Assembly (NCBI RefSeq): GCF_001429765.1
Contig: NZ_LMJB01000007.1
Location: 1 to 64,000, forward strand
Length of the DNA: 64,000 nucleotides
Direction of reading: 5' to 3'
Source: Flavobacterium sp. Root901
GTDB taxonomy: Bacteria; Bacteroidota; Bacteroidia; Flavobacteriales; Flavobacteriaceae
Shown here: positions 1 through 64,000 of the stretch, piece after piece
Position numbering within the stretch: the first letter of the stretch is position 1
Layout: every line of letters begins with the position of its first letter
Notes under the pieces: model-generated
Databases searched by the model: none
Told to the model about the DNA's origin: nothing
The model's input: the letters and a program-made list of their open reading frames with translations, nothing else
Program-made: the position numbers and the translations under genes

Positions 1-225
1 TGATTTTATTTCTTAACTCCCTGATAACACAATTTTTACAGCACAAACTTTTTTTACCATTTGTCAGGTTTTTCTGCACTGCATTGTACTTTTGATAGTT
101 TGCCGGGCTTTTTCCGCACCGTTTTTATCAGGTTTTCAATCCCTGAGGCCCTTTTCTAAACAAATAAACCGTTTTTCAAAACTCAGTTTTATCGCTTTGT
201 TATCGAAAAAACTCTTAAAAACAAC

Positions 226-310
226 TCCACTAGCCCCGATAGAAGCGGAAGTCCTTTTATTTTGGGGTTCAAAATAAAAGATTGGAGCGAATAGCGGGAA
301 AAAGCTCCTT
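226..310 (+). ncRNA. Candidate structured RNA or conserved intergenic repeat
   Basis: A perfect 11-bp stem (254-264 with 270-280) closes on a 5-nt loop. It is enclosed by a CCCG/CGGG pairing (235-238 with 295-298). A further GGAGC/GCTCC pairing (283-287 with 304-308) crosses that outer stem, so the two would form a pseudoknot or alternative folds. The local base composition is richer in GC than the surrounding DNA. From memory, similar GATAGAAGCGG...GCGAATAGCGGG blocks are common between genes in Flavobacteria and may belong to the Flavo-1 RNA class, but I cannot verify this. The strand is inferred from that recollection. Confidence 0.4.
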
Positions 311-459
311 ATTATTGGTTTCGAATTCAATCAGCCTCACAAACTTTTATTCTTATATAATAATAGTGAATTACACTGTGAATAAGAAGCACTGCGGTGC
401 GTCTCTACCGAAAATTGGATTCGATCAGGATTTTATACATATATATATGTATAAAAATA

Positions 460-490
460 AACCCGACAGATTTTAGAGAACTGTCGGGTT
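460..490 (-). terminator. Terminator of the DUF4294 gene
   Basis: Inverted repeat AACCCGACAG (460-469) and CTGTCGGGTT (481-490) with an 11-nt loop. Read on the minus strand it is followed by a T-rich run, and it lies just past the stop of the gene at 512-1189. Confidence 0.8.
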
Positions 491-511
491 ATTTATACTA
501 TATAAGGTATA

Positions 512-1189
512 TTATTTTTTGAGTTCTTTTGCTTTTGTTTCCCAATGCTGCATTAGATTGTTATAATTTACCGGATTTGCAGGAGTTTGATTTAAAAGTC
601 TGCCAGACTCAAATCCCCGAACCAAAATTGTTTCGATTAAATAATCTTCATTTATCGTATACGGTTTATATTCTTCCTTTAAACTTATATCAAATAAATT
701 GGCAGTTGTGTTTGATACAAAGGCCTTAAAACCGCTTTTTAAATTCTTTATTAATTCGTAGGTTGTTTTTCCGGTTTGTCGGTGAACCAGTTTTACAAGA
801 ATCTGTCCTTGTTTACGGGATAATTTTTTTAGACGGTCTTCGAATTCATTATTAAGGTAATCTTCGACAATTTTAAAATATTTCTTTTTTTCGCGATTAG
901 TTTTCAATCTTGCCATTCCATTATTCAGAGCTGTCAAACGTTCGGCTGCCAATCTTGCGTAAGGATATACTTTGTAGACTCTGTTTTGGAGAATCTGGAA
1001 CTGCTTCATTTCTTCGGCACTCATCTTCTCTCCTTTTGAAATAATTATCTCAGGCAGCTGAATTGTATCATTCAGAATAGAATCCTGTTCTGTTAATATG
1101 TAACCCATTTCCTGATTTTCTTTTGGAGTAACCTGGGCCTGACCTGTAAATGCAATTAATAGTAAAAACAAAATACTTGTAAATCTCAT
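512..1189 (-). CDS. DUF4294 domain protein, exported
   Basis: A 225-residue protein that resembles the DUF4294 family, which is found almost only in Bacteroidota and has no established function. Residues 1-19 form a signal peptide ending in GQAQ, so the protein probably acts in the periplasm or at the envelope. The rest is basic and largely helical, with the segments VYPYARLAAERL and KQGQILVKLVHRQTG typical of the family. It is transcribed divergently from the M42 peptidase, sharing an 80-bp spacer, and has its own terminator. The family assignment is by recall of conserved segments. Confidence 0.75.
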   Translation of the reverse strand: MRFTSILFLLLIAFTGQAQVTPKENQEMGYILTEQDSILNDTIQLPEIIISKGEKMSAEEMKQFQILQNRVYKVYPYARLAAERLTALNNGMARLKTNREKKKYFKIVEDYLNNEFEDRLKKLSRKQGQILVKLVHRQTGKTTYELIKNLKSGFKAFVSNTTANLFDISLKEEYKPYTINEDYLIETILVRGFESGRLLNQTPANPVNYNNLMQHWETKAKELKK

Positions 1190-1269
1190 AGAGTCTTAAT
1201 TTAAATGTAAAATTATATATTTATACGCAACTCTAATACCAAATTTATAATTTAGCGAAAAAATTTTTT

Positions 1270-2358
1270 ATGAGTACAAAATCTATCTTAAATGACACTT
1301 CTATCGCTTTTCTGGAAAGCTATCTAAATAATGCTTCGCCAACAGGTTATGAAAGCGAAGGACAAAAACTTTGGATGAATTATTTACAGCCTTATGTTGA
1401 CACTTTTATTACAGACACATACGGGACAGCCGTTGGAGTGATTAATCCGGAGGCACCATTTAAAGTTGTAATTGAAGGTCACGCCGATGAAATTTCATGG
1501 TATGTAAATTATATTACTGATGACGGTTTGTTGTATGTAATTAGAAATGGTGGTTCAGATCATCAGATTGCACCTTCTAAGCGAGTTAATATTCATACTA
1601 AAAAAGGGATTGTAAAAGGTGTTTTTGGATGGCCGGCGATTCATACCCGCTTAAGAGATAAAGAGGAGATTCCAAAACTAAGCAATATATTTATTGATCT
1701 GGGCTGCGAAACCAAAGAACAGGTTGAAGCAATGGGAGTTCATGTAGGCTGTGTAATTACATATCCTGATGAATTTATGATTTTAAACGGCAATAAATTT
1801 GTTTGTCGCGCTATTGATAACAGAATGGGTGGTTTTATGATTGCCGAAGTTGCTCGTTTACTGCACGAAAATAAGCAATCACTGCCTTTTGGTCTATATA
1901 TTGTAAACTCGGTTCAGGAAGAAATTGGTCTTCGTGGTGCAGAAATGATTGCCCATACCATTAAACCAAATGTCGCTATTGTAACTGATGTCTGCCACGA
2001 TACCACTACTCCAATGATTGATAAAAAAGTAGAAGGTGATTTAAAAATGGGAAGAGGTCCTGTTATTGCCTATTCACCGGCAATTCAAAATAAACTTCGT
2101 GATTTAATTATTGATACTGCCCAAGAAAAGAAAATTCCGTTTCAGCGACATGCAACATCCAGAGCTACAGGAACAGATACTGATGCTTTTGCTTACAGTA
2201 ACGGCGGCGTGGCATCGGCATTGATTTCGTTACCTTTGAGATATATGCATACTACCGTAGAAATGGTTCACAGGGAAGATGTTGAAAATGTGATTCAGCT
2301 TATTTATGAATCTTTGCTGAAAATTGAAAACAATCAGACGTTCTCTTATTTTAAATAA
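1270..2358 (+). CDS. M42 family metallopeptidase (aminopeptidase)
   Basis: A cytosolic zinc/cobalt aminopeptidase of family M42, related to TET and glutamyl aminopeptidases, 362 residues and full length. Metal and catalytic residues fit the family pattern: H71 and D73 in EGHADE, bridging D183 in AIDNRMGG, the catalytic pair E217/E218 in QEEIG, D240 in TDVCHD and H327 in MHTTVEMVH. There is no signal peptide. It probably trims peptides in the cytoplasm, often as a dodecameric shell in this family. The ATG at 1270 follows an AT-rich leader and no upstream start is better. It is followed by a hairpin at 2365-2396 and then a two-component operon, to which it need not be linked. Confidence 0.9.
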   Translation: MSTKSILNDTSIAFLESYLNNASPTGYESEGQKLWMNYLQPYVDTFITDTYGTAVGVINPEAPFKVVIEGHADEISWYVNYITDDGLLYVIRNGGSDHQIAPSKRVNIHTKKGIVKGVFGWPAIHTRLRDKEEIPKLSNIFIDLGCETKEQVEAMGVHVGCVITYPDEFMILNGNKFVCRAIDNRMGGFMIAEVARLLHENKQSLPFGLYIVNSVQEEIGLRGAEMIAHTIKPNVAIVTDVCHDTTTPMIDKKVEGDLKMGRGPVIAYSPAIQNKLRDLIIDTAQEKKIPFQRHATSRATGTDTDAFAYSNGGVASALISLPLRYMHTTVEMVHREDVENVIQLIYESLLKIENNQTFSYFK

Positions 2359-2364
2359 CAAAGC

Positions 2365-2396
2365 ATAAATTCGGTTGTTTTGACGGCCGAATTTAT
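2365..2396 (+). terminator. Hairpin after the M42 gene
   Basis: A perfect 10-bp inverted repeat, ATAAATTCGG (2365-2374) and CCGAATTTAT (2387-2396), sits between the peptidase stop and the response-regulator start. It lacks a T-run on the plus strand, so termination is likely but not certain. It overlaps the region that a TTG start at 2380 would place inside the next gene, which argues for the ATG at 2410. Confidence 0.5.
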
Positions 2397-2409
2397 AAAA
2401 AAACAATCC

Positions 2410-3090
2410 ATGAAAATTTTACTGCTCGAAGACGATTTTACTTTATCCAAAGAAATTTCCGCATTCTTTAAAAACAAAGAATTCGAGTGTATACCTTATT
2501 ATGATGGTTCATTATTATTAAAAAAATACATTCCATACTATTACGATTTAATTATTCTTGACATTAATGTTCCTGGTAAAAATGGAATTGAGGTTTGCAA
2601 AGGTATTCGGGAAACCGACAAAAAAACGCCAATAATTATGCTGACGGCTTTTAGCGAAATTGAAGATAAACTTGCTTCTTTTGATAATGGTGCCGATGAT
2701 TACCTGATTAAACCTTTTCATTTTGACGAATTATTTGCCCGAATTTTATCCTTATTAAGGAGAAAAGAAATTCCGCAGCAAACAGAAAAGAAAATTGTCA
2801 TTGAAGATCTCGAAATTCTGGAAGAAGAAATGAAGGTTTTTCGCTCTGGCGGAGAAATCAAACTTACTCCAAAAGAGTTTAAACTGATTTTAATTTTGGC
2901 ACATGCCAAAGGAAAAGTTTTATCTAAACAATTTATTGCCGAGAAACTTTGGGATTATCATATTGAAACTAATCAGAATACGATTGAAGTTTACATTAAT
3001 TTCCTTCGAAAAAAAATTGATAAAGACCATGAAATAAAGCTTATTCGTACCAAAATTGGTTATGGATATTATTTAAGCAGTGAAGAATGA
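2410..3090 (+). CDS. OmpR/PhoB-family response regulator
   Basis: A 226-residue DNA-binding response regulator. The N-terminal receiver domain (about 1-115) carries the acidic pair in LLEDD, the phosphorylated D51 in LDINVPG, the T in MLTAF and the lysine in LIKPFHF. The C-terminal winged helix (about 130-226) ends in IRTKIGYGYYL, typical of the OmpR class. I chose the ATG at 2410; the frame is open from a TTG at 2380, but that would run through the hairpin. The stop overlaps the kinase start by 4 bp, so the two are translationally coupled. Its likely target is the efflux operon downstream, where four phased TTTTAAG-like repeats lie. Confidence 0.92.
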   Translation: MKILLLEDDFTLSKEISAFFKNKEFECIPYYDGSLLLKKYIPYYYDLIILDINVPGKNGIEVCKGIRETDKKTPIIMLTAFSEIEDKLASFDNGADDYLIKPFHFDELFARILSLLRRKEIPQQTEKKIVIEDLEILEEEMKVFRSGGEIKLTPKEFKLILILAHAKGKVLSKQFIAEKLWDYHIETNQNTIEVYINFLRKKIDKDHEIKLIRTKIGYGYYLSSEE

Positions 3091-4445
3091 CTTTAAAAAA
3101 CAGAATATCACTTTTGGTAAGTTTACTTTTTACAATCCTTTTCGGATTGGCTTCTACTGTGATATTTGTTTTATATTCTAATTTTAGAAAAGAAGAATTT
3201 CGTGATCGATTAGAGATAAAAGCACTTTCGAACATTAAACTTTTAGTCAATGTTAAAGAAGTTGACGATCAGCTTCTGAAAATGATCGATCAAAATTCCA
3301 TCAATAAATTGTATGATGAAAAGACTTTGGTTTTTGATTCTCATTTTAAACTCATCTACAGCAGTATAGATGATGCTAAAATTAATTGGTCTGTCGAAGA
3401 TTTAAAATACCTTAAAAAGCATAAAACATTTTTTAAACAACAAGGCGATTATGAAGTTTATGGCGTTTTCTATGATACAAAAGACAAAGATTTTTATGCC
3501 TTAATTTCTGCAACTGATGATTACGGAAAAAGAAAACTGCTCTTTTTACGATATACTTTAATTGTATCCTATATTTTATTTACCTGTATCTGCTGGGTTT
3601 TAACTTCGTTTATGGTTAAAAAAGCAATGAATCCGCTGCGTTTGTTCCACCAAAAAATAAAAAACATAAACGAAAATAATCTTGATACCCGGATTGCTTC
3701 AAAAAGCAATAAGGATGAAATTGATCTGATTGCAAATGAATTTAATTTCATGATGGATCGAATCGAGATTTCCTATCAAAAACAAAAAGAGTTTACGGCT
3801 CACGCTTCACACGAACTTCGAACACCTTTATCAAGAATAACTTCTCAAATCGAGAATACGATTACAGACTCTTCTACTTCTGCTAAAGAAAAAACGTTCT
3901 TAACCACTATTCTATCAGATGTAAATCATTTAACGGAACTAATTAATTCGCTGCTAATATTATCCAAAATAGATAATAAAAATACAGAAGACAATGAGAT
4001 TCAGAGAATGGATGAAGTTCTGTTTTCTGCTATTGAAAATTTAAAGAAGAGCTTTCCTGAATTTGTTATTTTATTTGAAATTGAAGAAAGTGACAATTTA
4101 GATACGGCATTAGAAGTAAAAGGTAACAAAAACCTTTTGGAAATCGCTTTAGTAAATGTTTTAAAAAATGCCTGCATTTATTCAGACAATAAACAAGCAT
4201 TGGTAAAAATAAGCACGCTGAAAAATCAACTCGTAATTTCTGTTTTGAATACAGGAAAAACATTAAGCGAAGCTGAACAAAAGAATCTTTTTCAGCCTTT
4301 TATGCGAGGAAAAAATTCTAAAGGAAAATCTGGCTTTGGTTTAGGATTACGTATTGTACACCGAATTTTAACTCTTCATAAATCTTCCATAACTTACAGT
4401 ATACCAAGTGATAAGGAAAATTTATTCCAAATATTCTTTCATTAA
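3087..4445 (+). CDS. Sensor histidine kinase, partner of the upstream regulator
   Basis: A 452-residue membrane histidine kinase. One membrane segment lies near the N-terminus (about 8-30) and a second at about 155-180, enclosing a periplasmic sensing domain of roughly 125 residues. A HAMP linker (about 180-232) leads to the dimerisation domain with phospho-acceptor H242 in ASHELRTPL, then an ATPase domain with N (LVNVLKNAC) and G boxes (GFGLGLRI). It is coupled by ATGA overlap to the response regulator. Its position directly before a CzcCBA-type operon suggests a sensor of metal or envelope stress, in the manner of CzcS/CusS; the ligand cannot be read from the sequence. Confidence 0.92.
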   Translation: MTLKNRISLLVSLLFTILFGLASTVIFVLYSNFRKEEFRDRLEIKALSNIKLLVNVKEVDDQLLKMIDQNSINKLYDEKTLVFDSHFKLIYSSIDDAKINWSVEDLKYLKKHKTFFKQQGDYEVYGVFYDTKDKDFYALISATDDYGKRKLLFLRYTLIVSYILFTCICWVLTSFMVKKAMNPLRLFHQKIKNINENNLDTRIASKSNKDEIDLIANEFNFMMDRIEISYQKQKEFTAHASHELRTPLSRITSQIENTITDSSTSAKEKTFLTTILSDVNHLTELINSLLILSKIDNKNTEDNEIQRMDEVLFSAIENLKKSFPEFVILFEIEESDNLDTALEVKGNKNLLEIALVNVLKNACIYSDNKQALVKISTLKNQLVISVLNTGKTLSEAEQKNLFQPFMRGKNSKGKSGFGLGLRIVHRILTLHKSSITYSIPSDKENLFQIFFH

Positions 4446-4452
4446 TATTTTA

Positions 4453-4512
4453 TTTTAAGCTAATTTTAAGGTAGATTTTAAGCACTCTTAAAGTCTGTTG
4501 ATAGCATATTTG
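4453..4512 (+). promoter_or_regulatory. Phased direct repeats and -7 element before the efflux operon
   Basis: TTTTAAG occurs at 4453-4459, 4464-4470 and 4476-4482, with a related CTTAAAG at 4487-4493. The spacings of 11, 12 and 11 bp are about one helical turn. A near-match to the Bacteroidota -7 element, CATATTTG, lies at 4505-4512, and the gene starts at 4533. Tandem sites one turn apart are typical of OmpR/PhoB-family activators, so the regulator encoded at 2410-3090 is the natural candidate. The fourth copy falls close to the -33 region. Confidence 0.6.
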
Positions 4513-4532
4513 TACAAAATAAAATAGATACA

Positions 4533-5780
4533 ATGAGAAAACTATTTGCATTCTTACTACTTGTACTGCTTAATCAGGTAGTTTTGGCTCAAAAAACAGT
4601 TACCCTTCAAGATTGTGAGAGCCAGTTTCTTAAAAACAATCTTTTTTTGCTCGCCTCTCATTATAATATTGATGCCGCAAAAGCAATGACCATTCAGGCT
4701 CGAATATGGGATAATCCGATGCTTACCTCAGAATTAAATGCTTACAACTCCGACAGGAATAAATTCCTTGATATTGGAAAAGAAGGACAAAAATCATTTG
4801 GCATCGAACAATTAATTTATTTGGGCGGCAAAAAACGTAATGAGGTAAAACTGGCTCAGACCAATGAGCAGCTAGCCGAACTTCAATTTAATGATTTACT
4901 GAGGACACTAAAATTACAATTGCGTCAGAGTTTTTATACGGTTTACTACAACACAAAAAGTTTAGAAATAACAGACAAACAGCTGGTTCATATTGAAGAC
5001 TTAATTAACTCGTATACGATCCAGGTTCAAAAAGGAAATATTCCGTTAAGAGATGCCGTACGTCTGCAATCTTTATATCTGAATTTTAAAAATGAACGCA
5101 TGGAAGTCGTGAACAGCAGTATTGAAGAACAAGCCAATTTAAAATTATTGCTGAATTCAACGGAAACTATTATTCCTGATGTTTCTAAAGATGATTTCAA
5201 TAAATACTTAAAAATTATTCCTTTTGATTTAAAATCTTTTGAAGATGATGCCATCGCCAATCGTCCGGATTATTTGGCAAAACAAAAAGAAATTGAAGCA
5301 AATGAACTGAATCTAAAATGGCAGAAATCACTTTCTGTTCCAGATCTTACTTTGGGTGCAAACTACGATCAGCGAGGTGGTGCTTTTAATAAGGAATCGA
5401 ATTTAACAATTGGAATTCCGCTTCCTCTCTGGAACAAAAATAAGGGAAACATTAAAAATGCCCAAGCTGTTTTAGCGCAATCCAAAATAGAAAAGCAAAA
5501 TTTTGGTCTCCAGCTCGAAACAGAAATTACAGCTGCATGGAATAAATGGGAAGAATCCCGAAAAAACTATGCGGTTATTAAACCAACCGTAAATTCTGAT
5601 TTTGAAGCTGTTTATAATGGAATCTTAACCAATTTTCAAAAGAGAAATATTAGTTTATTAGAATTTACAGATTTTATGGAAAGCTATAATCAGGCTAATA
5701 TTCAGGTTAATGAATTGAAGAAAAAATTAGCCCTGTCAGGCGAAGAATTAAACAGCACCATCAACAAGGATTTATTTTAA
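4533..5780 (+). CDS. TolC-family outer membrane component of the metal efflux system (CzcC-like)
   Basis: A 415-residue outer membrane efflux protein with signal peptide (about 1-19, ending VLAQ) and the two long helical repeats of the TolC/OEP family. Features such as SFGIEQLIYLGGKKRNE in the first repeat and LTIGIPLPLWNKNKG in the second are typical of the CzcC/CusC branch. It forms the outer membrane channel of a tripartite heavy-metal exporter. It is the first gene of a tight operon with the adaptor (12-bp gap) and the RND pump (3-bp gap), preceded by phased repeats. Length is normal for the family. Confidence 0.9.
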   Translation: MRKLFAFLLLVLLNQVVLAQKTVTLQDCESQFLKNNLFLLASHYNIDAAKAMTIQARIWDNPMLTSELNAYNSDRNKFLDIGKEGQKSFGIEQLIYLGGKKRNEVKLAQTNEQLAELQFNDLLRTLKLQLRQSFYTVYYNTKSLEITDKQLVHIEDLINSYTIQVQKGNIPLRDAVRLQSLYLNFKNERMEVVNSSIEEQANLKLLLNSTETIIPDVSKDDFNKYLKIIPFDLKSFEDDAIANRPDYLAKQKEIEANELNLKWQKSLSVPDLTLGANYDQRGGAFNKESNLTIGIPLPLWNKNKGNIKNAQAVLAQSKIEKQNFGLQLETEITAAWNKWEESRKNYAVIKPTVNSDFEAVYNGILTNFQKRNISLLEFTDFMESYNQANIQVNELKKKLALSGEELNSTINKDLF

Positions 5781-5792
5781 AACTAAATAAAA

Positions 5793-6878
5793 ATGAAACA
5801 TACACTAATTATAGGAATTGCTGTTGTGAGTTTATCGCTTACAAGCTGCAAAAAAGAAGTAGAAAATCCTCAAACAAATACTTCTTTCGCCTTAAGCGAT
5901 AGTATGCTAAAAACTACGACTACAGCTGCTGCCGAAAAACAAACTGTAAAAAACGAATTGAGTTTTTACGGAAAAATCACAGCTGATAATAATAAACTAA
6001 TTGATGTATATCCTCTTGTTGGCGGAAATGTTATCAAAGTAAATGTCGAACTGGGAGATTATGTACATAAAGGACAGGTTTTAGCTACTATTAAAAGTAC
6101 CGATGTTGCAGATTTTGAAAAACAATCCATTGATGCTAAAAGTGATTTGTTAGTGGCAAAAAACAATCTAAAAGTTGCTCAGGAATTATTTGACGGAAAA
6201 TTAAATTCTGAAAGTGATGTTCTGCAGGCAAAATCGGAGGTTAATAAAGCACAATCGCAATTGAGCAAAATTCAGGAAACGTATAAAATCTATAATATTA
6301 AAGCGGGTTCTATTTACGAAGTAACGGCTCCTATAAGCGGTTTTATCATTCAAAAGAGTATTAATCAGGATATGCTTCTGCGTTCTGATCGTTCTGAAAA
6401 CATTTTTGACATTGCTGAAATAAGTGAAGTCTGGGCAATGGCGAATATTAACGAAATTGATATTAATAAAATTAAACTTGGAATAGATGCCAGCGTAACC
6501 ACACTAAGTTATCCTGATAAGGTTTTTAAAGGAAAAGTAGATAAAATCTTTAACGTGATTGATCCCGAAACCAAAGCGATGCAGGCGCGTATTAAACTTC
6601 AAAATCCCGGATTTTTATTAAAACCGGATATGAATGCCAATATAAAATTATCGTATGATGAAAACGAATCGATGATTGCCATACCAAGCAATGCCATTGT
6701 TTTTGATAAAAGTAAAAATTTCGTCATGATATTTAAAGATCGTCATAACATCGAAACCAGACAGGTTGAAGTTTACAGGGTTGTTGGCGAAACGACTTAT
6801 ATTTCAGGCGGTTTAAAGGAAAATGAAAAAGTCATTACCAATAATCAACTATTTATTTATCGCGCTTTAAACGATTAA
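5793..6878 (+). CDS. Periplasmic adaptor of the RND efflux pump (CzcB-like lipoprotein)
   Basis: A 361-residue membrane fusion protein. The N-terminus is a lipoprotein signal with lipobox LTSC and lipidated C19. After a short linker comes the split biotinyl/lipoyl domain (LIDVYPLVGGNVIKVNVELG... and VTAPISGFI), a helical hairpin between the halves (about 105-165), and a beta-barrel domain ending with DPETKAMQARIKL. It bridges the inner membrane pump and the TolC-like channel. No long His-rich extension is present, so the adaptor itself gives no clue to the metal. Confidence 0.9.
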   Translation: MKHTLIIGIAVVSLSLTSCKKEVENPQTNTSFALSDSMLKTTTTAAAEKQTVKNELSFYGKITADNNKLIDVYPLVGGNVIKVNVELGDYVHKGQVLATIKSTDVADFEKQSIDAKSDLLVAKNNLKVAQELFDGKLNSESDVLQAKSEVNKAQSQLSKIQETYKIYNIKAGSIYEVTAPISGFIIQKSINQDMLLRSDRSENIFDIAEISEVWAMANINEIDINKIKLGIDASVTTLSYPDKVFKGKVDKIFNVIDPETKAMQARIKLQNPGFLLKPDMNANIKLSYDENESMIAIPSNAIVFDKSKNFVMIFKDRHNIETRQVEVYRVVGETTYISGGLKENEKVITNNQLFIYRALND

Positions 6879-6881
6879 GAC

Positions 6882-9800
6882 ATGAACAAATTCATACGAA
6901 ATATAATTGCTTTTTCGCTTAAGAATAAAGCATTTACCTTTTTTTGGGTGGGAATATTGGCTGTTGCCGGTTTCATTTCCTTCAAAAATATGCCCATTGA
7001 TGCTTTTCCGGACGTAACCAATACGCAAATCATTATCATTACACAATGGAACGGTAAAAGTGCTGAAGAAGTAGAACGTTTTGTGACCACTCCTATTGAG
7101 ATCTCTATGAACTCGGTACAGAAAAAAACAAGCGTGCGCAGTATTACCATGTTTGGTTTATCTGTAATCAAAATTATTTTTGATGATGGTGTAGACGATA
7201 CTTTTGCTCGTTTTCAGGTAAACAATTTACTTAAAAACGTTACACTTCCTGATGATGTCGAGCCAGATGTTCAGCCGCCTTACGGGCCAACAGGAGAAAT
7301 TTTCAGATATATTGTAAAAAGTAACAGCCGCGACAGTCGTGAATTGTTAACTTACCAAAACTGGGTTATTGACAAACAATTGCGCGCCGTTCCCGGAGTT
7401 GCGGATTTGAACGTTTTTGGAGGGCAAACTAAAACTTATGAAGTTGGGGTTGATCCTGTAAAACTGGCCAAATACAATATTACGCCGCTGCAGGTCTATA
7501 ATGCTATTGATGCAGGAAACTTAAATGTGGGCGGTGATATTATTGAAAAAAATGGCCAGGCATTCGTTGTTCGTGGAGTTGGGCTTTTAAAATCGATTCA
7601 GGATATTGAAAATATTATTGTAGATGATGCCGGCGGAAATCCAATTTTGGTAAAAAATGTCGCTTCTGTATATGAGAGTTCGATGCCAAGAGTGGGTCAA
7701 ACCGGAATTGGAAAGAATGATGATGCCGTTGAAGGTATTGTGGTAATGCGTAAAGGCGAAAATGCTCAGGAAACTTTAGCATTGATTAAGGATAAAATAA
7801 AGGATTTAAATGAAAATGTACTTCCAAAAGACATTAAAATTGAAACCTTTTACGATCGGGATAATCTGATGAATTTTACTACCGAAACGGTAATGCATAA
7901 TTTATTTGAAGGTATAATTCTGGTTACGTGTGTAGTATTTCTTTTCATGGCCGACTGGAGAACGACTTTTACGGTTTCAATCGTAATTCCGCTTTCTTTA
8001 TTATTTGCATTTTTATGTTTGAAAATGATGGGAATGAGCGCCAACTTGTTAAGCTTAGGTGCAGTCGATTTTGGAATTATCATTGATGGTGCAGTTGTAA
8101 TGGTGGAAGGATTATTTGTAGTACTTGATCACAGGGCGCATCAATTAGGAATGGCGGCTTATAATAAAATTGCGAAAGGGAGCATAATTAAAAAAACAGG
8201 AACAGAAATGGGTAAAGCTATTTTCTTCTCCAAATTAATTATAATTACAGCCTTACTGCCTATATTTTCATTTCAAAAAGTAGAAGGAAAAATGTTCTCG
8301 CCTTTGGCTTACACATTAGGTTTTGCTTTAATGGGAGCGTTAATATTTACTCTGACCCTGGTTCCCGTTTTATCACATATTCTGCTGAATAAAAACGTAA
8401 AAGAAAAAAATAATCCGTTTGTAAATTTCTGGGACAGAAATGTTGAAAAAGGTTTTGCGTGGACATTTAAGCATAAAGTAAAAACATTAGTTATTTCCGT
8501 AATTGTAATTGCGGCGACTTTTTTCTCAGCTTCATTTTTAGGAACTGAGTTTTTACCACAGTTAAATGAAGGTGCTTTGTGGGTTACGGCAGAATTACCA
8601 ATGAGTACTTCGCTGCCGGAAAGTGTAAAAACTGCTGCAATGATCAGAAAAGATCTGGAAACTTTTCCCGAAGTAAAAAATGTGCTTTCGCAGACAGGAC
8701 GAAGCAATGACGGAACAGATCCTAATGGTTTTGGATTTATTCAGCTTCAGGTTGACTTAAAACCTAAAGAGGAATGGAAACGAAAGATCAGCATGGATGA
8801 GCTAATTAATGAAATGGATGACAAATTAAAAGTCCATCAGGGAATTACCTATAATTATTCTCAGCCGGTAATTGATAATGTTGCCGAATCTGTAGCAGGA
8901 TTTAAAGCTTCAAATGCCGTTAAAATTTATGGCGATGATTTAGATAAATTAGATGAATTATCGAATGAGGTTTTAGCAAAAATTAAAAATATTCCCGGTA
9001 TTAAAGATGTCGGCATTCTTAGAAATGTTGGCCAGCCGGAAATAAGCGTAATTCTTGATCGGGAAAAAATGGCCGCTTACGGTGTAACTCTAAGTGATGC
9101 ACAAGCCGTTTTAGAATTAGCATTTGGAGGAAAAACAGCTACTCAAAAATATGAAGATGAAAAGAAATTTGATGTCCGTGTACGTTTTTCAAAAGAATAT
9201 CGTAAAGATGAAGAAGATTTAGCAGAACTGAAAGTGCCAACAATAAGCGGGGCAAAAATTCCGCTAAAAGAAATCTGTGATATTAAAACCATAACTGGTC
9301 CGGCATTTATATACAGAGATAATACAAAGCGTTTTATTGGAGTAAAATTCTCTGTCCGTGACCGTGATTTGGGAAGTACTATTGCAGAAGCACAATCAAA
9401 AGTTGCAGAAGTAAAAATGCCTCCGGGATATACAACAGGCTGGACCGGGGAATTTGAAAATCAGGTTCGTGCCAGCGCGCGTCTTGCTCAGGTTGTTCCT
9501 ATCAGTTTAATTGGAATATTTGTGCTGTTATTTATTTTATTCGGAAATTTTAAAGATTCTCTGCTTGTTTTGGCAAACGTTCCTTTTGCAGTTATTGGCG
9601 GCATTATCGCTTTACATATAACAGGAATGAATTTCGGGATTTCTGCTGGAGTTGGTTTTATTGCACTACTCGGAATTTGTATTCAGAATGGAGTAATTCT
9701 GATTTCAGAGTTTCATCATAATCTCAAGGCAAAATTCTCACTCGAACAGTCTATTTTAATGGGAGTAAAAGCCAGAACACGTGCTGTAATCATGACTGCT

Positions 9801-9980
9801 TTGATGGCATCAATAGGTTTAATGCCGGCAGCAATTTCAACAGGAATTGGATCTGAGTCACAAAAACCTCTTGCGATTGTAATTATTGGAGGTTTAGTAA
9901 CTGCAACCATTTTAACGCTATTGGTTTTTCCGATTCTATTTTGGATTTTCAATCGAAAAAATCATGTGCCGATAGAATAA
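6882..9980 (+). CDS. Heavy-metal RND efflux pump (CusA/CzcA family)
   Basis: A 1032-residue proton-driven inner membrane pump of the HME-RND family, with the usual 12 membrane segments and two large periplasmic loops. The start FIRNIIAFSLKNKAF and the segment MPIDAFPDVTNTQ are typical. The fourth membrane segment reads VDFGIIIDGAVVMVE (about residues 395-409), matching the DFG...DGA pattern associated with divalent-cation exporters (Zn, Co, Cd, Ni) rather than the Cu/Ag CusA pattern. It ends without the C-terminal TolC fusion seen in some Bacteroidota homologues, consistent with a separate TolC-like gene in the operon. A terminator follows. Confidence 0.93.
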   Translation: MNKFIRNIIAFSLKNKAFTFFWVGILAVAGFISFKNMPIDAFPDVTNTQIIIITQWNGKSAEEVERFVTTPIEISMNSVQKKTSVRSITMFGLSVIKIIFDDGVDDTFARFQVNNLLKNVTLPDDVEPDVQPPYGPTGEIFRYIVKSNSRDSRELLTYQNWVIDKQLRAVPGVADLNVFGGQTKTYEVGVDPVKLAKYNITPLQVYNAIDAGNLNVGGDIIEKNGQAFVVRGVGLLKSIQDIENIIVDDAGGNPILVKNVASVYESSMPRVGQTGIGKNDDAVEGIVVMRKGENAQETLALIKDKIKDLNENVLPKDIKIETFYDRDNLMNFTTETVMHNLFEGIILVTCVVFLFMADWRTTFTVSIVIPLSLLFAFLCLKMMGMSANLLSLGAVDFGIIIDGAVVMVEGLFVVLDHRAHQLGMAAYNKIAKGSIIKKTGTEMGKAIFFSKLIIITALLPIFSFQKVEGKMFSPLAYTLGFALMGALIFTLTLVPVLSHILLNKNVKEKNNPFVNFWDRNVEKGFAWTFKHKVKTLVISVIVIAATFFSASFLGTEFLPQLNEGALWVTAELPMSTSLPESVKTAAMIRKDLETFPEVKNVLSQTGRSNDGTDPNGFGFIQLQVDLKPKEEWKRKISMDELINEMDDKLKVHQGITYNYSQPVIDNVAESVAGFKASNAVKIYGDDLDKLDELSNEVLAKIKNIPGIKDVGILRNVGQPEISVILDREKMAAYGVTLSDAQAVLELAFGGKTATQKYEDEKKFDVRVRFSKEYRKDEEDLAELKVPTISGAKIPLKEICDIKTITGPAFIYRDNTKRFIGVKFSVRDRDLGSTIAEAQSKVAEVKMPPGYTTGWTGEFENQVRASARLAQVVPISLIGIFVLLFILFGNFKDSLLVLANVPFAVIGGIIALHITGMNFGISAGVGFIALLGICIQNGVILISEFHHNLKAKFSLEQSILMGVKARTRAVIMTALMASIGLMPAAISTGIGSESQKPLAIVIIGGLVTATILTLLVFPILFWIFNRKNHVPIE

Positions 9981-10030
9981 TTGGTTTTACAATAAAATTG
10001 ATTTGGTTAGATTAATTTGGTTTAAAAAGA

Positions 10031-10061
10031 AAAAGCATCATTATTTAATGGTGCTTTTTTT
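10031..10061 (+). terminator. Terminator of the efflux operon
   Basis: AAAAGCATCA and TGGTGCTTTT pair across a short AT loop with one U-G wobble, and the hairpin runs into seven Ts. Confidence 0.85.
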
Positions 10062-10081
10062 GATTTTGAATAATACTAAAT

Positions 10082-10115
10082 AAAAAACAGCCTTCCCGCT
10101 CAAAGAAGACTGTTT
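10082..10115 (-). terminator. Terminator of the ankyrin gene
   Basis: On the minus strand ACAGTCTTC pairs with GAAGGCTGT (one U-G wobble) and is followed by a run of Ts. It lies 28 bp past the stop of the gene at 10144-10527. Confidence 0.8.
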
Positions 10116-10143
10116 GTATACTAACTCAAACTTTTTAAAACTA

Positions 10144-10527
10144 TTATTTTAAATCTTTCAAAAGAGCAATAGCTTCTGTTGCATTTGATAATTGTGCAAA
10201 TTTTAAAGCTGTATATCCTTTTTCGTTTTTATCTGCCGGACGAGCACCTGCTGCCAATAAAACTTTAATAATTTCTGTTTTGTTGTAACGAGCAGCTGTC
10301 ATTAATGGCGACATATCATCTGCTTTTTCGTTTACATTAACACCGTATTCAATAAATTTCTTAACTGTTTCGATATCTCCTTTACTTACTGCTACTACTA
10401 GAGGTGTTCCGTCATCATATACAGCTGATACTGCAACCTGATTTTTAACAACTGATGCGTTGTTTGCCATTGATACATTAGTAAATGCTACTAAAGCTAA
10501 TCCTAAACAAATAATTGAATTTTTCAT
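10144..10527 (-). CDS. Exported ankyrin-repeat protein
   Basis: A 127-residue protein with signal peptide (about 1-21, cleavage after SMA) and about three ankyrin repeats: DDGTPLVVAVSKGDIETVKKFIEYG, then a second starting DMSPLMTAARYNKTE and a third starting EKGYTALKFAQLSN. It is probably periplasmic and mediates protein contacts. Small secreted ankyrin proteins in bacteria are sometimes linked to catalase or oxidative stress defence, but there is no such neighbour here. A TAnnTTTG promoter and a 23-bp palindrome lie upstream, so expression is likely controlled by a repressor encoded elsewhere. Confidence 0.85.
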   Translation of the reverse strand: MKNSIICLGLALVAFTNVSMANNASVVKNQVAVSAVYDDGTPLVVAVSKGDIETVKKFIEYGVNVNEKADDMSPLMTAARYNKTEIIKVLLAAGARPADKNEKGYTALKFAQLSNATEAIALLKDLK

Positions 10528-10991
10528 AATGATTGGGTTTGTTAAATTGATTGATAAATATTTGATTGATAATGATTTGAATTTAAATTCCTGACAAATG
10601 TAATCTAATTTCGGTACATTGTATTACAAAGTACCTTGTTTTAACTAATTCTTAACATTTACTTAATGAATTCTAAATATTGCCTTTCGAAAAATTAAAA
10701 TTCTATACAAAAGACGCTGCAAATGTAGAAATGTTACACGAATTCAAATATTTTTTCAATTTAGACTGTAGATTTTTTACGAAAAATTAAAACCAATACC
10801 CTACCATTTTAACGATACAATATTATTATCTATAAAAAAGGCAGAAATTTTTCATTAAAACAAAATTTTTTGGCAAGATTCTGTAGATTTATCATTAAAA
10901 TAAAAAACTTTTATGTTCGCAATAAAAAGAAAGAATAATCTTAAAATATAACGAAATAGTTTTTGCTTTTTAACATATCTAAAACATGATT
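10528..10991. other. Intergenic region upstream of the ankyrin gene
   Basis: 464 bp without a gene. It contains the ankyrin promoter and palindrome (10595-10635) and a second minus-strand TAnnTTTG match at 10720-10727, about 190 bp from the ankyrin start. The rest (10740-10991) is AT-rich and I see nothing in it. Confidence 0.6.
10595..10635 (-). promoter_or_regulatory. Ankyrin gene promoter with palindromic operator
   Basis: On the minus strand TACATTTG (10602-10595) matches the -7 consensus TAnnTTTG, 67 bp before the start codon. Just upstream, 10613-10635 is a 23-bp palindrome with GGTAC and GTACC ends and 10 of 11 arm positions complementary. It covers the expected -33 region, so a dimeric repressor binding there would block transcription. 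Confidence 0.6.
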
Positions 10992-12122
10992 TTATAATTT
11001 TTTCTTATAAATATCATTAAAATCATTTTCAAATAATGTAAACGGATCTTCAAAAAACTTAAGAAAATCAGGAACGCTAATTTGTCCCGGAAACGGTGCG
11101 TAGTAATGTGTTGGGCTTTTGGGATCATTACGCCATACTAATACGTAACAAAGTTCAATTCTTTCGCGTCGTAATGATTTTAATAAAATTTTTGTCCACC
11201 AATCAGGATTGGGAATAGATTCTAAACCGGTTTCTGTAAATGCGGCCAGTTTTTTCTTTTTAATAGCTGTATCCGAAATAATTTTGAGTTTCTTTATTCC
11301 TGCTTCTAAGTCATATTTTCCTTCACGTCCAAAATCTCCGTAATCATCCATTCCAAATAAATCGACACAATTATCTCCGGGATAACGTTCCAGATATTCT
11401 GATTCAGAATTGAATCGATTATCTGGCGAATAGGCATAAATAAAATTATGAACACCTAAAGTATCCCGTAAATAAGACACCGTAAACTGCCAGACATCAA
11501 TAAAATCTTCTCTTGAAGTGTATTTTTTCCCCCACCAGAACCAGTCTCCGTCAAATTCATGAAATGGCCTGAAGATCATTGGAACTAATTTTCCATCTTT
11601 TGCTTTGACAGAATGAGCAAAATCGGCAATGGTTTTTAAAATTTCTTTATACTGTTCATGATGAGAACCGCCTTTTTTTATTAAAGCGACTGCCGGAGCA
11701 GAAATGGAGTCTTTCCAATAAAATCCACCGCCGGAAGCAGGATTATTAAAATGCCACGAAACAGTTGTGATGCCGCCGCGTTCATAAGTATCGATTACGT
11801 TTTTTCTGAGTGTTTCTTTTGTTTTTTGAATTTCTTCTTTGGGGTACCCAGAAAAACCACTAAAATCTATCCCTACAACTGCAGGATGTGAACCGGTTAC
11901 CAGTTTTACATCAGATTTATTTTTTTCATTGGCCCATCCGTGTCCATATTCTAAAGCATGCTGATGTCCAAACAATATGTGTTTTTTGGAAATAGCTTTT
12001 AAATTATGGTATAAGATTTTCGTTTCCTTTGTTGCTTTTTTATCAATTTGTGCAAAAAGAAACTGCCCTGTCATCAGCAATAGAGATAACAAGGCAGTTT
12101 TTTTATTTGTAAAAATGTTCAT
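10992..12122 (-). CDS. Secreted glycoside hydrolase family 26 (beta-mannanase-like)
   Basis: A 376-residue enzyme with a signal peptide ending FLFAQ. The GH26 fold is supported by the acid/base glutamate in FRPFHEFDGDWFWWG, the nucleophile glutamate in AFTETG, the early ILFGHQHAL and the aromatic-rich WHFNNPASGGGF. GH26 enzymes cleave beta-1,4-mannans with retention of configuration; a few act on mixed beta-glucans or xylans, so the exact substrate is inferred. There is no carbohydrate-binding module or sorting tag. The gene lies 32 bp after purC on the same strand and may be co-transcribed with it, although the functions are unrelated. Confidence 0.9.
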   Translation of the reverse strand: MNIFTNKKTALLSLLLMTGQFLFAQIDKKATKETKILYHNLKAISKKHILFGHQHALEYGHGWANEKNKSDVKLVTGSHPAVVGIDFSGFSGYPKEEIQKTKETLRKNVIDTYERGGITTVSWHFNNPASGGGFYWKDSISAPAVALIKKGGSHHEQYKEILKTIADFAHSVKAKDGKLVPMIFRPFHEFDGDWFWWGKKYTSREDFIDVWQFTVSYLRDTLGVHNFIYAYSPDNRFNSESEYLERYPGDNCVDLFGMDDYGDFGREGKYDLEAGIKKLKIISDTAIKKKKLAAFTETGLESIPNPDWWTKILLKSLRRERIELCYVLVWRNDPKSPTHYYAPFPGQISVPDFLKFFEDPFTLFENDFNDIYKKKL

Positions 12123-12154
12123 GGTTTAAATAGTTAGTTTAAACCCGAAAATTA

Positions 12155-13108
12155 CTATTTAGAAGCAAGGTATTGTAATACGTTTTTTTCAATACGTTGG
12201 TCAATATTGTCAATATCTGCTTTTACGAATTTTTCTCCTAAAATATTTTCATACAATTCAATATATCTTTCAGAAACTGATTCGATATAAGCATCTGTCA
12301 TATCCGGAATCTGTTGTCCTTCTTGTCCCTGAAAGCCATTTTCGATCAGCCAGCGGCGAACAAATTCTTTAGAAAGCTGTTTTTGCTCCTCGCCTCTTTC
12401 TTGTCTTTCTGCATAACCGTCAGCGTAAAAATAACGGGAAGAATCCGGTGTATGAATTTCATCGATTAAAACTATAACACCATCTTTTGTTTTACCAAAT
12501 TCGTATTTTGTATCTACTAAAATCAATCCGCGGGAAGCAGCGATTTCAGTACCTCTTTGAAATAAAGCGCGAGTATATTTTTCTAAAACCAAATAATCTT
12601 CTTCAGAAACAATTCCTTTAGATAAAATAGCTTCACGAGAAATATCTTCGTCATGAGAACCGTTATCTGCTTTTGTAGTTGGTGTAATAATAGGCTCCGG
12701 AAATTTATCATTTTCTTTTAAACCTTCTGCCATGGCTACGCCGCAAATTTCTTTTCTTCCTGCAGCATATTCTCGTGCAGCATGTCCTGAAAGATAACCA
12801 CGAATAACCATTTCTACTTTAAAAGGCTCGCATAAATGTCCAACAGCAACGTTAGGATCTGGAGTTGCAATCAGCCAATTCGGAACAATATCTTCCGTTA
12901 ATTCCATAAATTTTGTTGCAATCTGATTCAAAATCTGACCTTTATACGGAATTCCTTTTGGTAAAACCACATCAAATGCCGAAAGCCTGTCGGTTGCCAC
13001 CATTACTAAAAGTTCGTCGTTAATATTGTAAACTTCTCTAACTTTTCCGCGGTAAACTGATTTCTGATTCGGGAAATTAAAATTTGTGGTTGTGATTGTA
13101 TTACTCAT
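12155..13108 (-). CDS. purC: Phosphoribosylaminoimidazole-succinocarboxamide synthase
   Basis: The SAICAR synthetase of purine biosynthesis, joining CAIR and aspartate with ATP hydrolysis in the cytosol. The 317-residue length fits the longer, eukaryote-like form found in Bacteroidota. Recognisable segments are [48 protein letters not shown] and [10 protein letters not shown]. The gene stands apart from other pur genes. The ATG at 13108 is the natural start. It is separated from the upstream phosphatase gene by a 209-bp spacer holding a long inverted repeat. Confidence 0.96.
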
Positions 13109-13228
13109 TATTTTGTTGTGTTGTTTTTATGAATGCAAATTTAAAATTATTTCACAGAGTTTCATCATCAAAAGAAAGAGATAAATGAGAAATAAGATAA
13201 ATTGTATTTCGTTTGCTAATAATTGCAC

Positions 13229-13293
13229 GAATTTCCACAAATTTTTTGTTGACTCATGTAAACCTGATCTAACTAATAAATTTGTGGAAATTC
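13229..13293. repeat. 16-bp inverted repeat
   Basis: GAATTTCCACAAATTT (13229-13244) and its exact complement AAATTTGTGGAAATTC (13278-13293) are separated by 33 bp. The right arm continues into a tract resembling ATGAAATTC. It lies between the Cof-type phosphatase gene and purC and could act as a terminator for the former, but it has the look of a dispersed flavobacterial repeat. Confidence 0.75.
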
Positions 13294-13317
13294 ATGAAAT
13301 TCTCGGCAAAAAAAAAT

Positions 13318-14142
13318 CTAAACTAATTCTTTGTCTAATATTTTTGAAGCAATATATCTTGCTACGCCATCTTCGGCATTTGTTTTAATAACTTCTAAAT
13401 CGGGTAAAGTTTCTTTTAAAATTGCAGGAGCATTTCCCATAATTAAACCTTTTCCAGATGCAGATAACATTTGAACATCATTGAATCCATCTCCAAATGA
13501 AACTGCTTCTGATAATGTAAATCCTTCTTTTTCAAGAACTCTTTCAATTGCAACAGCTTTATCTATCGATTTATCCATAAATTCCAGACATGTTGGCAAA
13601 CTGAAAGCGTGGTGTAAATGCTCTGAAGAATTAGCCAGAATATCATCTTTCAGTTTTACTAATTTTTCATGATTTTCGCATGAAAAGAAAATTTTAATAG
13701 CTCCAAAATCTTCCAGAGTTTTATAATCCACTAATTCCGGACGGTATTTTAATTCGGCCTGAAAAGCATTCAGTTTTTCGTTAATTCTGTTTGTCTGCCA
13801 AACATTTTCTTTAAATAAAACTACAGTAATTTCCGGATCAATCTCAACGTTTAAAGCCGCTTTTACAACGTCACTGTCCAGATTAAAAGAGAATAATTCT
13901 TCTTTTTGAGGAGAATGAATCCTGGCTCCGTTTGAACTCACTAAATAAACCGGAACTTCGAGCGTCTCAATAATTGCCATGGCATCAAGATGATGACGGC
14001 CTGTTGCTACAACTATAAGGTAATTTTGATTGTGAAGTTCCTGAAAAATTGATTTGGTATAATCTGAAATTCTGTGTGCAGTGTTGAGTAAAGTTCCATC
14101 AAGGTCACTTACTACAACTTTTATATTTTTAAGTTTTGTCAT
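13318..14142 (-). CDS. Cof-type HAD-IIB phosphatase
   Basis: A 274-residue HAD-superfamily hydrolase. Motif I is VVSDLDGTLL (nucleophile and acid aspartates), motif II the T in VVATGR, motif III the lysine in SIDKAVAIE, and motif IV the pair in SFGDGFNDVQML. A large C2 cap lies between. Members dephosphorylate sugar phosphates, FMN or pyridoxal phosphate in the cytosol, with broad specificity. I chose the ATG at 14142; the frame extends to a TTG at 14154 but that gains only four residues. It probably has its own promoter in the spacer above 14142. Confidence 0.9.
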   Translation of the reverse strand: MTKLKNIKVVVSDLDGTLLNTAHRISDYTKSIFQELHNQNYLIVVATGRHHLDAMAIIETLEVPVYLVSSNGARIHSPQKEELFSFNLDSDVVKAALNVEIDPEITVVLFKENVWQTNRINEKLNAFQAELKYRPELVDYKTLEDFGAIKIFFSCENHEKLVKLKDDILANSSEHLHHAFSLPTCLEFMDKSIDKAVAIERVLEKEGFTLSEAVSFGDGFNDVQMLSASGKGLIMGNAPAILKETLPDLEVIKTNAEDGVARYIASKILDKELV

Positions 14143-14511
14143 ATTAATAATCAAATATTTATGATATGCAAATTTAAGGTTTTAAACTCGGAAGACCAAG
14201 GTTGTACATACCAAATCAAGTTTATTAAAGATATTTTTAAAGATTAGTGCATTTGAGAATATTATTTTAAAATACATTAAATAAAAACTAGCTATTATTA
14301 TCAAATAAAAATCTTTTTAAATTTTAAAAAGTGTAACTTTATAAAATAAAAGAATTTTTCTATTCTTTTTCCACTAGATACTTCCAAAAACATTTTTCAT
14401 CCTCTTTTTCAGCTGTTTAAAGCGACATCGAATATTTTCAAAACTTACTTCTTCTAAAATCTTCTGCAAGTAATTCTGTAATATTTAAACTAATAACTAA
14501 AAAAAGAAAAC
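14143..14511. other. Divergent intergenic region
   Basis: 369 bp of AT-rich DNA between the minus-strand phosphatase gene and the plus-strand haem-binding gene. It must carry both promoters. I see no clear consensus promoter, repeat or short gene. Confidence 0.5.
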
Positions 14512-14964
14512 ATGAAAAAAGTAATCATTTTAATCGCTGTAATTTTTGTCTTGATTCAGTTCTTCCGTCCAGAGAAAAACATTTCTGAAAAGGAAAATTT
14601 TAATTCCATCGAAAAACAACACGCAGTTCCCAAAAATGTTAGTCTGATCTTGAAAACAAGTTGTTATGATTGTCATTCCAATAATACTCATTATCCTTGG
14701 TATAACAATATTCAACCTTTAGCCTGGTGGTTAAATAAACATGTTGTTGAAGGAAAAAGAGAGCTGAATTTTGACGAGTTTAATAGATATTCTTCAGAAA
14801 AGAAAAAGAAAAAACTTACTGAAATAATCGATGAAATTGAAAAAAAAGATATGCCTCTTTATTCCTATACGATAATACACTCAAATGCCAAAATCTCGCT
14901 GGAACAACAAAAAGAAGTAAATAATTGGGCAAAAAAACTAAAAGACAGTTTGGATTTTAAGTAA
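14512..14964 (+). CDS. Haem-binding domain protein (CxxCH)
   Basis: A 150-residue protein with an N-terminal hydrophobic segment (about 3-18) that would anchor or export it, followed by a domain with one haem-attachment motif, CYDCH (C51, C54, H55). The pattern SCYDCHSNNTHYPWYNNIQP is typical of a small Bacteroidota haem-binding family placed near cytochromes. It probably carries one c-type haem in the periplasm; its redox partner is unknown. The gene stands alone, with a strong hairpin downstream shared with the convergent phoH-like gene. Confidence 0.85.
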   Translation: MKKVIILIAVIFVLIQFFRPEKNISEKENFNSIEKQHAVPKNVSLILKTSCYDCHSNNTHYPWYNNIQPLAWWLNKHVVEGKRELNFDEFNRYSSEKKKKKLTEIIDEIEKKDMPLYSYTIIHSNAKISLEQQKEVNNWAKKLKDSLDFK

Positions 14965-14986
14965 AAAAAAAACTTTCTTTATAAAA

Positions 14987-15024
14987 ATATTCGTTTTGTA
15001 TCTGAAAAGATACAAAACGAATAT
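14987..15024. terminator. Bidirectional terminator hairpin
   Basis: A perfect 16-bp stem (14987-15002 with 15009-15024) with a 6-nt loop lies between two convergent genes. The stem is very long for a terminator and contains TTCGTTTTGTATC. AT-rich flanks suit both directions. Confidence 0.8.
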
Positions 15025-15079
15025 AATAATGTCAAAACACATTTTACGATTTACATTTGACATTTCACAAAAATTAAAC

Positions 15080-16030
15080 TTAATCGTGATTTTCAATTTG
15101 CTTATAAGCATCGATTACCTTTTTAACCAATCTGTGGCGTACAATATCTTTATCATCAAGATAAATAATTCCAATGCCTTCAATGTCTTTCAAAACCAAA
15201 ATAGCTTCTTTAAGACCAGAAATAGTGCGTCGTGGTAAATCGACCTGACCAGGATCTCCCGTAATCATAAATTTGGCATTTTTTCCCATACGGGTCAAAA
15301 ACATCTTCATTTGTGAATGCGTTGTATTCTGCGCTTCATCCAGGATTACAAAGGCGTTATCAAGAGTTCGTCCGCGCATAAATGCCAAAGGAGCGATCTG
15401 AATGATTCCTTTTAAAATATAATCTTCGAGTTTTTCGTTGGGTAACATATCTCGTAAAGCATCATAAAGCGGCTGCATGTAAGGATCCAGTTTTTCTTTC
15501 ATATCTCCGGGCAAAAAACCAAGGTTCTCCCCTGCTTCAACTGCCGGACGTGTTAAAATAATCCTTTTTACTTCTTTGTCTTTAAGTGCTTTAACCGCCA
15601 TTGCAACACCGGTATAAGTTTTTCCGGTTCCGGCTGGTCCAATTGCAAATACCATATCATTTTTTCTGATGGTATCTACCAGCAGCTGCTGGTTTGGTGT
15701 CATGGCTTTAATAATCTTACCGCCAACTCCGTGAACTAATATTTTATCATGATCGTAAGATTTTCTTTCTTCCTGACCATCACTCATAATTACACGTTCA
15801 ATTACATTATCGTCAATGTTGTTGTATCTGGTAAAATGAAGCATAAGCCTCTGAAATCTCTTTTCGAATTCATCTAAAACTTCTTTTTCGCCAAAGGCTT
15901 TTAAAGTTGTCCCTCGCGCTACGATTTTAAGCTTCGGGTAATACTTTTTAATTATTTCAAGATGAGAATCCTGCGCGCCCCAAAAGTCTTTTGGAGCGAT
16001 GTCTATTAGCTCGATAATTCTTTCGTTCAA
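15080..16030 (-). CDS. PhoH-like ATPase
   Basis: A 316-residue cytosolic ATPase of the PhoH family. Walker A is GPAGTGKT (131-138), and Walker B lies in FVILDEAQN, with the family segments TRPAVEAGENLGFLPGD and TGDPGQVDLP. The N-terminal 100 residues form the small domain common to the longer PhoH proteins. These ATPases are linked to RNA metabolism and nucleotide-dependent helicase-like activity, with no firmly settled role. The gene is transcribed away from the SAM hydroxide adenosyltransferase gene and ends against a shared hairpin. Confidence 0.93.
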   Translation of the reverse strand: MNERIIELIDIAPKDFWGAQDSHLEIIKKYYPKLKIVARGTTLKAFGEKEVLDEFEKRFQRLMLHFTRYNNIDDNVIERVIMSDGQEERKSYDHDKILVHGVGGKIIKAMTPNQQLLVDTIRKNDMVFAIGPAGTGKTYTGVAMAVKALKDKEVKRIILTRPAVEAGENLGFLPGDMKEKLDPYMQPLYDALRDMLPNEKLEDYILKGIIQIAPLAFMRGRTLDNAFVILDEAQNTTHSQMKMFLTRMGKNAKFMITGDPGQVDLPRRTISGLKEAILVLKDIEGIGIIYLDDKDIVRHRLVKKVIDAYKQIENHD

Positions 16031-16101
16031 ATGAGATAAATTTAAATTAAAACTAAATTTGTTTTGTAAATCTATTGTTGTCGGGTATCTTTTTGAGTTT
16101 A

Positions 16102-16196
16102 CAGTTTACAGTCGCAGTATACAGCAGCAGCTTATTTTAAGTCAAAAATTTATTCATTTATAAAAGTCTGAAAACAGAAACTGATAACTGAGACTA
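16102..16196. repeat. CAGTTTACAGTCG-type intergenic repeat
   Basis: CAGTTTACAGTCG at 16102-16114 matches 12 of 13 bases of the tandem unit at 50773-50811. Related sequence in the opposite orientation (CTGAAAACAG, CTGATAACTGAGAC) follows at about 16168-16195, giving a loose inverted arrangement in the spacer upstream of phoH. Confidence 0.55.
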
Positions 16197-16329
16197 TTAG
16201 AACAGTCACTTTATTTAAAAAACGCAAATTGTCTTTTCTTTCTTTCAATTTGCATTTACTATTACTAGATTTGCATTTCTCAAATTTAATAAAAATTCGA
16301 GTTAAATACTATCAATAGTTATAAACAAA

Positions 16330-17160
16330 ATGATGTCAATAATTACCCTTACTACAGACTACGGCTTAAAAGACCACTTTGTTGGTTCGCTGAAGGGTAA
16401 AATCATTTCTGAACTTCCGGATGTAAAAATTATTGATATTTCGCATGATATTGATCCATTTAACACTGCCGAAGCAAGTTACATCATTGGAGCATCGTAT
16501 TTGAGCTTTCCAAAAGGTACTGTTCACTTAATTGGAGTCGATATTGAACGCAATAAAGAAAACCAGCACATTGCCATGCAGTGGAACGATCATTTCTTTA
16601 TTTGTGCCGATAACGGAATTTTAAGTATGCTTACGCAGAAGATTGTTCCGCAGAAAATTGTCGAAATCAATATTCACGATCGTTTTCCTGTAGAATTTAC
16701 CGATTTGGATATTTTTATTCAGGTAGCCTGTCATATTGCAAAAGGCGGTTTGCTGAATGTTATTGGCAGAGAAATTCCTGCGATTAAAGAAGTAACAGAA
16801 TTAAAGGCGGTCGTTGCTGCCGATGGAAATTCGTTAAAAGGCTACGTAATTTATATTGATCATTTTGGAAACGTTGTAACTAATATTTCTAAAAAACAAT
16901 TCTTGGAAGTTTCGCGCGGACGCCCGTACGAAATCGTGATGCAGCCAAAAAGCATCAAAACGATTCTTCCTAATTATTCGGCTATTGCGACTTCAGATAA
17001 ATATCCGATTAAAACCTATGAAGGCGAAAAACTGGCCATTTTTAATGATGCCGGATTTCTTGAAATCGCTATTTTCAGGAGTAATCCTTCAAAAGTGGGT
17101 TCTGCAAATAGTTTATTGGGATTGAATTATCGCGATGTGATTACGATTAAGTTTTTGTAG
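16330..17160 (+). CDS. SAM hydroxide adenosyltransferase (DUF62 family)
   Basis: A 276-residue cytosolic enzyme of the family that includes the fluorinase and chlorinase. Members without the halide loop hydrolyse S-adenosylmethionine to adenosine and methionine. The start ITLTTDYGLKDHFVG, the segment IIDISHDIDPFN, IGVDIER, and the C-terminal IDHFGNVVTNI are characteristic. No halogenase-type insertion was noted, so hydrolysis is the expected reaction. The start could be either of two adjacent ATG codons (16330 or 16333). The gene stands alone. Confidence 0.88.
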   Translation: MMSIITLTTDYGLKDHFVGSLKGKIISELPDVKIIDISHDIDPFNTAEASYIIGASYLSFPKGTVHLIGVDIERNKENQHIAMQWNDHFFICADNGILSMLTQKIVPQKIVEINIHDRFPVEFTDLDIFIQVACHIAKGGLLNVIGREIPAIKEVTELKAVVAADGNSLKGYVIYIDHFGNVVTNISKKQFLEVSRGRPYEIVMQPKSIKTILPNYSAIATSDKYPIKTYEGEKLAIFNDAGFLEIAIFRSNPSKVGSANSLLGLNYRDVITIKFL

Positions 17161-17255
17161 AAAAATAGCTCGCAGATTTTACAGATTAAACAGATTTACA
17201 ATGATATTTATTTGTTTTTTAATTATATCCCAGAAAATTATTATCCAATTGTAAA

Positions 17256-17345
17256 CATAGCTCGTGGTTTCAACCACGGGAACATAATGAATATAACAAT
17301 GCGTATAACCATCCTTTTCCCACGGTTAAAACCGTGGGCTATATT
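17256..17345. repeat. REP/BIME-like pair of palindromes
   Basis: The left palindrome CGTGGTT-tc-AACCACG and the right palindrome CCCACGGTT-aa-AACCGTGGG face each other. The outer ends also match in inverted orientation (CATAGC and GCTAT), so the whole 90-bp block folds as a composite hairpin. This is the layout of paired REP elements. Confidence 0.7.
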
Positions 17346-17428
17346 TGAATTCCTTTACGACATCAAAATGAGAAAAAACATATATCTAGAATAATTAATT
17401 TTTTCTCAAAAAGAATAATCCTTTTTGG

Positions 17429-17436
17429 TATTTTTG
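17429..17436 (+). promoter_or_regulatory. Possible -7 promoter element
   Basis: TATTTTTG fits TAnnTTTG and lies 58 bp before the gene at 17495. No clear -33 partner is visible. Confidence 0.35.
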
Positions 17437-17494
17437 CGCGCATATTGAGGTTTTTTAAATCTAAAATCAACAATCTAAAATACAAAATAAGAAT

Positions 17495-17791
17495 ATGTTT
17501 GTCCGAATTGTAAAAATGAGTTTTCATGAAGAAAAGATTCCTGATTTTCTTGAGAATTTTGAATCTGTAAAAGAGAAAATACGAAATGCAGAAGGAAACC
17601 GTTTTTTAGAATTGTATCAGGATAAAAATGACAAATGCATCTTTTTCACTTACAGTTATTGGGAAACCGAAGCGGATTTGGAAAATTACAGAAATTCTGA
17701 ACTTTTTGATTCTGTCTGGACTTTCACAAAAAAGCTATTCAATGCAAAACCAGAAGCCTGGAGCGTGAATAAGCTGGTTTCTTTAGTTTAA
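17495..17791 (+). CDS. Antibiotic biosynthesis monooxygenase (ABM) fold protein
   Basis: A 98-residue protein with the dimeric ferredoxin-like ABM fold: an opening strand (MFVRIVKMSFHEE), a helix, then SRFLELYQD-like and FFTYSYWETEADLENY segments, the last being characteristic. Such proteins include quinol monooxygenases, haem-degrading enzymes and many of unknown activity; nothing here fixes the substrate. It is cytosolic and single-copy, flanked by repeats on both sides. Confidence 0.8.
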   Translation: MFVRIVKMSFHEEKIPDFLENFESVKEKIRNAEGNRFLELYQDKNDKCIFFTYSYWETEADLENYRNSELFDSVWTFTKKLFNAKPEAWSVNKLVSLV

Positions 17792-17792
17792 A

Positions 17793-17931
17793 GTTTCAGG
17801 TTTCAAGTTATTGCTGAGACTGGAAATTGAAATTAATAAATCACTAATGACAGAAAAAATTAAATTATAAAAAAATTAAAAAAGTACAATGTTCCGCAAA
17901 GTAAAGTAACTTGAAACGTGAAACTTGAAAC
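17793..17931. repeat. GTTTCAGGTTTCAAGTTA inverted repeat
   Basis: The 18-bp arm at 17793-17810 matches the complement of 17907-17924 at 17 of 18 positions, with AACTTGAAAC continuing on the right. The arms enclose 96 bp of AT-rich DNA between the ABM gene and gldF. The same motif family occurs at 21755-21790. Confidence 0.7.
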
Positions 17932-17950
17932 AATAAAAACAAAAAACTAA

Positions 17951-18676
17951 ATGAAATCAATCATTTTAAGAGAAATAAAATCTTTTTTTGGTTCGCCAAT
18001 CGGTTATTTGGTCATTGCGATATTCCTGATCAGCAACGGACTTTTTTTATGGGTTTTTAAAGGAGATTACAATATATTAGATACTGGTTATGCAGATTTA
18101 ACTCCGTTTTTCACATTGGCACCCTGGATTTTGATTTTCCTGATTCCGGCTGTAACCATGAGAAGTTTCTCTGACGAAAGAAAACAAGGAACTCTTGAAT
18201 TACTTTTAACCAAACCATTATCAGTCTGGCAGATTGTAAACGGGAAATTCTTTGGATCATTCTTACTGATCATTTTGGCAATTATTCCCACTTTTATTTA
18301 TGTATGGGTAATTTCGGGCTTAGGATCACCGGAAGGTAATATTGATATGGGAAGCACAATTGGTTCTTATTTCGGATTATTGTTTTTAATTGCTTCTTAT
18401 TCTGCCATTGGCATCTTCACTTCTACTCTGTCAGAAAATCAAATCGTTGCGTTTATTATTGCAGTATTTTTATGCTTCTTTTTTTATTTTGGTTTTGAAG
18501 GACTGGCTTCTTTAATTCCCGGAGAATCTAATATAATTTCAGCATTTGGAATGCAGGACCATTTTAAAAGTATGAGCCGAGGCGTAATTGATACCCGCGA
18601 TGTAATTTACTTTTTAAGTATCAGCGTTTTGTTTTTATCTTTTACCGTTTATCAATTAAAATCTTTTAAAGCGTAA
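17951..18676 (+). CDS. gldF: Gliding motility ABC transporter permease GldF
   Basis: A 241-residue ABC-2 type permease with about six membrane segments, starting MKSIILREIKSFFGSPIGYL and containing AVTMRSFSDERKQGTLELLLTKP, which is diagnostic of this family. In Flavobacterium, GldF and GldG with the ATPase GldA form a transporter needed for gliding in some species. gldA is not in this window, as is usual. The stop and the gldG start share one base (TAATG), indicating translational coupling. Confidence 0.92.
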   Translation: MKSIILREIKSFFGSPIGYLVIAIFLISNGLFLWVFKGDYNILDTGYADLTPFFTLAPWILIFLIPAVTMRSFSDERKQGTLELLLTKPLSVWQIVNGKFFGSFLLIILAIIPTFIYVWVISGLGSPEGNIDMGSTIGSYFGLLFLIASYSAIGIFTSTLSENQIVAFIIAVFLCFFFYFGFEGLASLIPGESNIISAFGMQDHFKSMSRGVIDTRDVIYFLSISVLFLSFTVYQLKSFKA

Positions 18677-20361
18677 TGAAAGCATCTAATAAATTAAATT
18701 TTAAAGCATTAGGCATTACAATTTTTATTTTAATTGTTTTAAATGTACTCGGAAGCTTATTTTTTCATCGTTTTGATTTAACGAAAGATAAACGCTATAC
18801 TTTATCTGAAACCTCTTTACAAATCGTAAAACAGGTTAAAAATCCGTTATCGATCAAAATTTATATGCAGGGCGATCTTCCTGCAGATTTTAGACGTTTA
18901 CAGCAGGAAACCAAACAATTACTGGAAGAATTTCAGGCGTATAACAGCAATATCGTTTTTGAATTCGTAAACCCGATGGAAAACGAAGATGAAAGCATGG
19001 AAATGGTAAAATCCCTTTATCAAAAAGGACTTACGCCGATAAACATAACAGTTGACGACAAAGGAAAACAATCTCAGGCAATGGTTTTTCCCTGGGCAGT
19101 TGCGGTTTATAACAATAAAGAGGTTAATATCCCTTTGTTGAAAAACATTATGGGGGCTTCGACTACGCAAAAAGTAATTGGTTCTATTCAGCATTTAGAA
19201 TATTCGATTGCCGATGCTATTAATAAAGTTACAAAAGACAGACAAAAGAAAGTCGCTATCATTAAAGGAAATGGCGAATTGTCTGAAATTCATATTGGTA
19301 AGCTTTTAAGACAAATAAAAGAAAGCTATTACATAGGACCTTTTACTTTGGATTCTGTTGCCAAAGATCCAAATGGTACTCTGGATGCGCTAAAAAAATA
19401 TGATTTAGCCATAATCTCAAAACCAACTGAAAAATTTTCAGATGAAGAAAAACAAGTTTTAGATCAGTTTATCATGAACGGAGGTAAAACTTTATGGCTT
19501 ATTGATCAGGTAGCGGCAGATATGGACAGCTTATACAATCAGGCGGGTGCGACATTAGCTTATCCAAGAGATTTAAATTTAAACGATATGTTCTTCAAAT
19601 ACGGATTCAGAATTAATCCTGATTTAGTTAAAGATGAACAAGGAAGTCCAATAAAACTGGCAACCGGAGAACAAGGAAGTGCAACTCAATATCAGGATTT
19701 TATCTGGAAATTTGCGCCGCAGGTTTATCCTTCGAGCCAGCATCCGATTGTAAAAAATTTGGGCGGAATCAAATTTGATTTTGCAAGTCCGATTGATACT
19801 TTGAAAAACGGAATCAAAAACACGGTTTTACTGCAATCTTCTCAATATTCTAAACAAATTGGAACACCTTCTGAAGTTAATCTGAATATCGTAACCGAAA
19901 AAACTTCACCGCAGGATTATGTCAATAAAGGAAATTTAAATCTTTCTGTTTTACTGGAAGGAAGTTTTCATTCGGCATTTGAGAACCGCGTTCTGCCTTT
20001 TAAAGAAAGTTCTTTTGCAGCAAAAGGAAAACCAACCAAAATGATTGTTGTGGCTGATGGAGATATTGCAAGAAATCAATTAGATAAAAACATGATGCCT
20101 GTTGAACTGGGTTACGATCAAAGAACCGGAAACCTTTACGACAATAAAGATTTTATGATGAATTGTGTCAATTATCTTCTGGATGACACAGGACTTATTA
20201 ACATTAGAAGCAAAGATGTTGAACTGCCTTTATTAGATAAAGAAAAAGTTTACGAAAATTATACCACAACGCAATTCATAACTATCGGGCTTCCAATTCT
20301 TATTTTATTGGTTTTTGGCTTAGTATTTACCTTTATCAGAAAAAGGAAATACAGCAGATAG
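18676..20361 (+). CDS. gldG: Gliding motility ABC transporter auxiliary protein GldG
   Basis: A 561-residue protein with an N-terminal membrane segment (about 10-30), a large periplasmic domain of the GldG/IftG type (VKQVKNPLSIKIYMQGDLP, KVAIIKGNGELSE, LWLIDQV), and a C-terminal membrane segment (about 533-553) with a basic tail. It works with GldF at the inner membrane. The overlapping start at 18676 fits the usual gldFG arrangement. dnaN follows with its own promoter. Confidence 0.93.
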   Translation: MKASNKLNFKALGITIFILIVLNVLGSLFFHRFDLTKDKRYTLSETSLQIVKQVKNPLSIKIYMQGDLPADFRRLQQETKQLLEEFQAYNSNIVFEFVNPMENEDESMEMVKSLYQKGLTPINITVDDKGKQSQAMVFPWAVAVYNNKEVNIPLLKNIMGASTTQKVIGSIQHLEYSIADAINKVTKDRQKKVAIIKGNGELSEIHIGKLLRQIKESYYIGPFTLDSVAKDPNGTLDALKKYDLAIISKPTEKFSDEEKQVLDQFIMNGGKTLWLIDQVAADMDSLYNQAGATLAYPRDLNLNDMFFKYGFRINPDLVKDEQGSPIKLATGEQGSATQYQDFIWKFAPQVYPSSQHPIVKNLGGIKFDFASPIDTLKNGIKNTVLLQSSQYSKQIGTPSEVNLNIVTEKTSPQDYVNKGNLNLSVLLEGSFHSAFENRVLPFKESSFAAKGKPTKMIVVADGDIARNQLDKNMMPVELGYDQRTGNLYDNKDFMMNCVNYLLDDTGLINIRSKDVELPLLDKEKVYENYTTTQFITIGLPILILLVFGLVFTFIRKRKYSR

Positions 20362-20376
20362 ATGTTAATAAAAAAA

Positions 20377-20408
20377 TTGCGAAACTAAGAATGTTTACGA
20401 TATATTTG
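20377..20408 (+). promoter_or_regulatory. dnaN promoter
   Basis: TTG (20377-20379) and TATATTTG (20401-20408) are 21 bp apart, matching the flavobacterial TTG-N17-23-TAnnTTTG pattern. The leader to the dnaN ATG is about 50 bp. Confidence 0.7.
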
Positions 20409-20467
20409 TAATCCGTATGCTCAGCGCCTAAATGCTGAGGAATGCTTCAAAAAATAAAACAAAAGAG

Positions 20468-21586
20468 ATGAAATTTATAGTATCGAGTTCGTACTTATTA
20501 AAACAATTACAAGTTTTAGGTAGTGTAATTAACAGTAACAATACGTTGCCAATTTTAGACAACTTTTTATTTGAACTAAACAATAATGAGTTAACTGTTT
20601 CGGCTTCAGATCTTGAAACGACAATGTCTGCTACATTATCAATCGATTCTAAAAGTAAAGGAAGTGTTGCTGTACCTGCAAAACTTTTACTGGAAATTCT
20701 TAAAACATTTCCGGAACAGCCTTTAACTTTTACAGTTGAGGACAACAATACTGTTGAAATAAGCTCTAATTCAGGAAAATATGCATTGGCTTATGCTGCC
20801 GGAGAAGAATTTCCAAAATCTGTAAATCTTGAAGATCCTTCTGTAACTCTTGTTCCTGCAGATGTTTTGGCAACTGCTGTAAGTAAAACTATTTTTGCTG
20901 CCGGAAACGATGATTTACGTCCGGTAATGTCTGGAGTTTTCTTCCAGTTCTCTCCGGAAGGTTTAACTTTTGTTGCTACAGATGCTCATAAACTGGTAAA
21001 ATATGCACGTGCAGATGTAAAAGCATCTCAGGTTGCTGATTTTATTATGCCAAAGAAACCTTTAAATATTTTGAAAAGTATTTTAGGAAGTTCTGATGCT
21101 GAAGTAAAAATTGAATACAACGATTCAAATGCGACTTTCTCATTTGACAATTATATCTTAATGTGTCGTTTAATTGATGGAAAATACCCTAATTACGAAG
21201 CGGTAATTCCAAAAGAAAATCCAAACAAATTACTAATAGACCGTTCTTTATTTTTAAGTTCTGTTCGTCGTGTTGCGATTTTCTCAAACAAAACTACACA
21301 CCAAATTCGTTTGAAAATTGCAGGGGCTGAATTAAATGTTTCTGCAGAAGATATTGATTACTCCAACAAAGCAGAAGAAAGATTGACTTGTGATTATCAG
21401 GGTGATGATTTACAAATTGGTTTTAACTCTCGTTTCCTGATCGAAATGCTTACAAACCTTCAGTCAGATGTAATCATGTTAGAAATGTCATTACCAAACA
21501 GAGCAGGGATTTTAACGCCTGCTGATGGTTTAGAAGAAGGTGAAACAGTAACAATGTTGGTAATGCCCGTAATGTTAAATAGTTAA
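20468..21586 (+). CDS. dnaN: DNA polymerase III sliding clamp (beta subunit)
   Basis: A 372-residue clamp of three similar domains that forms a ring around DNA and tethers the polymerase. The start KFIVSSSYLLKQLQVLG, the segment NTLPILDNFLFE, FVATDAHKLVKYAR and the C-terminal end VMPVMLN support it. The ATG at 20468 gives the normal length; an upstream TTG-like extension to 20432 would add residues not seen in clamps. Its own promoter precedes it and a strong terminator follows. It lies next to gldG rather than dnaA. Confidence 0.96.
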   Translation: MKFIVSSSYLLKQLQVLGSVINSNNTLPILDNFLFELNNNELTVSASDLETTMSATLSIDSKSKGSVAVPAKLLLEILKTFPEQPLTFTVEDNNTVEISSNSGKYALAYAAGEEFPKSVNLEDPSVTLVPADVLATAVSKTIFAAGNDDLRPVMSGVFFQFSPEGLTFVATDAHKLVKYARADVKASQVADFIMPKKPLNILKSILGSSDAEVKIEYNDSNATFSFDNYILMCRLIDGKYPNYEAVIPKENPNKLLIDRSLFLSSVRRVAIFSNKTTHQIRLKIAGAELNVSAEDIDYSNKAEERLTCDYQGDDLQIGFNSRFLIEMLTNLQSDVIMLEMSLPNRAGILTPADGLEEGETVTMLVMPVMLNS

Positions 21587-21693
21587 CATCAAAACTTCTT
21601 TTTGTTACAGGGATTTTTTTTAATTTCAAATTAAAGACATATCATTGTAAAAAAAAAAATATCGCTATTAACCAACCATTTTTTATACCTAGA

Positions 21694-21727
21694 AACCGCA
21701 ATTCTTTTTTAAGAGTTGCGGTTTTTT
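21694..21727 (+). terminator. dnaN terminator
   Basis: AACCGCAA (21694-21701) pairs with TTGCGGTT, extended by a TTCTT/AAGAG stem, and is followed by a run of six Ts. Confidence 0.9.
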
Positions 21728-21754
21728 AGTTTATAAAATTTGTTTCTGGTTTTC

Positions 21755-21790
21755 TTTGTTTCAAGTTTCAAACTTCAAACCTGAAACAAA
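21755..21790. repeat. TTTGTTTCAAGTTT inverted repeat
   Basis: TTTGTTTCAAGTTT (21755-21768) pairs with AAACCTGAAACAAA (21777-21790) at 13 of 14 positions. It belongs to the same family as the repeat at 17793-17931. Confidence 0.65.
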
Positions 21791-21796
21791 TTTCCG

Positions 21797-21804
21797 TAAC
21801 TTTA
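21797..21804 (+). promoter_or_regulatory. Possible -7 element very close to a start codon
   Basis: TAACTTTA differs from TAnnTTTG at the last base and ends 4 bp before the ATG at 21809. If used, the transcript would begin at or near the start codon. Confidence 0.35.
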
Positions 21805-21808
21805 CAAA

Positions 21809-22438
21809 ATGAAAATAGAAATTTGGTCGGACATCATGTGTCCGTTTTGTTATATCGGAAAAAGGCAATTGGAAGCGGCCTTAGAACAGTTTCCAAATAA
21901 CGATTTTGAAATTGAGTGGAAAAGTTTTCAACTTGATCCAACCATTACACCACAATCAGGAAAAGACGTTTATACGTTCTTAGCCGAAAGAAAAGGCATG
22001 TCTCTTGAACAATCAAAAGAAATGCATAAGGGCGTTACAGAACGTGCTAAGAGTGTTGGTTTAGATTATAATTTTGACAAAACTGTTATTTCAAATTCTT
22101 TAGAAGCGCATAGAATTATTCAGCTGGCCAAGACTAAAAAATTAGGAGACCAAATGGAAGAAATCTTCTTCAAGGCTTATTTCACCGAAGGAAGAGATTT
22201 GAATGATGGACCAACGTTAATAGAATTAGCAGAGAAAGCCGGATTAAACAAAAACGATGTTATAGAAGTACTTGAAAGTGATCATTTATATCTGAAAGAA
22301 GTTCAAAATGATATTACCGAAGCACAGCAAATTGGTGTGCAGGGAGTTCCGTTTTTTGTTTTTGACCGAAAATATGCTGTTTCAGGAGCACAGCCTGTAG
22401 AAGCTTTTGTACAAACAATTCAGGAAGTTCAAAAATAA
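21809..22438 (+). CDS. DsbA-family oxidoreductase (FrnE-like)
   Basis: A 209-residue cytosolic thioredoxin-fold protein with a C11-P-F-C14 active site in IWSDIMCPFCYIGK, a helical insertion and the cis-proline loop GVQGVPFFVFD. This is the FrnE/2-hydroxychromene-isomerase-like branch of the DsbA family, which lacks a signal peptide. Its role is probably intracellular thiol-disulfide exchange or stress defence; the partner is unknown. It has a terminator downstream and stands alone. Confidence 0.9.
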   Translation: MKIEIWSDIMCPFCYIGKRQLEAALEQFPNNDFEIEWKSFQLDPTITPQSGKDVYTFLAERKGMSLEQSKEMHKGVTERAKSVGLDYNFDKTVISNSLEAHRIIQLAKTKKLGDQMEEIFFKAYFTEGRDLNDGPTLIELAEKAGLNKNDVIEVLESDHLYLKEVQNDITEAQQIGVQGVPFFVFDRKYAVSGAQPVEAFVQTIQEVQK

Positions 22439-22463
22439 TTTTAGCTTAAATAAATAAAAAAAC

Positions 22464-22492
22464 GGATGAGCAATTTACTCATCCATTTTTTT
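22464..22492 (+). terminator. Terminator of the DsbA-family gene
   Basis: GGATGAG (22464-22470) pairs with CTCATCC (22478-22484) and is followed by a run of seven Ts. A-rich sequence precedes it, so it could work in both directions. Confidence 0.85.
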
Positions 22493-22711
22493 AGTGCATT
22501 CAACAGCATTCTTCCTTTGAAGCTGAATAATAAAATCGATTATTTTGGCAGTTTAGAGAAGGAACAGAGCTTACTTATTATTCCTTCTCTTCAGAACCTA
22601 TTTTTTCGTTATTAACTCAAAAAATAACTAAAAATATTTTCCTAACCACTGCCTTATAACTTATTTGAATTCATGTAGTTTGTTCTCCGTTTATCAGCAA
22701 AGAAATTTAAA

Positions 22712-22745
22712 AATAAGCCGGGCATGCTCAGTACCCGACTTATTT
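22712..22745 (-). terminator. Terminator of the SusCD operon
   Basis: On the minus strand AATAAGTCGGG pairs with CCCGGCTTATT, allowing one U-G wobble, and a T-rich tract follows. It is 24 bp past the susD stop. Confidence 0.75.
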
Positions 22746-22768
22746 TAACTAACCAACCAATTTAAAAA

Positions 22769-24283
22769 TTATTTGTCCCACCAGATTCTGGTTGTCATTA
22801 AATCTAAACCCTGACGCTGAATTGCCTCTTTATAATTAGCCGCATTTGTTAAAAGTTCCGACTGATCATAAATTAATCTTCGCGGAATAGTTCCCTGAGT
22901 TTCACCAGATGGATCATTTACCGGAACTAAAACCGGATAACCTGTTCTTCTGTATTCTGAAAAAGCCTCAAAACCGTTAAATAACAATACAATCCATTTT
23001 TGAGTAATGATCTGCTCAATTTTTTGTGCCTCAGTACCCGCAGATTTAAAAGGATAAGTTGTAATATAAGTGTTGTATTCTGCTGTTGTAACCGCCGGAA
23101 CTTTATCTCCAAAAATCGTTAAAATATTCATCGCCGCTTTTACACCATTTTCATAATACATTTGCGCAGATCCGCCAACATTCCACCCTCTTACAGAAGC
23201 TTCTGCCAATAAAAACTGTACTTCTGCATATGACATAATTAATGTAGGAGCATCCAAACGTAAAACCGTTGAAGTATTTGGATCTGAGAAAAGTTTTTTA
23301 TCTCCTCCCGGAAATTCTTTAGCATCATTAGCCAGACCTTGCTGATTTGCCGGATTATTATCTCCTGTCGCTTCTAATTTTGCATAAATCCTTAAACGGG
23401 GATCATTTGTATTTTTTAGCAGATCGATAAACGTTTTACTGAATTTTATATTCGATTCTCCTCCGTTCAAATCATTTCTAACCCATGAAGAAGTAATTGG
23501 ATTTGTTTTTACACCCACAGGTCCTGCATCATGTTTTAATACAAGACTATCATCATTGGAGGCAAAAACACCTTTTGAATATGCTTTTTCTACAAACTCT
23601 TTTGCCTTAGCAGGATTTACTTTAGACAAACGCATTGCTACTCTCAACATTACCGAATTGGCCAATTTTTTCCATTTTGCCACATCACTTTGGTAATATA
23701 AATCGGCATTTCCTGCAAATGGTTTAGAAGCATCCAAAGCCGTTCCTGCTTCATCAAGTTCCTTTAAAAGATCATTGTAAATAGCTTCCTGAGTATCATA
23801 TTTGGGAGAAAAAATATTTCCGTTATACCCTTTTACGGCTTCAAAATATGGTACTTCACCATACGTGTCTGTCAATTTCTGAAACATTAAAACTTTCATG
23901 ATTCTGAGTGCCTGAATCATGTTTGAATTTTCAGGGGTATTATCCAGAACAGACAATAATTGATAAATTTGATTTAATCCTTTTCCGTATGATTCTCCAA
24001 AAAGAGCGGCAGAATATTCAGATGAATAAGTATATTTTGAACCAGAACCTCCTAAAGAAGAAAAATGCTGTACAATCTGGGCTGCATAAATGTTATTCCC
24101 TCTTGTATTGGAGAAATCCTGCCCGTCAACATAGATTTCAGCCAGCGTAAACATAGATTTTACAGCCGGATCTGTCAAAGCATTTGGATTCGTATTCATT
24201 TCTTCGAATCCTTTGTCGCACGAAGCCAGTGTCATTGCACTAACAATTGCGACACACAGTATTTTTATATATTTATTTTCCAT
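22769..24283 (-). CDS. SusD/RagB-type outer membrane lipoprotein
   Basis: A 504-residue nutrient-binding lipoprotein with lipobox LASC (lipidated C22) and the SusD-like helical fold, in the branch that starts DKGFEEMNTNPNAL and carries MRVAMRLSKVNPAKAKEFVEKA. It sits on the cell surface and hands its ligand to the SusC-type pore encoded 11 bp upstream. The ligand cannot be deduced because no degradative enzyme is encoded in the same operon. It is the last gene of the unit and has a terminator. Confidence 0.92.
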   Translation of the reverse strand: MENKYIKILCVAIVSAMTLASCDKGFEEMNTNPNALTDPAVKSMFTLAEIYVDGQDFSNTRGNNIYAAQIVQHFSSLGGSGSKYTYSSEYSAALFGESYGKGLNQIYQLLSVLDNTPENSNMIQALRIMKVLMFQKLTDTYGEVPYFEAVKGYNGNIFSPKYDTQEAIYNDLLKELDEAGTALDASKPFAGNADLYYQSDVAKWKKLANSVMLRVAMRLSKVNPAKAKEFVEKAYSKGVFASNDDSLVLKHDAGPVGVKTNPITSSWVRNDLNGGESNIKFSKTFIDLLKNTNDPRLRIYAKLEATGDNNPANQQGLANDAKEFPGGDKKLFSDPNTSTVLRLDAPTLIMSYAEVQFLLAEASVRGWNVGGSAQMYYENGVKAAMNILTIFGDKVPAVTTAEYNTYITTYPFKSAGTEAQKIEQIITQKWIVLLFNGFEAFSEYRRTGYPVLVPVNDPSGETQGTIPRRLIYDQSELLTNAANYKEAIQRQGLDLMTTRIWWDK

Positions 24284-24294
24284 TTTTTAAGATA

Positions 24295-27200
24295 TTAGAA
24301 TTTTACATTTAGCGCTACACCATAGTTTCTTGTCAAAGGCATAGAAGCTCTTTCCATTCCCTGTGCATTGCTGTTTGAGTAATTAGATTCCGGATCAATA
24401 TTGGGCACTTTGTCATAAATTGTCCATAAGTTATGAGCAGAAAAAGCTAAACTAATGGATTGAAATGGCGTTTTTTCGATATAAGCTTTTGGAAAATTAT
24501 AACTAAAAGAAATTGCTCTTAATTTCACAAAATCAGCATCATACACAAAGTTTGATGTTACATCACTATAACTTCTCCAATAATTGTATGCAGATACAGT
24601 AGTGTTTACAGGTGCACCGTTTACATCTGTACCACTTACCTTTATTCCGCCTTCACGACCAGGAAGTGTAATTTCTGATAATCCGTAACGGGTTCCTAAC
24701 TGGTTTGTAGCAGAATAAATCTCGCCTCCAAATTTAGCATCGACGAAAACCGAAAGTGTGAAATTTTTATATGAAAAATCATTTGAAAGTCCCATCGAAG
24801 TTGGCGCAACACCTTGTCCTGCAATAATTAAATCTCCTCTCTGGAATCTTCCGTCTGAGCTTAACACGATATTTCCGTTTGCATCTCTAAGGTAATCGTA
24901 AGCTTTGATTACTCCAAAAGGCTGCCCCTTTTCCAAAACTACAGAAGCTCTTGCGTCTCTGTTTCCTTCGATTGATTTGGTATTAATTTTATCAGAAAGA
25001 CTAACCACTTCACTTTCATTATAAGCAAAATTATAACCTATATTCCATGAAAATTTTTCTGTTTTTATTGCTTTCAGATTTATTGCGAACTCAATCCCTT
25101 TATTTAGTATTTCCCCAACATTAATTTTTGTTGTTTTAAATCCAGAGCCAATAGAAATATCCGCATCGGTAATATCCTTGGTTGTTTTTTTGCTGTAGAA
25201 AGTTAAATCAGTACTCAGTCTGTTATTAAAAAATGTGTTTTCAAAACCAAACTCAATAGTACTTACGTTATAAGGTTTTAAAAATTTGTTAGGAACCGTA
25301 TCTCCGTTAATCCCCAAAATAGGCTGTCCCTGAGATTCTGTTTGTCCATCTGGAGCTATATAAGTCAGTATTAAGGCATAAGCTTCCGGCAATGCACCTC
25401 CTACGTTACCCCAGCCTGCTCTAATTTTTCCGTAAGACATCCATTCCGGTAATTTTATTATTTCAGAATAAACAAAACTTGTATTTACTGATGGATAAAA
25501 AGTTGTATTATCATCTACATATAAAGTTGAAAACCAATCCTGACGACCTGTTAAACTCAAAAACAAGAAATCTTTATATCCTAAATCGGCAGAATAAAAA
25601 AGAGAATTTACCTCACTTTTAGAGTATAATTTTTCTGTCTTGTCAGGCTGTGTATTGGCATAAAAATATTTGAACGGAACTATAAAATTGGTTCCTCTCA
25701 TTTTTATACCACTATATCTGTTATCCTGACGGTTTGCTCCGATAAAAGCATCCAGAGTAAGATTTTTAACGATATCTCCTTTGTATCCTAAATAACCGGA
25801 TGCATTAAATTCTGAACGGTTTTCTACTCTGTTTTCATAACTTCCTCCCGGAGAGTAGTTGATTCCGGTAGGTTCAATTTCAGTATATTCATAATTAATA
25901 TCATCAACACCTACGACACCTTTTGCGTAAATTTTATCTGTAATATTATAAGTCACTTTTGCAGAACCAATAAAACGTTTTCTAAGATCACTATTTAACG
26001 GCTGGTCTGTCGCAAAGTAAGGATTGGTATGATAAACGTTTGAAGCAAAATAATCTTCTTCGCCGCCGTTTGCATCATACGGATTACTGATCCATCTTAT
26101 GTCATTACTCGGAACCATAAAAGTGGTTGGAAAAGACGGATTTCGGGGTGAATCATTTAAATAAGGCCTGTTTTTACTTTTCTCAGAAATGTATTGAGCA
26201 TTTGTCTCAATATTTATTTTTTTGTTTGGAGAAGAGTTTAAACTCAAATTGACATTATTTCTTCCGAAATTTGTTCCCGGCAAAATAGATTCATCTTTAG
26301 TATTTCCAAAAGACAATCTGAAATTTGTTGTTTCATTTCCACCAGAAATTGCCAGAGTGTTACTAAAAGAATATCCGGTTCTGTAGAAATTCTCAACATT
26401 GTTTTTTCCATAGGCTTTATACGGTCTTGTTACTCCGTCAATTGAGATAGCAGGCGTTCCGTCATATTTGTCACCCCATGCAAAATAGTAAGAATCCCTA
26501 AGTTCCTGCAGGTTTGTAAATCTTGTTGGCACATTTGTATTTACATCCGGAGCTCCTGCTCCATACTGATCCTGCCAGTGCAAAAGGCTTGCTGGTGTAT
26601 TAAAAGTAGAATTTGTACTAAAATCTACGCCAATTCCTGTTCCGTTTTTACCTTTTTTCGTAGTAATTAAAATAACACCGTTTGATCCTCTGTATCCATA
26701 AAGAGCAGAAGCAGAACTCCCTTTTAAAACCGAAATTGAAGCAATGTCATCCGGATTAAAAGACGACATTCCGTCACCTTTATCGGCTCCTCCATACATT
26801 CCGGCATTTCCCTGCTGAGTGTTGTCAATCGGAATTCCGTCTACAACATACAACGGCTGGTTAAGTCCCGAAGCAGAAGTTGCACCACGAATTACAACAC
26901 GGCTCGAACCGGATGGTCCTGTAACAGGTGCAGAAACGTTTACACCGGCAATTTTTCCCTGAAGTGCATTTCCTAAGTTAATTTCTTTATTTTTTGTCAG
27001 GTCCTCCCCTTTCAATTCTCCAACTGCATATCCTAAACTTTTCTTTTGTTTTTTAACTCCAAATGAAGTTACGACAACATCTTTTAATTCTTGTGTAGTT
27101 TCATTTAATACGGCTGAAACTCTGTTTTCATTTTCCTGAACAACTACTGATTTTGATTCAAATCCCATAGAAGAAATGTTCAAAGTCACTCTGCCTTCCG

Positions 27201-27390
27201 GAACATTCATTTTAAATCGCCCTTCGGCATCTGTAATTGCGCTAAATGGTTTTCCCTGAACTTCAACCGATGCGCCAACAATAGCTTTGTTTTCTGCATC
27301 TGCCACTATTCCTGTTATTAGTCGGTTTTGCGCCGCCGCACTCAGGCCGCATAACAATACCATTCCTAAAACTGCTAATATTCGTTTCAT
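24295..27390 (-). CDS. SusC/RagA TonB-dependent outer membrane transporter
   Basis: A roughly 1030-residue TonB-linked pore. After the signal peptide (ending SAAAQ) comes a carboxypeptidase-regulatory-like domain (about 25-105), a TonB-box region with DVVVTSFG, the plug with LQGKIAGVNV and YVVDGIPIDN, and the beta-barrel ending in an aromatic residue (ALNVKF). It imports an oligosaccharide or similar nutrient with SusD. I prefer the ATG at 27390, which gives a clean signal peptide; an ATG at 27396 adds two residues. Operator-like sequences upstream indicate control by the LacI-family regulator. Confidence 0.93.
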   Translation of the reverse strand: MKRILAVLGMVLLCGLSAAAQNRLITGIVADAENKAIVGASVEVQGKPFSAITDAEGRFKMNVPEGRVTLNISSMGFESKSVVVQENENRVSAVLNETTQELKDVVVTSFGVKKQKKSLGYAVGELKGEDLTKNKEINLGNALQGKIAGVNVSAPVTGPSGSSRVVIRGATSASGLNQPLYVVDGIPIDNTQQGNAGMYGGADKGDGMSSFNPDDIASISVLKGSSASALYGYRGSNGVILITTKKGKNGTGIGVDFSTNSTFNTPASLLHWQDQYGAGAPDVNTNVPTRFTNLQELRDSYYFAWGDKYDGTPAISIDGVTRPYKAYGKNNVENFYRTGYSFSNTLAISGGNETTNFRLSFGNTKDESILPGTNFGRNNVNLSLNSSPNKKINIETNAQYISEKSKNRPYLNDSPRNPSFPTTFMVPSNDIRWISNPYDANGGEEDYFASNVYHTNPYFATDQPLNSDLRKRFIGSAKVTYNITDKIYAKGVVGVDDINYEYTEIEPTGINYSPGGSYENRVENRSEFNASGYLGYKGDIVKNLTLDAFIGANRQDNRYSGIKMRGTNFIVPFKYFYANTQPDKTEKLYSKSEVNSLFYSADLGYKDFLFLSLTGRQDWFSTLYVDDNTTFYPSVNTSFVYSEIIKLPEWMSYGKIRAGWGNVGGALPEAYALILTYIAPDGQTESQGQPILGINGDTVPNKFLKPYNVSTIEFGFENTFFNNRLSTDLTFYSKKTTKDITDADISIGSGFKTTKINVGEILNKGIEFAINLKAIKTEKFSWNIGYNFAYNESEVVSLSDKINTKSIEGNRDARASVVLEKGQPFGVIKAYDYLRDANGNIVLSSDGRFQRGDLIIAGQGVAPTSMGLSNDFSYKNFTLSVFVDAKFGGEIYSATNQLGTRYGLSEITLPGREGGIKVSGTDVNGAPVNTTVSAYNYWRSYSDVTSNFVYDADFVKLRAISFSYNFPKAYIEKTPFQSISLAFSAHNLWTIYDKVPNIDPESNYSNSNAQGMERASMPLTRNYGVALNVKF

Positions 27391-27563
27391 AAGCATTCTT
27401 TTTGGTTATTTGTTTTGATTTGATTTGTTTACTTGTTTTCTGTGTTAATTATTAATAAAAATTTGAACTATATAGTAATATGAGCTTTTCAATATTACAT
27501 ATTTTTATGTTAAAAACCTTATTATAATGATTACTCAAAGTCAGTAAAATAAGGGAATATTTA

Positions 27564-27614
27564 ACTAAATCGTTTTAGTGATACAGATAAAAAAAACGTT
27601 GTTTAGTATCACGT
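27564..27614 (-). promoter_or_regulatory. Operator-like sites before susC
   Basis: ACTAAATCGTTTTAGT (27564-27579) is a palindrome around a central CG with one mismatched pair. A second CG-centred half-match with GTTTAGT lies at about 27590-27607. The pair GTGATAC (27578-27584) and GTATCAC (27607-27613) forms a further inverted repeat. LacI-family operators are typically CG-centred palindromes of this size. Confidence 0.65.
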
Positions 27615-27637
27615 TGTCATTCTAAAATTGATCTGCT

Positions 27638-28648
27638 TTAAACCGATTCTCTTATAATAAGCTTTCCTTTTTGCAGCACTTTTTGTATTTTACAATTCTC
27701 CAGATTTGTCATTTGATCCATTAATAGCTGAATAGATTTAACGGCAATCTCTTCTATTGGCTGTGCAATAACCGAAATTGTGGGCGTATGCAGTTTAAAA
27801 CTATCATGGTCGTCAAAACTTATTACTGCAATATCGTCTGGAATTATATATTTTAAACTTCTAAAAGCCTGAAGCCCGGCAAGACCTAAATAATTGGCCA
27901 GAAAGAGAACTGCGTCAATATTTCGGTTTTCTGAAAAGAATTTAATAATAGAATCAATTCTGCTTTCTTCATTAGTATTATAATCCAGATATAACGAATA
28001 TTCGTTGTTATAAATTCCGGCTTCTTTCAGTGCATCAGCATATCCTTTTTCCCGTAACTTCATCTGGATCATTCCGGATTTATTATTGACAACTGCTATA
28101 TTTCTGCGCCCTTTGCTAATTAAAAACTGAGTAGCAGCATATGATCCCTCATAGTTATCCATAACAACATGACTCACTTTTTGATTAGCAAAATGCCTGT
28201 CGATTAAAACTACAGGTTTTTGCATTTTTAAAAGCATTGTGATTGTTTTTTCTAAATTTTTGGTTGGAGTTATAATAAAACCTTCAACGTTTGCCTGCAA
28301 AAGACTCTGCACCAGTTCTTCAGAGCGGTCATTGTTATCACTGGTACTGCAGTAAAAAACCCTGTAATCGATATTCCTGGCTTCGTCTTCAATAACACGC
28401 GCTAAATCAGCAAAGAACTGATTTGAAATATCTTCTACAATAAGTCCAATCGAGCGCGTTTTTCCGGTTCTCAGGCTGCTGGCAATCATACTGGGTTTGT
28501 ATTGAAGCTTTTGAGCAACCTGCTGCACTTTTTTTATCACAGCCGGACTAATTGCCATTTTTTCACCTTTCCCATTAATTACAAAAGACACTGTAGAAAT
28601 AGACACTTCTGCCTGGTTAGCAATATCTCTTATTGTAATCTTTTTCAT
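27638..28648 (-). CDS. LacI-family transcriptional regulator
   Basis: A 336-residue regulator with an N-terminal helix-turn-helix (TIRDIANQAEVSISTVSFVING, about 4-25), hinge helix near VQQVAQKLQYKPSMIASSL, and a periplasmic-binding-protein-like sugar-sensing domain beginning RSIGLIVEDISNQFF. It lies upstream of susC on the same strand. The same 13-bp sequence AAATCGTTTTAGT occurs in front of its own gene and in front of susC, so it probably controls both. The effector is unknown; a sugar is expected. Confidence 0.93.
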   Translation of the reverse strand: MKKITIRDIANQAEVSISTVSFVINGKGEKMAISPAVIKKVQQVAQKLQYKPSMIASSLRTGKTRSIGLIVEDISNQFFADLARVIEDEARNIDYRVFYCSTSDNNDRSEELVQSLLQANVEGFIITPTKNLEKTITMLLKMQKPVVLIDRHFANQKVSHVVMDNYEGSYAATQFLISKGRRNIAVVNNKSGMIQMKLREKGYADALKEAGIYNNEYSLYLDYNTNEESRIDSIIKFFSENRNIDAVLFLANYLGLAGLQAFRSLKYIIPDDIAVISFDDHDSFKLHTPTISVIAQPIEEIAVKSIQLLMDQMTNLENCKIQKVLQKGKLIIRESV

Positions 28649-28687
28649 CGGGCGTGTAAATTATTGTGGCATATTTTTATTACATCA

Positions 28688-28749
28688 CAAATATATACAA
28701 ATGAAACTTACAAAATCGTTTTAGTAAAATTTATTTTTAATAAATCGTT
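28688..28749 (-). promoter_or_regulatory. lacI promoter and operator
   Basis: On the minus strand TATATTTG (28695-28688) matches the -7 consensus. The 13-mer AAATCGTTTTAGT at 28713-28725 is identical to 27567-27579 in front of susC and covers the region where a -33 element would lie. A shorter AAATCGTT lies at 28742-28749, 29 bp further upstream. This suggests autoregulation. Confidence 0.65.
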
Positions 28750-28934
28750 AATTTATTCCCAAAATAAAAAGAAATAATCAGCACATACAGGTTTTTTATC
28801 AGTTATTGTTATTTTGACTTTATTGCTATTTCTAGTTGTATCTGCTGATTTGATAAGTTTTTGATGTAGTAATTTGAGATTTGTAATGGTGATTTTTAAG
28901 AAAAATATCTCGTTCATACATTACAAAATGAAGT

Positions 28935-28975
28935 AAAAAGTGCCTAAAGAATAAATATTCCTCAGACACTTTTTT
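28935..28975 (-). terminator. Terminator of the MutS-like gene
   Basis: AAAAAGTG pairs with CACTTTTT, with CT/AG and an inner GAATA/TATTC-type stem, and runs into Ts on the minus strand. It lies about 160 bp past the stop at 29138. Confidence 0.65.
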
Positions 28976-29137
28976 ATTGAAACTTTATGTGAAAGTTTGA
29001 AGTTTAGATTGTGGAGTTTATTGCGAAGATTTCTCGTTCCTCTAAATGAAGATTGTGTCGAAAATATTGAGTAGTAAATTTGTAAAAGTTTTAAACTTTA
29101 ACAAGATGTCAAAATCTACATTCTAAAATCTAAAATC

Positions 29138-30910
29138 CTAAATAACCCCCATTTTCTGCATCAAAAAAGTGGCGCTTTTGTTTTTACAAATTCCGCTGCG
29201 GAGTTTATAATCAAAATGAAGTTCGTTGTTTTGAATCTCAACTTCAAAACACTGATTCGTTAAAACATCCGGATATTCATTTGTTGTTAAACACACTTCA
29301 ATATCATGTGTGGCAATCGCTCCAATAGCTTTTTTACTAATGACTTTTTTAACCACTTCGATAGTTCCGTTCCGCTTGTCATCAGAATTTGTTCCGCGTA
29401 AAATTTCATCCAATAAAACAAAAGCCGGACGTTCTTCTAAAGCATCCATAATCTGTTTTAACCTTTTAATTTCGGCAAAGAAATACGATTCACTATCCGC
29501 AAGCGAATCTGACAATCGCATTGAAACCAATACTTGAAGTGGATGAATAGTAGCTTTTGAAGCACAAACAGCTGAACCAATTCCGCCTAAAACCATATTG
29601 ATTCCTAAACTTCTTAAAAAAGTACTTTTTCCGGACATATTTGATCCCGTCAAAATCATAAAAGATTGAGGATAAAAATGAGTGTCATTACCTACTCTGG
29701 TTTCGGGATTCAGCAATGGATGGCTTAAATTTTCGAAACTTATCTTATATCCTGAGTTGATTTCCGGAAAAACAAAATCAGGGTTATTATAACTCAGATT
29801 TGCCAAACTATTTAAAGCTTCAAATTCGCCAATTATATTTATCCAGTTTTCCAGTTCATCAGAATAATCATTTTTCCATTTTAAAAGCGCCCTTAAAACA
29901 TGCAGATTAAACAGAAAGGTACCATTAAACAGAATTGCTGTTACAAAGTTGCTCACCGTATCCATTCTCGAAAACAATTCAGATAACTGCTTTAAATGAG
30001 AACTTGCAGCTGCATTTTTAAAAACTAACTGACTTTGCAATTCTGTTAACTTCTTAGATTCAAAGTTTTCAGTTTCGATCTTTTTAATCAGTAAACTATA
30101 ATATTTAATGGTTTTATCAATATTATCAGCTTTTGCAATTTCAGATTGAATTCGTTTTAATGCTCTTCCTAAAACTATTAAATTAAAAATAAAAATATAG
30201 GTTGCGTACGATAAAAGAATCGCTTTTGAAGTTATAAAATAACCAATAATAAAACCGAAAAATAGAATTGGAAGAATAATTGAGAAGGAAACTAAAACTT
30301 TAGATAAAGAATTATTTTTAAATGAAATCCAATGAATTAATGAATCATACGAATTTTTACTATCATTACTGACAGCAGCAAGGGATTCAAAAGACTGACG
30401 CCAGTCTATTTTGTTTTTTAATTCTTCTACGGCTTCCTGATTTTCAAGAATGGTTTCGTTAGAAAAAAGAGTAAGCAGTTTATGTGCTAATGTTTTTTTG
30501 CCAATAAAAGTAGCAGTTCTGTTTAAATTCTGAAATAAAGAATGCTCTCCAAAAATATCTAAATCGTAAGCATAAGGATGATGAAAATCGTTAAATTCTA
30601 TTCCATTTTCAAAAAAAAGCTTTTCTCTTTTTAAGTATGATATTTCATCTTCATTAATCTTTAAAACCGCTTTGGTTAATTCTCTTTCAAAAGACAATTT
30701 TGAATGGATTCGCATTAAAAAAAGAAAACCGGCAAAAGATAAAAAAGCAGGCAGCATATATATTGTTTCGCTGGTTTTGATGTAATAAAACAACATAAAC
30801 AAACAAAAAAATATGCTCAAAAGCCTTAGCAGACTTATACTATTATATCTTTTGCTGATTTTATTAAAAATTTTTGAATAGTGTCCGACCTTACTTAAAT
30901 ATATTTCCAT
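29138..30910 (-). CDS. Membrane-associated MutS-family ATPase
   Basis: A 590-residue protein with a MutS-type ATPase at its C-terminus: Walker A TGSNMSGKSTFL (about 422-433), Walker B in FVLLDEILRGTNS and the downstream IGAIATHD. Instead of the mismatch-recognition domains of MutS it has hydrophobic segments near residues 30-70 and 205-250, so it is probably membrane-bound. Such MutS-like proteins are common in Bacteroidota and have no proven role in mismatch repair. It lies 66 bp after the universal stress gene on the same strand, and the two may be co-transcribed. Confidence 0.85.
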   Translation of the reverse strand: MEIYLSKVGHYSKIFNKISKRYNSISLLRLLSIFFCLFMLFYYIKTSETIYMLPAFLSFAGFLFLMRIHSKLSFERELTKAVLKINEDEISYLKREKLFFENGIEFNDFHHPYAYDLDIFGEHSLFQNLNRTATFIGKKTLAHKLLTLFSNETILENQEAVEELKNKIDWRQSFESLAAVSNDSKNSYDSLIHWISFKNNSLSKVLVSFSIILPILFFGFIIGYFITSKAILLSYATYIFIFNLIVLGRALKRIQSEIAKADNIDKTIKYYSLLIKKIETENFESKKLTELQSQLVFKNAAASSHLKQLSELFSRMDTVSNFVTAILFNGTFLFNLHVLRALLKWKNDYSDELENWINIIGEFEALNSLANLSYNNPDFVFPEINSGYKISFENLSHPLLNPETRVGNDTHFYPQSFMILTGSNMSGKSTFLRSLGINMVLGGIGSAVCASKATIHPLQVLVSMRLSDSLADSESYFFAEIKRLKQIMDALEERPAFVLLDEILRGTNSDDKRNGTIEVVKKVISKKAIGAIATHDIEVCLTTNEYPDVLTNQCFEVEIQNNELHFDYKLRSGICKNKSATFLMQKMGVI

Positions 30911-30976
30911 TTCAAAATTTACTGAAATACAAATATAGGTTTTACACTTTCAAAATTTAAGGTGTCAAAGTAGAAT

Positions 30977-31810
30977 TTATTTTTCATGCATGATCAAAAC
31001 TGGAATAGAAACTTCTTTAGTGATTTTTTTGCTAAATCCGGAATCGAAAATACTTTCAAAAAAAGATCTTTTGTGTGTAATTGTGGTCAAAATATCAATG
31101 TCTTTATAGAGAATAAAATCCAGAATTGTTTCTTTGACATCGTCACTTGGCAAAACCAGGAATTCTACATTTTCGCCTGCAAATTCAACTTCCCATTCTC
31201 TAATAGTAGCGTCAGGAACATCAGAGCTTGAAGTTTTCACGTACAGGCTTTTCACTTTTGCTTCTGTTTTTTTGGCTATTTTGAGCACTTTTTTAAGAAC
31301 ACTTTTGTCTTTTTCGCGATATCTTGTCGTAAAAGCAATCGTTTTGATTTTCTTAAATTTAGCATCGGTAGGAACACATAAAACCGGAACATTGACTTCT
31401 GAAATTACAGAATTTGTGTTAGAACCGGTAAAGAATTTTGTCCAGTCAGAACTTCCTGTTGTTCCCATAATTACAAAATCAATCTCGTCTTCTTCTACTG
31501 CATTTTTTAAGTTATAAATCAAATCACCATCCATTAAACGGTGTTTTATTACAATATCATCAAGTTTTCGTTCTGCTGCAATGGCCCTTAATTTTGGAAT
31601 TTCATCTTTAAACATTTCAAATTTGGCCAATTCGATAGAACTGTATATAGAAGCATAATTCTCCGGAAAAAACTGGCTGTCATAAACCGGAATCTCAAAC
31701 GTATGTAATAAAATAAGTTCTGCTTTGACAATTTTAGCAAATTCTAAAGCGTGAACAAATGCGTTCGTTGCTGCTTCAGAAAAATCTGTTGGGAATAATA
31801 TCTTTTTCAT
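30977..31810 (-). CDS. Universal stress protein, two-domain
   Basis: A 277-residue cytosolic protein with two Usp domains in tandem (about 1-140 and 150-277). The first opens MKKILFPTDFSEAATNAFVHAL and contains FVIMGTTGSSDWTKFFTGSN, the ATP-loop region. The second starts IKTIAFTTRYREKD and ends FSKKITKEVSIPVLIMHEK, and looks degenerate in its loop. Usp proteins help survival under stress by unclear means. It is transcribed divergently from mnmE. Confidence 0.92.
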   Translation of the reverse strand: MKKILFPTDFSEAATNAFVHALEFAKIVKAELILLHTFEIPVYDSQFFPENYASIYSSIELAKFEMFKDEIPKLRAIAAERKLDDIVIKHRLMDGDLIYNLKNAVEEDEIDFVIMGTTGSSDWTKFFTGSNTNSVISEVNVPVLCVPTDAKFKKIKTIAFTTRYREKDKSVLKKVLKIAKKTEAKVKSLYVKTSSSDVPDATIREWEVEFAGENVEFLVLPSDDVKETILDFILYKDIDILTTITHKRSFFESIFDSGFSKKITKEVSIPVLIMHEK

Positions 31811-31981
31811 TTTACTTCAGATTATAGGTTTGTTACTCAAATTTAATCATTCTAAACCCAAAACAACCTGATAATTATCAGTAATTTAACACTTAATAAT
31901 TTCTTAATAAGTCTTTAATTTCAACCCCAAATTAACCTATTCTGCTAATCATTAAGACTTTAGAATTTTCTGCTTTTTTCT

Positions 31982-31989
31982 TACCTTTG
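31982..31989 (+). promoter_or_regulatory. mnmE promoter, probably leaderless
   Basis: TACCTTTG matches TAnnTTTG exactly and ends 4 bp before the mnmE ATG. Given that transcription starts about 7 bases past the centre of this element, the mRNA should begin at or next to the start codon. Confidence 0.65.
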
Positions 31990-31993
31990 CAAC

Positions 31994-33394
31994 ATGATAA
32001 ATCAAGATTCTATAGTTGCATTAGCGACTCCGTCAGGAGCCGGGGCTATTGCTGTAATTCGAATTTCCGGAGCCGGGGCTATTTCGATTGGAAATTCTGT
32101 TTTTAAATCTATTAAAAATAAAGACCTGACGAAGCAAAAAACACATACGCTGCATTTAGGTCATATTGTCGACAGTGAAAAAACACTGGACGAAGTTTTG
32201 GTTTCTGTTTTTAAAGGACCTAATTCTTATACAGGCGAAGATACCATCGAAATATCCTGTCACGGTTCTACTTATATACAACAGCAGATTATTCAGTTAT
32301 TACTGAGAAAAGGCTGCAGAATGGCCGATGCGGGAGAATTTACCCTGAGAGCTTTCCTTAACGGAAAACTGGATTTGTCGCAGGCAGAAGCTGTTGCCGA
32401 TTTAATTTCATCGGATAACGAAGCATCGCACCAAATTGCAATGAAGCAAATGCGCGGTGGTTTTAGTAATGAAATTGCCAAACTGCGGGAGGAACTTTTG
32501 AATTTTGCTTCTTTAATTGAACTTGAATTAGATTTTGCAGAAGAAGATGTAGAATTTGCAGACAGAACGCAGTTTTATGAATTATTAAACCGTATTGAAT
32601 TTGTTTTAAAACGTTTAATCGACTCTTTTGCAGTTGGAAATGTTATTAAAAATGGTATTCCGGTTGCGATTGTTGGCGAACCAAATGTTGGAAAATCAAC
32701 GTTGTTGAATGCTTTATTAAATGAAGAACGCGCTATTGTTTCTGACATTGCCGGAACAACACGCGATACAATTGAAGATGAATTAGTGATTGGCGGAATT
32801 GGTTTCAGATTTATTGATACAGCCGGAATTCGTGAAACTAAAGATGTTGTAGAAAGTATTGGAATCAAAAAAACTTTTGAAAAAATCGATCAGGCACAAG
32901 TGGTTATTTATTTATTTGATGGTTTAAAGTTTAAAGCATCGAGTTCAGAATTTGTATCAGAAATTGAACAAATCAAAAATAAATATCCGTTAAAACCTCT
33001 AATCATTGTGGTAAACAAAAAAGATATTTTATCTGAAGGTGAAGTTTTAAATATTACCAGCAAGCTTGAAAATTTAAACGCAAAACTTTTATTAATTTCT
33101 GCGAAACAAAAAATTGGTGTTGAAGAATTAAAGAATGAATTACTTTCATTTGTAAATACAGGAGCATTGCGAAATAATGAAACAATTGTAACTAACACAA
33201 GACATTATGATTCCTTGTTAAAAGCTTTAGATGAAATTCAGAAAGTAAAATTTGGCCTCGAGACAAATCTTTCCAGCGACTTAATTGCACTGGATATTCG
33301 TGAAGCTTTATATCAATTTGGTCTTATCACAGGTCAGGTTTCAAATGATGAATTACTGGGTAATATTTTTGCTAATTTCTGCATCGGAAAATAA
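31994..33394 (+). CDS. mnmE: tRNA modification GTPase MnmE
   Basis: A 466-residue GTPase that, with MnmG, builds the 5-carboxymethylaminomethyl group on wobble uridine of tRNAs. The N-terminal tetrahydrofolate-binding domain (DSIVALATPSGAGAIAVIRISG), the G1 loop GEPNVGKST (228-236), DTAG, NKKD and the C-terminal CIGK with the essential cysteine are all present. The length is normal. The promoter element directly before the start suggests a leaderless transcript. A hypothetical gene follows after 60 bp. Confidence 0.96.
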   Translation: MINQDSIVALATPSGAGAIAVIRISGAGAISIGNSVFKSIKNKDLTKQKTHTLHLGHIVDSEKTLDEVLVSVFKGPNSYTGEDTIEISCHGSTYIQQQIIQLLLRKGCRMADAGEFTLRAFLNGKLDLSQAEAVADLISSDNEASHQIAMKQMRGGFSNEIAKLREELLNFASLIELELDFAEEDVEFADRTQFYELLNRIEFVLKRLIDSFAVGNVIKNGIPVAIVGEPNVGKSTLLNALLNEERAIVSDIAGTTRDTIEDELVIGGIGFRFIDTAGIRETKDVVESIGIKKTFEKIDQAQVVIYLFDGLKFKASSSEFVSEIEQIKNKYPLKPLIIVVNKKDILSEGEVLNITSKLENLNAKLLLISAKQKIGVEELKNELLSFVNTGALRNNETIVTNTRHYDSLLKALDEIQKVKFGLETNLSSDLIALDIREALYQFGLITGQVSNDELLGNIFANFCIGK

Positions 33395-33436
33395 TCCAGC
33401 AATTATACAGACAAAAAACAAATCGTAAACTTATAA

Positions 33437-33814
<378 letters not shown>

Positions 33815-34349
33815 TCTTTTAGAAAAAAGTTCAGAAGATGTCGAAGCTAATTTTTTAATCAGCTTTTTAAATTTCTTACCGGAGACTTTCTCTGCCTTCG
33901 TTTATAATATCCTCAACATTTCTCAGAACATAGTAAAACTATTTCAAGTTTGTTTTTAAAATCTTCATATAAAAACAACTTGAAAATCAGCCGAATAAAT
34001 TTAAATCTCATTGATATTATATAAAATTCTACGTATTAACTATAAAATCATAAGCCGAGAAGATTATAAATTTGATAAAAAGCTAAGCAGGTAAATTAGG
34101 GATGAAAATAATACCTTATTTACTGTATAAACTGAAGTAATTTTTAAAATTGAATTATATAACAGTGTGTTTTATTTTAATTTTCTAAATAATAAGAAAA
34201 ATGTAATGAACTGTGAATTATGTAATTATAAAACTTTTAAATATAAAATTATTACAGGATAACGGACATAAATTTACATCCCGTTTAATTTTCGTACAAT
34301 CACAGAACAACGGAGCCTAAATACACAAACAAACTTAAACTACTATACT
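33815..34349. other. Intergenic region, 535 bp
   Basis: Very AT-rich. A weak hairpin (AAGCT/AGCTT, about 33844-33866) lies just after the upstream gene. On the minus strand at about 33830-33940 there are short coding-like snatches in two frames separated by stops, too short to call. I see nothing else. Confidence 0.5.
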
Positions 34350-34613
34350 ATGAATTATGATGAAAGAGAAAATTTTCCATTCAACGAAGTGGATTTTCAA
34401 AATGACGAATTAAAATTTAGCAGACAAGAATCTCATTACTCTTCCTTGTATGATTCAATTACTGTATGCAGCGATCATGAAATCGGCCGTTATTTTAGAG
34501 GCCAGTGCAACGCTACCGCTTGGGATGATGAAGATTTAGATGATAACCTGGAAGAAGAAAACGCTTATTATGAAGAAGATGATTCATTAGAAAGTATGGA
34601 TCGTCCTTTATAA
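34350..34613 (+). CDS. Small acidic protein of unknown function
   Basis: An 87-residue protein I do not recognise. The C-terminal third is strongly acidic (WDDEDLDDNLEEENAYYEEDD), with no signal peptide, membrane segment or cysteine cluster. It has a proper terminator downstream and a long AT-rich upstream region that can carry a promoter, which supports a real gene. The acidity suggests binding to a basic partner or to cations, but this is a guess. Confidence 0.6.
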   Translation: MNYDERENFPFNEVDFQNDELKFSRQESHYSSLYDSITVCSDHEIGRYFRGQCNATAWDDEDLDDNLEEENAYYEEDDSLESMDRPL

Positions 34614-34632
34614 ATCCTTATATTAAATAATA

Positions 34633-34664
34633 AAAAAAGCTATCCGATTTAGATAGCTTTTTTT
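34633..34664. terminator. Bidirectional terminator
   Basis: AAAAAGCTATC pairs with GATAGCTTTTT, with A- and T-runs on the two sides. It lies between the convergent genes at 34350-34613 and 34688-34936. Confidence 0.85.
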
Positions 34665-34687
34665 ATTTTTCTGGTTTAGTTTGGTTT

Positions 34688-34936
34688 TTATTTAAAGACA
34701 GTAACTGCGTGAGTAAGATTTTCATTAGAAATAAAAGCGGCAATAAAATCTTTAACTTCATTTCTGCTTTCAACCGGAGTTTCAAAAGAGTTTATATGAT
34801 ACTCATCATCCTGATCTAATATGTGTATGATCTCCGTATAGCCTTTGGAAATTAAACTGCCTTTTAACTTAATTACATTAAACTGCTCGCGTCCGTCTAA
34901 TTCTTTACGTACTTTTAGTTTTATAGCTCTTTCCAT
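34688..34936 (-). CDS. Hypothetical small protein
   Basis: An 82-residue protein I do not recognise, beginning MERAIKLKVRKELDGREQFN. It has no signal peptide or known motif; a mix of strands and helices (VIKLKGSLISKGYTEIIHIL, SRNEVKDFIAAFI) suggests a small globular domain. The convergent terminator and independent position support it as a gene. Confidence 0.6.
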   Translation of the reverse strand: MERAIKLKVRKELDGREQFNVIKLKGSLISKGYTEIIHILDQDDEYHINSFETPVESRNEVKDFIAAFISNENLTHAVTVFK

Positions 34937-35108
34937 ATATTAATATTTAAATTAATTCCTTAACTATTTCTTTATCAAATATAAACATTCAATTAAGAGA
35001 TCAGTAGAAATTTAAATACTAGTTATCAACTGTTTATCAGCATATTATCAACAATTGATTTTTCATAAAGAAATCTATTTTTTAAGTTTTATGACTTTCG
35101 TTTTTATT

Positions 35109-36629
35109 TTAAGACGGATTAATCTGCACCATTCTGCTGTAATCTTTTAAATATTTATCAGGGTCTGATGCTGCGTATTCATTTTCCGGTTCCGGAATTA
35201 AATGAATCTGAGAATCGCTTATCGATATAATGGCAGAGCATACATAAATTCCTATTTTTCCTTCGCTGTATTTAAAATCTAACAAAGTCAGTTTTACAAT
35301 TTCGTTTATCGAAAGTTCGTAGTAATTTCCATAACGGATAATCTTAAAATAAATTTGTTTGTCTTCTCCTATCTCAAATTGATTGGTTTGGATATTTTCA
35401 AAAATGAAATTATTCTTAACATCTTTTTCGTTAAAACCCCACGCTCTAAACTGCACAAAACCATTCATAAAATCAATCGAAATATAATATCCTGTTCCTT
35501 CTTTATCGCATTCAATAACAAATCCGGTTTTTCCCATACCTTCTACTGCAAGTGTTCCTTCCCAGACAAAATCTATAGAAGGTTTTTCAAAACAATAAAT
35601 TTCGTAACCGCTTCGGCATCCAAAACGCCATTTGTTTTCATTTTCCTGAAGAAAATCTGCTGTTGGATTTCCTAAAATGGGCACCGGCTGAGGAAGATCC
35701 TTTTGCAAAATAGTTTTTTGATAGAGATTTTCCCAAAAATAATAGGTCTTTAATAAAAGTCTGCCGCTCTTATCAATATCAAGTTCTTTTGGAGGCGGAA
35801 TAACGCGATGCGTATTTACATCGCCGTCGGCAAAATAAAAATTATACACTAAAAAATGACTGCCGTCTTTTACAACCCTTGCTGCATAATTTCCTTGTGG
35901 AAGCAGTACATTATTATGAAAAGCACAATATTCGCCTTTAAATTCCGAAGCCGACCAATAACGTACTTTAATGTCTTCGCGAATAGAACCAAGCAGATAA
36001 TAAGTACCTTTAATTTCTATTACACAAGGACATTCAACATCATCATAAACATAAGGAAAATGCAAAGGTTTTTGAAGAACAAAACCTTCCTTTTCTCTTT
36101 TTGCAACTCCAATACAGCCACGTCTGTAAATTGGTCCCGAAGCACTTCGGGCACAAATTAAGAGATAATCTTCTCCTTCATAAGTATATTTAAACGGATC
36201 CCTGAAACTGATCCATTCGCGCGGATTATTTGAAAAACTTTCATAATGCGGTGCTTCACTTTTAAAAGGCAGACCCTCGAAATTCTCTTTTGTCCAATGA
36301 ATTAAATCTGATGAAACGGCTCTTCCTATTTTCTGCTCAATTCCTTTATCCTGGCGTTTTAAGCCTGTATAATACATTTCATAGCCTTTCTTGTCAGATC
36401 TTTTGCTCACATGCATAGTCCAGAGCATATCATCATCCCATTCTCCCGGATCGCCGACAAAAATGGCATTTTTTACTCTTTTCCACGAAAGCCCGTCTTT
36501 TGATACTGCATGCGCAATATAATCGTGATTGGGAATAATCAAATGAAATAAATGATGTATTCCTTTTTCATCTATAAATACATCAACATCTCCAATTTCC
36601 CAATTGCTAAATCCTGAACCTGAATACAT
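35109..36629 (-). CDS. GH32-like glycoside hydrolase
   Basis: A 506-residue cytosolic enzyme of the five-bladed propeller clan that includes GH32 invertases and fructosidases. The aspartate of GDVDVF (D14 or D16) would take the place of the usual NDPNG nucleophile, R143-D144-P145 is the RDP motif, and E199-C200 in DDVECP is the acid/base EC motif. A C-terminal beta-sandwich follows (about 340-490). There is no signal peptide. Its gene follows the sucrose-phosphate synthase-like gene on the same strand (187-bp gap), so sucrose or a related fructoside is the likely substrate. Confidence 0.75.
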   Translation of the reverse strand: MYSGSGFSNWEIGDVDVFIDEKGIHHLFHLIIPNHDYIAHAVSKDGLSWKRVKNAIFVGDPGEWDDDMLWTMHVSKRSDKKGYEMYYTGLKRQDKGIEQKIGRAVSSDLIHWTKENFEGLPFKSEAPHYESFSNNPREWISFRDPFKYTYEGEDYLLICARSASGPIYRRGCIGVAKREKEGFVLQKPLHFPYVYDDVECPCVIEIKGTYYLLGSIREDIKVRYWSASEFKGEYCAFHNNVLLPQGNYAARVVKDGSHFLVYNFYFADGDVNTHRVIPPPKELDIDKSGRLLLKTYYFWENLYQKTILQKDLPQPVPILGNPTADFLQENENKWRFGCRSGYEIYCFEKPSIDFVWEGTLAVEGMGKTGFVIECDKEGTGYYISIDFMNGFVQFRAWGFNEKDVKNNFIFENIQTNQFEIGEDKQIYFKIIRYGNYYELSINEIVKLTLLDFKYSEGKIGIYVCSAIISISDSQIHLIPEPENEYAASDPDKYLKDYSRMVQINPS

Positions 36630-36660
36630 TTATTACTTATTTAATTTGTTAGTATGAATT

Positions 36661-36769
36661 TTTAAACACATAGAAACATTGATTTTTGAAGCTTAAAAAA
36701 GTGAGAAAATCTGTTTTCTTTTAATACTCTTTTATTTAGAATATAATCCTGTGTTTCTATGTGTTTAAA
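36661..36769. repeat. 18-bp inverted repeat
   Basis: TTTAAACACATAGAAACA (36661-36678) and its exact complement TGTTTCTATGTGTTTAAA (36752-36769) flank 73 bp. It separates the sucrose synthase gene from the GH32-like gene. No gene fits between the arms. Confidence 0.75.
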
Positions 36770-36816
36770 TTTTAAGATTCTAAGTCAAAGTTTTGCACTT
36801 AAACAAAGTTGACCTC

Positions 36817-38997
36817 TTATTTAATTATTTTATAATATTTTAATCCTTCTAAAATTCCTTCAGAAGCAGATGTTTTGGCAACATAAATACTTTTTGTTGT
36901 TTCATATTCTGCTAGTTCTGCACTACGGTTTCCAACAATAATTCCTTTTACAGGACCCCGGAACATATCGATATCATTACCTGAATCTCCTGCCGCAATA
37001 ACATTTGATAAAGAAATATTCCATTTGCGGCATAAAAATTTTATGGCATTTCCCTTTGAAGCTCTCTTCGGAATAAAATCTAAAAACTGACCGTGACTCG
37101 GAATAATATTTACTTTATACCATCCACTGCCCAAAACCCGGATTAATTCTTCATGATTATAATCTTCCTTTTTATAGTAATAAGATATTTTATAAGGATT
37201 CTGCGCCTCATCTTCTTGTAATGTAATCCATTTGACTTCTTTCAAACGTTCTGTAATTTCTTCTCTTTTCCATCTTCCCGAAAGAAATTTTGCCCAGCCT
37301 TTATCTAAAATATAATCGTTACCATTTGTATAATAAATCTCAGTTCCAACAGAACAAATGATAAAATCCGGAAGCGGAAACTGTTCTTCATTTATTACTT
37401 TTTTAACCAAAGCTAAATTCCTTCCGGATGCCATTGCAAAGGCCATTTTATCTGTGCGATTGGTTAAATGCGTTTTTAGCTGCTTTAATCCCGGATTATT
37501 CAATTTTGGTTCGATGAGCGTGCCATCAATATCGGAAACCAGGAGATTTTCGATTTTTCTTTTTAAACGGTCAATATTGATATTAGGATAATGTTGTTTT
37601 TTAATTCCAGCCCCGGAGGATAAAGATAAATTTTCATTGACCAGCTCTACATAATGATTGACGTGGCTTAACCAGCTGTAATGTTTTTGAATGTTGATGG
37701 CACCATTATTAGAATAATATTTCCACTGATTTTCATCTGTCAGGATATTTCGCAAAGCTTTTTTAATTTGATTTTCATCCTGAGGATCTACCAATTCTCC
37801 GTTCTGGCAAACCGGAATTATTTCTGAAGGACCGCCATTTTTAGTAACCACAACCGGCAGTCCTGAGCTCGCTGATTCTATAACCGTTAAACCAAAATTT
37901 TCATGAAGTGCGAGATTTACAAAAACACCCCTTTTTTCTGCTGCATAACGGTAAATAATAGAAACTTCGTTTTCTACATCGTGTTTTTTCGGGATTGCCA
38001 TTTTTCCGTACAAATCATATTTATCCATTTGCAATAGCAAATCGGTCAGAACATCTTTTTCAGATTCCGGCATTTTGGCAATATCTTTTCTGATTCCGGC
38101 AAAAATGACCAGATTGGCGATACTTTGTAATTCTTTATCTTTTCCATAAACATCAATAAGTGTATGGAGATTTTTATGACGATCCGGCCTGGAAAGTGCT
38201 AGAATAAAAGGTTTATGCGGATTAGTAAGGAATTTAGAAATAGTTTCTGAAACCCAGTATTTACGCTGTGTTTCTTCTAAATGTTTTTCATTATCCGATT
38301 CCTGAAAATAATAAGGAACAAATTTTCTGGTATCGATTCCGGGTGAAATGGCGTGGTATTTTCCAAGCTCAAAATTTTTATAGGCTTTATAAGTTTCGAT
38401 TTCCTGCTCTGTTGAAGTAACGATAAACTCTGAAAGTTCTAATGTTTTTTCTTCAGCAGCAATTCTCGCTTTAAATTTAAATTTCTTTTCAAGTTCTTCT
38501 TCAGAAAAACCACTTTCGAGTAATTTTTTCTTTTTGTAAAATCCCAAAGAATGTCCTGTATGCGCAAAAGGGATATTCAGGATTGATGACAGCTCTGCGG
38601 CAGCATAACCGGCATCTCCGTAATGAGAGTGAATCCAGTCCGGAAAAATATTGTGCTGTTTGATATGCTGTACTACACCATTGACAAAAGTGTCCAGACC
38701 TTCCCACAACTGCTCTTTTGATTTGTATTTTTTTCCTAAAAAGGGAATTCTTCGTATATCTAATTTATCATTTATAACTTCAACCGGAACAGCATATTCC
38801 GGCGAAAGAGACGGATCATCAATTAATCTGGTAAATAAATGAACATGTTCTACATCTTTATGCTGCGATAAAAACTCTGCAAGTTCATAAACGTATTTTG
38901 TTTGTCCGCCATTATCAGCATCCCGGCCAATTTCCAGACCGGAACCTTTTAAAAGTCCGTGAATATTTATAATTGAAATTCGTAATTTTTTCATCAT
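36817..38997 (-). CDS. Bifunctional sucrose-phosphate synthase/phosphatase-like protein
   Basis: A 726-residue fusion. The N-terminal GT4 glycosyltransferase (about 1-470) has GRDADNGGQTKYVYELA, HSHYGDAGYAA, ALSRPDRHKN and ENFGLTVIESASSGLPVVVTKNGGP, the signature of sucrose-phosphate synthases. The C-terminal HAD-IIB domain (about 480-726) has the phosphatase motifs LVSDIDGTL, MASGR and AGDSGNDIDM, as in sucrose-phosphate phosphatase. It would make sucrose from UDP-glucose and fructose 6-phosphate in the cytosol. The related mannosylfructose-phosphate synthases cannot be excluded. I chose the ATG at 38997; another ATG lies at 38994 and a TTG at 39000. Confidence 0.85.
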   Translation of the reverse strand: MMKKLRISIINIHGLLKGSGLEIGRDADNGGQTKYVYELAEFLSQHKDVEHVHLFTRLIDDPSLSPEYAVPVEVINDKLDIRRIPFLGKKYKSKEQLWEGLDTFVNGVVQHIKQHNIFPDWIHSHYGDAGYAAAELSSILNIPFAHTGHSLGFYKKKKLLESGFSEEELEKKFKFKARIAAEEKTLELSEFIVTSTEQEIETYKAYKNFELGKYHAISPGIDTRKFVPYYFQESDNEKHLEETQRKYWVSETISKFLTNPHKPFILALSRPDRHKNLHTLIDVYGKDKELQSIANLVIFAGIRKDIAKMPESEKDVLTDLLLQMDKYDLYGKMAIPKKHDVENEVSIIYRYAAEKRGVFVNLALHENFGLTVIESASSGLPVVVTKNGGPSEIIPVCQNGELVDPQDENQIKKALRNILTDENQWKYYSNNGAINIQKHYSWLSHVNHYVELVNENLSLSSGAGIKKQHYPNINIDRLKRKIENLLVSDIDGTLIEPKLNNPGLKQLKTHLTNRTDKMAFAMASGRNLALVKKVINEEQFPLPDFIICSVGTEIYYTNGNDYILDKGWAKFLSGRWKREEITERLKEVKWITLQEDEAQNPYKISYYYKKEDYNHEELIRVLGSGWYKVNIIPSHGQFLDFIPKRASKGNAIKFLCRKWNISLSNVIAAGDSGNDIDMFRGPVKGIIVGNRSAELAEYETTKSIYVAKTSASEGILEGLKYYKIIK

Positions 38998-39587
38998 CAA
39001 GCATTATTATTTTGAAAGTTCAAGATACCATGCCCCTACAGATTTTGAAGAAATAATTCCAGTTTTAATTTACATATTTCCCACATTTACAAGCCTTCAA
39101 TTGTTAAAGCGAACAGTTACAAAACCAGGATTTATCTAATTTCTTCATTTTTATAAATCTGGCAGAAACTTTCAACATGAGAATTATACAACAATATCTT
39201 AAAATTATGTAATTCGATTTTATTGCATACTCCTACTTTTCAGATAAAATACCTAATCAACAAATGTTTCACCAAGACATAAACCATGAAAATAATTTTA
39301 CCAGTTTCCCAGCGGGTTATATTAAATTTAACTCTAAACGACAGCCGAGCCCCGCACTGCTATCATACAGATCGTAAACGTCATCAGAACGAAATTTTAA
39401 TTTAAAAAGACATTATTAACGCTATAAGCGAATAATCATTTTTTTATGAATTTAAGTGAATTTCTTTTAGACAAGGAAGTAAAATACATTTTATTTAGCC
39501 ATATTTTTTTTACATTTGAGTAGAAAAATTCACAATATTCATTTTAAACGGCTCTCATTTCTTTATTCTAACACCTAAATATTTATA
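38998..39587. other. Divergent intergenic region, about 590 bp
   Basis: This lies between the sucrose synthase and the first response regulator and must hold both promoters. A somewhat GC-richer patch at 39305-39400 stands out but has no open frame or symmetry that I can identify. No gene, hairpin or clear consensus promoter was seen. Confidence 0.5.
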
Positions 39588-39965
39588 ATGAATTATAAAA
39601 ATATATTGCAGATTGACGATGATGTTGATGATTGCGAATTTTTTATGGAGGCTTTACAGGCAGTTTCTAATGCTGATTATACAGCAATTCAGAATCCTGT
39701 TGAAGCACTCAATAAATTAATCCAGAAAGAAATTAATCCTGATGTTATTTTTCTGGATTTGAATATGCCTATAATGTCCGGTTTTGAATTTTTAATAGAA
39801 ATTAAAAAACAAGAAGCTATTAAAAATATCCCTGTAATAATTTTTTCGACGTCACAATTTGAAGAAATTAAACTCAAGGCAAGAAATTATGGAGCTAACG
39901 AATATATTTCGAAACCAAGTGATTTCAATGAATTAAAAAAAATACTTAGCCATTATATCGTATAA
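39588..39965 (+). CDS. Single-domain response regulator
   Basis: A 125-residue receiver domain with no output domain. Acidic residues in QIDDDVDD, phospho-acceptor D57 in FLDLNMP, S/T in IFSTS and the lysine in YISKPSD are present. Such stand-alone receivers shuttle phosphate or act by protein contact, in the manner of CheY or Rcp1. It is the first gene of the signalling island, 111 bp before the CHASE3 kinase. Confidence 0.93.
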   Translation: MNYKNILQIDDDVDDCEFFMEALQAVSNADYTAIQNPVEALNKLIQKEINPDVIFLDLNMPIMSGFEFLIEIKKQEAIKNIPVIIFSTSQFEEIKLKARNYGANEYISKPSDFNELKKILSHYIV

Positions 39966-40076
39966 TGTTTACTGTAATATGTAATTCTGTCGACAATTTC
40001 ATTTCGAATATTTTTTCGTTTTTTATTTTTTTTATTGTTAAACCATCGTGCCTTTGGTATTCTTAACAGAAAAACA

Positions 40077-41528
40077 ATGAAATTATCAACTCAAATACTT
40101 TTGGCATTTACGCTTATTATTTTGCTTTCTGTTGCAGACTCGTATACCAATTACAGATTGTCACAAAAGGTGCATCTAAACTCACAATTTCTTTCAAAAT
40201 CTGAAGCTGTAATTCGAAATTCAAACAAAACACACCGCGCCATTCTTGAAATGCAAAGCGCCGTGAGAGGTTATTTTTTGACTAATGACACAACATTTTT
40301 AAGCGAATATTATTCCGGAATAAAAAAAGTCCCTGAATTTTTAAAAGAACAGCGGTCACTTGTAGGCATCAACAATACACAGCGTTACATTGTAGACTCG
40401 ATTAGTGAGCTCCATAATCAATGGCTTGATTATACTTCTGATTTAATTAAATCCAGAAATAGCAATCCTGTTGTGTATCAGACTCTTTTAGACAATAAGC
40501 TCAAAAAACACGTTGGTAAAAACATTAATGATGCCATTACAAAGAAGTTCAAGAGATTTGATAAAATCGAATATAAAACACGAAAATACCACAGTGAAAT
40601 GCTTCTGCAGTCTTTACATAAAACCAGGACTTATTCACTTATATTTTTATCGCTGACAATTCTTGTCGGCATAGCGAGTACGTCCTATATTGTAATTATG
40701 ATTACAAACAGGATCAACTCTATGGTTCGTGTGGCAGATACAATTTCAAAAGGAAAATTTACCATAGTTGAAGATTACAGAAATGACGAACTCAGTGCAC
40801 TGGCCTCCTCTTTAAACATAATGTCCCGACGGCTGGAAAAGAACATTCAGGAACTGGAAAACAAAAATGAGGAACTCAACAAATTTGCTTATGTGGTTTC
40901 TCACGATTTAAAAGCTCCATTACGCGGAATTTACAATGTTATAAGCTGGATTGAAGAAGATTTATCAAATGAACTTTCTCCAGTCCTTAAAAATTATCTT
41001 AGTATCATTCCGAAAAGGACACAACGTATGGAAGCCTTAATTAACGGGCTTTTGGATTACGCCAGAATAAACAGAAAAACACCTTCGGAATTGGTTGATA
41101 CAAATGCTTTGGTTCATGAAATTTCACAATCTATTGTTCCGAGGAAATTCAAATTAGATTTTATTAATCTTCCTGAAATTTTTACAGAACGTTTAAAACT
41201 GGAGCAGGTTTTTTCTAATCTGATCAGTAATGCTGTAAAATATTCAAAAGCAGAAAATCCGAGGATAGAAATCAGGTGCGAAAAAATAATGAACGTTTAT
41301 GAGTTTTCTGTAAAGGATAACGGCATTGGTATTGACCCTGAATATCATCAAAAAATATTTGAAATATTTCAGACGCTTCGCGAAAAAAATGAAATGGAAA
41401 GCACGGGAGTCGGTCTTGCTATAGTAAAGAAAATAATTGACGAACAGGGAGAAACGATCAATGTACAATCAAAACTGGAACAAGGGGCACAATTTACCTT
41501 TACCTGGAGGAACAATAAAGCATCATGA
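40077..41528 (+). CDS. CHASE3-type sensor histidine kinase
   Basis: A 483-residue kinase. The first membrane segment (about 6-25) precedes a helical periplasmic sensor of the CHASE3 type (HRAILEMQSAVRGYFLTND), the second segment lies at about 192-215, followed by a HAMP domain, a coiled coil and a HisKA/HATPase pair with H276 in VSHDLKAPL and the ATP boxes NLISNAVKYS and GVGLAIV. The ATG at 40077 gives a standard N-terminus; a TTG at 40035 in the same frame is less likely. The 3' end overlaps the next receiver by 4 bp, so the two form a coupled pair. Confidence 0.92.
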   Translation: MKLSTQILLAFTLIILLSVADSYTNYRLSQKVHLNSQFLSKSEAVIRNSNKTHRAILEMQSAVRGYFLTNDTTFLSEYYSGIKKVPEFLKEQRSLVGINNTQRYIVDSISELHNQWLDYTSDLIKSRNSNPVVYQTLLDNKLKKHVGKNINDAITKKFKRFDKIEYKTRKYHSEMLLQSLHKTRTYSLIFLSLTILVGIASTSYIVIMITNRINSMVRVADTISKGKFTIVEDYRNDELSALASSLNIMSRRLEKNIQELENKNEELNKFAYVVSHDLKAPLRGIYNVISWIEEDLSNELSPVLKNYLSIIPKRTQRMEALINGLLDYARINRKTPSELVDTNALVHEISQSIVPRKFKLDFINLPEIFTERLKLEQVFSNLISNAVKYSKAENPRIEIRCEKIMNVYEFSVKDNGIGIDPEYHQKIFEIFQTLREKNEMESTGVGLAIVKKIIDEQGETINVQSKLEQGAQFTFTWRNNKAS

Positions 41529-41956
41529 GAAAACCAAACATTTTATTAATTGAAGATGACGAACTGGACACAATTTCAGTACAGCGGTCATTAAAAAAAT
41601 TAGAAATTAAATATGTGCTTCATACTGCCTATAACGGACTTGAAGCATTAAAACTATTAAGGGATCCGGAAAATCCGCTTATTCCAGATGTAATTCTTCT
41701 CGATATTAACATGCCAAGAATGAACGGTATTGAATTTCTTGAAATCATAAGAGCAGATGAAAATCTAAAAAATCTAAACGTATTTATAATGACAACATCC
41801 TCCGAAAATAATGACAGGATTACAGCCGAAAAACTCGGAATTTCAGGATATATTATAAAGCCGTTAAATTATAACGACAACACAAAAAGACCCGATTCTA
41901 TGGATGCCTTTGTGCAGTTTCATCTTAGAAAAATATTATTAAATGAAAATACATAA
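41525..41956 (+). CDS. Single-domain response regulator (Rcp1-like)
   Basis: A 143-residue receiver with acidic IEDDELD, phospho-acceptor D60 in LLDINMPRMNG, the T in IMTTSS and the lysine in YIIKPLNY, with a short C-terminal extension typical of the Rcp1 type that partners phytochrome-like or bacteriophytochrome-type kinases. It overlaps the upstream kinase by ATGA and is probably its direct phosphate acceptor. The giant hybrid kinase follows after 66 bp. Confidence 0.92.
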   Translation: MRKPNILLIEDDELDTISVQRSLKKLEIKYVLHTAYNGLEALKLLRDPENPLIPDVILLDINMPRMNGIEFLEIIRADENLKNLNVFIMTTSSENNDRITAEKLGISGYIIKPLNYNDNTKRPDSMDAFVQFHLRKILLNENT

Positions 41957-42022
41957 AGTTTAAATTTTAAATTCAAAATATCCAATCTCAAAACATAACC
42001 TCACACCAACTTCAACCTAATT

Positions 42023-45000
42023 ATGAAAAAAGCAAAACATATCGATAAGAGACCGGAAAACGAGGTACTTATCGCACTGCCAATCATAACAGATGAAAAA
42101 ACATCTAAAAGCAAAAAAATAGAACCTGAAGAAGCTGTCCTTACTGATGCAGAATTTTTAAAGATTTTATTGAAAGTAAAAAACGGTAACTTTTCCCAGC
42201 GTTTCCCTACCGATCAAAACGGAATAAAAAGATCGATTTGCGATACGCTGAATGAAATTATTGACCTGAATGAACGAATGGTTTTTGAGTTTCAAAAAGT
42301 TGGTAAAAGCATTGGTAAACAAGGAAAACTAACCAATCGGGTAGTTCTGGACGGAGCACGCGGTTCATGGAGTTCCTGCGTTGATTCTGTAAATACACTG
42401 ATTTCAGATCTGGTTCACCCAACAATTGAAATTGCACACGTAATTACGTCTGTTGCAAAAGGAAACTTATCTCAGGAAATGCCCTTATCTATTGAAGGAA
42501 ATCCGCTTCAGGGGGAATTCCTCAGAATTGCCAAAGAGGTAAACGGAATGGTAAAACAGCTGAACCTTTTCTCGATGGAGGTAACCCGTGTAGCACGTGA
42601 GGTAGGTACAGAAGGTAAACTGGGAGGTCAGGCAAAAGTTCGTGGTGTGGGTGGTGTATGGAAAGATTTGACCGACTCTGTAAATAAAATGGCAAGTAAC
42701 CTTACAGGCCAGGTACGTAATATTGCCGATGTAACAACTGCCGTGGCAAAAGGAGATTTGTCTAAAAAAATTACGGTTGACGTAAAAGGGGAAATCTTGG
42801 AATTAAAAAATACCATCAACACCATGGTGGATCAGCTGAACTCTTTCTCTTCTGAGGTAACCCGTGTGGCACGTGAGGTAGGTACAGAAGGAAAACTGGG
42901 AGGACAAGCGCAGGTAAAAGGTGTTGGTGGAACATGGAAAGATTTAACGGATTCGGTTAACCAGATGGCATCCAACTTAACCGGTCAGGTGCGTAACATT
43001 GCCGATGTAACCACAGCCGTGGCAAGAGGAGATTTATCTAAAAAAATTACGGTTGACGTAAAAGGAGAAATCTTAGAGCTGAAAGATACCATTAATACCA
43101 TGGTGGATCAGCTGAACTCCTTCTCTTCTGAGGTAACGCGTGTGGCGCGTGAAGTAGGTTCTGAAGGAAAACTGGGAGGTCAGGCAAAAGTACGAGGTGT
43201 TGGTGGTGTTTGGAAAGATTTAACAGATTCCGTTAACCAGATGGCTTCTAACTTAACCGGTCAGGTACGTAATATTGCCGAAGTAACAACAGCAGTAGCA
43301 AAAGGAGATTTATCTAAAAAAATTACCGTAAATGTAGAGGGGGAAATCCTCGAATTAAAAAATACCATCAATACCATGGTGGATCAGCTGAACTCATTTG
43401 GTGCCGAGGTAACCCGTGTGGCACGTGAGGTAGGTTCTGAAGGAAAACTGGGAGGTCAGGCAAAAGTAAAAGGTGTTGGTGGAACGTGGAAAGATTTAAC
43501 CGATTCGGTTAACCAGATGGCTTCTAACTTAACCGGTCAGGTACGTAACATTGCCGAGGTAACAACCGCTGTAGCCAATGGTGACCTTTCGAAAAAAATT
43601 ACGGCTGTTGCCGAAGGGGAAATCCTGGAGCTTAAAAAAACCATTAATACCATGGTGGATCAGCTGAACTCCTTCTCTTCTGAGGTAACGCGTGTGGCAC
43701 TTGAGGTTGGTACCGAAGGAAAATTGGGAGGTCAGGCAAAAGTAAAAGGTGTCGGCGGAACATGGAAAGATTTAACGGATTCGGTTAACCAGATGGCCTC
43801 TAACTTAACAGGTCAGGTACGTAATATCGCAGAGGTAACAACAGCCGTGGCAAAAGGAGATTTATCCCGTCAAATTACCGTTGATACCAAAGGAGAAATC
43901 TTAGAATTAAAAAACACCATTAACACGATGGTGGGGCAGCTGAATTCATTTGCATCTGAGGTAACCCGTGTGGCACGTGAGGTAGGAACTGAAGGAAAAC
44001 TGGGCGGACAGGCACAGGTGGAAGGTGTCGGCGGAACATGGAAAGATTTGACCGATTCGGTAAACCAGATGGCTTCTAACTTAACCGGTCAGGTACGTAA
44101 TATTGCCGAAGTAACGACGGCCGTAGCAAAAGGAGATTTATCGCTCCAGATTACGGTTGACGTAAAAGGAGAAATCTTAGAGTTAAAAAATACAATTAAT
44201 ACCATGGTGGATCAGCTTCGAGGCTTTGCTTCGGAGGTAACAAGGGTGTCACGAGAGGTAGGAACAGAAGGAAAACTGGGAGGACAGGCCAATGTGCCCG
44301 GAGTTGCAGGAACATGGAAAGATTTAACAGACTCTGTGAATCAAATGGCAGGAAACCTTACCGCTCAGGTACGTAATATTGCCGATGTGGCGATTGCCGT
44401 GGCAAATGGAGATATGTCCCGAAAAATTACCGTTGACGTTCGTGGGGAAATTCTTCAGCTGAAAGAAACCTTAAACACGATGGTGGACCAGCTGCGTGAA
44501 TTTGCCTCTGAAGTAACCCGTGTGGCGCGTGAGGTAGGTACCGAAGGAAAACTGGGCGGACAGGCCAATGTGCCGGGTGTTGCCGGAACATGGAAAGATT
44601 TGACAGATTCGGTGAACCAAATGGCTGGTAACTTAACGACTCAGGTACGTAATATTGCCGAGGTAACGATTGCCGTGGCAAATGGAGATATGTCGAAAAA
44701 AATTACAGCCGACGTACGTGGAGAGATTCTCCAATTGAAAGAAACCGTAAATACCATGGTGGATCAGCTTCGTGCCTTTGCCTCTGAGGTAACCCGTGTG
44801 GCGCGTGAGGTAGGAACTGACGGAAAATTAGGTGGACAGGCTTTTGTACCGGGTGTTGCCGGAACATGGAAAGATTTAACAGATTCGGTTAACCAAATGG
44901 CCTCTAACTTAACAGGACAGGTGCGTAATATTGCAGATGTAACCAAAGCCGTGGCAAATGGTGACCTTTCCAAACAAATTACCGTTGACGTAAAAGGAGA

Positions 45001-48000
45001 AATCCTAGACCTGAAAAACACTTTTAATACGATGGTGGAACAGTTAAATTCGTTTGCCTCTGAGGTAACGCGTGTGGCGCGTGAGGTAGGAACCGAAGGA
45101 AAACTGGGAGGACAATCTGAGGTAAAAGGGGTTGCGGGAACATGGAAAGATTTAACGGATTCTGTTAACGTAATGGCATCTAACTTGACGGGACAGGTTC
45201 GTGGAATTGCCAAAGTTGTAACTTCTGTAGCAAAAGGAAACTTAAAACAAAAATTATCGATTGACGCAAAAGGTGAAGTAGCACAGCTTACCGATACGAT
45301 CAACGAAATGATCGATACACTGGCTACCTTCTCAGATCAGGTAACAACTGTGGCACGTGAGGTTGGAGCTGAAGGAAAACTGGGAGGGCAGGCAAACGTT
45401 CCGGGAGCTTCGGGAACATGGAAAAACTTAACGGAAAACGTTAACCAGCTGGCAGCAAATCTTACCACGCAGGTACGTGCAATTTCTGAGGTTGCATCGG
45501 CGGTAACGCAGGGAGATTTAACGCGAACAATTGGTGTTGAAGCAAAAGGTGAGGTTGAAGCACTTAAAGATACTATCAATCAAATGATTTCTAATCTTAA
45601 AGCTACAACTTTACGTAATCAGGAACAAGACTGGCTGAAATCGAATTTGGCTAAATTTACCCAAATGCTTCAGGGGCAAAAAGAGCTTAAATCGGTTACG
45701 ATGAAAATCCTTTCAGAGCTTGCAGCCGTTGTAACTGCGCAGCACGGACTTTTCTATATCCTGGAAGAAGGCGAGGAATTCATGGATTCGAAGCTGAATT
45801 TAATTGCCTCTTACGCTTACATTAAACGAAAAAATTCACCTACCTCCTACGCTATGGGTGAAGGACTTATAGGTCAGGTTGCCGTAGAAAAAGAACGAAT
45901 TATTTTAAGTAATGTTCCAAAAGATTATATCAGAATCAATTCTGGTTTAGGGGATGCTAAGCCAAAAGACGTGATTATTCTTCCGGTTCTTTTTGAAGGA
46001 AGACTTAAAGCTGTTATTGAATTAGCTTCACTTGATACCTTTAGCCAGACTCACTTAGATTTCCTTGAAGGCCTTACTGAAAGTATTGGTATCGTATTAA
46101 ATACTATCGAATCGAACTCCAGAACAGAAGAACTTCTTGTACAGTCACAATCATTAGCAAGTGAGCTGAAAAGCCAGCAGGAAGTATTGAAAAATACCAA
46201 CGAAGAGCTGGAAGAAAAAGCAATCTTATTGGCTAATCAAAAAGAAGAAGTGGAGTTGAAAAACCAGGAGGTTGAGGTGGCACGTAAAGCTTTGGAAGAA
46301 AAAGCAGATCAGCTTACTTTGACATCCAAATATAAATCGGAATTCCTGGCAAATATGTCGCACGAGTTACGAACGCCGCTAAACAGTTTACAAATCTTAG
46401 CCAACGAATTAATCGCCAACCGCGATGGAAATCTATCCGAAAAACAAATTCAGTTTGCTAAAACTATCAACTCTTGCGGTGATGACTTAATTCAGTTAAT
46501 TAACGACATTCTGGATCTTTCTAAAATTGAATCTGGTTATATTTCTGTAGATTATAACCCAATTAGTTTTGCAGAAATCAGCAGGTTTGTTGAGTCCACC
46601 TTCAACCCTATTTCTCAGGCAAAACATCTTCATTTTGAAATTATAATGGATAACAATCTTCCGGAAGTTATGGAAACCGACTCTCAAAGATTGAATCAGA
46701 TTTTGAAAAACCTTCTTTCGAATTCATTCAAATTCACAGAAAAAGGTGAAGTAAGATTACATATTTACAAAGCAGATAATAACTGGAAAACCAAAAATAA
46801 TAGTCTGGACAATGCAGAAGCTGTTGTTGCTTTTGAAATTTCAGACACGGGAATCGGAATTTCAAAAGAAAAACAAAACATTATTTTTGAAGCATTCCAG
46901 CAGGCAGAAGGTTCTACAAGCCGTAAATACGGAGGAACTGGTTTAGGATTATCGATCAGCCGCGGACTTTCTGATTTATTAGGCGGAAGCATCGAACTGG
47001 AAAGTGATACCAATATTGGAAGTAAATTTACCTTGTTTTTACCATTGAAATTTGTTCATATTCCTGAATTGGAAGATATTACCGTAAATGAAGAAACAAA
47101 TGTAATTCACGCAGGGAAAAGTCGTTTAAAATCACTTCCTTCTTCAAGTTTCAAGAAATCGGATATGGATTTGTACTTTGTAGATGAGGTTGGTGATGAC
47201 CGTGCCGATATCAAGCCGGAAGATAAAATCCTTTTAATTGCCGAAGATAATCTGACATTTGCAAGGATTTTGTTAGACAGAGCGCATCAGCATGGAATTA
47301 AAGCAATTGTAACCACACGCGGTAATGATGTTGTTGATTATATCAATCAGTTTCAGCCTCATGCAATTACAATGGATTTAAATATGCCGGATACCAGCGG
47401 CTGGAAAATTTTGGACCGATTAAAAACCGATTTTACGCTTCGTCATATTCCGGTTTACATTATCTCAGGAGAAGATGAACGAAATAAAGGCTTAAAGCGC
47501 GGTGCGAGAAACTTTTTCCTTAAGCCTGTCAAAAATGAATTGTTGACTTCTTTATTTAATGATATTCAGGATTTTAAAGATAAGAAAGAAAAAAACCTGC
47601 TGGTTGTCGATGATAATCAATTTGAATTAGATCGAATTGTTGAAGCGGTTAAAGGAGACGATATTATAATTTCTACTGCATTGACGGCTCAGGAAGCGGT
47701 AAAACTTATAGAGAAAAAATCATTTGATTGTATTATATTAGATTTAATTCTTCCCGATGCTGACGGTTTAGATTTAATAAGCGATCTGGAAAATAATATC
47801 AGCGGTCAGGAAACGGCGATAATAGTTCATTCTGCCGGTGATGTCAATAAAAAACAACGCAGTAAACTCAGCAGGTTTGCACACAGTATTATTACAAAAA
47901 GCGCAACCTCAATGGATGAATTAGTTGATCAGGCTGCACTGTTCCTGCATCGTGTACATAAGGACCTGCCGGAAAGTATGAAAGACAGAATTGAAACTTA

Positions 48001-48391
48001 TTATTTAAAAGAAGATGTTCTAATCAATAAAAAAGTACTTTTGGTAGATGACGATGTACGAAACCTGTTTGCGCTTACAACAGCTCTGGAGCGATTTGGT
48101 CTGGAAGTTATCAGCGCAGAAAGCGGTCATGAAGCCATTGATATTTTAAGTCAGAATATAAAAATTGATATTGTTTTGATGGATATCATGATGCCGGAAT
48201 TAGACGGATACGAAACCATGAAAATTATTAGAAAAAATATAAAACATAAAGATTTAACTATCATTGCCGTAACAGCAAAAGCAATGAAAGGAGACAGACA
48301 GCGTTGTATTGAATCTGGTGCATCAGATTATATTACTAAACCGGTTAATGTTGAACAATTATCCTCTTTAATGAGAGTATGGTTAAAATAA
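42023..48391 (+). CDS. Giant soluble hybrid histidine kinase with poly-HAMP array
   Basis: A 2122-residue protein without membrane segments or signal peptide. After one divergent unit (about 95-185) there are eleven near-identical 92-residue HAMP-type units (186-1197), each with the pattern [18 protein letters not shown], a WKDLTDSVN block and [17 protein letters not shown]. Then come a GAF domain (about 1215-1380), a coiled coil, HisKA with H1447 in MSHELRTPL, an HATPase domain, and three receivers with D1785, D1907 and D2054. The repeat pattern resembles that of fungal group III (Nik1/Os-1) osmosensing kinases. The long array may act as a mechanical or osmotic signal relay; this is inference. 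Confidence 0.93.
42578..45613 (+). repeat. Eleven tandem 276-bp repeats within the hybrid kinase gene
   Basis: The HAMP units are also highly alike at DNA level, with period 276 bp and long identical stretches such as GATTTAACGGATTCGGTTAA. Small differences (for example VRGVGG against VPGVAG) show several subgroups, with units 7-9 most alike. Unequal recombination or assembly collapse could change the copy number. Confidence 0.9.
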
Positions 48392-48401
48392 TTCCCTTAT
48401 T

Positions 48402-49646
48402 ATGAAGAGCCAAAGCCCCATAGAAGAAAATTCCGTGAAGATATTAATTGTTGATGACAAGAAGGAAAACCTACTTTCGCTTCAGGTCATACTTGCAGAT
48501 CAGGGGTATGAGTTTGTCGAAGCAACTTCCGGAAAAGATGCTTTACGAATTCTTCTTAAAAGCCAGGATTTTGCTATTATTCTGATGGATGTTCAGATGC
48601 CGCTTATGGATGGGTTTGAAACTGCCGAGCTTATTCGCCAGAGCGACAAACTTAAACATGTGCCTATTATTTTCTTAACTGCTAATATGAACACCACAGA
48701 TTATATTTTTAAAGGATATCAGTCTGGTGCTGTCGATTATATGATTAAACCTTTGTCTGCAGAAATTCTGCAGGCAAAGGTAATGGTGTTTACAGAATTG
48801 TATAAGAAAAACAGGGAATTGCGCCTTAAAGAAGAAGAAGCTACTGCGCTTAATGCAAAAATTACCAAAGCAAATGATGAATTGGCAGCGCAGTATATTG
48901 CGATAGAAAAATATGCAACAGAATTAAAAAAGAAAAACACGGAGCTTGACGCTTTTACGCATATTTCAAGTCACGACTTACAGGAACCGCTTCGTAAAAT
49001 TCAAACCTTTACCAACATTATTCTCGCAAAAGAATATCCCAATCTGAGTCCGGATGGAAAGGCTAAGTTTGAGCGCATTTTGTATTCTACAAACCGAATG
49101 CGCGAACTTATCAATGACCTTTTGACTTTTTCACGAACTAATATTACAGACCGCGTTTATGAAAACACCGATCTTAATATTATTATTGAAAATGTAAAGG
49201 AAGCGCTTCGGGAAAATATCAAAGAAAAAAATGCTGTAATTGTCACAGAACTTCATGGAAAGATTAATATTATTCCGTTTTTATTTATTCAGCTAATCGA
49301 AAATCTGGTCAACAATGCATTAAAATTTTCGAAGAAAGAAATTCCACTTGAAATCGAAATCAAAAGCAGAATAGTTCGTGGCGAAGAATTATTATATGAT
49401 AAAATATCATCAGCTGAAAATTACTGTCATATTAGTTTTAGAGATAACGGAATTGGTTTTGAACCGGAACACAGCGAAAAAATATTCGGCGTTTTTCAAC
49501 GATTACACAGCAGGGATGTTTATGACGGAACCGGAATTGGCCTGGCTATTGTAAAAAAAATTGTAGAAAACCACAATGGCTTTATCAATGCTACGGCTAA
49601 ACCAATGGAAGGTGCAACATTTAATATTTATATTCCGCAGGAGTAG
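48402..49646 (+). CDS. Receiver-histidine kinase fusion
   Basis: A 414-residue soluble protein with an N-terminal receiver (D63 in LMDVQMPLMDG, lysine in YMIKPLS), a coiled-coil linker (about 130-185), a HisKA domain with H191 in SSHDLQEPL, and an HATPase domain with NLVNNALKFS and GTGIGLAIV. Because the receiver precedes the kinase, its phosphorylation state could switch the kinase, so it may receive a signal from the hybrid kinase 10 bp upstream. It completes the signalling operon. Confidence 0.92.
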   Translation: MKSQSPIEENSVKILIVDDKKENLLSLQVILADQGYEFVEATSGKDALRILLKSQDFAIILMDVQMPLMDGFETAELIRQSDKLKHVPIIFLTANMNTTDYIFKGYQSGAVDYMIKPLSAEILQAKVMVFTELYKKNRELRLKEEEATALNAKITKANDELAAQYIAIEKYATELKKKNTELDAFTHISSHDLQEPLRKIQTFTNIILAKEYPNLSPDGKAKFERILYSTNRMRELINDLLTFSRTNITDRVYENTDLNIIIENVKEALRENIKEKNAVIVTELHGKINIIPFLFIQLIENLVNNALKFSKKEIPLEIEIKSRIVRGEELLYDKISSAENYCHISFRDNGIGFEPEHSEKIFGVFQRLHSRDVYDGTGIGLAIVKKIVENHNGFINATAKPMEGATFNIYIPQE

Positions 49647-49700
49647 TTTTTTAAGGATATTCGCTAAGATTTAAGTTTTTTTATCATCAGGAAATTTAAA

Positions 49701-49708
49701 TATCTTTG
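49701..49708 (+). promoter_or_regulatory. Promoter of the Crp/Fnr-family gene
   Basis: TATCTTTG matches TAnnTTTG and ends 7 bp before the ATG at 49716. The leader would be only a few bases, giving a nearly leaderless mRNA. Confidence 0.55.
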
Positions 49709-49715
49709 ACAAAAT

Positions 49716-50279
49716 ATGCAGGAAAAACTTCGGGAACATATTGAAAAAATAATACAACTGACAGATGAAGAGTTTTCATTTGTCAGTCAGCATTTTATCC
49801 CTAAAAAGTTCAAAAAACATCAATTTCTGATTCAGGAAGACGATGAAGTTAAATATGCTTATTTTGTGGTTTCAGGACTTTTGAAATTGGTTTACACCGA
49901 TGAATCGCTAAAACAACATATTGTGTCTTTTGCAATGGAAGACTGGTGGGAAAGTGATTATTATGCCTATTTTACGCAGACAAAAGCTACGATGTCATTA
50001 GAATGTCTTGAAGATACGGAAGTCCTTTGTTTTACACTTGACGATTATAAAAATTTATGCGATAATCTTCCAAAAATGCAGCGCTTTTTTCTGGAAAAAG
50101 CCAACTTTGGTTTCCTGGCCTCACAGCGCCGTATTATTTCCTGGATGACCTCTAATCCAAAAGAGCGATATGAACAGCTTTTAAAGCAGTATCCTTTGCT
50201 TTTTCAGCGTGTTCCTAAAAACCTTATTGCATCTTATCTGGGCGTTTCCCGCGAAACTTTAAGTCGTTTATCTTCCTAA
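49716..50279 (+). CDS. Crp/Fnr-family transcriptional regulator
   Basis: A 187-residue regulator with an N-terminal cyclic-nucleotide-binding fold (FLIQEDDEVKYAYFVVSGLLKLVY) lacking the residues needed for cAMP binding in the family pattern, and a C-terminal helix-turn-helix that ends NLIASYLGVSRETLSRLSS at the stop. The helix-turn-helix is short, as in many Bacteroidota members. No iron-sulfur cysteines are present, so it is not an Fnr-type oxygen sensor. An inverted repeat follows it, upstream of the RidA gene. Confidence 0.88.
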   Translation: MQEKLREHIEKIIQLTDEEFSFVSQHFIPKKFKKHQFLIQEDDEVKYAYFVVSGLLKLVYTDESLKQHIVSFAMEDWWESDYYAYFTQTKATMSLECLEDTEVLCFTLDDYKNLCDNLPKMQRFFLEKANFGFLASQRRIISWMTSNPKERYEQLLKQYPLLFQRVPKNLIASYLGVSRETLSRLSS

Positions 50280-50283
50280 AATG

Positions 50284-50318
50284 TGACATTTCGCACTTCA
50301 AATTCGTGACAAATGTCA
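50284..50318. promoter_or_regulatory. Inverted repeat between the Crp/Fnr and RidA genes
   Basis: TGACATTT (50284-50291) and AAATGTCA (50311-50318) are exact complements separated by 19 bp, with GTGAC at both ends and inner CGCAC/GTG echoes. There is no T-run, so an operator is as likely as a terminator. Its TGTGAC edge resembles a Crp-type half-site. Confidence 0.45.
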
Positions 50319-50376
50319 AGTTAGGTTTACATTTCTTATTTCGAATTTTGCTTTATAATTTTAATAAAGAAAAGAA

Positions 50377-50766
50377 ATGGAAAAGAGAATAATTAATCCG
50401 TGGAAATGGCAGGACGAACGCAGTTATGCACAAGCAGTTGAAGTAAAAAATCCGCAGGGAACGTTATATGTTTCCGGACAGACTGCTATAAATGCCGAAG
50501 GAATTTCAAGTGACGAAAATATGGAATCCCAGCTTAAACTGGCCATCCAAAATCTCGAGCAGGTAATTACCGAAGCGGGTTACGAATGCAGCGGAATTGT
50601 TAGATTAAATATCTACACGACTGCAACATCAGAACTTTGGCCGCACTTTAATATTCTGCAGGAATGGATTGCAAAACACAATATTCAACAAGCCACAACA
50701 CTAATGGAAGTAAAAAGTCTTTTTGAAACCGTAAAAGTAGAACTCGAAGCTACTGTTGTTAAGTGA
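50377..50766 (+). CDS. RidA-family protein
   Basis: A 129-residue member of the RidA/YjgF family, which as trimers hydrolyse reactive enamines and imines. VKNPQGTLYVSGQTAINAEG, a central NLEQVITEAG and the C-terminal VKVELEATVV fit the family. The arginine that binds the substrate in true RidA proteins would lie in IYTTATSELW and is not clearly present, so it may be a non-RidA subfamily member. It lies downstream of the Crp/Fnr-family gene and is probably controlled from an inverted repeat. Confidence 0.85.
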   Translation: MEKRIINPWKWQDERSYAQAVEVKNPQGTLYVSGQTAINAEGISSDENMESQLKLAIQNLEQVITEAGYECSGIVRLNIYTTATSELWPHFNILQEWIAKHNIQQATTLMEVKSLFETVKVELEATVVK

Positions 50767-50772
50767 GTTTTT

Positions 50773-50811
50773 CAGTTTTCAGTCGCAGTTTTCAGTCGCA
50801 GTTTTCAGTTT
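50773..50811 (+). repeat. Three tandem 13-bp repeats
   Basis: CAGTTTTCAGTCG occurs exactly twice (50773-50785 and 50786-50798), followed by CAGTTTTCAGTTT (50799-50811). The same unit with one change occurs at 16102-16114. Confidence 0.8.
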
Positions 50812-50834
50812 ACAAGACTTAACTAGTACTTTAT

Positions 50835-50863
50835 CTTTGTCAAAGTTTAAAACTTTGACAAAG
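50835..50863. repeat. Perfect 14-bp palindrome arms
   Basis: CTTTGTCAAAGTTT, one A, then AAACTTTGACAAAG. It stands between the tandem 13-bp repeats and the CTTAG repeats. Confidence 0.8.
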
Positions 50864-50943
50864 ATTCTAAACTTAGAAACTTAGCATCTCAGTACCTTAG
50901 AAACTCAGCATCTTAGAACCTTAGTATCTTAGAATCTCATCAC
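50864..50943. repeat. Degenerate CTTAGAAAC/CTTAGCATC tandem repeat
   Basis: The motifs CTTAG or CTCAG, each followed by a short A-C or A-T-C tail, recur about every 10-12 bp up to the HxlR gene stop. The spacing is close to one helical turn. No coding frame matches. Confidence 0.65.
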
Positions 50944-50944
50944 C

Positions 50945-51307
50945 TTAAACATACTCCCCATCCTTTACTTTAAAAGCCCATGCTGCCATAGCTTCAATAA
51001 CCGGCAGTAAACCTACACCGGCATTACTGAGTTTATAAGTTACAAAAGGAGGCACAACAGGTTTAGCTTCTCTGATAATAAGAGCATCTGCCTCTAATTG
51101 TTTTAAATGCTGAATAAGTACTTTTTCTGTTATGGCAGGAATTTCTCTTTTTAATTCGCTGTAGCGTTTCATTCCGCTAGATAAATGCCACAGAATTATA
51201 GGTTTCCAGTACCCTCCTATTTTTTCCATTACAAAAGTAACAGGGCATTTTTCGAGTGCATACTGCTTGTTTTCCTGAATTGTCGATGATTCTTTAATTG
51301 CGGTCAT
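50945..51307 (-). CDS. HxlR-family transcriptional regulator
   Basis: A 120-residue winged-helix regulator of the HxlR type, with the conserved cysteine C21 in EKCPVTFVMEKIGGYWKPIILW, the DNA-binding RYSELKREIPAITEKVLIQHLKQLE and the wing region. In relatives such as YodB and HypR this cysteine senses electrophiles or disulfide stress. It is divergent from the NmrA-family gene with an operator in the 80-bp spacer, and is the likely regulator of that gene. Confidence 0.92.
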   Translation of the reverse strand: MTAIKESSTIQENKQYALEKCPVTFVMEKIGGYWKPIILWHLSSGMKRYSELKREIPAITEKVLIQHLKQLEADALIIREAKPVVPPFVTYKLSNAGVGLLPVIEAMAAWAFKVKDGEYV

Positions 51308-51326
51308 AATACATACTTTAGGGTAA

Positions 51327-51361
51327 GTACTTGTATAAAAGTAAGTACAAATATACCTTTG
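51327..51361 (+). promoter_or_regulatory. Operator and promoter between HxlR and NmrA genes
   Basis: GTACTT (51327-51332) and AAGTAC (51343-51348) form an inverted repeat. The -7 element TACCTTTG lies at 51354-51361 with a TTG at 51331-51333, 20 bp upstream. The operator covers the -33 region, as expected for HxlR-type repression. Confidence 0.65.
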
Positions 51362-51387
51362 TAACTGTAATAAAAAAATTATTTAAC

Positions 51388-52263
51388 ATGAAAATTATAA
51401 TCTCAGGTTCTTTAGGAAATATTGGAAAAACCCTCACTACAAAACTTGTTGGTGCAGGGCACGACGTTACCGTAATAAGCAGTAATGCCGACAGAAAAAC
51501 AGAAATAGAAAAATTAGGCGCAAAAGCAGCGGTTGGATCCGTAAGCGATTCTGATTTTTTAATTGAAGCTTTAACTAATGCCGATGCCGTTTTTGCCATG
51601 ACACCGCCAAATTTAGGAGGAGCAGATGTAATTGCAAATACAACTGAAGCCGGAAAATCCTTTGCAAAAGCAATTGAAAAAACAGGTGTAAAACGTGTTG
51701 TAATGCTAAGTAGTATTGGAGCCGATTTGCCAAACGGAAACGGACCGATCGCGGGACTTCATAATATTGAAAAAATATATAACGAACTAAATACTTCTGT
51801 CACTTTTTTAAGAGCCGGGTTCTTTTATACCAACTTTTATAATGATGTTCCAATGATTAAAGGAGCCGGAATTATAGGATCTAATTATCCTTCTGATATT
51901 AAAATTCCGTTTGTTCATCCGCAGGATATTGCACAGGCTGCTGCCGAAGAATTACTGCAAACTCCGACCGGAAAAAATATTCGATATATCATCAGCGATG
52001 TTCGTACTCCAGGTGAAGCAGCAAAAATTTTCGGAAATGCGATTGCAAAACCAGACTTGCCATGGATTGAATTTACAGACGAACAAGCTTTTGAAGGAAT
52101 GACTCAGGCCGGAATACCCCAAGAAATTGCCCAATTATACACCGAAATGGGAACTGGTTTAAGAAGCGGAAAAATTCCTGAACATTTTAATAACAGTAAA
52201 GCTTTGGTTGACGGAAAAATAAAACTGGAAGATTTTGCACTGGAATTTGCTTCAAAATTCTAA
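51388..52263 (+). CDS. NmrA-family NAD(P)-binding protein
   Basis: A 291-residue Rossmann-fold protein with the N-terminal nucleotide loop SGSLGNIGKTL and the sequence VMLSSIGAD, close to the NmrA/QorB (quinone oxidoreductase 2) group of atypical short-chain reductases. The substrate could be a quinone or an electrophilic compound, which would fit control by an HxlR regulator. The ATG at 51388 is chosen; the frame extends to a TTG at 51331 but that would place the promoter inside the gene. Confidence 0.85.
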   Translation: MKIIISGSLGNIGKTLTTKLVGAGHDVTVISSNADRKTEIEKLGAKAAVGSVSDSDFLIEALTNADAVFAMTPPNLGGADVIANTTEAGKSFAKAIEKTGVKRVVMLSSIGADLPNGNGPIAGLHNIEKIYNELNTSVTFLRAGFFYTNFYNDVPMIKGAGIIGSNYPSDIKIPFVHPQDIAQAAAEELLQTPTGKNIRYIISDVRTPGEAAKIFGNAIAKPDLPWIEFTDEQAFEGMTQAGIPQEIAQLYTEMGTGLRSGKIPEHFNNSKALVDGKIKLEDFALEFASKF

Positions 52264-52270
52264 TATAAAT

Positions 52271-52304
52271 AAAAAAGCAGCAAAATATTTTTGCTGCTTT
52301 TTTT
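52271..52304. terminator. Bidirectional terminator
   Basis: AAAGCAGCAAAA pairs with TTTTGCTGCTTT, flanked by A- and T-runs. It serves the NmrA-family gene on the plus strand and the export operon on the minus strand. Confidence 0.9.
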
Positions 52305-52321
52305 GTTTTAGGAAATGTAAA

Positions 52322-53740
52322 TTAATCCGGGTTTGCCAGAATTTTATACAATTCTGCATTTGAAATATAAAACTGATTTTCAATTCCAATTTGAGATAAT
52401 CTGGCACTGACCAAATTATTTTCTCTGGAATTAATAAGGAATATGGAACTTTCGCCAAAAGAGAACAATTTCTCCTCTGAGTTCAGCATAGTTGTATAAT
52501 CTTTTACCAGATTGTCAATTACATTCTTTTGTCTTTTTAATGATGCAATTTCCGTTTGCTGGGCTTTTATCTTGTTTTTTAGCTCTAATCGTTGTTGTTC
52601 AATATCAAACTTTAAATCCTGAATTTTAAGCTTAGCCAATTTCAGGCCTCCTCTCTCCTTTCTTAAAAAAATCGGAATACTGAAATCAATATTAAATTTA
52701 TAATCATCAGCATTAAAAGAATCAAAATATGATGGTTCTGAAATATAATTGTAACCAACATTTAATTTTGGAAGCAAAGAATTTGCCTTTAATTGTCTGT
52801 TTATTTCCAGTATTGACATTTTAGTTTCTAACGCCTGAATTTTAGGATGCGAATCCAGCGTTTCAACATTTACCATCATCGCTGCTGTTTTTAATGTTTC
52901 TTCTAATGTCAGAATTAAATTTTCTTCCGGTTTAACCATATCTCCCAATTCCACAGGAACATTTTCAAGCCATAAATAATTAGAAAGATACAATTTAGCT
53001 TTAGCTAATTTCAGGTTTCCATTTTCTACATTCAATTCTCTGTTTCTAACTGTAATTCCGGCTTCAACGCTATCAATTGAAGGCGCATCGCCAAGTTCAA
53101 TTAGTTTTTTTACACCCTGAAAACGCGTGCTTGCAAAACCAAGATATCTTTTATAAAGTTCTGCTTCATTATAACTCTTTCGCCATTCAAAATAAGCTTC
53201 ACTTGCTTTATACAAAACTTCTATCGCTCTTAGTTTTCGCTGTGCATCACTCAGCTTTAACTGCAGTTTACCTTCCCTCACGTCAGCCATACGCTGATTT
53301 ATAAACATTCCCTGTCCTAAGGCAACACTTATTCCTAAAGAAGTCAAACCGTTATCCGGTGTACGATTCTGCGGATTATAATATTGACCGTCAGTATCGT
53401 CGAAACCGGCCTTGATTTCAATTCCGTACCATGTTGGTATCTTAAAACTGCTGTTTAATAACGAATAATATTCTGTTCCTTTAAATTCTTTCTTGTTGTA
53501 ATCGACTTCAATTTTTGGGTCAAAACCGCCGCGCGCCATCATCAATGCAGCCTCAGCGTTTGTAATTTCCAGATTTGCCTGTTTTACCAGCGGATGATAT
53601 TTTTTTACATATCCTAAAAACTCGCTGTAACTCAATTCTTCTTTATTAAAATCCTGACCATAAAGTGTTGAAAAGCCCAATAAAAACAAAAAAGAAAACA
53701 GCTTTACAGCCTCTGTAATTCTATTTTTTGTCTTTTCCAT
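52322..53740 (-). CDS. TolC-family outer membrane protein of the export operon
   Basis: A 472-residue outer membrane efflux protein with a signal peptide (ending STLYGQ) and the TolC repeats. It starts inside the end of the HlyD-like gene (20-bp overlap), so it is co-translated. It would form the outer membrane channel for the ABC/HlyD pair. Its terminator is shared with the convergent NmrA gene. Confidence 0.88.
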   Translation of the reverse strand: MEKTKNRITEAVKLFSFLFLLGFSTLYGQDFNKEELSYSEFLGYVKKYHPLVKQANLEITNAEAALMMARGGFDPKIEVDYNKKEFKGTEYYSLLNSSFKIPTWYGIEIKAGFDDTDGQYYNPQNRTPDNGLTSLGISVALGQGMFINQRMADVREGKLQLKLSDAQRKLRAIEVLYKASEAYFEWRKSYNEAELYKRYLGFASTRFQGVKKLIELGDAPSIDSVEAGITVRNRELNVENGNLKLAKAKLYLSNYLWLENVPVELGDMVKPEENLILTLEETLKTAAMMVNVETLDSHPKIQALETKMSILEINRQLKANSLLPKLNVGYNYISEPSYFDSFNADDYKFNIDFSIPIFLRKERGGLKLAKLKIQDLKFDIEQQRLELKNKIKAQQTEIASLKRQKNVIDNLVKDYTTMLNSEEKLFSFGESSIFLINSRENNLVSARLSQIGIENQFYISNAELYKILANPD

Positions 53741-55076
53741 TTTTTACCTCCTTTTCATCTGACTTATAATAATTTGGCGGAAAACCGTTTAAGTTTCGCC
53801 ATATTTCATACCAAACTGAAACTGTTTCTAACAAAGCAATACTTTGCGCTCCAGCCCCAATGCTTAGTTCTTTAGGCCATTTAGCATCTTTTCCGTCCGG
53901 CGAAATTAAAACCCTGTATTTTCCGTTTGCACTTATAAAATTTTCAATAGCCACTACACGGCCTCCAAAAGTTCCGTATGACAATCCCGGCCAGCCCGAA
54001 AATACAATTCTGGGCCATCCGTCAAACCAGACACGCACTTTTGCACCGCGATGCACCAACGGAAGATCGATTGGGTCAACATACGTTTCTACCGCAATAT
54101 CATAACTTGACGGCATGATACTGACAATTGGCGTTCCTTCTTTAATTGTCTCTCCAAGACCTGCCAGTAAAGCACGGTTTACATAACCGCTCTGTGGAGC
54201 CAGAATGTAATATAAACCATTTCTAATACTGTAGTTTACATATTGATTCTGCAATTTATTGACCTGCGCTTTTGTATCGTACTGCGTACTTAAGGCAGTA
54301 AATTTTTCACTTCTGGATTTTGATATTTTTTCAGAATATTCAGCCGTGATGCGATTAATTTCAACCCTTGCATTTATCAGTTCATTTTTACTGCTCAAAA
54401 GTTTGTTTTGCTGCGTAATAATGTACGCTTCAGATTCCTGAAGTTTTAATCGTTTCTGTTCTACATCCGTAAGAGGTTTCAAACCTTCTTTATTAAGTGC
54501 TGTAGAACGGTCAAATTGTGTTTTTGCAATTCTCAACTGCGTTTTTACCGCTTCAAGATCCATGCTGTCACTTTTAATTTTCAGCTGAGCCTGCTTAATT
54601 TTATTTTGCGCCTGCTGTAATTTTAATTCTTTTTCTGTATCCAGGGATTTTGCCTGAACATCCAGTGAATTAACTTTATCTCCATAAGATTCTACAGCCA
54701 TTTTCTTGGCATCAACCTGATCTTTTGTATTGCCAACCAAATTAGGGTCCAGATAATCTTCTTTTGTTTCAGAAATAAACAAAATTGTATCTCCTTTTTT
54801 CACATAATCCCCTTCCTGAACATACCATTTTTCAATTCTACCCGCAATGGCATTATGTACAGTCTGCGGTCTTTGGTCCGGTTTTAAAGTTGTTACAGAA
54901 CCACTTCCTGAAATATTTTGTGTCCACGGAAGAAAAAGGCATGCAACAGCAAAAATCAAAAAGCCAACTATTACTCTGTTTAAAATTTTATAATGCGGCC
55001 TGCGGGCAACACTGGTAATCGATTTATATTTTCCGGGTGTTATAAGTACGTTATTATCTTTTGATATATTAAGCAT
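53721..55076 (-). CDS. HlyD-family periplasmic adaptor
   Basis: A 451-residue adaptor with one N-terminal membrane segment (about 32-52), lipoyl-domain halves (NAIAGRIEKWYVQEGDYVKKGDTIL and ILAPQSGYVNRAL) and a long coiled-coil hairpin (about 135-290). It links the ABC transporter to the TolC-like channel. It starts 2 bp after the ABC gene stop and overlaps the TolC-like gene, so the operon is ABC-HlyD-TolC. Confidence 0.9.
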   Translation of the reverse strand: MLNISKDNNVLITPGKYKSITSVARRPHYKILNRVIVGFLIFAVACLFLPWTQNISGSGSVTTLKPDQRPQTVHNAIAGRIEKWYVQEGDYVKKGDTILFISETKEDYLDPNLVGNTKDQVDAKKMAVESYGDKVNSLDVQAKSLDTEKELKLQQAQNKIKQAQLKIKSDSMDLEAVKTQLRIAKTQFDRSTALNKEGLKPLTDVEQKRLKLQESEAYIITQQNKLLSSKNELINARVEINRITAEYSEKISKSRSEKFTALSTQYDTKAQVNKLQNQYVNYSIRNGLYYILAPQSGYVNRALLAGLGETIKEGTPIVSIMPSSYDIAVETYVDPIDLPLVHRGAKVRVWFDGWPRIVFSGWPGLSYGTFGGRVVAIENFISANGKYRVLISPDGKDAKWPKELSIGAGAQSIALLETVSVWYEIWRNLNGFPPNYYKSDEKEVKNGKDKK

Positions 55077-55078
55077 GA

Positions 55079-56734
55079 TTAAAGCTTTATGTCGTTAATA
55101 ATTTTTCCATCATCTATCGTTATCATTCGGCTGCATTTGTTCTTCCAGATATCATTTTTAGAAGTTACAATTACTGTCCAGTCATTTTCTTCGGAAAGTA
55201 AAAAATCAACAATTTTGCCCGAAGTCAGTTCATCCATTTTATCAACTGGATCTTCAAGGAATAATATATTCGGTTTGTTTACAATACTTCTTGCCAAAAG
55301 AATTTTTTGAACATCTGAAGCAGAAAGTTCGCGTCCGCCCGGGTGAATCTGATGCTCAAGTCCATTTGGAAAAGTTTTAATAAAAGGCGTTAAATAGACA
55401 TTATCCAGCGCCCATTTTAAATCGTCATTTGTGATAGCTTCATTTCCAAAAAGAATATTTTCTTTAATTGTACCAGCAAAAAGTGTATCGCCCTGTAAAA
55501 AAGTACCGGCCTGCGCTCTGTAACTGTCTTCATCCAGACGATTCATAAAATTATCTGTTACGTACATTGCACCGCTTTCCGGCTCCAGTAATCCGGCAAG
55601 TAAGCGCAATAAAGTGCTTTTTCCGGCACCGTTTGTTCCTCTCAAAATTATTTTTTCACCCTGAGATATTTTCAGGTTAATATTTTTAAGTGATTTTTTA
55701 CTATGTTCCGGATAACTATAGGCAATACTTTCTGTTTCAATTGTAATTCCGGTTTCTGCAATTACAGATGTTTGTGGAATACATGAAATTTCCATATCAG
55801 TTACCTGACCAATTTTTTCTACAGATGTCAAAACATCATAAAAAGATTCTAATCCGAAGATGATTTTTTCTACCGAATTGATTAACAATACAATTACAAT
55901 TTCAGCTGCCACAAACTGCCCAATATTCATTTGATGGTGAATTACCAGAAAACCACCAATCGATAACAGAGCAGCTGTAACAATTACTTTAAAAATAGTA
56001 AGCTGAATATATTGTTTTTTCATTACCTGAAAGTGTTTTTCGCGGTAATTTATATATTGAGATACATAGCCGTCATTTCGGTCTAATGCATAATCAAAAC
56101 CGCCTTTTCTGCGAAAACTTTCGCGATTACGAGCTATTTCCTGAATCCAGGCCGCAACTTTATATTTGAATTTTGATTCGTTAAGACTTGTTTCAAGACC
56201 ATCCTTATAAGAAAATTTAAATATGATATACAAAATGGCAATAAACAAAAGCCCGATTACCATAAAAAAGGAATGGTATAAAACCAGCAAAATGATTCCA
56301 AGACCAACCTGAAGAAAGGCTGTACAAAAATCCAGCAGTAATTTTGCTGTTCCTTTCTGAACCATAAGTGTATCAAAAAAACGGTTGGCTTTTTCGGGTG
56401 CATACTCAGAATACATTTCTTTAAATTTGATTAAAGGCATTCTGTAAGCAAACTCAAACGATGATCGTACAAAAATTCGCTGCTGAAGATTTTCGACAAT
56501 CCTTAATTGCAAAATGATTAGGACTCCGCCAAAACCAACGCCAATTGTAACCAGAAAAACCAGCACAATCCAGGAAACACTAAGCTGCCCGCTTTGAATA
56601 AAATTAATAATAGCCTGAATCCCCAAAGGAAGAGAAAGGTTGACCAAACCGGCAAAAGCGGCATAAAATATAATTTGGTATACGTCGCGCTTGTCCAGTG
56701 CGAGTAAGTTATAAAAACGTTTTAAAGGTGTCAT
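55079..56734 (-). CDS. ABC exporter with altered nucleotide-binding motifs
   Basis: A 551-residue half-transporter with a six-helix membrane domain (about 20-305) and an ATPase domain (about 335-551). Walker A is intact, GTNGAGKST (about 365-373), and the Q-loop glutamine is present in FLQGDT. The signature motif is LSASD instead of LSGGQ, the Walker B/catalytic pair reads LEDP instead of LDEP, and the H-loop position is TSKND without histidine. There is no C39 peptidase domain. It may export a peptide or protein through HlyD and TolC, possibly slowly or as a heterodimer; the substrate is unknown. Confidence 0.82.
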   Translation of the reverse strand: MTPLKRFYNLLALDKRDVYQIIFYAAFAGLVNLSLPLGIQAIINFIQSGQLSVSWIVLVFLVTIGVGFGGVLIILQLRIVENLQQRIFVRSSFEFAYRMPLIKFKEMYSEYAPEKANRFFDTLMVQKGTAKLLLDFCTAFLQVGLGIILLVLYHSFFMVIGLLFIAILYIIFKFSYKDGLETSLNESKFKYKVAAWIQEIARNRESFRRKGGFDYALDRNDGYVSQYINYREKHFQVMKKQYIQLTIFKVIVTAALLSIGGFLVIHHQMNIGQFVAAEIVIVLLINSVEKIIFGLESFYDVLTSVEKIGQVTDMEISCIPQTSVIAETGITIETESIAYSYPEHSKKSLKNINLKISQGEKIILRGTNGAGKSTLLRLLAGLLEPESGAMYVTDNFMNRLDEDSYRAQAGTFLQGDTLFAGTIKENILFGNEAITNDDLKWALDNVYLTPFIKTFPNGLEHQIHPGGRELSASDVQKILLARSIVNKPNILFLEDPVDKMDELTSGKIVDFLLSEENDWTVIVTSKNDIWKNKCSRMITIDDGKIINDIKL

Positions 56735-56834
56735 GAATTTATATATAAATACAAGATTAATAGATAGATTGATATACGGAAAATGCCGTATTAAGGATTA
56801 CAAAAATTATTGTAATCCTATAAAAATTAAACTC

Positions 56835-57239
56835 TTATACAGTAATTCGAGGAGGCGGTAAATGAATTTTACCATGAAAGCCAAATGAAAAAATCGGGTT
56901 GTCTATATAATTTTTTCCTTTAAAGTCAATTTGAAAATACAATCCCGGCACAGAAGCGTCTAAAGGAACAAGATATTCCAATAACGGAATGCCTTTTGCC
57001 AGTTTTGTTGTTTTGGTATCTTTTGCTTCATAATCATCCAGTTCTTCGGGAATTCCGTCGCATTTAAAGATTTTTTTTAAGAAATTACAAGTCATTCCTT
57101 TAACAGAATGCGTTTCGTGATTATCTTTTATAATACGGCTGAAAGTACTGGAGACATTAATACTGCTCAGTAAAAAATAGCCAATTAGTAACGCCTGAAG
57201 GCATTTACATAAAAGACTATTTTTAATTCTGTTCAGCAT
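56835..57239 (-). CDS. Hypothetical exported or membrane-anchored protein
   Basis: A 134-residue protein I do not recognise. The N-terminus is hydrophobic (CLQALLIGYFLLSSINVSS) and may be a signal peptide or anchor. Later segments PLLEYLVPLDASVPGLYFQID and a proline-rich end HLPPPRITV have no known match for me. I chose the ATG at 57239; the frame is open from a TTG at 57266. It lies 100 bp upstream of the exporter gene on the same strand and could belong with it. Confidence 0.55.
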   Translation of the reverse strand: MLNRIKNSLLCKCLQALLIGYFLLSSINVSSTFSRIIKDNHETHSVKGMTCNFLKKIFKCDGIPEELDDYEAKDTKTTKLAKGIPLLEYLVPLDASVPGLYFQIDFKGKNYIDNPIFSFGFHGKIHLPPPRITV

Positions 57240-57365
57240 TGCAAAAAAATAAATTTCGGGGTGCAAGTTAAAACTAAATTTTTATCGCAACATTAGAATA
57301 ACATTAGAATTCAAATTATTATTTCCCTTGACTTTACTGGCTTTCCTACTAATAAAATCATAAAA

Positions 57366-57387
57366 AAAGCGGCACAATAGCCGCTTT
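57366..57387 (-). terminator. Terminator of the DoxX gene
   Basis: AAAGCGGC pairs with GCCGCTTT around a 6-nt loop, followed by a T-run on the minus strand. Confidence 0.85.
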
Positions 57388-57411
57388 ATATTTTAATATT
57401 TTAATTGTATT

Positions 57412-57813
57412 TTAATCCCAATTATTAGTTTTTGAAGCACTATATCTTCCTCCTCCTGTAAAATACAAAGCAAGCGATGTGAAGAAATATAACCCCAGAA
57501 GTTCCAGTTCCCAGCCTCCGTGATCACTTATTTTAAAAATATCCTGACTGTGTACCATTAATACAGCAACTAAACAGTTGAATGCATAAATCAAAGCAGC
57601 AATTCTGGTTCTAAAACCGATTATAATTAAGATTGGTGCTAAAATCTCGCCTATCAAAACTCCGTAAGCAAAGAAACCCGGAAGCCCTTTTTGAACAAGC
57701 ATACCGCTTATAAATTCTAAACCTCCACTTAATTTTGAAATACCATGCAAAAGCATTAAAAATCCAATTGTAATACGAAGTATTAACAAACCAAAATCGT
57801 TGTTTTTTCTCAT
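57412..57813 (-). CDS. DoxX-family membrane protein
   Basis: A 133-residue protein with four membrane segments and the family pattern LLILRITIGFLMLLHG followed by GVLIGEILAPILIIIGFRTR. DoxX-like proteins are small membrane proteins linked to quinone chemistry or redox stress; the precise activity is not established. It stands alone with its own terminator and a palindromic operator candidate upstream. Confidence 0.9.
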   Translation of the reverse strand: MRKNNDFGLLILRITIGFLMLLHGISKLSGGLEFISGMLVQKGLPGFFAYGVLIGEILAPILIIIGFRTRIAALIYAFNCLVAVLMVHSQDIFKISDHGGWELELLGLYFFTSLALYFTGGGRYSASKTNNWD

Positions 57814-57859
57814 TTTAAAATAATTAGGTTACTATTAAAATTCAGTATTTCATACCAAA

Positions 57860-57873
57860 ATACTCATTAGTAT
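57860..57873 (-). promoter_or_regulatory. Palindromic operator candidate upstream of DoxX
   Basis: ATACT (57860-57864) and AGTAT (57869-57873) form a palindrome with a 4-bp centre, extended by the outer pair CATAC (57851-57855) and GTATG (57870-57874). It lies 47 bp before the gene and resembles HxlR/YodB-type sites (TACT...AGTA). Confidence 0.45.
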
Positions 57874-57963
57874 GATAGCTGCTAAAAGTAAAAATAGTAA
57901 AATTAAATTTAGCATCACTTACAGATTTTTGATTTTCGTTTTAGAAAAAAAACATCATAACTA

Positions 57964-57993
57964 AATAAACATTCATTTATTATTATATATTTG
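57964..57993 (+). promoter_or_regulatory. tetR promoter with TetR-type operator
   Basis: AATAAA (57964-57969) and TTTATT (57976-57981) flank CATTCA, a shape common in TetR-family operators. The -7 element TATATTTG follows at 57986-57993. This fits autoregulation of the TetR-small protein-MFS operon. Confidence 0.5.
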
Positions 57994-58024
57994 CACAGTC
58001 AATTCAATTTAAAATCCTTTTCAT

Positions 58025-58618
58025 TTGAGAACAAGAGACATTAATAAGGAAGAATTAGTTAAAGAAAAAACTATAGAAATGATTGTAAAGTATGGCATCG
58101 AAGGCTTTACAATGAATAAACTTGCCAAAGAATGCGGTATTTCTGTAGCGACACTTTACATTTATTATGCTGACAAAGAAGATCTGATTAAGAAAATTGG
58201 AACTGAAATGGGCACTTACTTCTTTAAAAGTTCGCTTAAAGATTTTTCGCCGGATATGCCTTTTGCAGAAGGATTGGCCAAACAATGGGAAAACAGATCA
58301 GAGTTTATGCTGAAAAACACTGATAAAATTGCCTGTTGGGAAATTCTTCAAAACTCCAATTACGGTGAACATATCGTAAACGAGAGTTTAATTGAATTAA
58401 AAGAAATCATGATGCAGTTTTTACATGGTGCAATTAAGAGAAAGGAAATTGTACCTGTATCTAAAGAAGTATTCTGGAGCATTGCCTACGGGCCTTTATA
58501 TAATTTGCTTCGTTTTCATGAGAAAGGAAAAGGACTGGGGGGTACTACTCCATTTCAATTAACAAAGGATATTCAACAAGAGGCTTTTAGACTAGTGATA
58601 AAAGCATTAACACCTTAA
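58025..58618 (+). CDS. TetR-family transcriptional regulator
   Basis: A 197-residue repressor with the N-terminal helix-turn-helix GFTMNKLAKECGISVATLYIYYADKEDLI (about 29-57) and a helical ligand domain. The start is unusual: the only suitable codon is TTG at 58025, since an in-frame stop lies just upstream and the next ATG would remove part of the first DNA-binding helix. It heads an operon with a small protein and an MFS transporter and probably represses all three. Confidence 0.88.
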   Translation: MRTRDINKEELVKEKTIEMIVKYGIEGFTMNKLAKECGISVATLYIYYADKEDLIKKIGTEMGTYFFKSSLKDFSPDMPFAEGLAKQWENRSEFMLKNTDKIACWEILQNSNYGEHIVNESLIELKEIMMQFLHGAIKRKEIVPVSKEVFWSIAYGPLYNLLRFHEKGKGLGGTTPFQLTKDIQQEAFRLVIKALTP

Positions 58619-58628
58619 ATTTTATGTT

Positions 58629-58841
58629 ATGAATGTATTGATTTTTGCCACTAATATAAAAACAGAATCAAGTAAAAACAAAATAGCAACATTCTTAAAC
58701 GCAAACAAATCTATTGTACAATGGAGCATTGATCAGGAAGATATTGATTGTGTTTTAAGAGTTATAAGCGAAAAACTAAATGCAGCCCAAATAATTGATT
58801 TATTAAATTTTCACAATTTTGACTGCAAAGAACTACAATAA
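58629..58841 (+). CDS. Small conserved-looking protein in the TetR/MFS operon
   Basis: A 70-residue cytosolic protein I do not recognise: MNVLIFATNIKTESSKN, a helix, then VQWSIDQEDIDCVLRVIS, a second helix and a final strand. The alternation suggests a ferredoxin-like beta-alpha-beta fold as in HMA-type metal-binding domains, but no CxxC motif is present. It starts 10 bp after tetR and ends 3 bp before the MFS gene. Confidence 0.65.
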   Translation: MNVLIFATNIKTESSKNKIATFLNANKSIVQWSIDQEDIDCVLRVISEKLNAAQIIDLLNFHNFDCKELQ

Positions 58842-58844
58842 TAT

Positions 58845-60086
58845 ATGAACGAAAAACAAACTCTCGCACCCGGTTTTAATGGCTATCAAAAACTGGTAAT
58901 ATTTCTTTTAGCCATGACACAATTTACTGTTGTGCTGGATTTTATGGTAATGTCGCCGCTTGGTGATATTATGATGAAAACCTTAAAAATTACGGCATCG
59001 CAGTTTGGTATTGCCGTATCTGCTTATGCCTTCAGCGCCGGAATTTCGGGATTGCTTACAGCAGGTTTTGCAGATAAATTTGACCGAAAAAAATTGCTTC
59101 TTTTCTTTTATATCGGATTTACAATCGGGACTTTATTCTGCGCACTGGCACCAAACTTTTTTCTTTTGGTTGCGGCGCGTATTTTTACCGGATTATTTGG
59201 CGGTGTAATTGGTTCCATTTCACTGGCTATTGTTGCTGATTTGTTCAGTCTTCAACAGCGGGGAAAAGTAATGGGATTTATCCAGATGGGATTCGGCGTA
59301 AGCCAGGTTCTCGGTATTCCGATTGGTTTATACATTGCAAACCAATGGGGCTGGCATGTTCCGTTTTTATGGATCGCTGCTATGGCTGCCATTATCACGA
59401 TTATCCTGTACATTAGATTAAAACCTGTTAACGAGCATTTAAAACTAAAACAGGAAAAAACAGCGTTACTGCATTTACTCCATACGATTTCGAAAAAAAA
59501 TTATCAGGTTGGGTTTTTAGCTACTGCGCTGCTTTCTATTGGCGGTTTTATGATGATGCCTTTTGGAAGTGCGTTTGCCATTAACAACCTTAAAGTAACA
59601 AATGAACAACTGCCTTTGTTATTCATGATTACCGGAATTGCAACTTTAATTACAATGCCTTTCATTGGTAAACTGAGTGATAAAGTAAACAAATTTAAAA
59701 TTTTTGCATTTGCTACTGTATCTGCGGTGATTTTAATTAATATTTATTCGCATTTTGGTCCAACTCCATTTTACATAGTGCTGCTGATTAATGTATTTAT
59801 GATGGCCACAATTATGAGCAGAATGGTTCCGGCAACAACATTGACCTCTGCAATTCCGGATCCTCATGATCGTGGTGCATTTATGAGTATTAACTCTTCT
59901 TTACAGCAGATGGCAGGAGGCTTTGGTGCTGTAATTGCCGGGTTAATCATTTATCAAAAAGACAGTTATGCTCCGCTGGAACATTATGATATTTTAGCAA
60001 TGGTGGCTTCCGGAATTATGTTACTTACTATATTTTTAGTATTCAGAGTAAGTAAAATTGTAGATCAGAAAACATCAAAATTATAA
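58845..60086 (+). CDS. MFS transporter
   Basis: A 413-residue 12-segment major facilitator of the drug-proton antiporter type, with the loop 2-3 motif GFADKFDRKKLL and the segment RIFTGLFGGVIGSISLAIVADLF. The TetR gene upstream supports export of a toxic compound or a metabolite. A strong terminator follows. Confidence 0.92.
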   Translation: MNEKQTLAPGFNGYQKLVIFLLAMTQFTVVLDFMVMSPLGDIMMKTLKITASQFGIAVSAYAFSAGISGLLTAGFADKFDRKKLLLFFYIGFTIGTLFCALAPNFFLLVAARIFTGLFGGVIGSISLAIVADLFSLQQRGKVMGFIQMGFGVSQVLGIPIGLYIANQWGWHVPFLWIAAMAAIITIILYIRLKPVNEHLKLKQEKTALLHLLHTISKKNYQVGFLATALLSIGGFMMMPFGSAFAINNLKVTNEQLPLLFMITGIATLITMPFIGKLSDKVNKFKIFAFATVSAVILINIYSHFGPTPFYIVLLINVFMMATIMSRMVPATTLTSAIPDPHDRGAFMSINSSLQQMAGGFGAVIAGLIIYQKDSYAPLEHYDILAMVASGIMLLTIFLVFRVSKIVDQKTSKL

Positions 60087-60557
60087 AGAGATTCTAAGTA
60101 AGAATTAATTTTTAAAGGAACTCCCGTCGTAATGGCGGGAGTTTTTTTATGGATAAAACCTCACAATGAACTATTAATATCACAAATACAGACTTTTAAC
60201 AATTACATTGCTTTTATAGAATTATTCGTGACAAAATTTATTGCTTTTATGACATAAAATCTTACTCCTGTATCAATTTATCAATTGCCGCTATAGATCT
60301 GCAGTAATTTTAGTAAAAAAACAAGCTCAATATAAAAACTAATACTACTGTATCGAAGTAAAGTACCGCTATTACTGCTTATACTTCAAAACTTGCAAAA
60401 TAAATCAAAGGGTTAAGCCAGACTTAATTTTTAGAAAAAACACTGCATCAATACGTGGCGTACTTATGTTAGCATATTGGTCTTAAACATGTTATATCAA
60501 AAAAAATCTAATCAATAACAACAATGTTTAACCTTTAAAATCCCAAAAACTAACATT
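60087..60557. other. Intergenic region upstream of the GMC locus
   Basis: 471 bp. After the terminator (60119-60149) there is an 11-bp direct repeat ATTGCTTTTAT at 60207-60217 and 60240-60250, 33 bp apart (three helical turns), which could be an activator site. No gene was seen. Confidence 0.5.
60119..60149 (+). terminator. Terminator of the tetR-MFS operon
   Basis: AACTCCCG pairs with CGGGAGTT around a GTC-rich loop and runs into seven Ts. Confidence 0.9.
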
Positions 60558-60980
60558 ATGGAACCCAATTCCCACATCAAACTCTTTTTAGAGGTTTCAG
60601 CACTTCTGACAGGTTTCAGTAAAATGGAACTCAAATCTACCGGAATGCTCGAAACTTACTACAACACCATTCAAAAAAACATGGACAAACAAGACATCGA
60701 TTATTTTTTTCTCGATGTTCATGTACTTCTAAACGATCAGTCTCATCAGGATATTGAAGATGCTCTGGCTTCTCAGTTTATGGCCGCTTCATCGTACAAT
60801 GGTCTTGCAGCAAATATCATCATCCTTTGGTATACCGGAAACTGGGGAATCGAAGTAGTATCATCTGCTTCGTACGTTCAGGGACTTATGTGGAATGCGG
60901 CGCACTCACATCCGCCGGGAGCAAAACAACCTGGCTACGGCTCATGGGCAGAACGTCCTCTTACAGTTAAAAATTCATAA
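60558..60980 (+). CDS. Small-subunit-like protein of a GMC dehydrogenase
   Basis: A 140-residue protein resembling the small (chaperone) subunit of FAD sugar dehydrogenases (FAD-SLDH family), with FLEVSALLTGF near the start, an IIILWYTGNWG strand region and a WNAAHSHPPGAKQPGYGSWAERP segment at the end. Unlike the usual subunits it has no Tat or Sec signal peptide, so the complex here may stay in the cytosol. It is 16 bp upstream of the GMC gene. Confidence 0.7.
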   Translation: MEPNSHIKLFLEVSALLTGFSKMELKSTGMLETYYNTIQKNMDKQDIDYFFLDVHVLLNDQSHQDIEDALASQFMAASSYNGLAANIIILWYTGNWGIEVVSSASYVQGLMWNAAHSHPPGAKQPGYGSWAERPLTVKNS

Positions 60981-60996
60981 CAAAAACGGTATTCAA

Positions 60997-62877
60997 ATGG
61001 AAAATAATTATGATGTAGTAATAGTTGGTTCTGGAATTGCAGGATCAATAATAGCTAAAGTTCTTACCAATGCAGGTAAGAAAGTTTTAATGCTCGAGGC
61101 TGGCCTTTCGGCAGGAATGGCACTGGATCAGGATGCTAATTACAGAAACTATCAGGACTATATAAATACATTTTATACCGCTTCTGCAAAAGTTCCAAAT
61201 TCGCCTTATCCGAATATAAAAGATGCACCTTCCATCAATGTTCTCGATATTGAGAAGATACCAAAAAACAGACCCGCAACAAAAGGTTATCTGGTACAAA
61301 TGGGTCCGCTTCCTTTTGCAAGTGATAACACAAGAGCTCCCGGCGGAACTACTTTACACTGGCTTGGAACAACACTCAGAATGCTTCCAAACGATTTTGT
61401 GATGAAATCTAAATACGGAGTTGGTGTCGACTGGCCAATTAAGTACGAAGATATGTCGCGTTATTATCAAATGGCCGAAAACGAAATTGGCGTTTCAGGA
61501 AATGTTGACGATCAGCATTATCCTATCGAACAAAAAAACATTTTTGGTCCGGATTATGTTTTTCCAATGAAGGCAATTCCAACGAGTTACCTTGACGGCG
61601 TAATGAAAAAGGTAATCGACGAAAACAGCAAAATTATACTTAATGATAAAGCATATCAATTGTATACCATTAGTACGCCGCAGGGACGAAATTCAATTCC
61701 GAATCCTGATTACAATATCAGAGGTGTAGAATGGAATCGTGCTTCAAAAACATTAGATCTGATCAAAAGTGAATTTGGAGATTATGATCCTGTTGGTTCA
61801 AACTGGGATCAGTATAGGGGTCAGCGCTGCGAAGGAAATGCGAGCTGCGTACCAATTTGTCCGGTTCAGGCTAAATACAACGCCATAAAAACATTCAAAA
61901 AATCTGATATGGGAAATCTTGTTGTAAAAACACAAGCCGTAGCTTCCCGACTGCTGATCAACGAAACTTCAAACTGGATAAACGGCGTTGAATATAAAAC
62001 ATATATTAAAGGTTCTTCTTCTGAATATGAAACACATACTGCAAAAGGAACTTTGTATGTAATGGCCTGCAGCGCAATCGAAAATGCTAAATTATTATTG
62101 GCTTCCGGAGCAGCAAACAGCAGCGATCAGGTTGGTCGTAATTTAATGGACCACATGACAGTTTTAAGATGGGGATTAGCAAAAGAGCGTATTTATCCTT
62201 ATCGCGGCCCGGGTTCTACCTCAAACATTCCAACTTTTAGAGACGGGGAATTTCGTAAAGACCACGCTGCCTGGATTCTCCCGTTAGACAACTGGGGCTG
62301 GGCATGGCCGACAGGATCACCTGCTACTGATGTCATTAATGCGGTAAATGAAGGCATTATAGGAAAAAAACTTCGTGCCAAAATTGAAAATACGGTAACG
62401 CGTCAATTCTTTACCCATTTCGAATGCGAACAAGCGCCGGATCCCGATAATCGTGTCACAATCGATCCTCAATACAAAGATAATATTGGTAATTACAGAC
62501 CAGTAATTCATTATAAAGCAACAGAATATATGCTAAAAGCATTTGAAGCCACAGGAATTGTTTCTGAGCAGATGTTCAGTCAGTGCGGTATCGAAGATTT
62601 TACATCTTATAATCCTGCTACTGATGCTGATTATGTGACTTACAAAGGCAAAGGATACACTTTTGCAGGTGCAGGACACATTGTAGGTACACACAGAATG
62701 GGATTTTCAAAGGAAGATTCTGTTGTAGATGCCAATATGCGCACCTGGGACCACGAAAATCTTTATCTGGTTGGCTGCGGAAATATGCCCACGCTTGGTA
62801 CTTCAAACCCAACTCTAACCATGTCTGCTTTAACTTTTAAAGCGGCAGAAGCTATTCTTAAACAACTTGAACAATAA
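60997..62877 (+). CDS. FAD-dependent GMC oxidoreductase with 3Fe-4S cysteine pattern
   Basis: A 626-residue flavoprotein. The FAD loop is VVIVGSGIAG (G11, G13, G16) and the C-terminal GTHRMG and GTSNPTLTMSAL belong to the GMC family. The segment with C278, C284 and C288 (C-x5-C-x3-C) matches the 3Fe-4S motif of FAD glucose and fructose dehydrogenases, which hand electrons onward. It probably oxidises a sugar or polyol; the substrate is unknown. The ATG at 60997 is chosen since it gives the standard N-terminus; an earlier ATG at 60895 overlaps the small-subunit gene. Confidence 0.9.
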   Translation: MENNYDVVIVGSGIAGSIIAKVLTNAGKKVLMLEAGLSAGMALDQDANYRNYQDYINTFYTASAKVPNSPYPNIKDAPSINVLDIEKIPKNRPATKGYLVQMGPLPFASDNTRAPGGTTLHWLGTTLRMLPNDFVMKSKYGVGVDWPIKYEDMSRYYQMAENEIGVSGNVDDQHYPIEQKNIFGPDYVFPMKAIPTSYLDGVMKKVIDENSKIILNDKAYQLYTISTPQGRNSIPNPDYNIRGVEWNRASKTLDLIKSEFGDYDPVGSNWDQYRGQRCEGNASCVPICPVQAKYNAIKTFKKSDMGNLVVKTQAVASRLLINETSNWINGVEYKTYIKGSSSEYETHTAKGTLYVMACSAIENAKLLLASGAANSSDQVGRNLMDHMTVLRWGLAKERIYPYRGPGSTSNIPTFRDGEFRKDHAAWILPLDNWGWAWPTGSPATDVINAVNEGIIGKKLRAKIENTVTRQFFTHFECEQAPDPDNRVTIDPQYKDNIGNYRPVIHYKATEYMLKAFEATGIVSEQMFSQCGIEDFTSYNPATDADYVTYKGKGYTFAGAGHIVGTHRMGFSKEDSVVDANMRTWDHENLYLVGCGNMPTLGTSNPTLTMSALTFKAAEAILKQLEQ

Positions 62878-62883
62878 CTCATT

Positions 62884-64000
62884 ATGGAAAATAAATTATT
62901 TCAAAAGAACAACCCAAATCGTCAAAAGCTAATTAAACCAATTGCAGATTTGGATATAAACGAAGAGGTTTACTCAGTTGCGACAGATAATACCTTTCTG
63001 GCCGATAATGAACTTAGTGTCGCACCGGCAATAACGGCTAAAAGTGCAAAAGGGATTTCGTTGAAAATGTCAAAAAGAGATGTAAAAAATTACATCAAAG
63101 ATCTTAAACATCTTCAGGACTGTCTTAGGACTGCTTTACAGCTGGAACTTTCTACAATTCCACCTTATTTATGCGGACTTTATACGATTAAGGAAGGAAG
63201 CAATGTTGAAGCCGCAGCACTTATCAGGAGTGTTGTGGTTGAGGAAATGCTTCACATGGTTTTGGTTTCAAATATTCTGAACGCCATTACAGATCCGGAA
63301 ACGATTAAAAAAGGAGAAAAACTTTTTAATGTAAAAGATATTATTCCGGTATACCCTACTCCGCTTCCGGGCGGCATTGTTCCTGAAGTTCCTAAAGGAT
63401 CACCGCCGTTTGAAGTCCATCTTTTAAAATTCTCCAGAGAAGCATTGGAAGAATTTTCTACAATCGAAAGACCATCAGATCCTAAGGCTCCAATTACGGG
63501 ACATTTTGATAGTATCGGCCAGTTTTATGAAGCGATTCGTTACGGTTTACTTCGTTTAAATGAGTCTACACCCGGAGGAATTTTCAAAGGTGATCCAAGC
63601 CGTCAGATTACTGCTGAGCATTATTACGGAAGCGGTGGTAAAATTACCAAAGTCGTAAACTATGAAGATGCCGAAGAAGCAATTGGAGAAATTGTAGGTC
63701 AGGGCGAAGGAATCGACGGAACGATTGCTACAGAACAGGTTTTGTTTGGAGAAGATATTGAATATGCACATTATTTCAAATTTCAGGAAATCTCTTACGG
63801 AAGAATGTACAGCGCAAATGACACCAATTTTCAGATGCCTGTAAAAAGTATCCCGACAGGAAAACCATTTACAGTGAGCTGGTCTTCAGTATATAACATG
63901 AAAGCCAATCCAAAAATGACTGATTATGAACATAATCCTGAATTACTGGAAAAAGCCAAAGACTTCAATAAAGTGTATGTACAGCTCTTAAACGGAATAA
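62884..64000 (+). CDS. Ferritin-like protein (VioB-like domain), cut by window end
   Basis: At least 372 residues, running off the window without a stop. Residues 70-250 resemble the ferritin-like domain of VioB and related iminophenyl-pyruvate dimer synthases: LQLELSTIPPYLCG (E88), VVVEEMLHMVLVSN (E121, H124) and a GQFYEAI segment. The glutamate and histidine residues would bind a diiron centre or haem-like cofactor. It starts 6 bp after the GMC stop, so it is part of the same operon, and may act with the flavoenzyme or protect it. Confidence 0.8.
   Translation, partial: MENKLFQKNNPNRQKLIKPIADLDINEEVYSVATDNTFLADNELSVAPAITAKSAKGISLKMSKRDVKNYIKDLKHLQDCLRTALQLELSTIPPYLCGLYTIKEGSNVEAAALIRSVVVEEMLHMVLVSNILNAITDPETIKKGEKLFNVKDIIPVYPTPLPGGIVPEVPKGSPPFEVHLLKFSREALEEFSTIERPSDPKAPITGHFDSIGQFYEAIRYGLLRLNESTPGGIFKGDPSRQITAEHYYGSGGKITKVVNYEDAEEAIGEIVGQGEGIDGTIATEQVLFGEDIEYAHYFKFQEISYGRMYSANDTNFQMPVKSIPTGKPFTVSWSSVYNMKANPKMTDYEHNPELLEKAKDFNKVYVQLLNGI

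Follow-up and report, generated by a model that had tools for sequence, protein, structure and literature searches.

The window, the whole 64,000-nucleotide stretch that was analysed, ended inside an operon of the forward strand that contained a trio of genes. The first gene (60558–60980) encoded a cysteine-free small subunit of 140 aa, which matched PF12318 with 27.5 bits against a cut-off of 24.2. The second encoded a GMC flavoprotein of 626 aa (PF00732/PF05199), the catalytic subunit, whose longest frame opened at 60895, with a likely start at 60997 and a stop at 62877. After 6 bp, at 62884, began the gene for a ferritin-like protein of 420 aa (PF12902, 171.2 bits against a cut-off of 22.3), which filled the window to position 64000 and ended at contig position 64146, its final 146 bp lying beyond the window. 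Two accessory genes lay upstream on the same strand, a TetR-type regulator (58025–58618, PF00440) and an MFS transporter (58845–60086, PF07690). The corresponding TetR-type cluster occurred in 6 of 80 genome loci and the MFS cluster in 7, namely six Flavobacterium loci (L037–L041 and L052) and L096; the upstream MFS transporter was mostly a feature of close Flavobacterium loci. Downstream, the contig continued with genes for a PF03992 ABM protein, an FMP-family heme protein, PF07876, PF01565/PF08031, PF06172, a TetR protein and an SDR protein, and domain profiles on this part of the contig revealed no cytochrome gene in the rest of the operon. The earlier note had described a GMC protein with a C-x5-C-x3-C motif and a small-subunit-like partner, a ferritin-like gene 6 bp downstream and no cytochrome subunit; the domain matches and coordinates agreed with the first two points, and the remainder of the operon on the same contig with the third.

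The cysteine motif of the GMC flavoprotein, the presumed [3Fe-4S] site (61828–61860, forward strand), read C-EGNAS-C-VPI-C, with cysteines at residues 278, 284 and 288. The best solved relatives of the protein were glucose dehydrogenase 6a2u and fructose dehydrogenase 7w2j. The motif aligned with Cys212, Cys218 and Cys222 of BcGDH, its first cysteine falling on Cys212 and not on Cys213; an excerpt of PMC6719666 gives the former three as ligands of the [3Fe-4S] cluster and Cys213 as the residue forming a disulphide to the small subunit. In an alignment of 81 GMC proteins the three cluster cysteines were invariant (81/81), and the position of BcGDH Cys213 was occupied by Glu in 79 and Gln in two. 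The catalytic His was found in 81/81 and the catalytic Asn in 80/81, with one gap. This pattern suggests that a [3Fe-4S] cluster is built in the ferritin-linked GMC proteins. Pyranose oxidase was rejected as an identity for the GMC protein, TIGR02462 scoring 82.4 bits, below the cut-off of 544.9.

Export signals were sought by motif and hydropathy, with corrected start sites included. The small-subunit frame could be extended by 13 upstream codons before a stop, forming no signal, and carried no Tat or Sec signal, and the ferritin-like frame could be extended by 2 codons only and had no export signal. A signal peptide on corrected starts was thus ruled out by these checks, and the claim that the GMC protein and its partner lack an export signal stood, as no start site yields one. 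Among 81 small-subunit frames, one (L101) had an RR-like string, which lay ahead of a later ATG, and the small subunit of plasmid region L176 had an Arg-rich start, also ahead of a later ATG. Small subunits were free of cysteine in 73 of 81 cases. PF12318 gave 128.9 bits for an exported Pantoea small subunit versus 27.5 bits for the window protein, and the small subunit of the Rhizobium trio had no PF12318 match at E 1e-4. A sequence comparison of the small subunit with the PDB returned no real match (best E 0.61).

Aligned ferritin-like proteins had E88, E120, E121, H124 and H296 in 80/80 and E293 in 77/80, and the positions E88, E121, H124, H296 and E293 fit the ExxH pairs of a putative dinuclear site, in which the metal is presumed to be iron. 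The divergent ferritin-like protein of G529 kept the first ExxH (EMMH) and not the second. A predicted model of the ferritin-like protein of the close relative L037 matched 3hl1 with Z 26.4 and Mn-catalase with Z 8.2, the latter a value that common helical bundles also reach; Mn-catalase was rejected as an identity, PF05067 scoring 13.2 bits, below the cut-off of 27. The description of this protein as VioB-type was right for PF12902, a domain shared with VioB, and failed otherwise: VioB is a protein of about 1000 residues beside an amino-acid oxidase, and the window protein has 420 aa and stands beside a GMC protein.

The trio is not a chance arrangement. It was present in 79 of 80 genome loci gathered with the GMC alignment alone, the 80th stopping at a contig edge. 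The set came from a search with two peptide patterns that retained 80 of the 97 stretches confirmed; it was thereby biased to close relatives, with Chryseobacterium over-represented. In a phylum sample of 395 genomes, the GMC branch was found in four, two of which (G000 and G118) had also supplied query rows, and PF12902 adjoined it in 4/4; PF12902 overall occurred in 13 of the 395. Pairwise identities of 30 representatives, uncorrected for shared ancestry, correlated at 0.91 between GMC and ferritin-like proteins and at 0.90 between GMC proteins and small subunits. Plasmids of rhizobia, of other proteobacteria and of one cyanobacterium carried the trio as well, and the ferritin-linked branch spanned four phyla or more (Bacteroidota, Pseudomonadota, Cyanobacteriota and a Verrucomicrobia bin). 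A frame with C-x2-C-H lay within 8 kb in 7 of 81 loci, never less than 500 bp from the trio; in Chitinophaga L065 and L067, a frame with one such motif was about 600 bp upstream. As judged from these sequences, the three proteins very probably form one cytosolic functional unit.

Gene neighbourhoods also bear on what the unit does. VioB acts after the flavin oxidase VioA, and the ferritin-like protein could similarly be a diiron oxygenase or coupling enzyme acting on the GMC product, the GMC protein maybe serving also as its reductase. Such a role would suit the PF12902 domain shared with VioB and the additional oxidative genes of the window operon (ABM, BBE flavoprotein and FMP heme protein), but we regard it as improbable, because the trio stood without other operon genes in some loci (L058, L059) and because the operon around the rhizobial trio looks catabolic, containing GH15, iolE and a TIM-barrel isomerase. 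This rhizobial setting hints at a sugar or cyclitol as the possible substrate.

The plasmid survey covered 158 records with a GMC match, from which 20 regions were taken via GMC or ferritin-like matches, 19 of them with a GMC gene. Ten regions contained the trio (L166–L170, L172–L174, L176 and L184), four contained cytochrome c (L177, L178, L182 and L185) and one a multicopper oxidase (L179); the Streptomyces region L181 had a GMC gene with no partner identified, and L171 had a ferritin-like frame with no GMC found in the region. Five relatives with a Tat-type small subunit had CC in the GMC motif and a cysteine in the small subunit, and the gene directly after GMC in these exported relatives was cytochrome c (four) or multicopper oxidase (one). 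L180 and L183 kept the cysteine motif, with a small subunit lacking the RR motif, and neither a ferritin-like gene nor a cytochrome adjoined in the fetched plasmid regions, implying that such a GMC protein can do without an acceptor gene. In the GMC tree, 38 ferritin-linked rows fell on one side of a 100/99 branch and 4 cytochrome-linked rows on another; Azospirillum L175, which lacked a Tat motif and had a gene annotated as cytochrome C, was sister to the ferritin branch. The tree omitted L172 (two GMC genes, one of them split between frames) and L184 (frames likewise split), and two of the ferritin-linked rows, L169 and L173 (first GMC copies), were second GMC genes of an operon in which the ferritin-like gene followed the other copy. 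The plasmid data also concern the suggestion that the [3Fe-4S] cluster receives its iron from the ferritin-like protein, acting as a store or chaperone. Such a role would account for the ferritin-like fold of the L037 model and for the strict co-occurrence with a presumed iron-sulfur protein, yet it appears highly improbable, since the cytochrome-linked relatives, which share the three cysteines, lacked a ferritin-like gene in the regions fetched, as did L180 and L183.

Heme peroxidases of three unrelated families accompanied the trio in many loci. The FMP family was found in 60 of 80 loci and absent from 19 in which the stretch read extended over 3 kb downstream; a DyP peroxidase accompanied the Gloeothece trio, and an animal-type peroxidase was present in G529. 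In the phylum sample, 9 of 10 genomes with FMP also had PF12902, versus 13/395 overall. The window genome's member of the FMP-type heme peroxidases (NF040571/NF040572), the next-but-one gene after the ferritin-like gene, passed the broader NF040572 only (274 versus 150 bits; NF040571, 101 versus 300), as did two rhizobial copies, and the copy of G118, whose trio was like the Chryseobacterium loci, passed NF040571 (608 versus 300 bits). The predicted model of the L037 copy was a nitrobindin-like barrel (Z 17.2), and the FMP protein had no match in the PDB by sequence.

The tracking of PF12902 by FMP-family genes would also be consistent with the GMC protein being an ordinary oxygen-using oxidase, whose H2O2 is cleared by a catalase-like ferritin-like protein with dinuclear Mn or Fe, the heme peroxidase being a second sink. 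PF12902 genes adjoin fungal LodA-like quinoprotein genes, according to an excerpt of PMC4417212, and PF12902 proteins stood, judged by eye, beside flavin-type proteins in L142 and L145 (the L142 one matching no Pfam family at E 0.01); a scavenging or coupling role would suit this occurrence beside other oxidases. The resemblance of the L037 model to Mn-catalase points the same way, but its Z of 8.2 does not exceed that of common helical bundles and PF05067 stayed below its cut-off. Moreover, the three cluster cysteines, invariant in 81/81, have no obvious need in an oxidase, and the place after GMC is filled in exported relatives by cytochrome c or multicopper oxidase. Scavenging of this kind is considered rather unlikely.

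Our preferred reading, to which we assign a probability of about one half, is that the window complex belongs to a branch of the FAD/[3Fe-4S] sugar-dehydrogenase complexes that works in the cytosol, its diiron ferritin-like protein reducing oxygen and often feeding a peroxidase. The FAD of the GMC protein would oxidise an alcohol group (of a sugar, cyclitol or similar), and electrons would pass one by one from FAD to the [3Fe-4S] cluster, which the small subunit would shield. From the cluster they would move to the ferritin-like protein and its dinuclear metal site, a route whose odds we judge roughly even. This protein would presumably pass them to oxygen, yielding H2O2 or water, and in operons with a heme peroxidase, usually of the FMP family, that enzyme would consume the H2O2. 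More tentatively, the ferritin-like protein could be a diiron terminal oxidase or oxygenase, reduced directly by the [3Fe-4S] cluster and powered by alcohol oxidation, working independently of NAD(P)H, quinones and cytochromes and delivering H2O2 to the co-encoded heme peroxidase. The unusual electron acceptor suggested in the earlier note is supported by the lack of export signal and cytochrome, either of which the note had named as a refutation, and by the cytochrome c or multicopper oxidase that follows GMC in exported relatives. The note's other suggestion, a biosynthetic oxidation, is a candidate reading, set against the catabolic appearance of the rhizobial trio operon.

The dehydrogenases of glucose and fructose biosensors are understood to be exported and to depend on a small subunit carried by Tat and on a multi-heme cytochrome. 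The module may represent a possibly new route of electrons to oxygen inside the cell. If so, flavin dehydrogenases would gain a new electron outlet, the ferritin-like protein replacing export and cytochrome; a group of PF12902 proteins would acquire a function, and sugar oxidation coupled to oxygen without a cytochrome would be suggested. The cytochrome-linked and ferritin-linked branches can be distinguished by short sequence marks, which makes the idea directly testable. Among the matches listed from the open-access literature (titles and abstract openings), there was no description of the trio or its rhizobial operon; the CauloKO GMC gene 1278 and ferritin-like gene 1732 in an excerpt of PMC13001252 have numbers far apart and are not this trio.

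Compared with known systems, the window protein shares domain and fold with PF12902 proteins (VioB-type; Caulobacter CC_0557, 3hl1). It differs from VioB of the VioA/VioB pair in standing alone with 420 aa and in having a GMC/[3Fe-4S]-type dehydrogenase, not an amino-acid oxidase, as partner. The fungal LodA/LodB quinoprotein oxidases likewise pair an oxidase with PF12902, but their oxidase is unrelated, and the excerpt of PMC4417212 mentions neither a PF12318-type small subunit nor a cluster motif. With Burkholderia glucose dehydrogenase 6a2u and Gluconobacter fructose dehydrogenase 7w2j, the window flavoprotein shares the GMC fold, by sequence, and the His/Asn pair. The three [3Fe-4S] cysteines and the PF12318 small subunit are also common to the BcGDH/FDH type and the window complex, whereas the latter has neither the Tat signal nor the second (disulphide) cysteine, and its operon contains a ferritin-like gene in place of cytochrome c.

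The operon at the end of the window (bases 1–64000 of contig C7, from a genome of 5.0 Mb) contained a small-subunit gene (60558–60980), a GMC flavoprotein gene (60997–62877) and a ferritin-like gene (62884–64146), the last 146 bp of which lie beyond the window. Further downstream in the same operon were genes for PF03992 (ABM), an FMP-family heme-binding protein (NF040572, 274 bits against a cut-off of 150), PF07876, a PF01565/PF08031 flavoprotein, PF06172, a TetR regulator and an SDR. The earlier note had described a dehydrogenase with neither an export signal nor a cytochrome subunit, and both absences held. The small-subunit frame, extended 13 codons upstream to a stop, gave no signal peptide, and no cytochrome gene was found among the operon genes continuing past the window, so neither finding that might have overturned the note was made; what the note observed is right, and it understates the case. 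Between the ferritin-like and ABM genes, the spacer (contig positions 64147–64307; 8148–8308 of the fetched locus L002) contained an inverted repeat of 12 bp and a palindrome resembling GTGCCTAACGGCAC, and looks like a small mobile repeat; L037 and L038 share part of it, and in L039–L041 and L052 it was not seen. An identical 14-mer occurred three times on the minus strand of the window (42596–42609, 42872–42885 and 44528–44541).

The closest solved structures to the window GMC protein were Burkholderia glucose dehydrogenase and Gluconobacter fructose dehydrogenase. According to a description of the former, Cys212, Cys218 and Cys222 ligate its [3Fe-4S] cluster, from which electrons go to the cytochrome subunit, Cys213 is disulphide-bonded to small-subunit Cys152, and the small subunit is a Tat hitchhiker (PMC6719666). 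The three cysteines of the window protein aligned with Cys212, 218 and 222 and were kept in all 81 aligned proteins, while the Cys213 position was occupied by Glu (79) or Gln (2), and the small-subunit frame was cysteine-free in 73 of 81. Loss of the disulphide cysteines alone proves nothing, because, as the same source cautions, exported complexes do not conserve them either (PMC6719666).

Scanning genome contigs with the GMC alignment alone gave 80 loci (of 97 confirmed stretches), and BLAST of the locus frames placed the small-subunit, GMC and ferritin-like genes together in 79; the sole exception, L068, lies on a contig ending just past GMC. The gene order was small subunit, GMC, ferritin-like in 77 loci, and GMC, ferritin-like, small subunit in two Roseococcus loci. 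Based on longest frames, the gap between small subunit and GMC exceeded 50 bp in 3 of 79 cases (L002 and the usual-order loci), and that between GMC and ferritin-like genes in none of 77 (maximum 26 bp). In a sample of 395 genomes from the phylum, the GMC branch was present in four and PF12902, the ferritin-like family, passed its cut-off in 13; PF12902 directly adjoined GMC in all four (Fisher p = 7e-7, kinship ignored), of which G000 and G118 had supplied query rows and G529 was a divergent form. The trio is a conserved unit. GMC identity was 77% between F. defluvii and Dyadobacter, yet 54% between the more closely related Flavobacterium and Chryseobacterium, which, together with the patchy presence, suggests lateral transfer.

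Plasmids offered a natural control: the 20 fetched regions were mostly of two kinds, bearing either the trio or a cytochrome c or multicopper oxidase after GMC. The trio was present in ten (Ruegeria, two Rhizobium, Sinorhizobium meliloti, Pararhizobium, Pseudoalteromonas, Agrobacterium larrymoorei, Gloeothece, Persicobacter and Cupriavidus). Cytochrome c directly followed GMC in four (Pantoea, Mycetohabitans, A. tumefaciens and Rahnella), and in Skermanella (L179:3346–7220) a multicopper oxidase replaced it in the acceptor position. In these five the GMC motif contained CC, and the small subunit carried a Tat-type RR motif and a cysteine; among five trio small subunits compared with them, none had the RR motif and four were cysteine-free. 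In a midpoint-rooted tree of 48 GMC proteins, one branch (100/99) separated 38 ferritin-linked rows from the rest, and another did so for the four cytochrome-linked rows. The divergent G529 trio fell outside the ferritin branch, on a long branch of unsure placement, and the ferritin pairing therefore requires two changes or more. Among the exceptions was Azospirillum L175, placed as sister to the ferritin branch and without a Tat motif, whose upstream gene, annotated as cytochrome C, has one C-x2-C-H and no Pfam match at E 1e-4. Neither a ferritin-like nor a cytochrome acceptor gene was seen in the fetched regions L180 and L183, where GMC with the cysteine motif and an RR-less small subunit adjoin aminotransferase and kinase genes.

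Five of the plasmid regions (Rhizobium, Sinorhizobium, Pararhizobium, A. larrymoorei and Pseudoalteromonas) had the trio together with GH15, iolE (TIGR04379, 300 versus 290 bits for the one copy scanned, from Rhizobium) and a TIM-barrel isomerase-like gene, and two of them also had an FMP gene. Judged by gene content, this setting looks like breakdown of sugars or cyclitols. The Flavobacterium operon has other oxidative genes instead of this set, and so the substrate of the module may differ from branch to branch.

A predicted model of the F. defluvii ferritin-like protein (L037; pLDDT 81.7) best matched 3hl1, a Caulobacter ferritin-like protein (Z 26.4, 268 residues), followed by Dps proteins and nigerythrin (Z about 10) and Mn-catalase (Z 8.2), scores that helical bundles can commonly reach. 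E88, E120, E121, H124 and H296 were invariant across 80 ferritin-like proteins and E293 was kept in 77, a pattern that fits a putative dinuclear site; the G529 copy has the first ExxH pair and lacks the second. Other Bacteroidota PF12902 genes (L140, L141, L142, L144, L145, L147 and L148) adjoin pairs that we take to resemble DUF692 and DUF2063, some with a small Cys-rich protein, and three (L140, L142, L145) with an FMP-family gene. L142 and L145 also had a TPP enzyme and, by eye, a flavin-type protein nearby, that of L142 having no Pfam match at E 0.01. A 1080-residue PF12902-domain protein (L143:6077–9319), presumably nearer to VioB in size, had unrelated genes as neighbours.

Sixty of the 80 loci had an FMP-family gene; we take FMP to mean Flavobacterium meningosepticum peroxidase, reportedly described in 1999 under a title that the references of PMC3084812 list. 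The gene began no more than 2.6 kb from the ferritin-like gene end in all of these loci but L054, where it lay upstream; 19 loci had none despite over 3 kb of downstream sequence. The G118 copy, from a genome with a trio like those of Chryseobacterium, passed the NCBI FMP-type peroxidase model (608 versus 300 bits), and the copy of the window genome and two from rhizobia passed only the broader heme-binding model; the L037 copy was predicted to fold as a nitrobindin barrel (pLDDT 79.4; Z 17.2 to 2fr2). FMP passed its cut-off in ten of the 395 genomes, nine of them also among the 13 with PF12902, not always as neighbours; collapsed by genus, five had both, three PF12902 only, none FMP only and 162 neither (p = 5e-8). 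Upstream of the trio, Gloeothece had a DyP-type peroxidase (107.8 versus 100.5 bits) and G529 an animal-type peroxidase (PF03098, 88.4 versus 25 bits); DyP-like genes in L042 and L043 were below the cut-off. Three unrelated peroxidase families adjoining one module point to involvement of H2O2. In two Chryseobacterium loci (L110:16355 and L111:16527), a second, more distant GMC gene and then a second FMP-family gene lay 3' of the trio.

The module comprises cytosolic, ferritin-linked relatives of the cytochrome-linked FAD dehydrogenases. The favored interpretation, given roughly even odds, makes the ferritin-like protein the acceptor of the electrons; its main competitor is a catalase-like role for the same protein.
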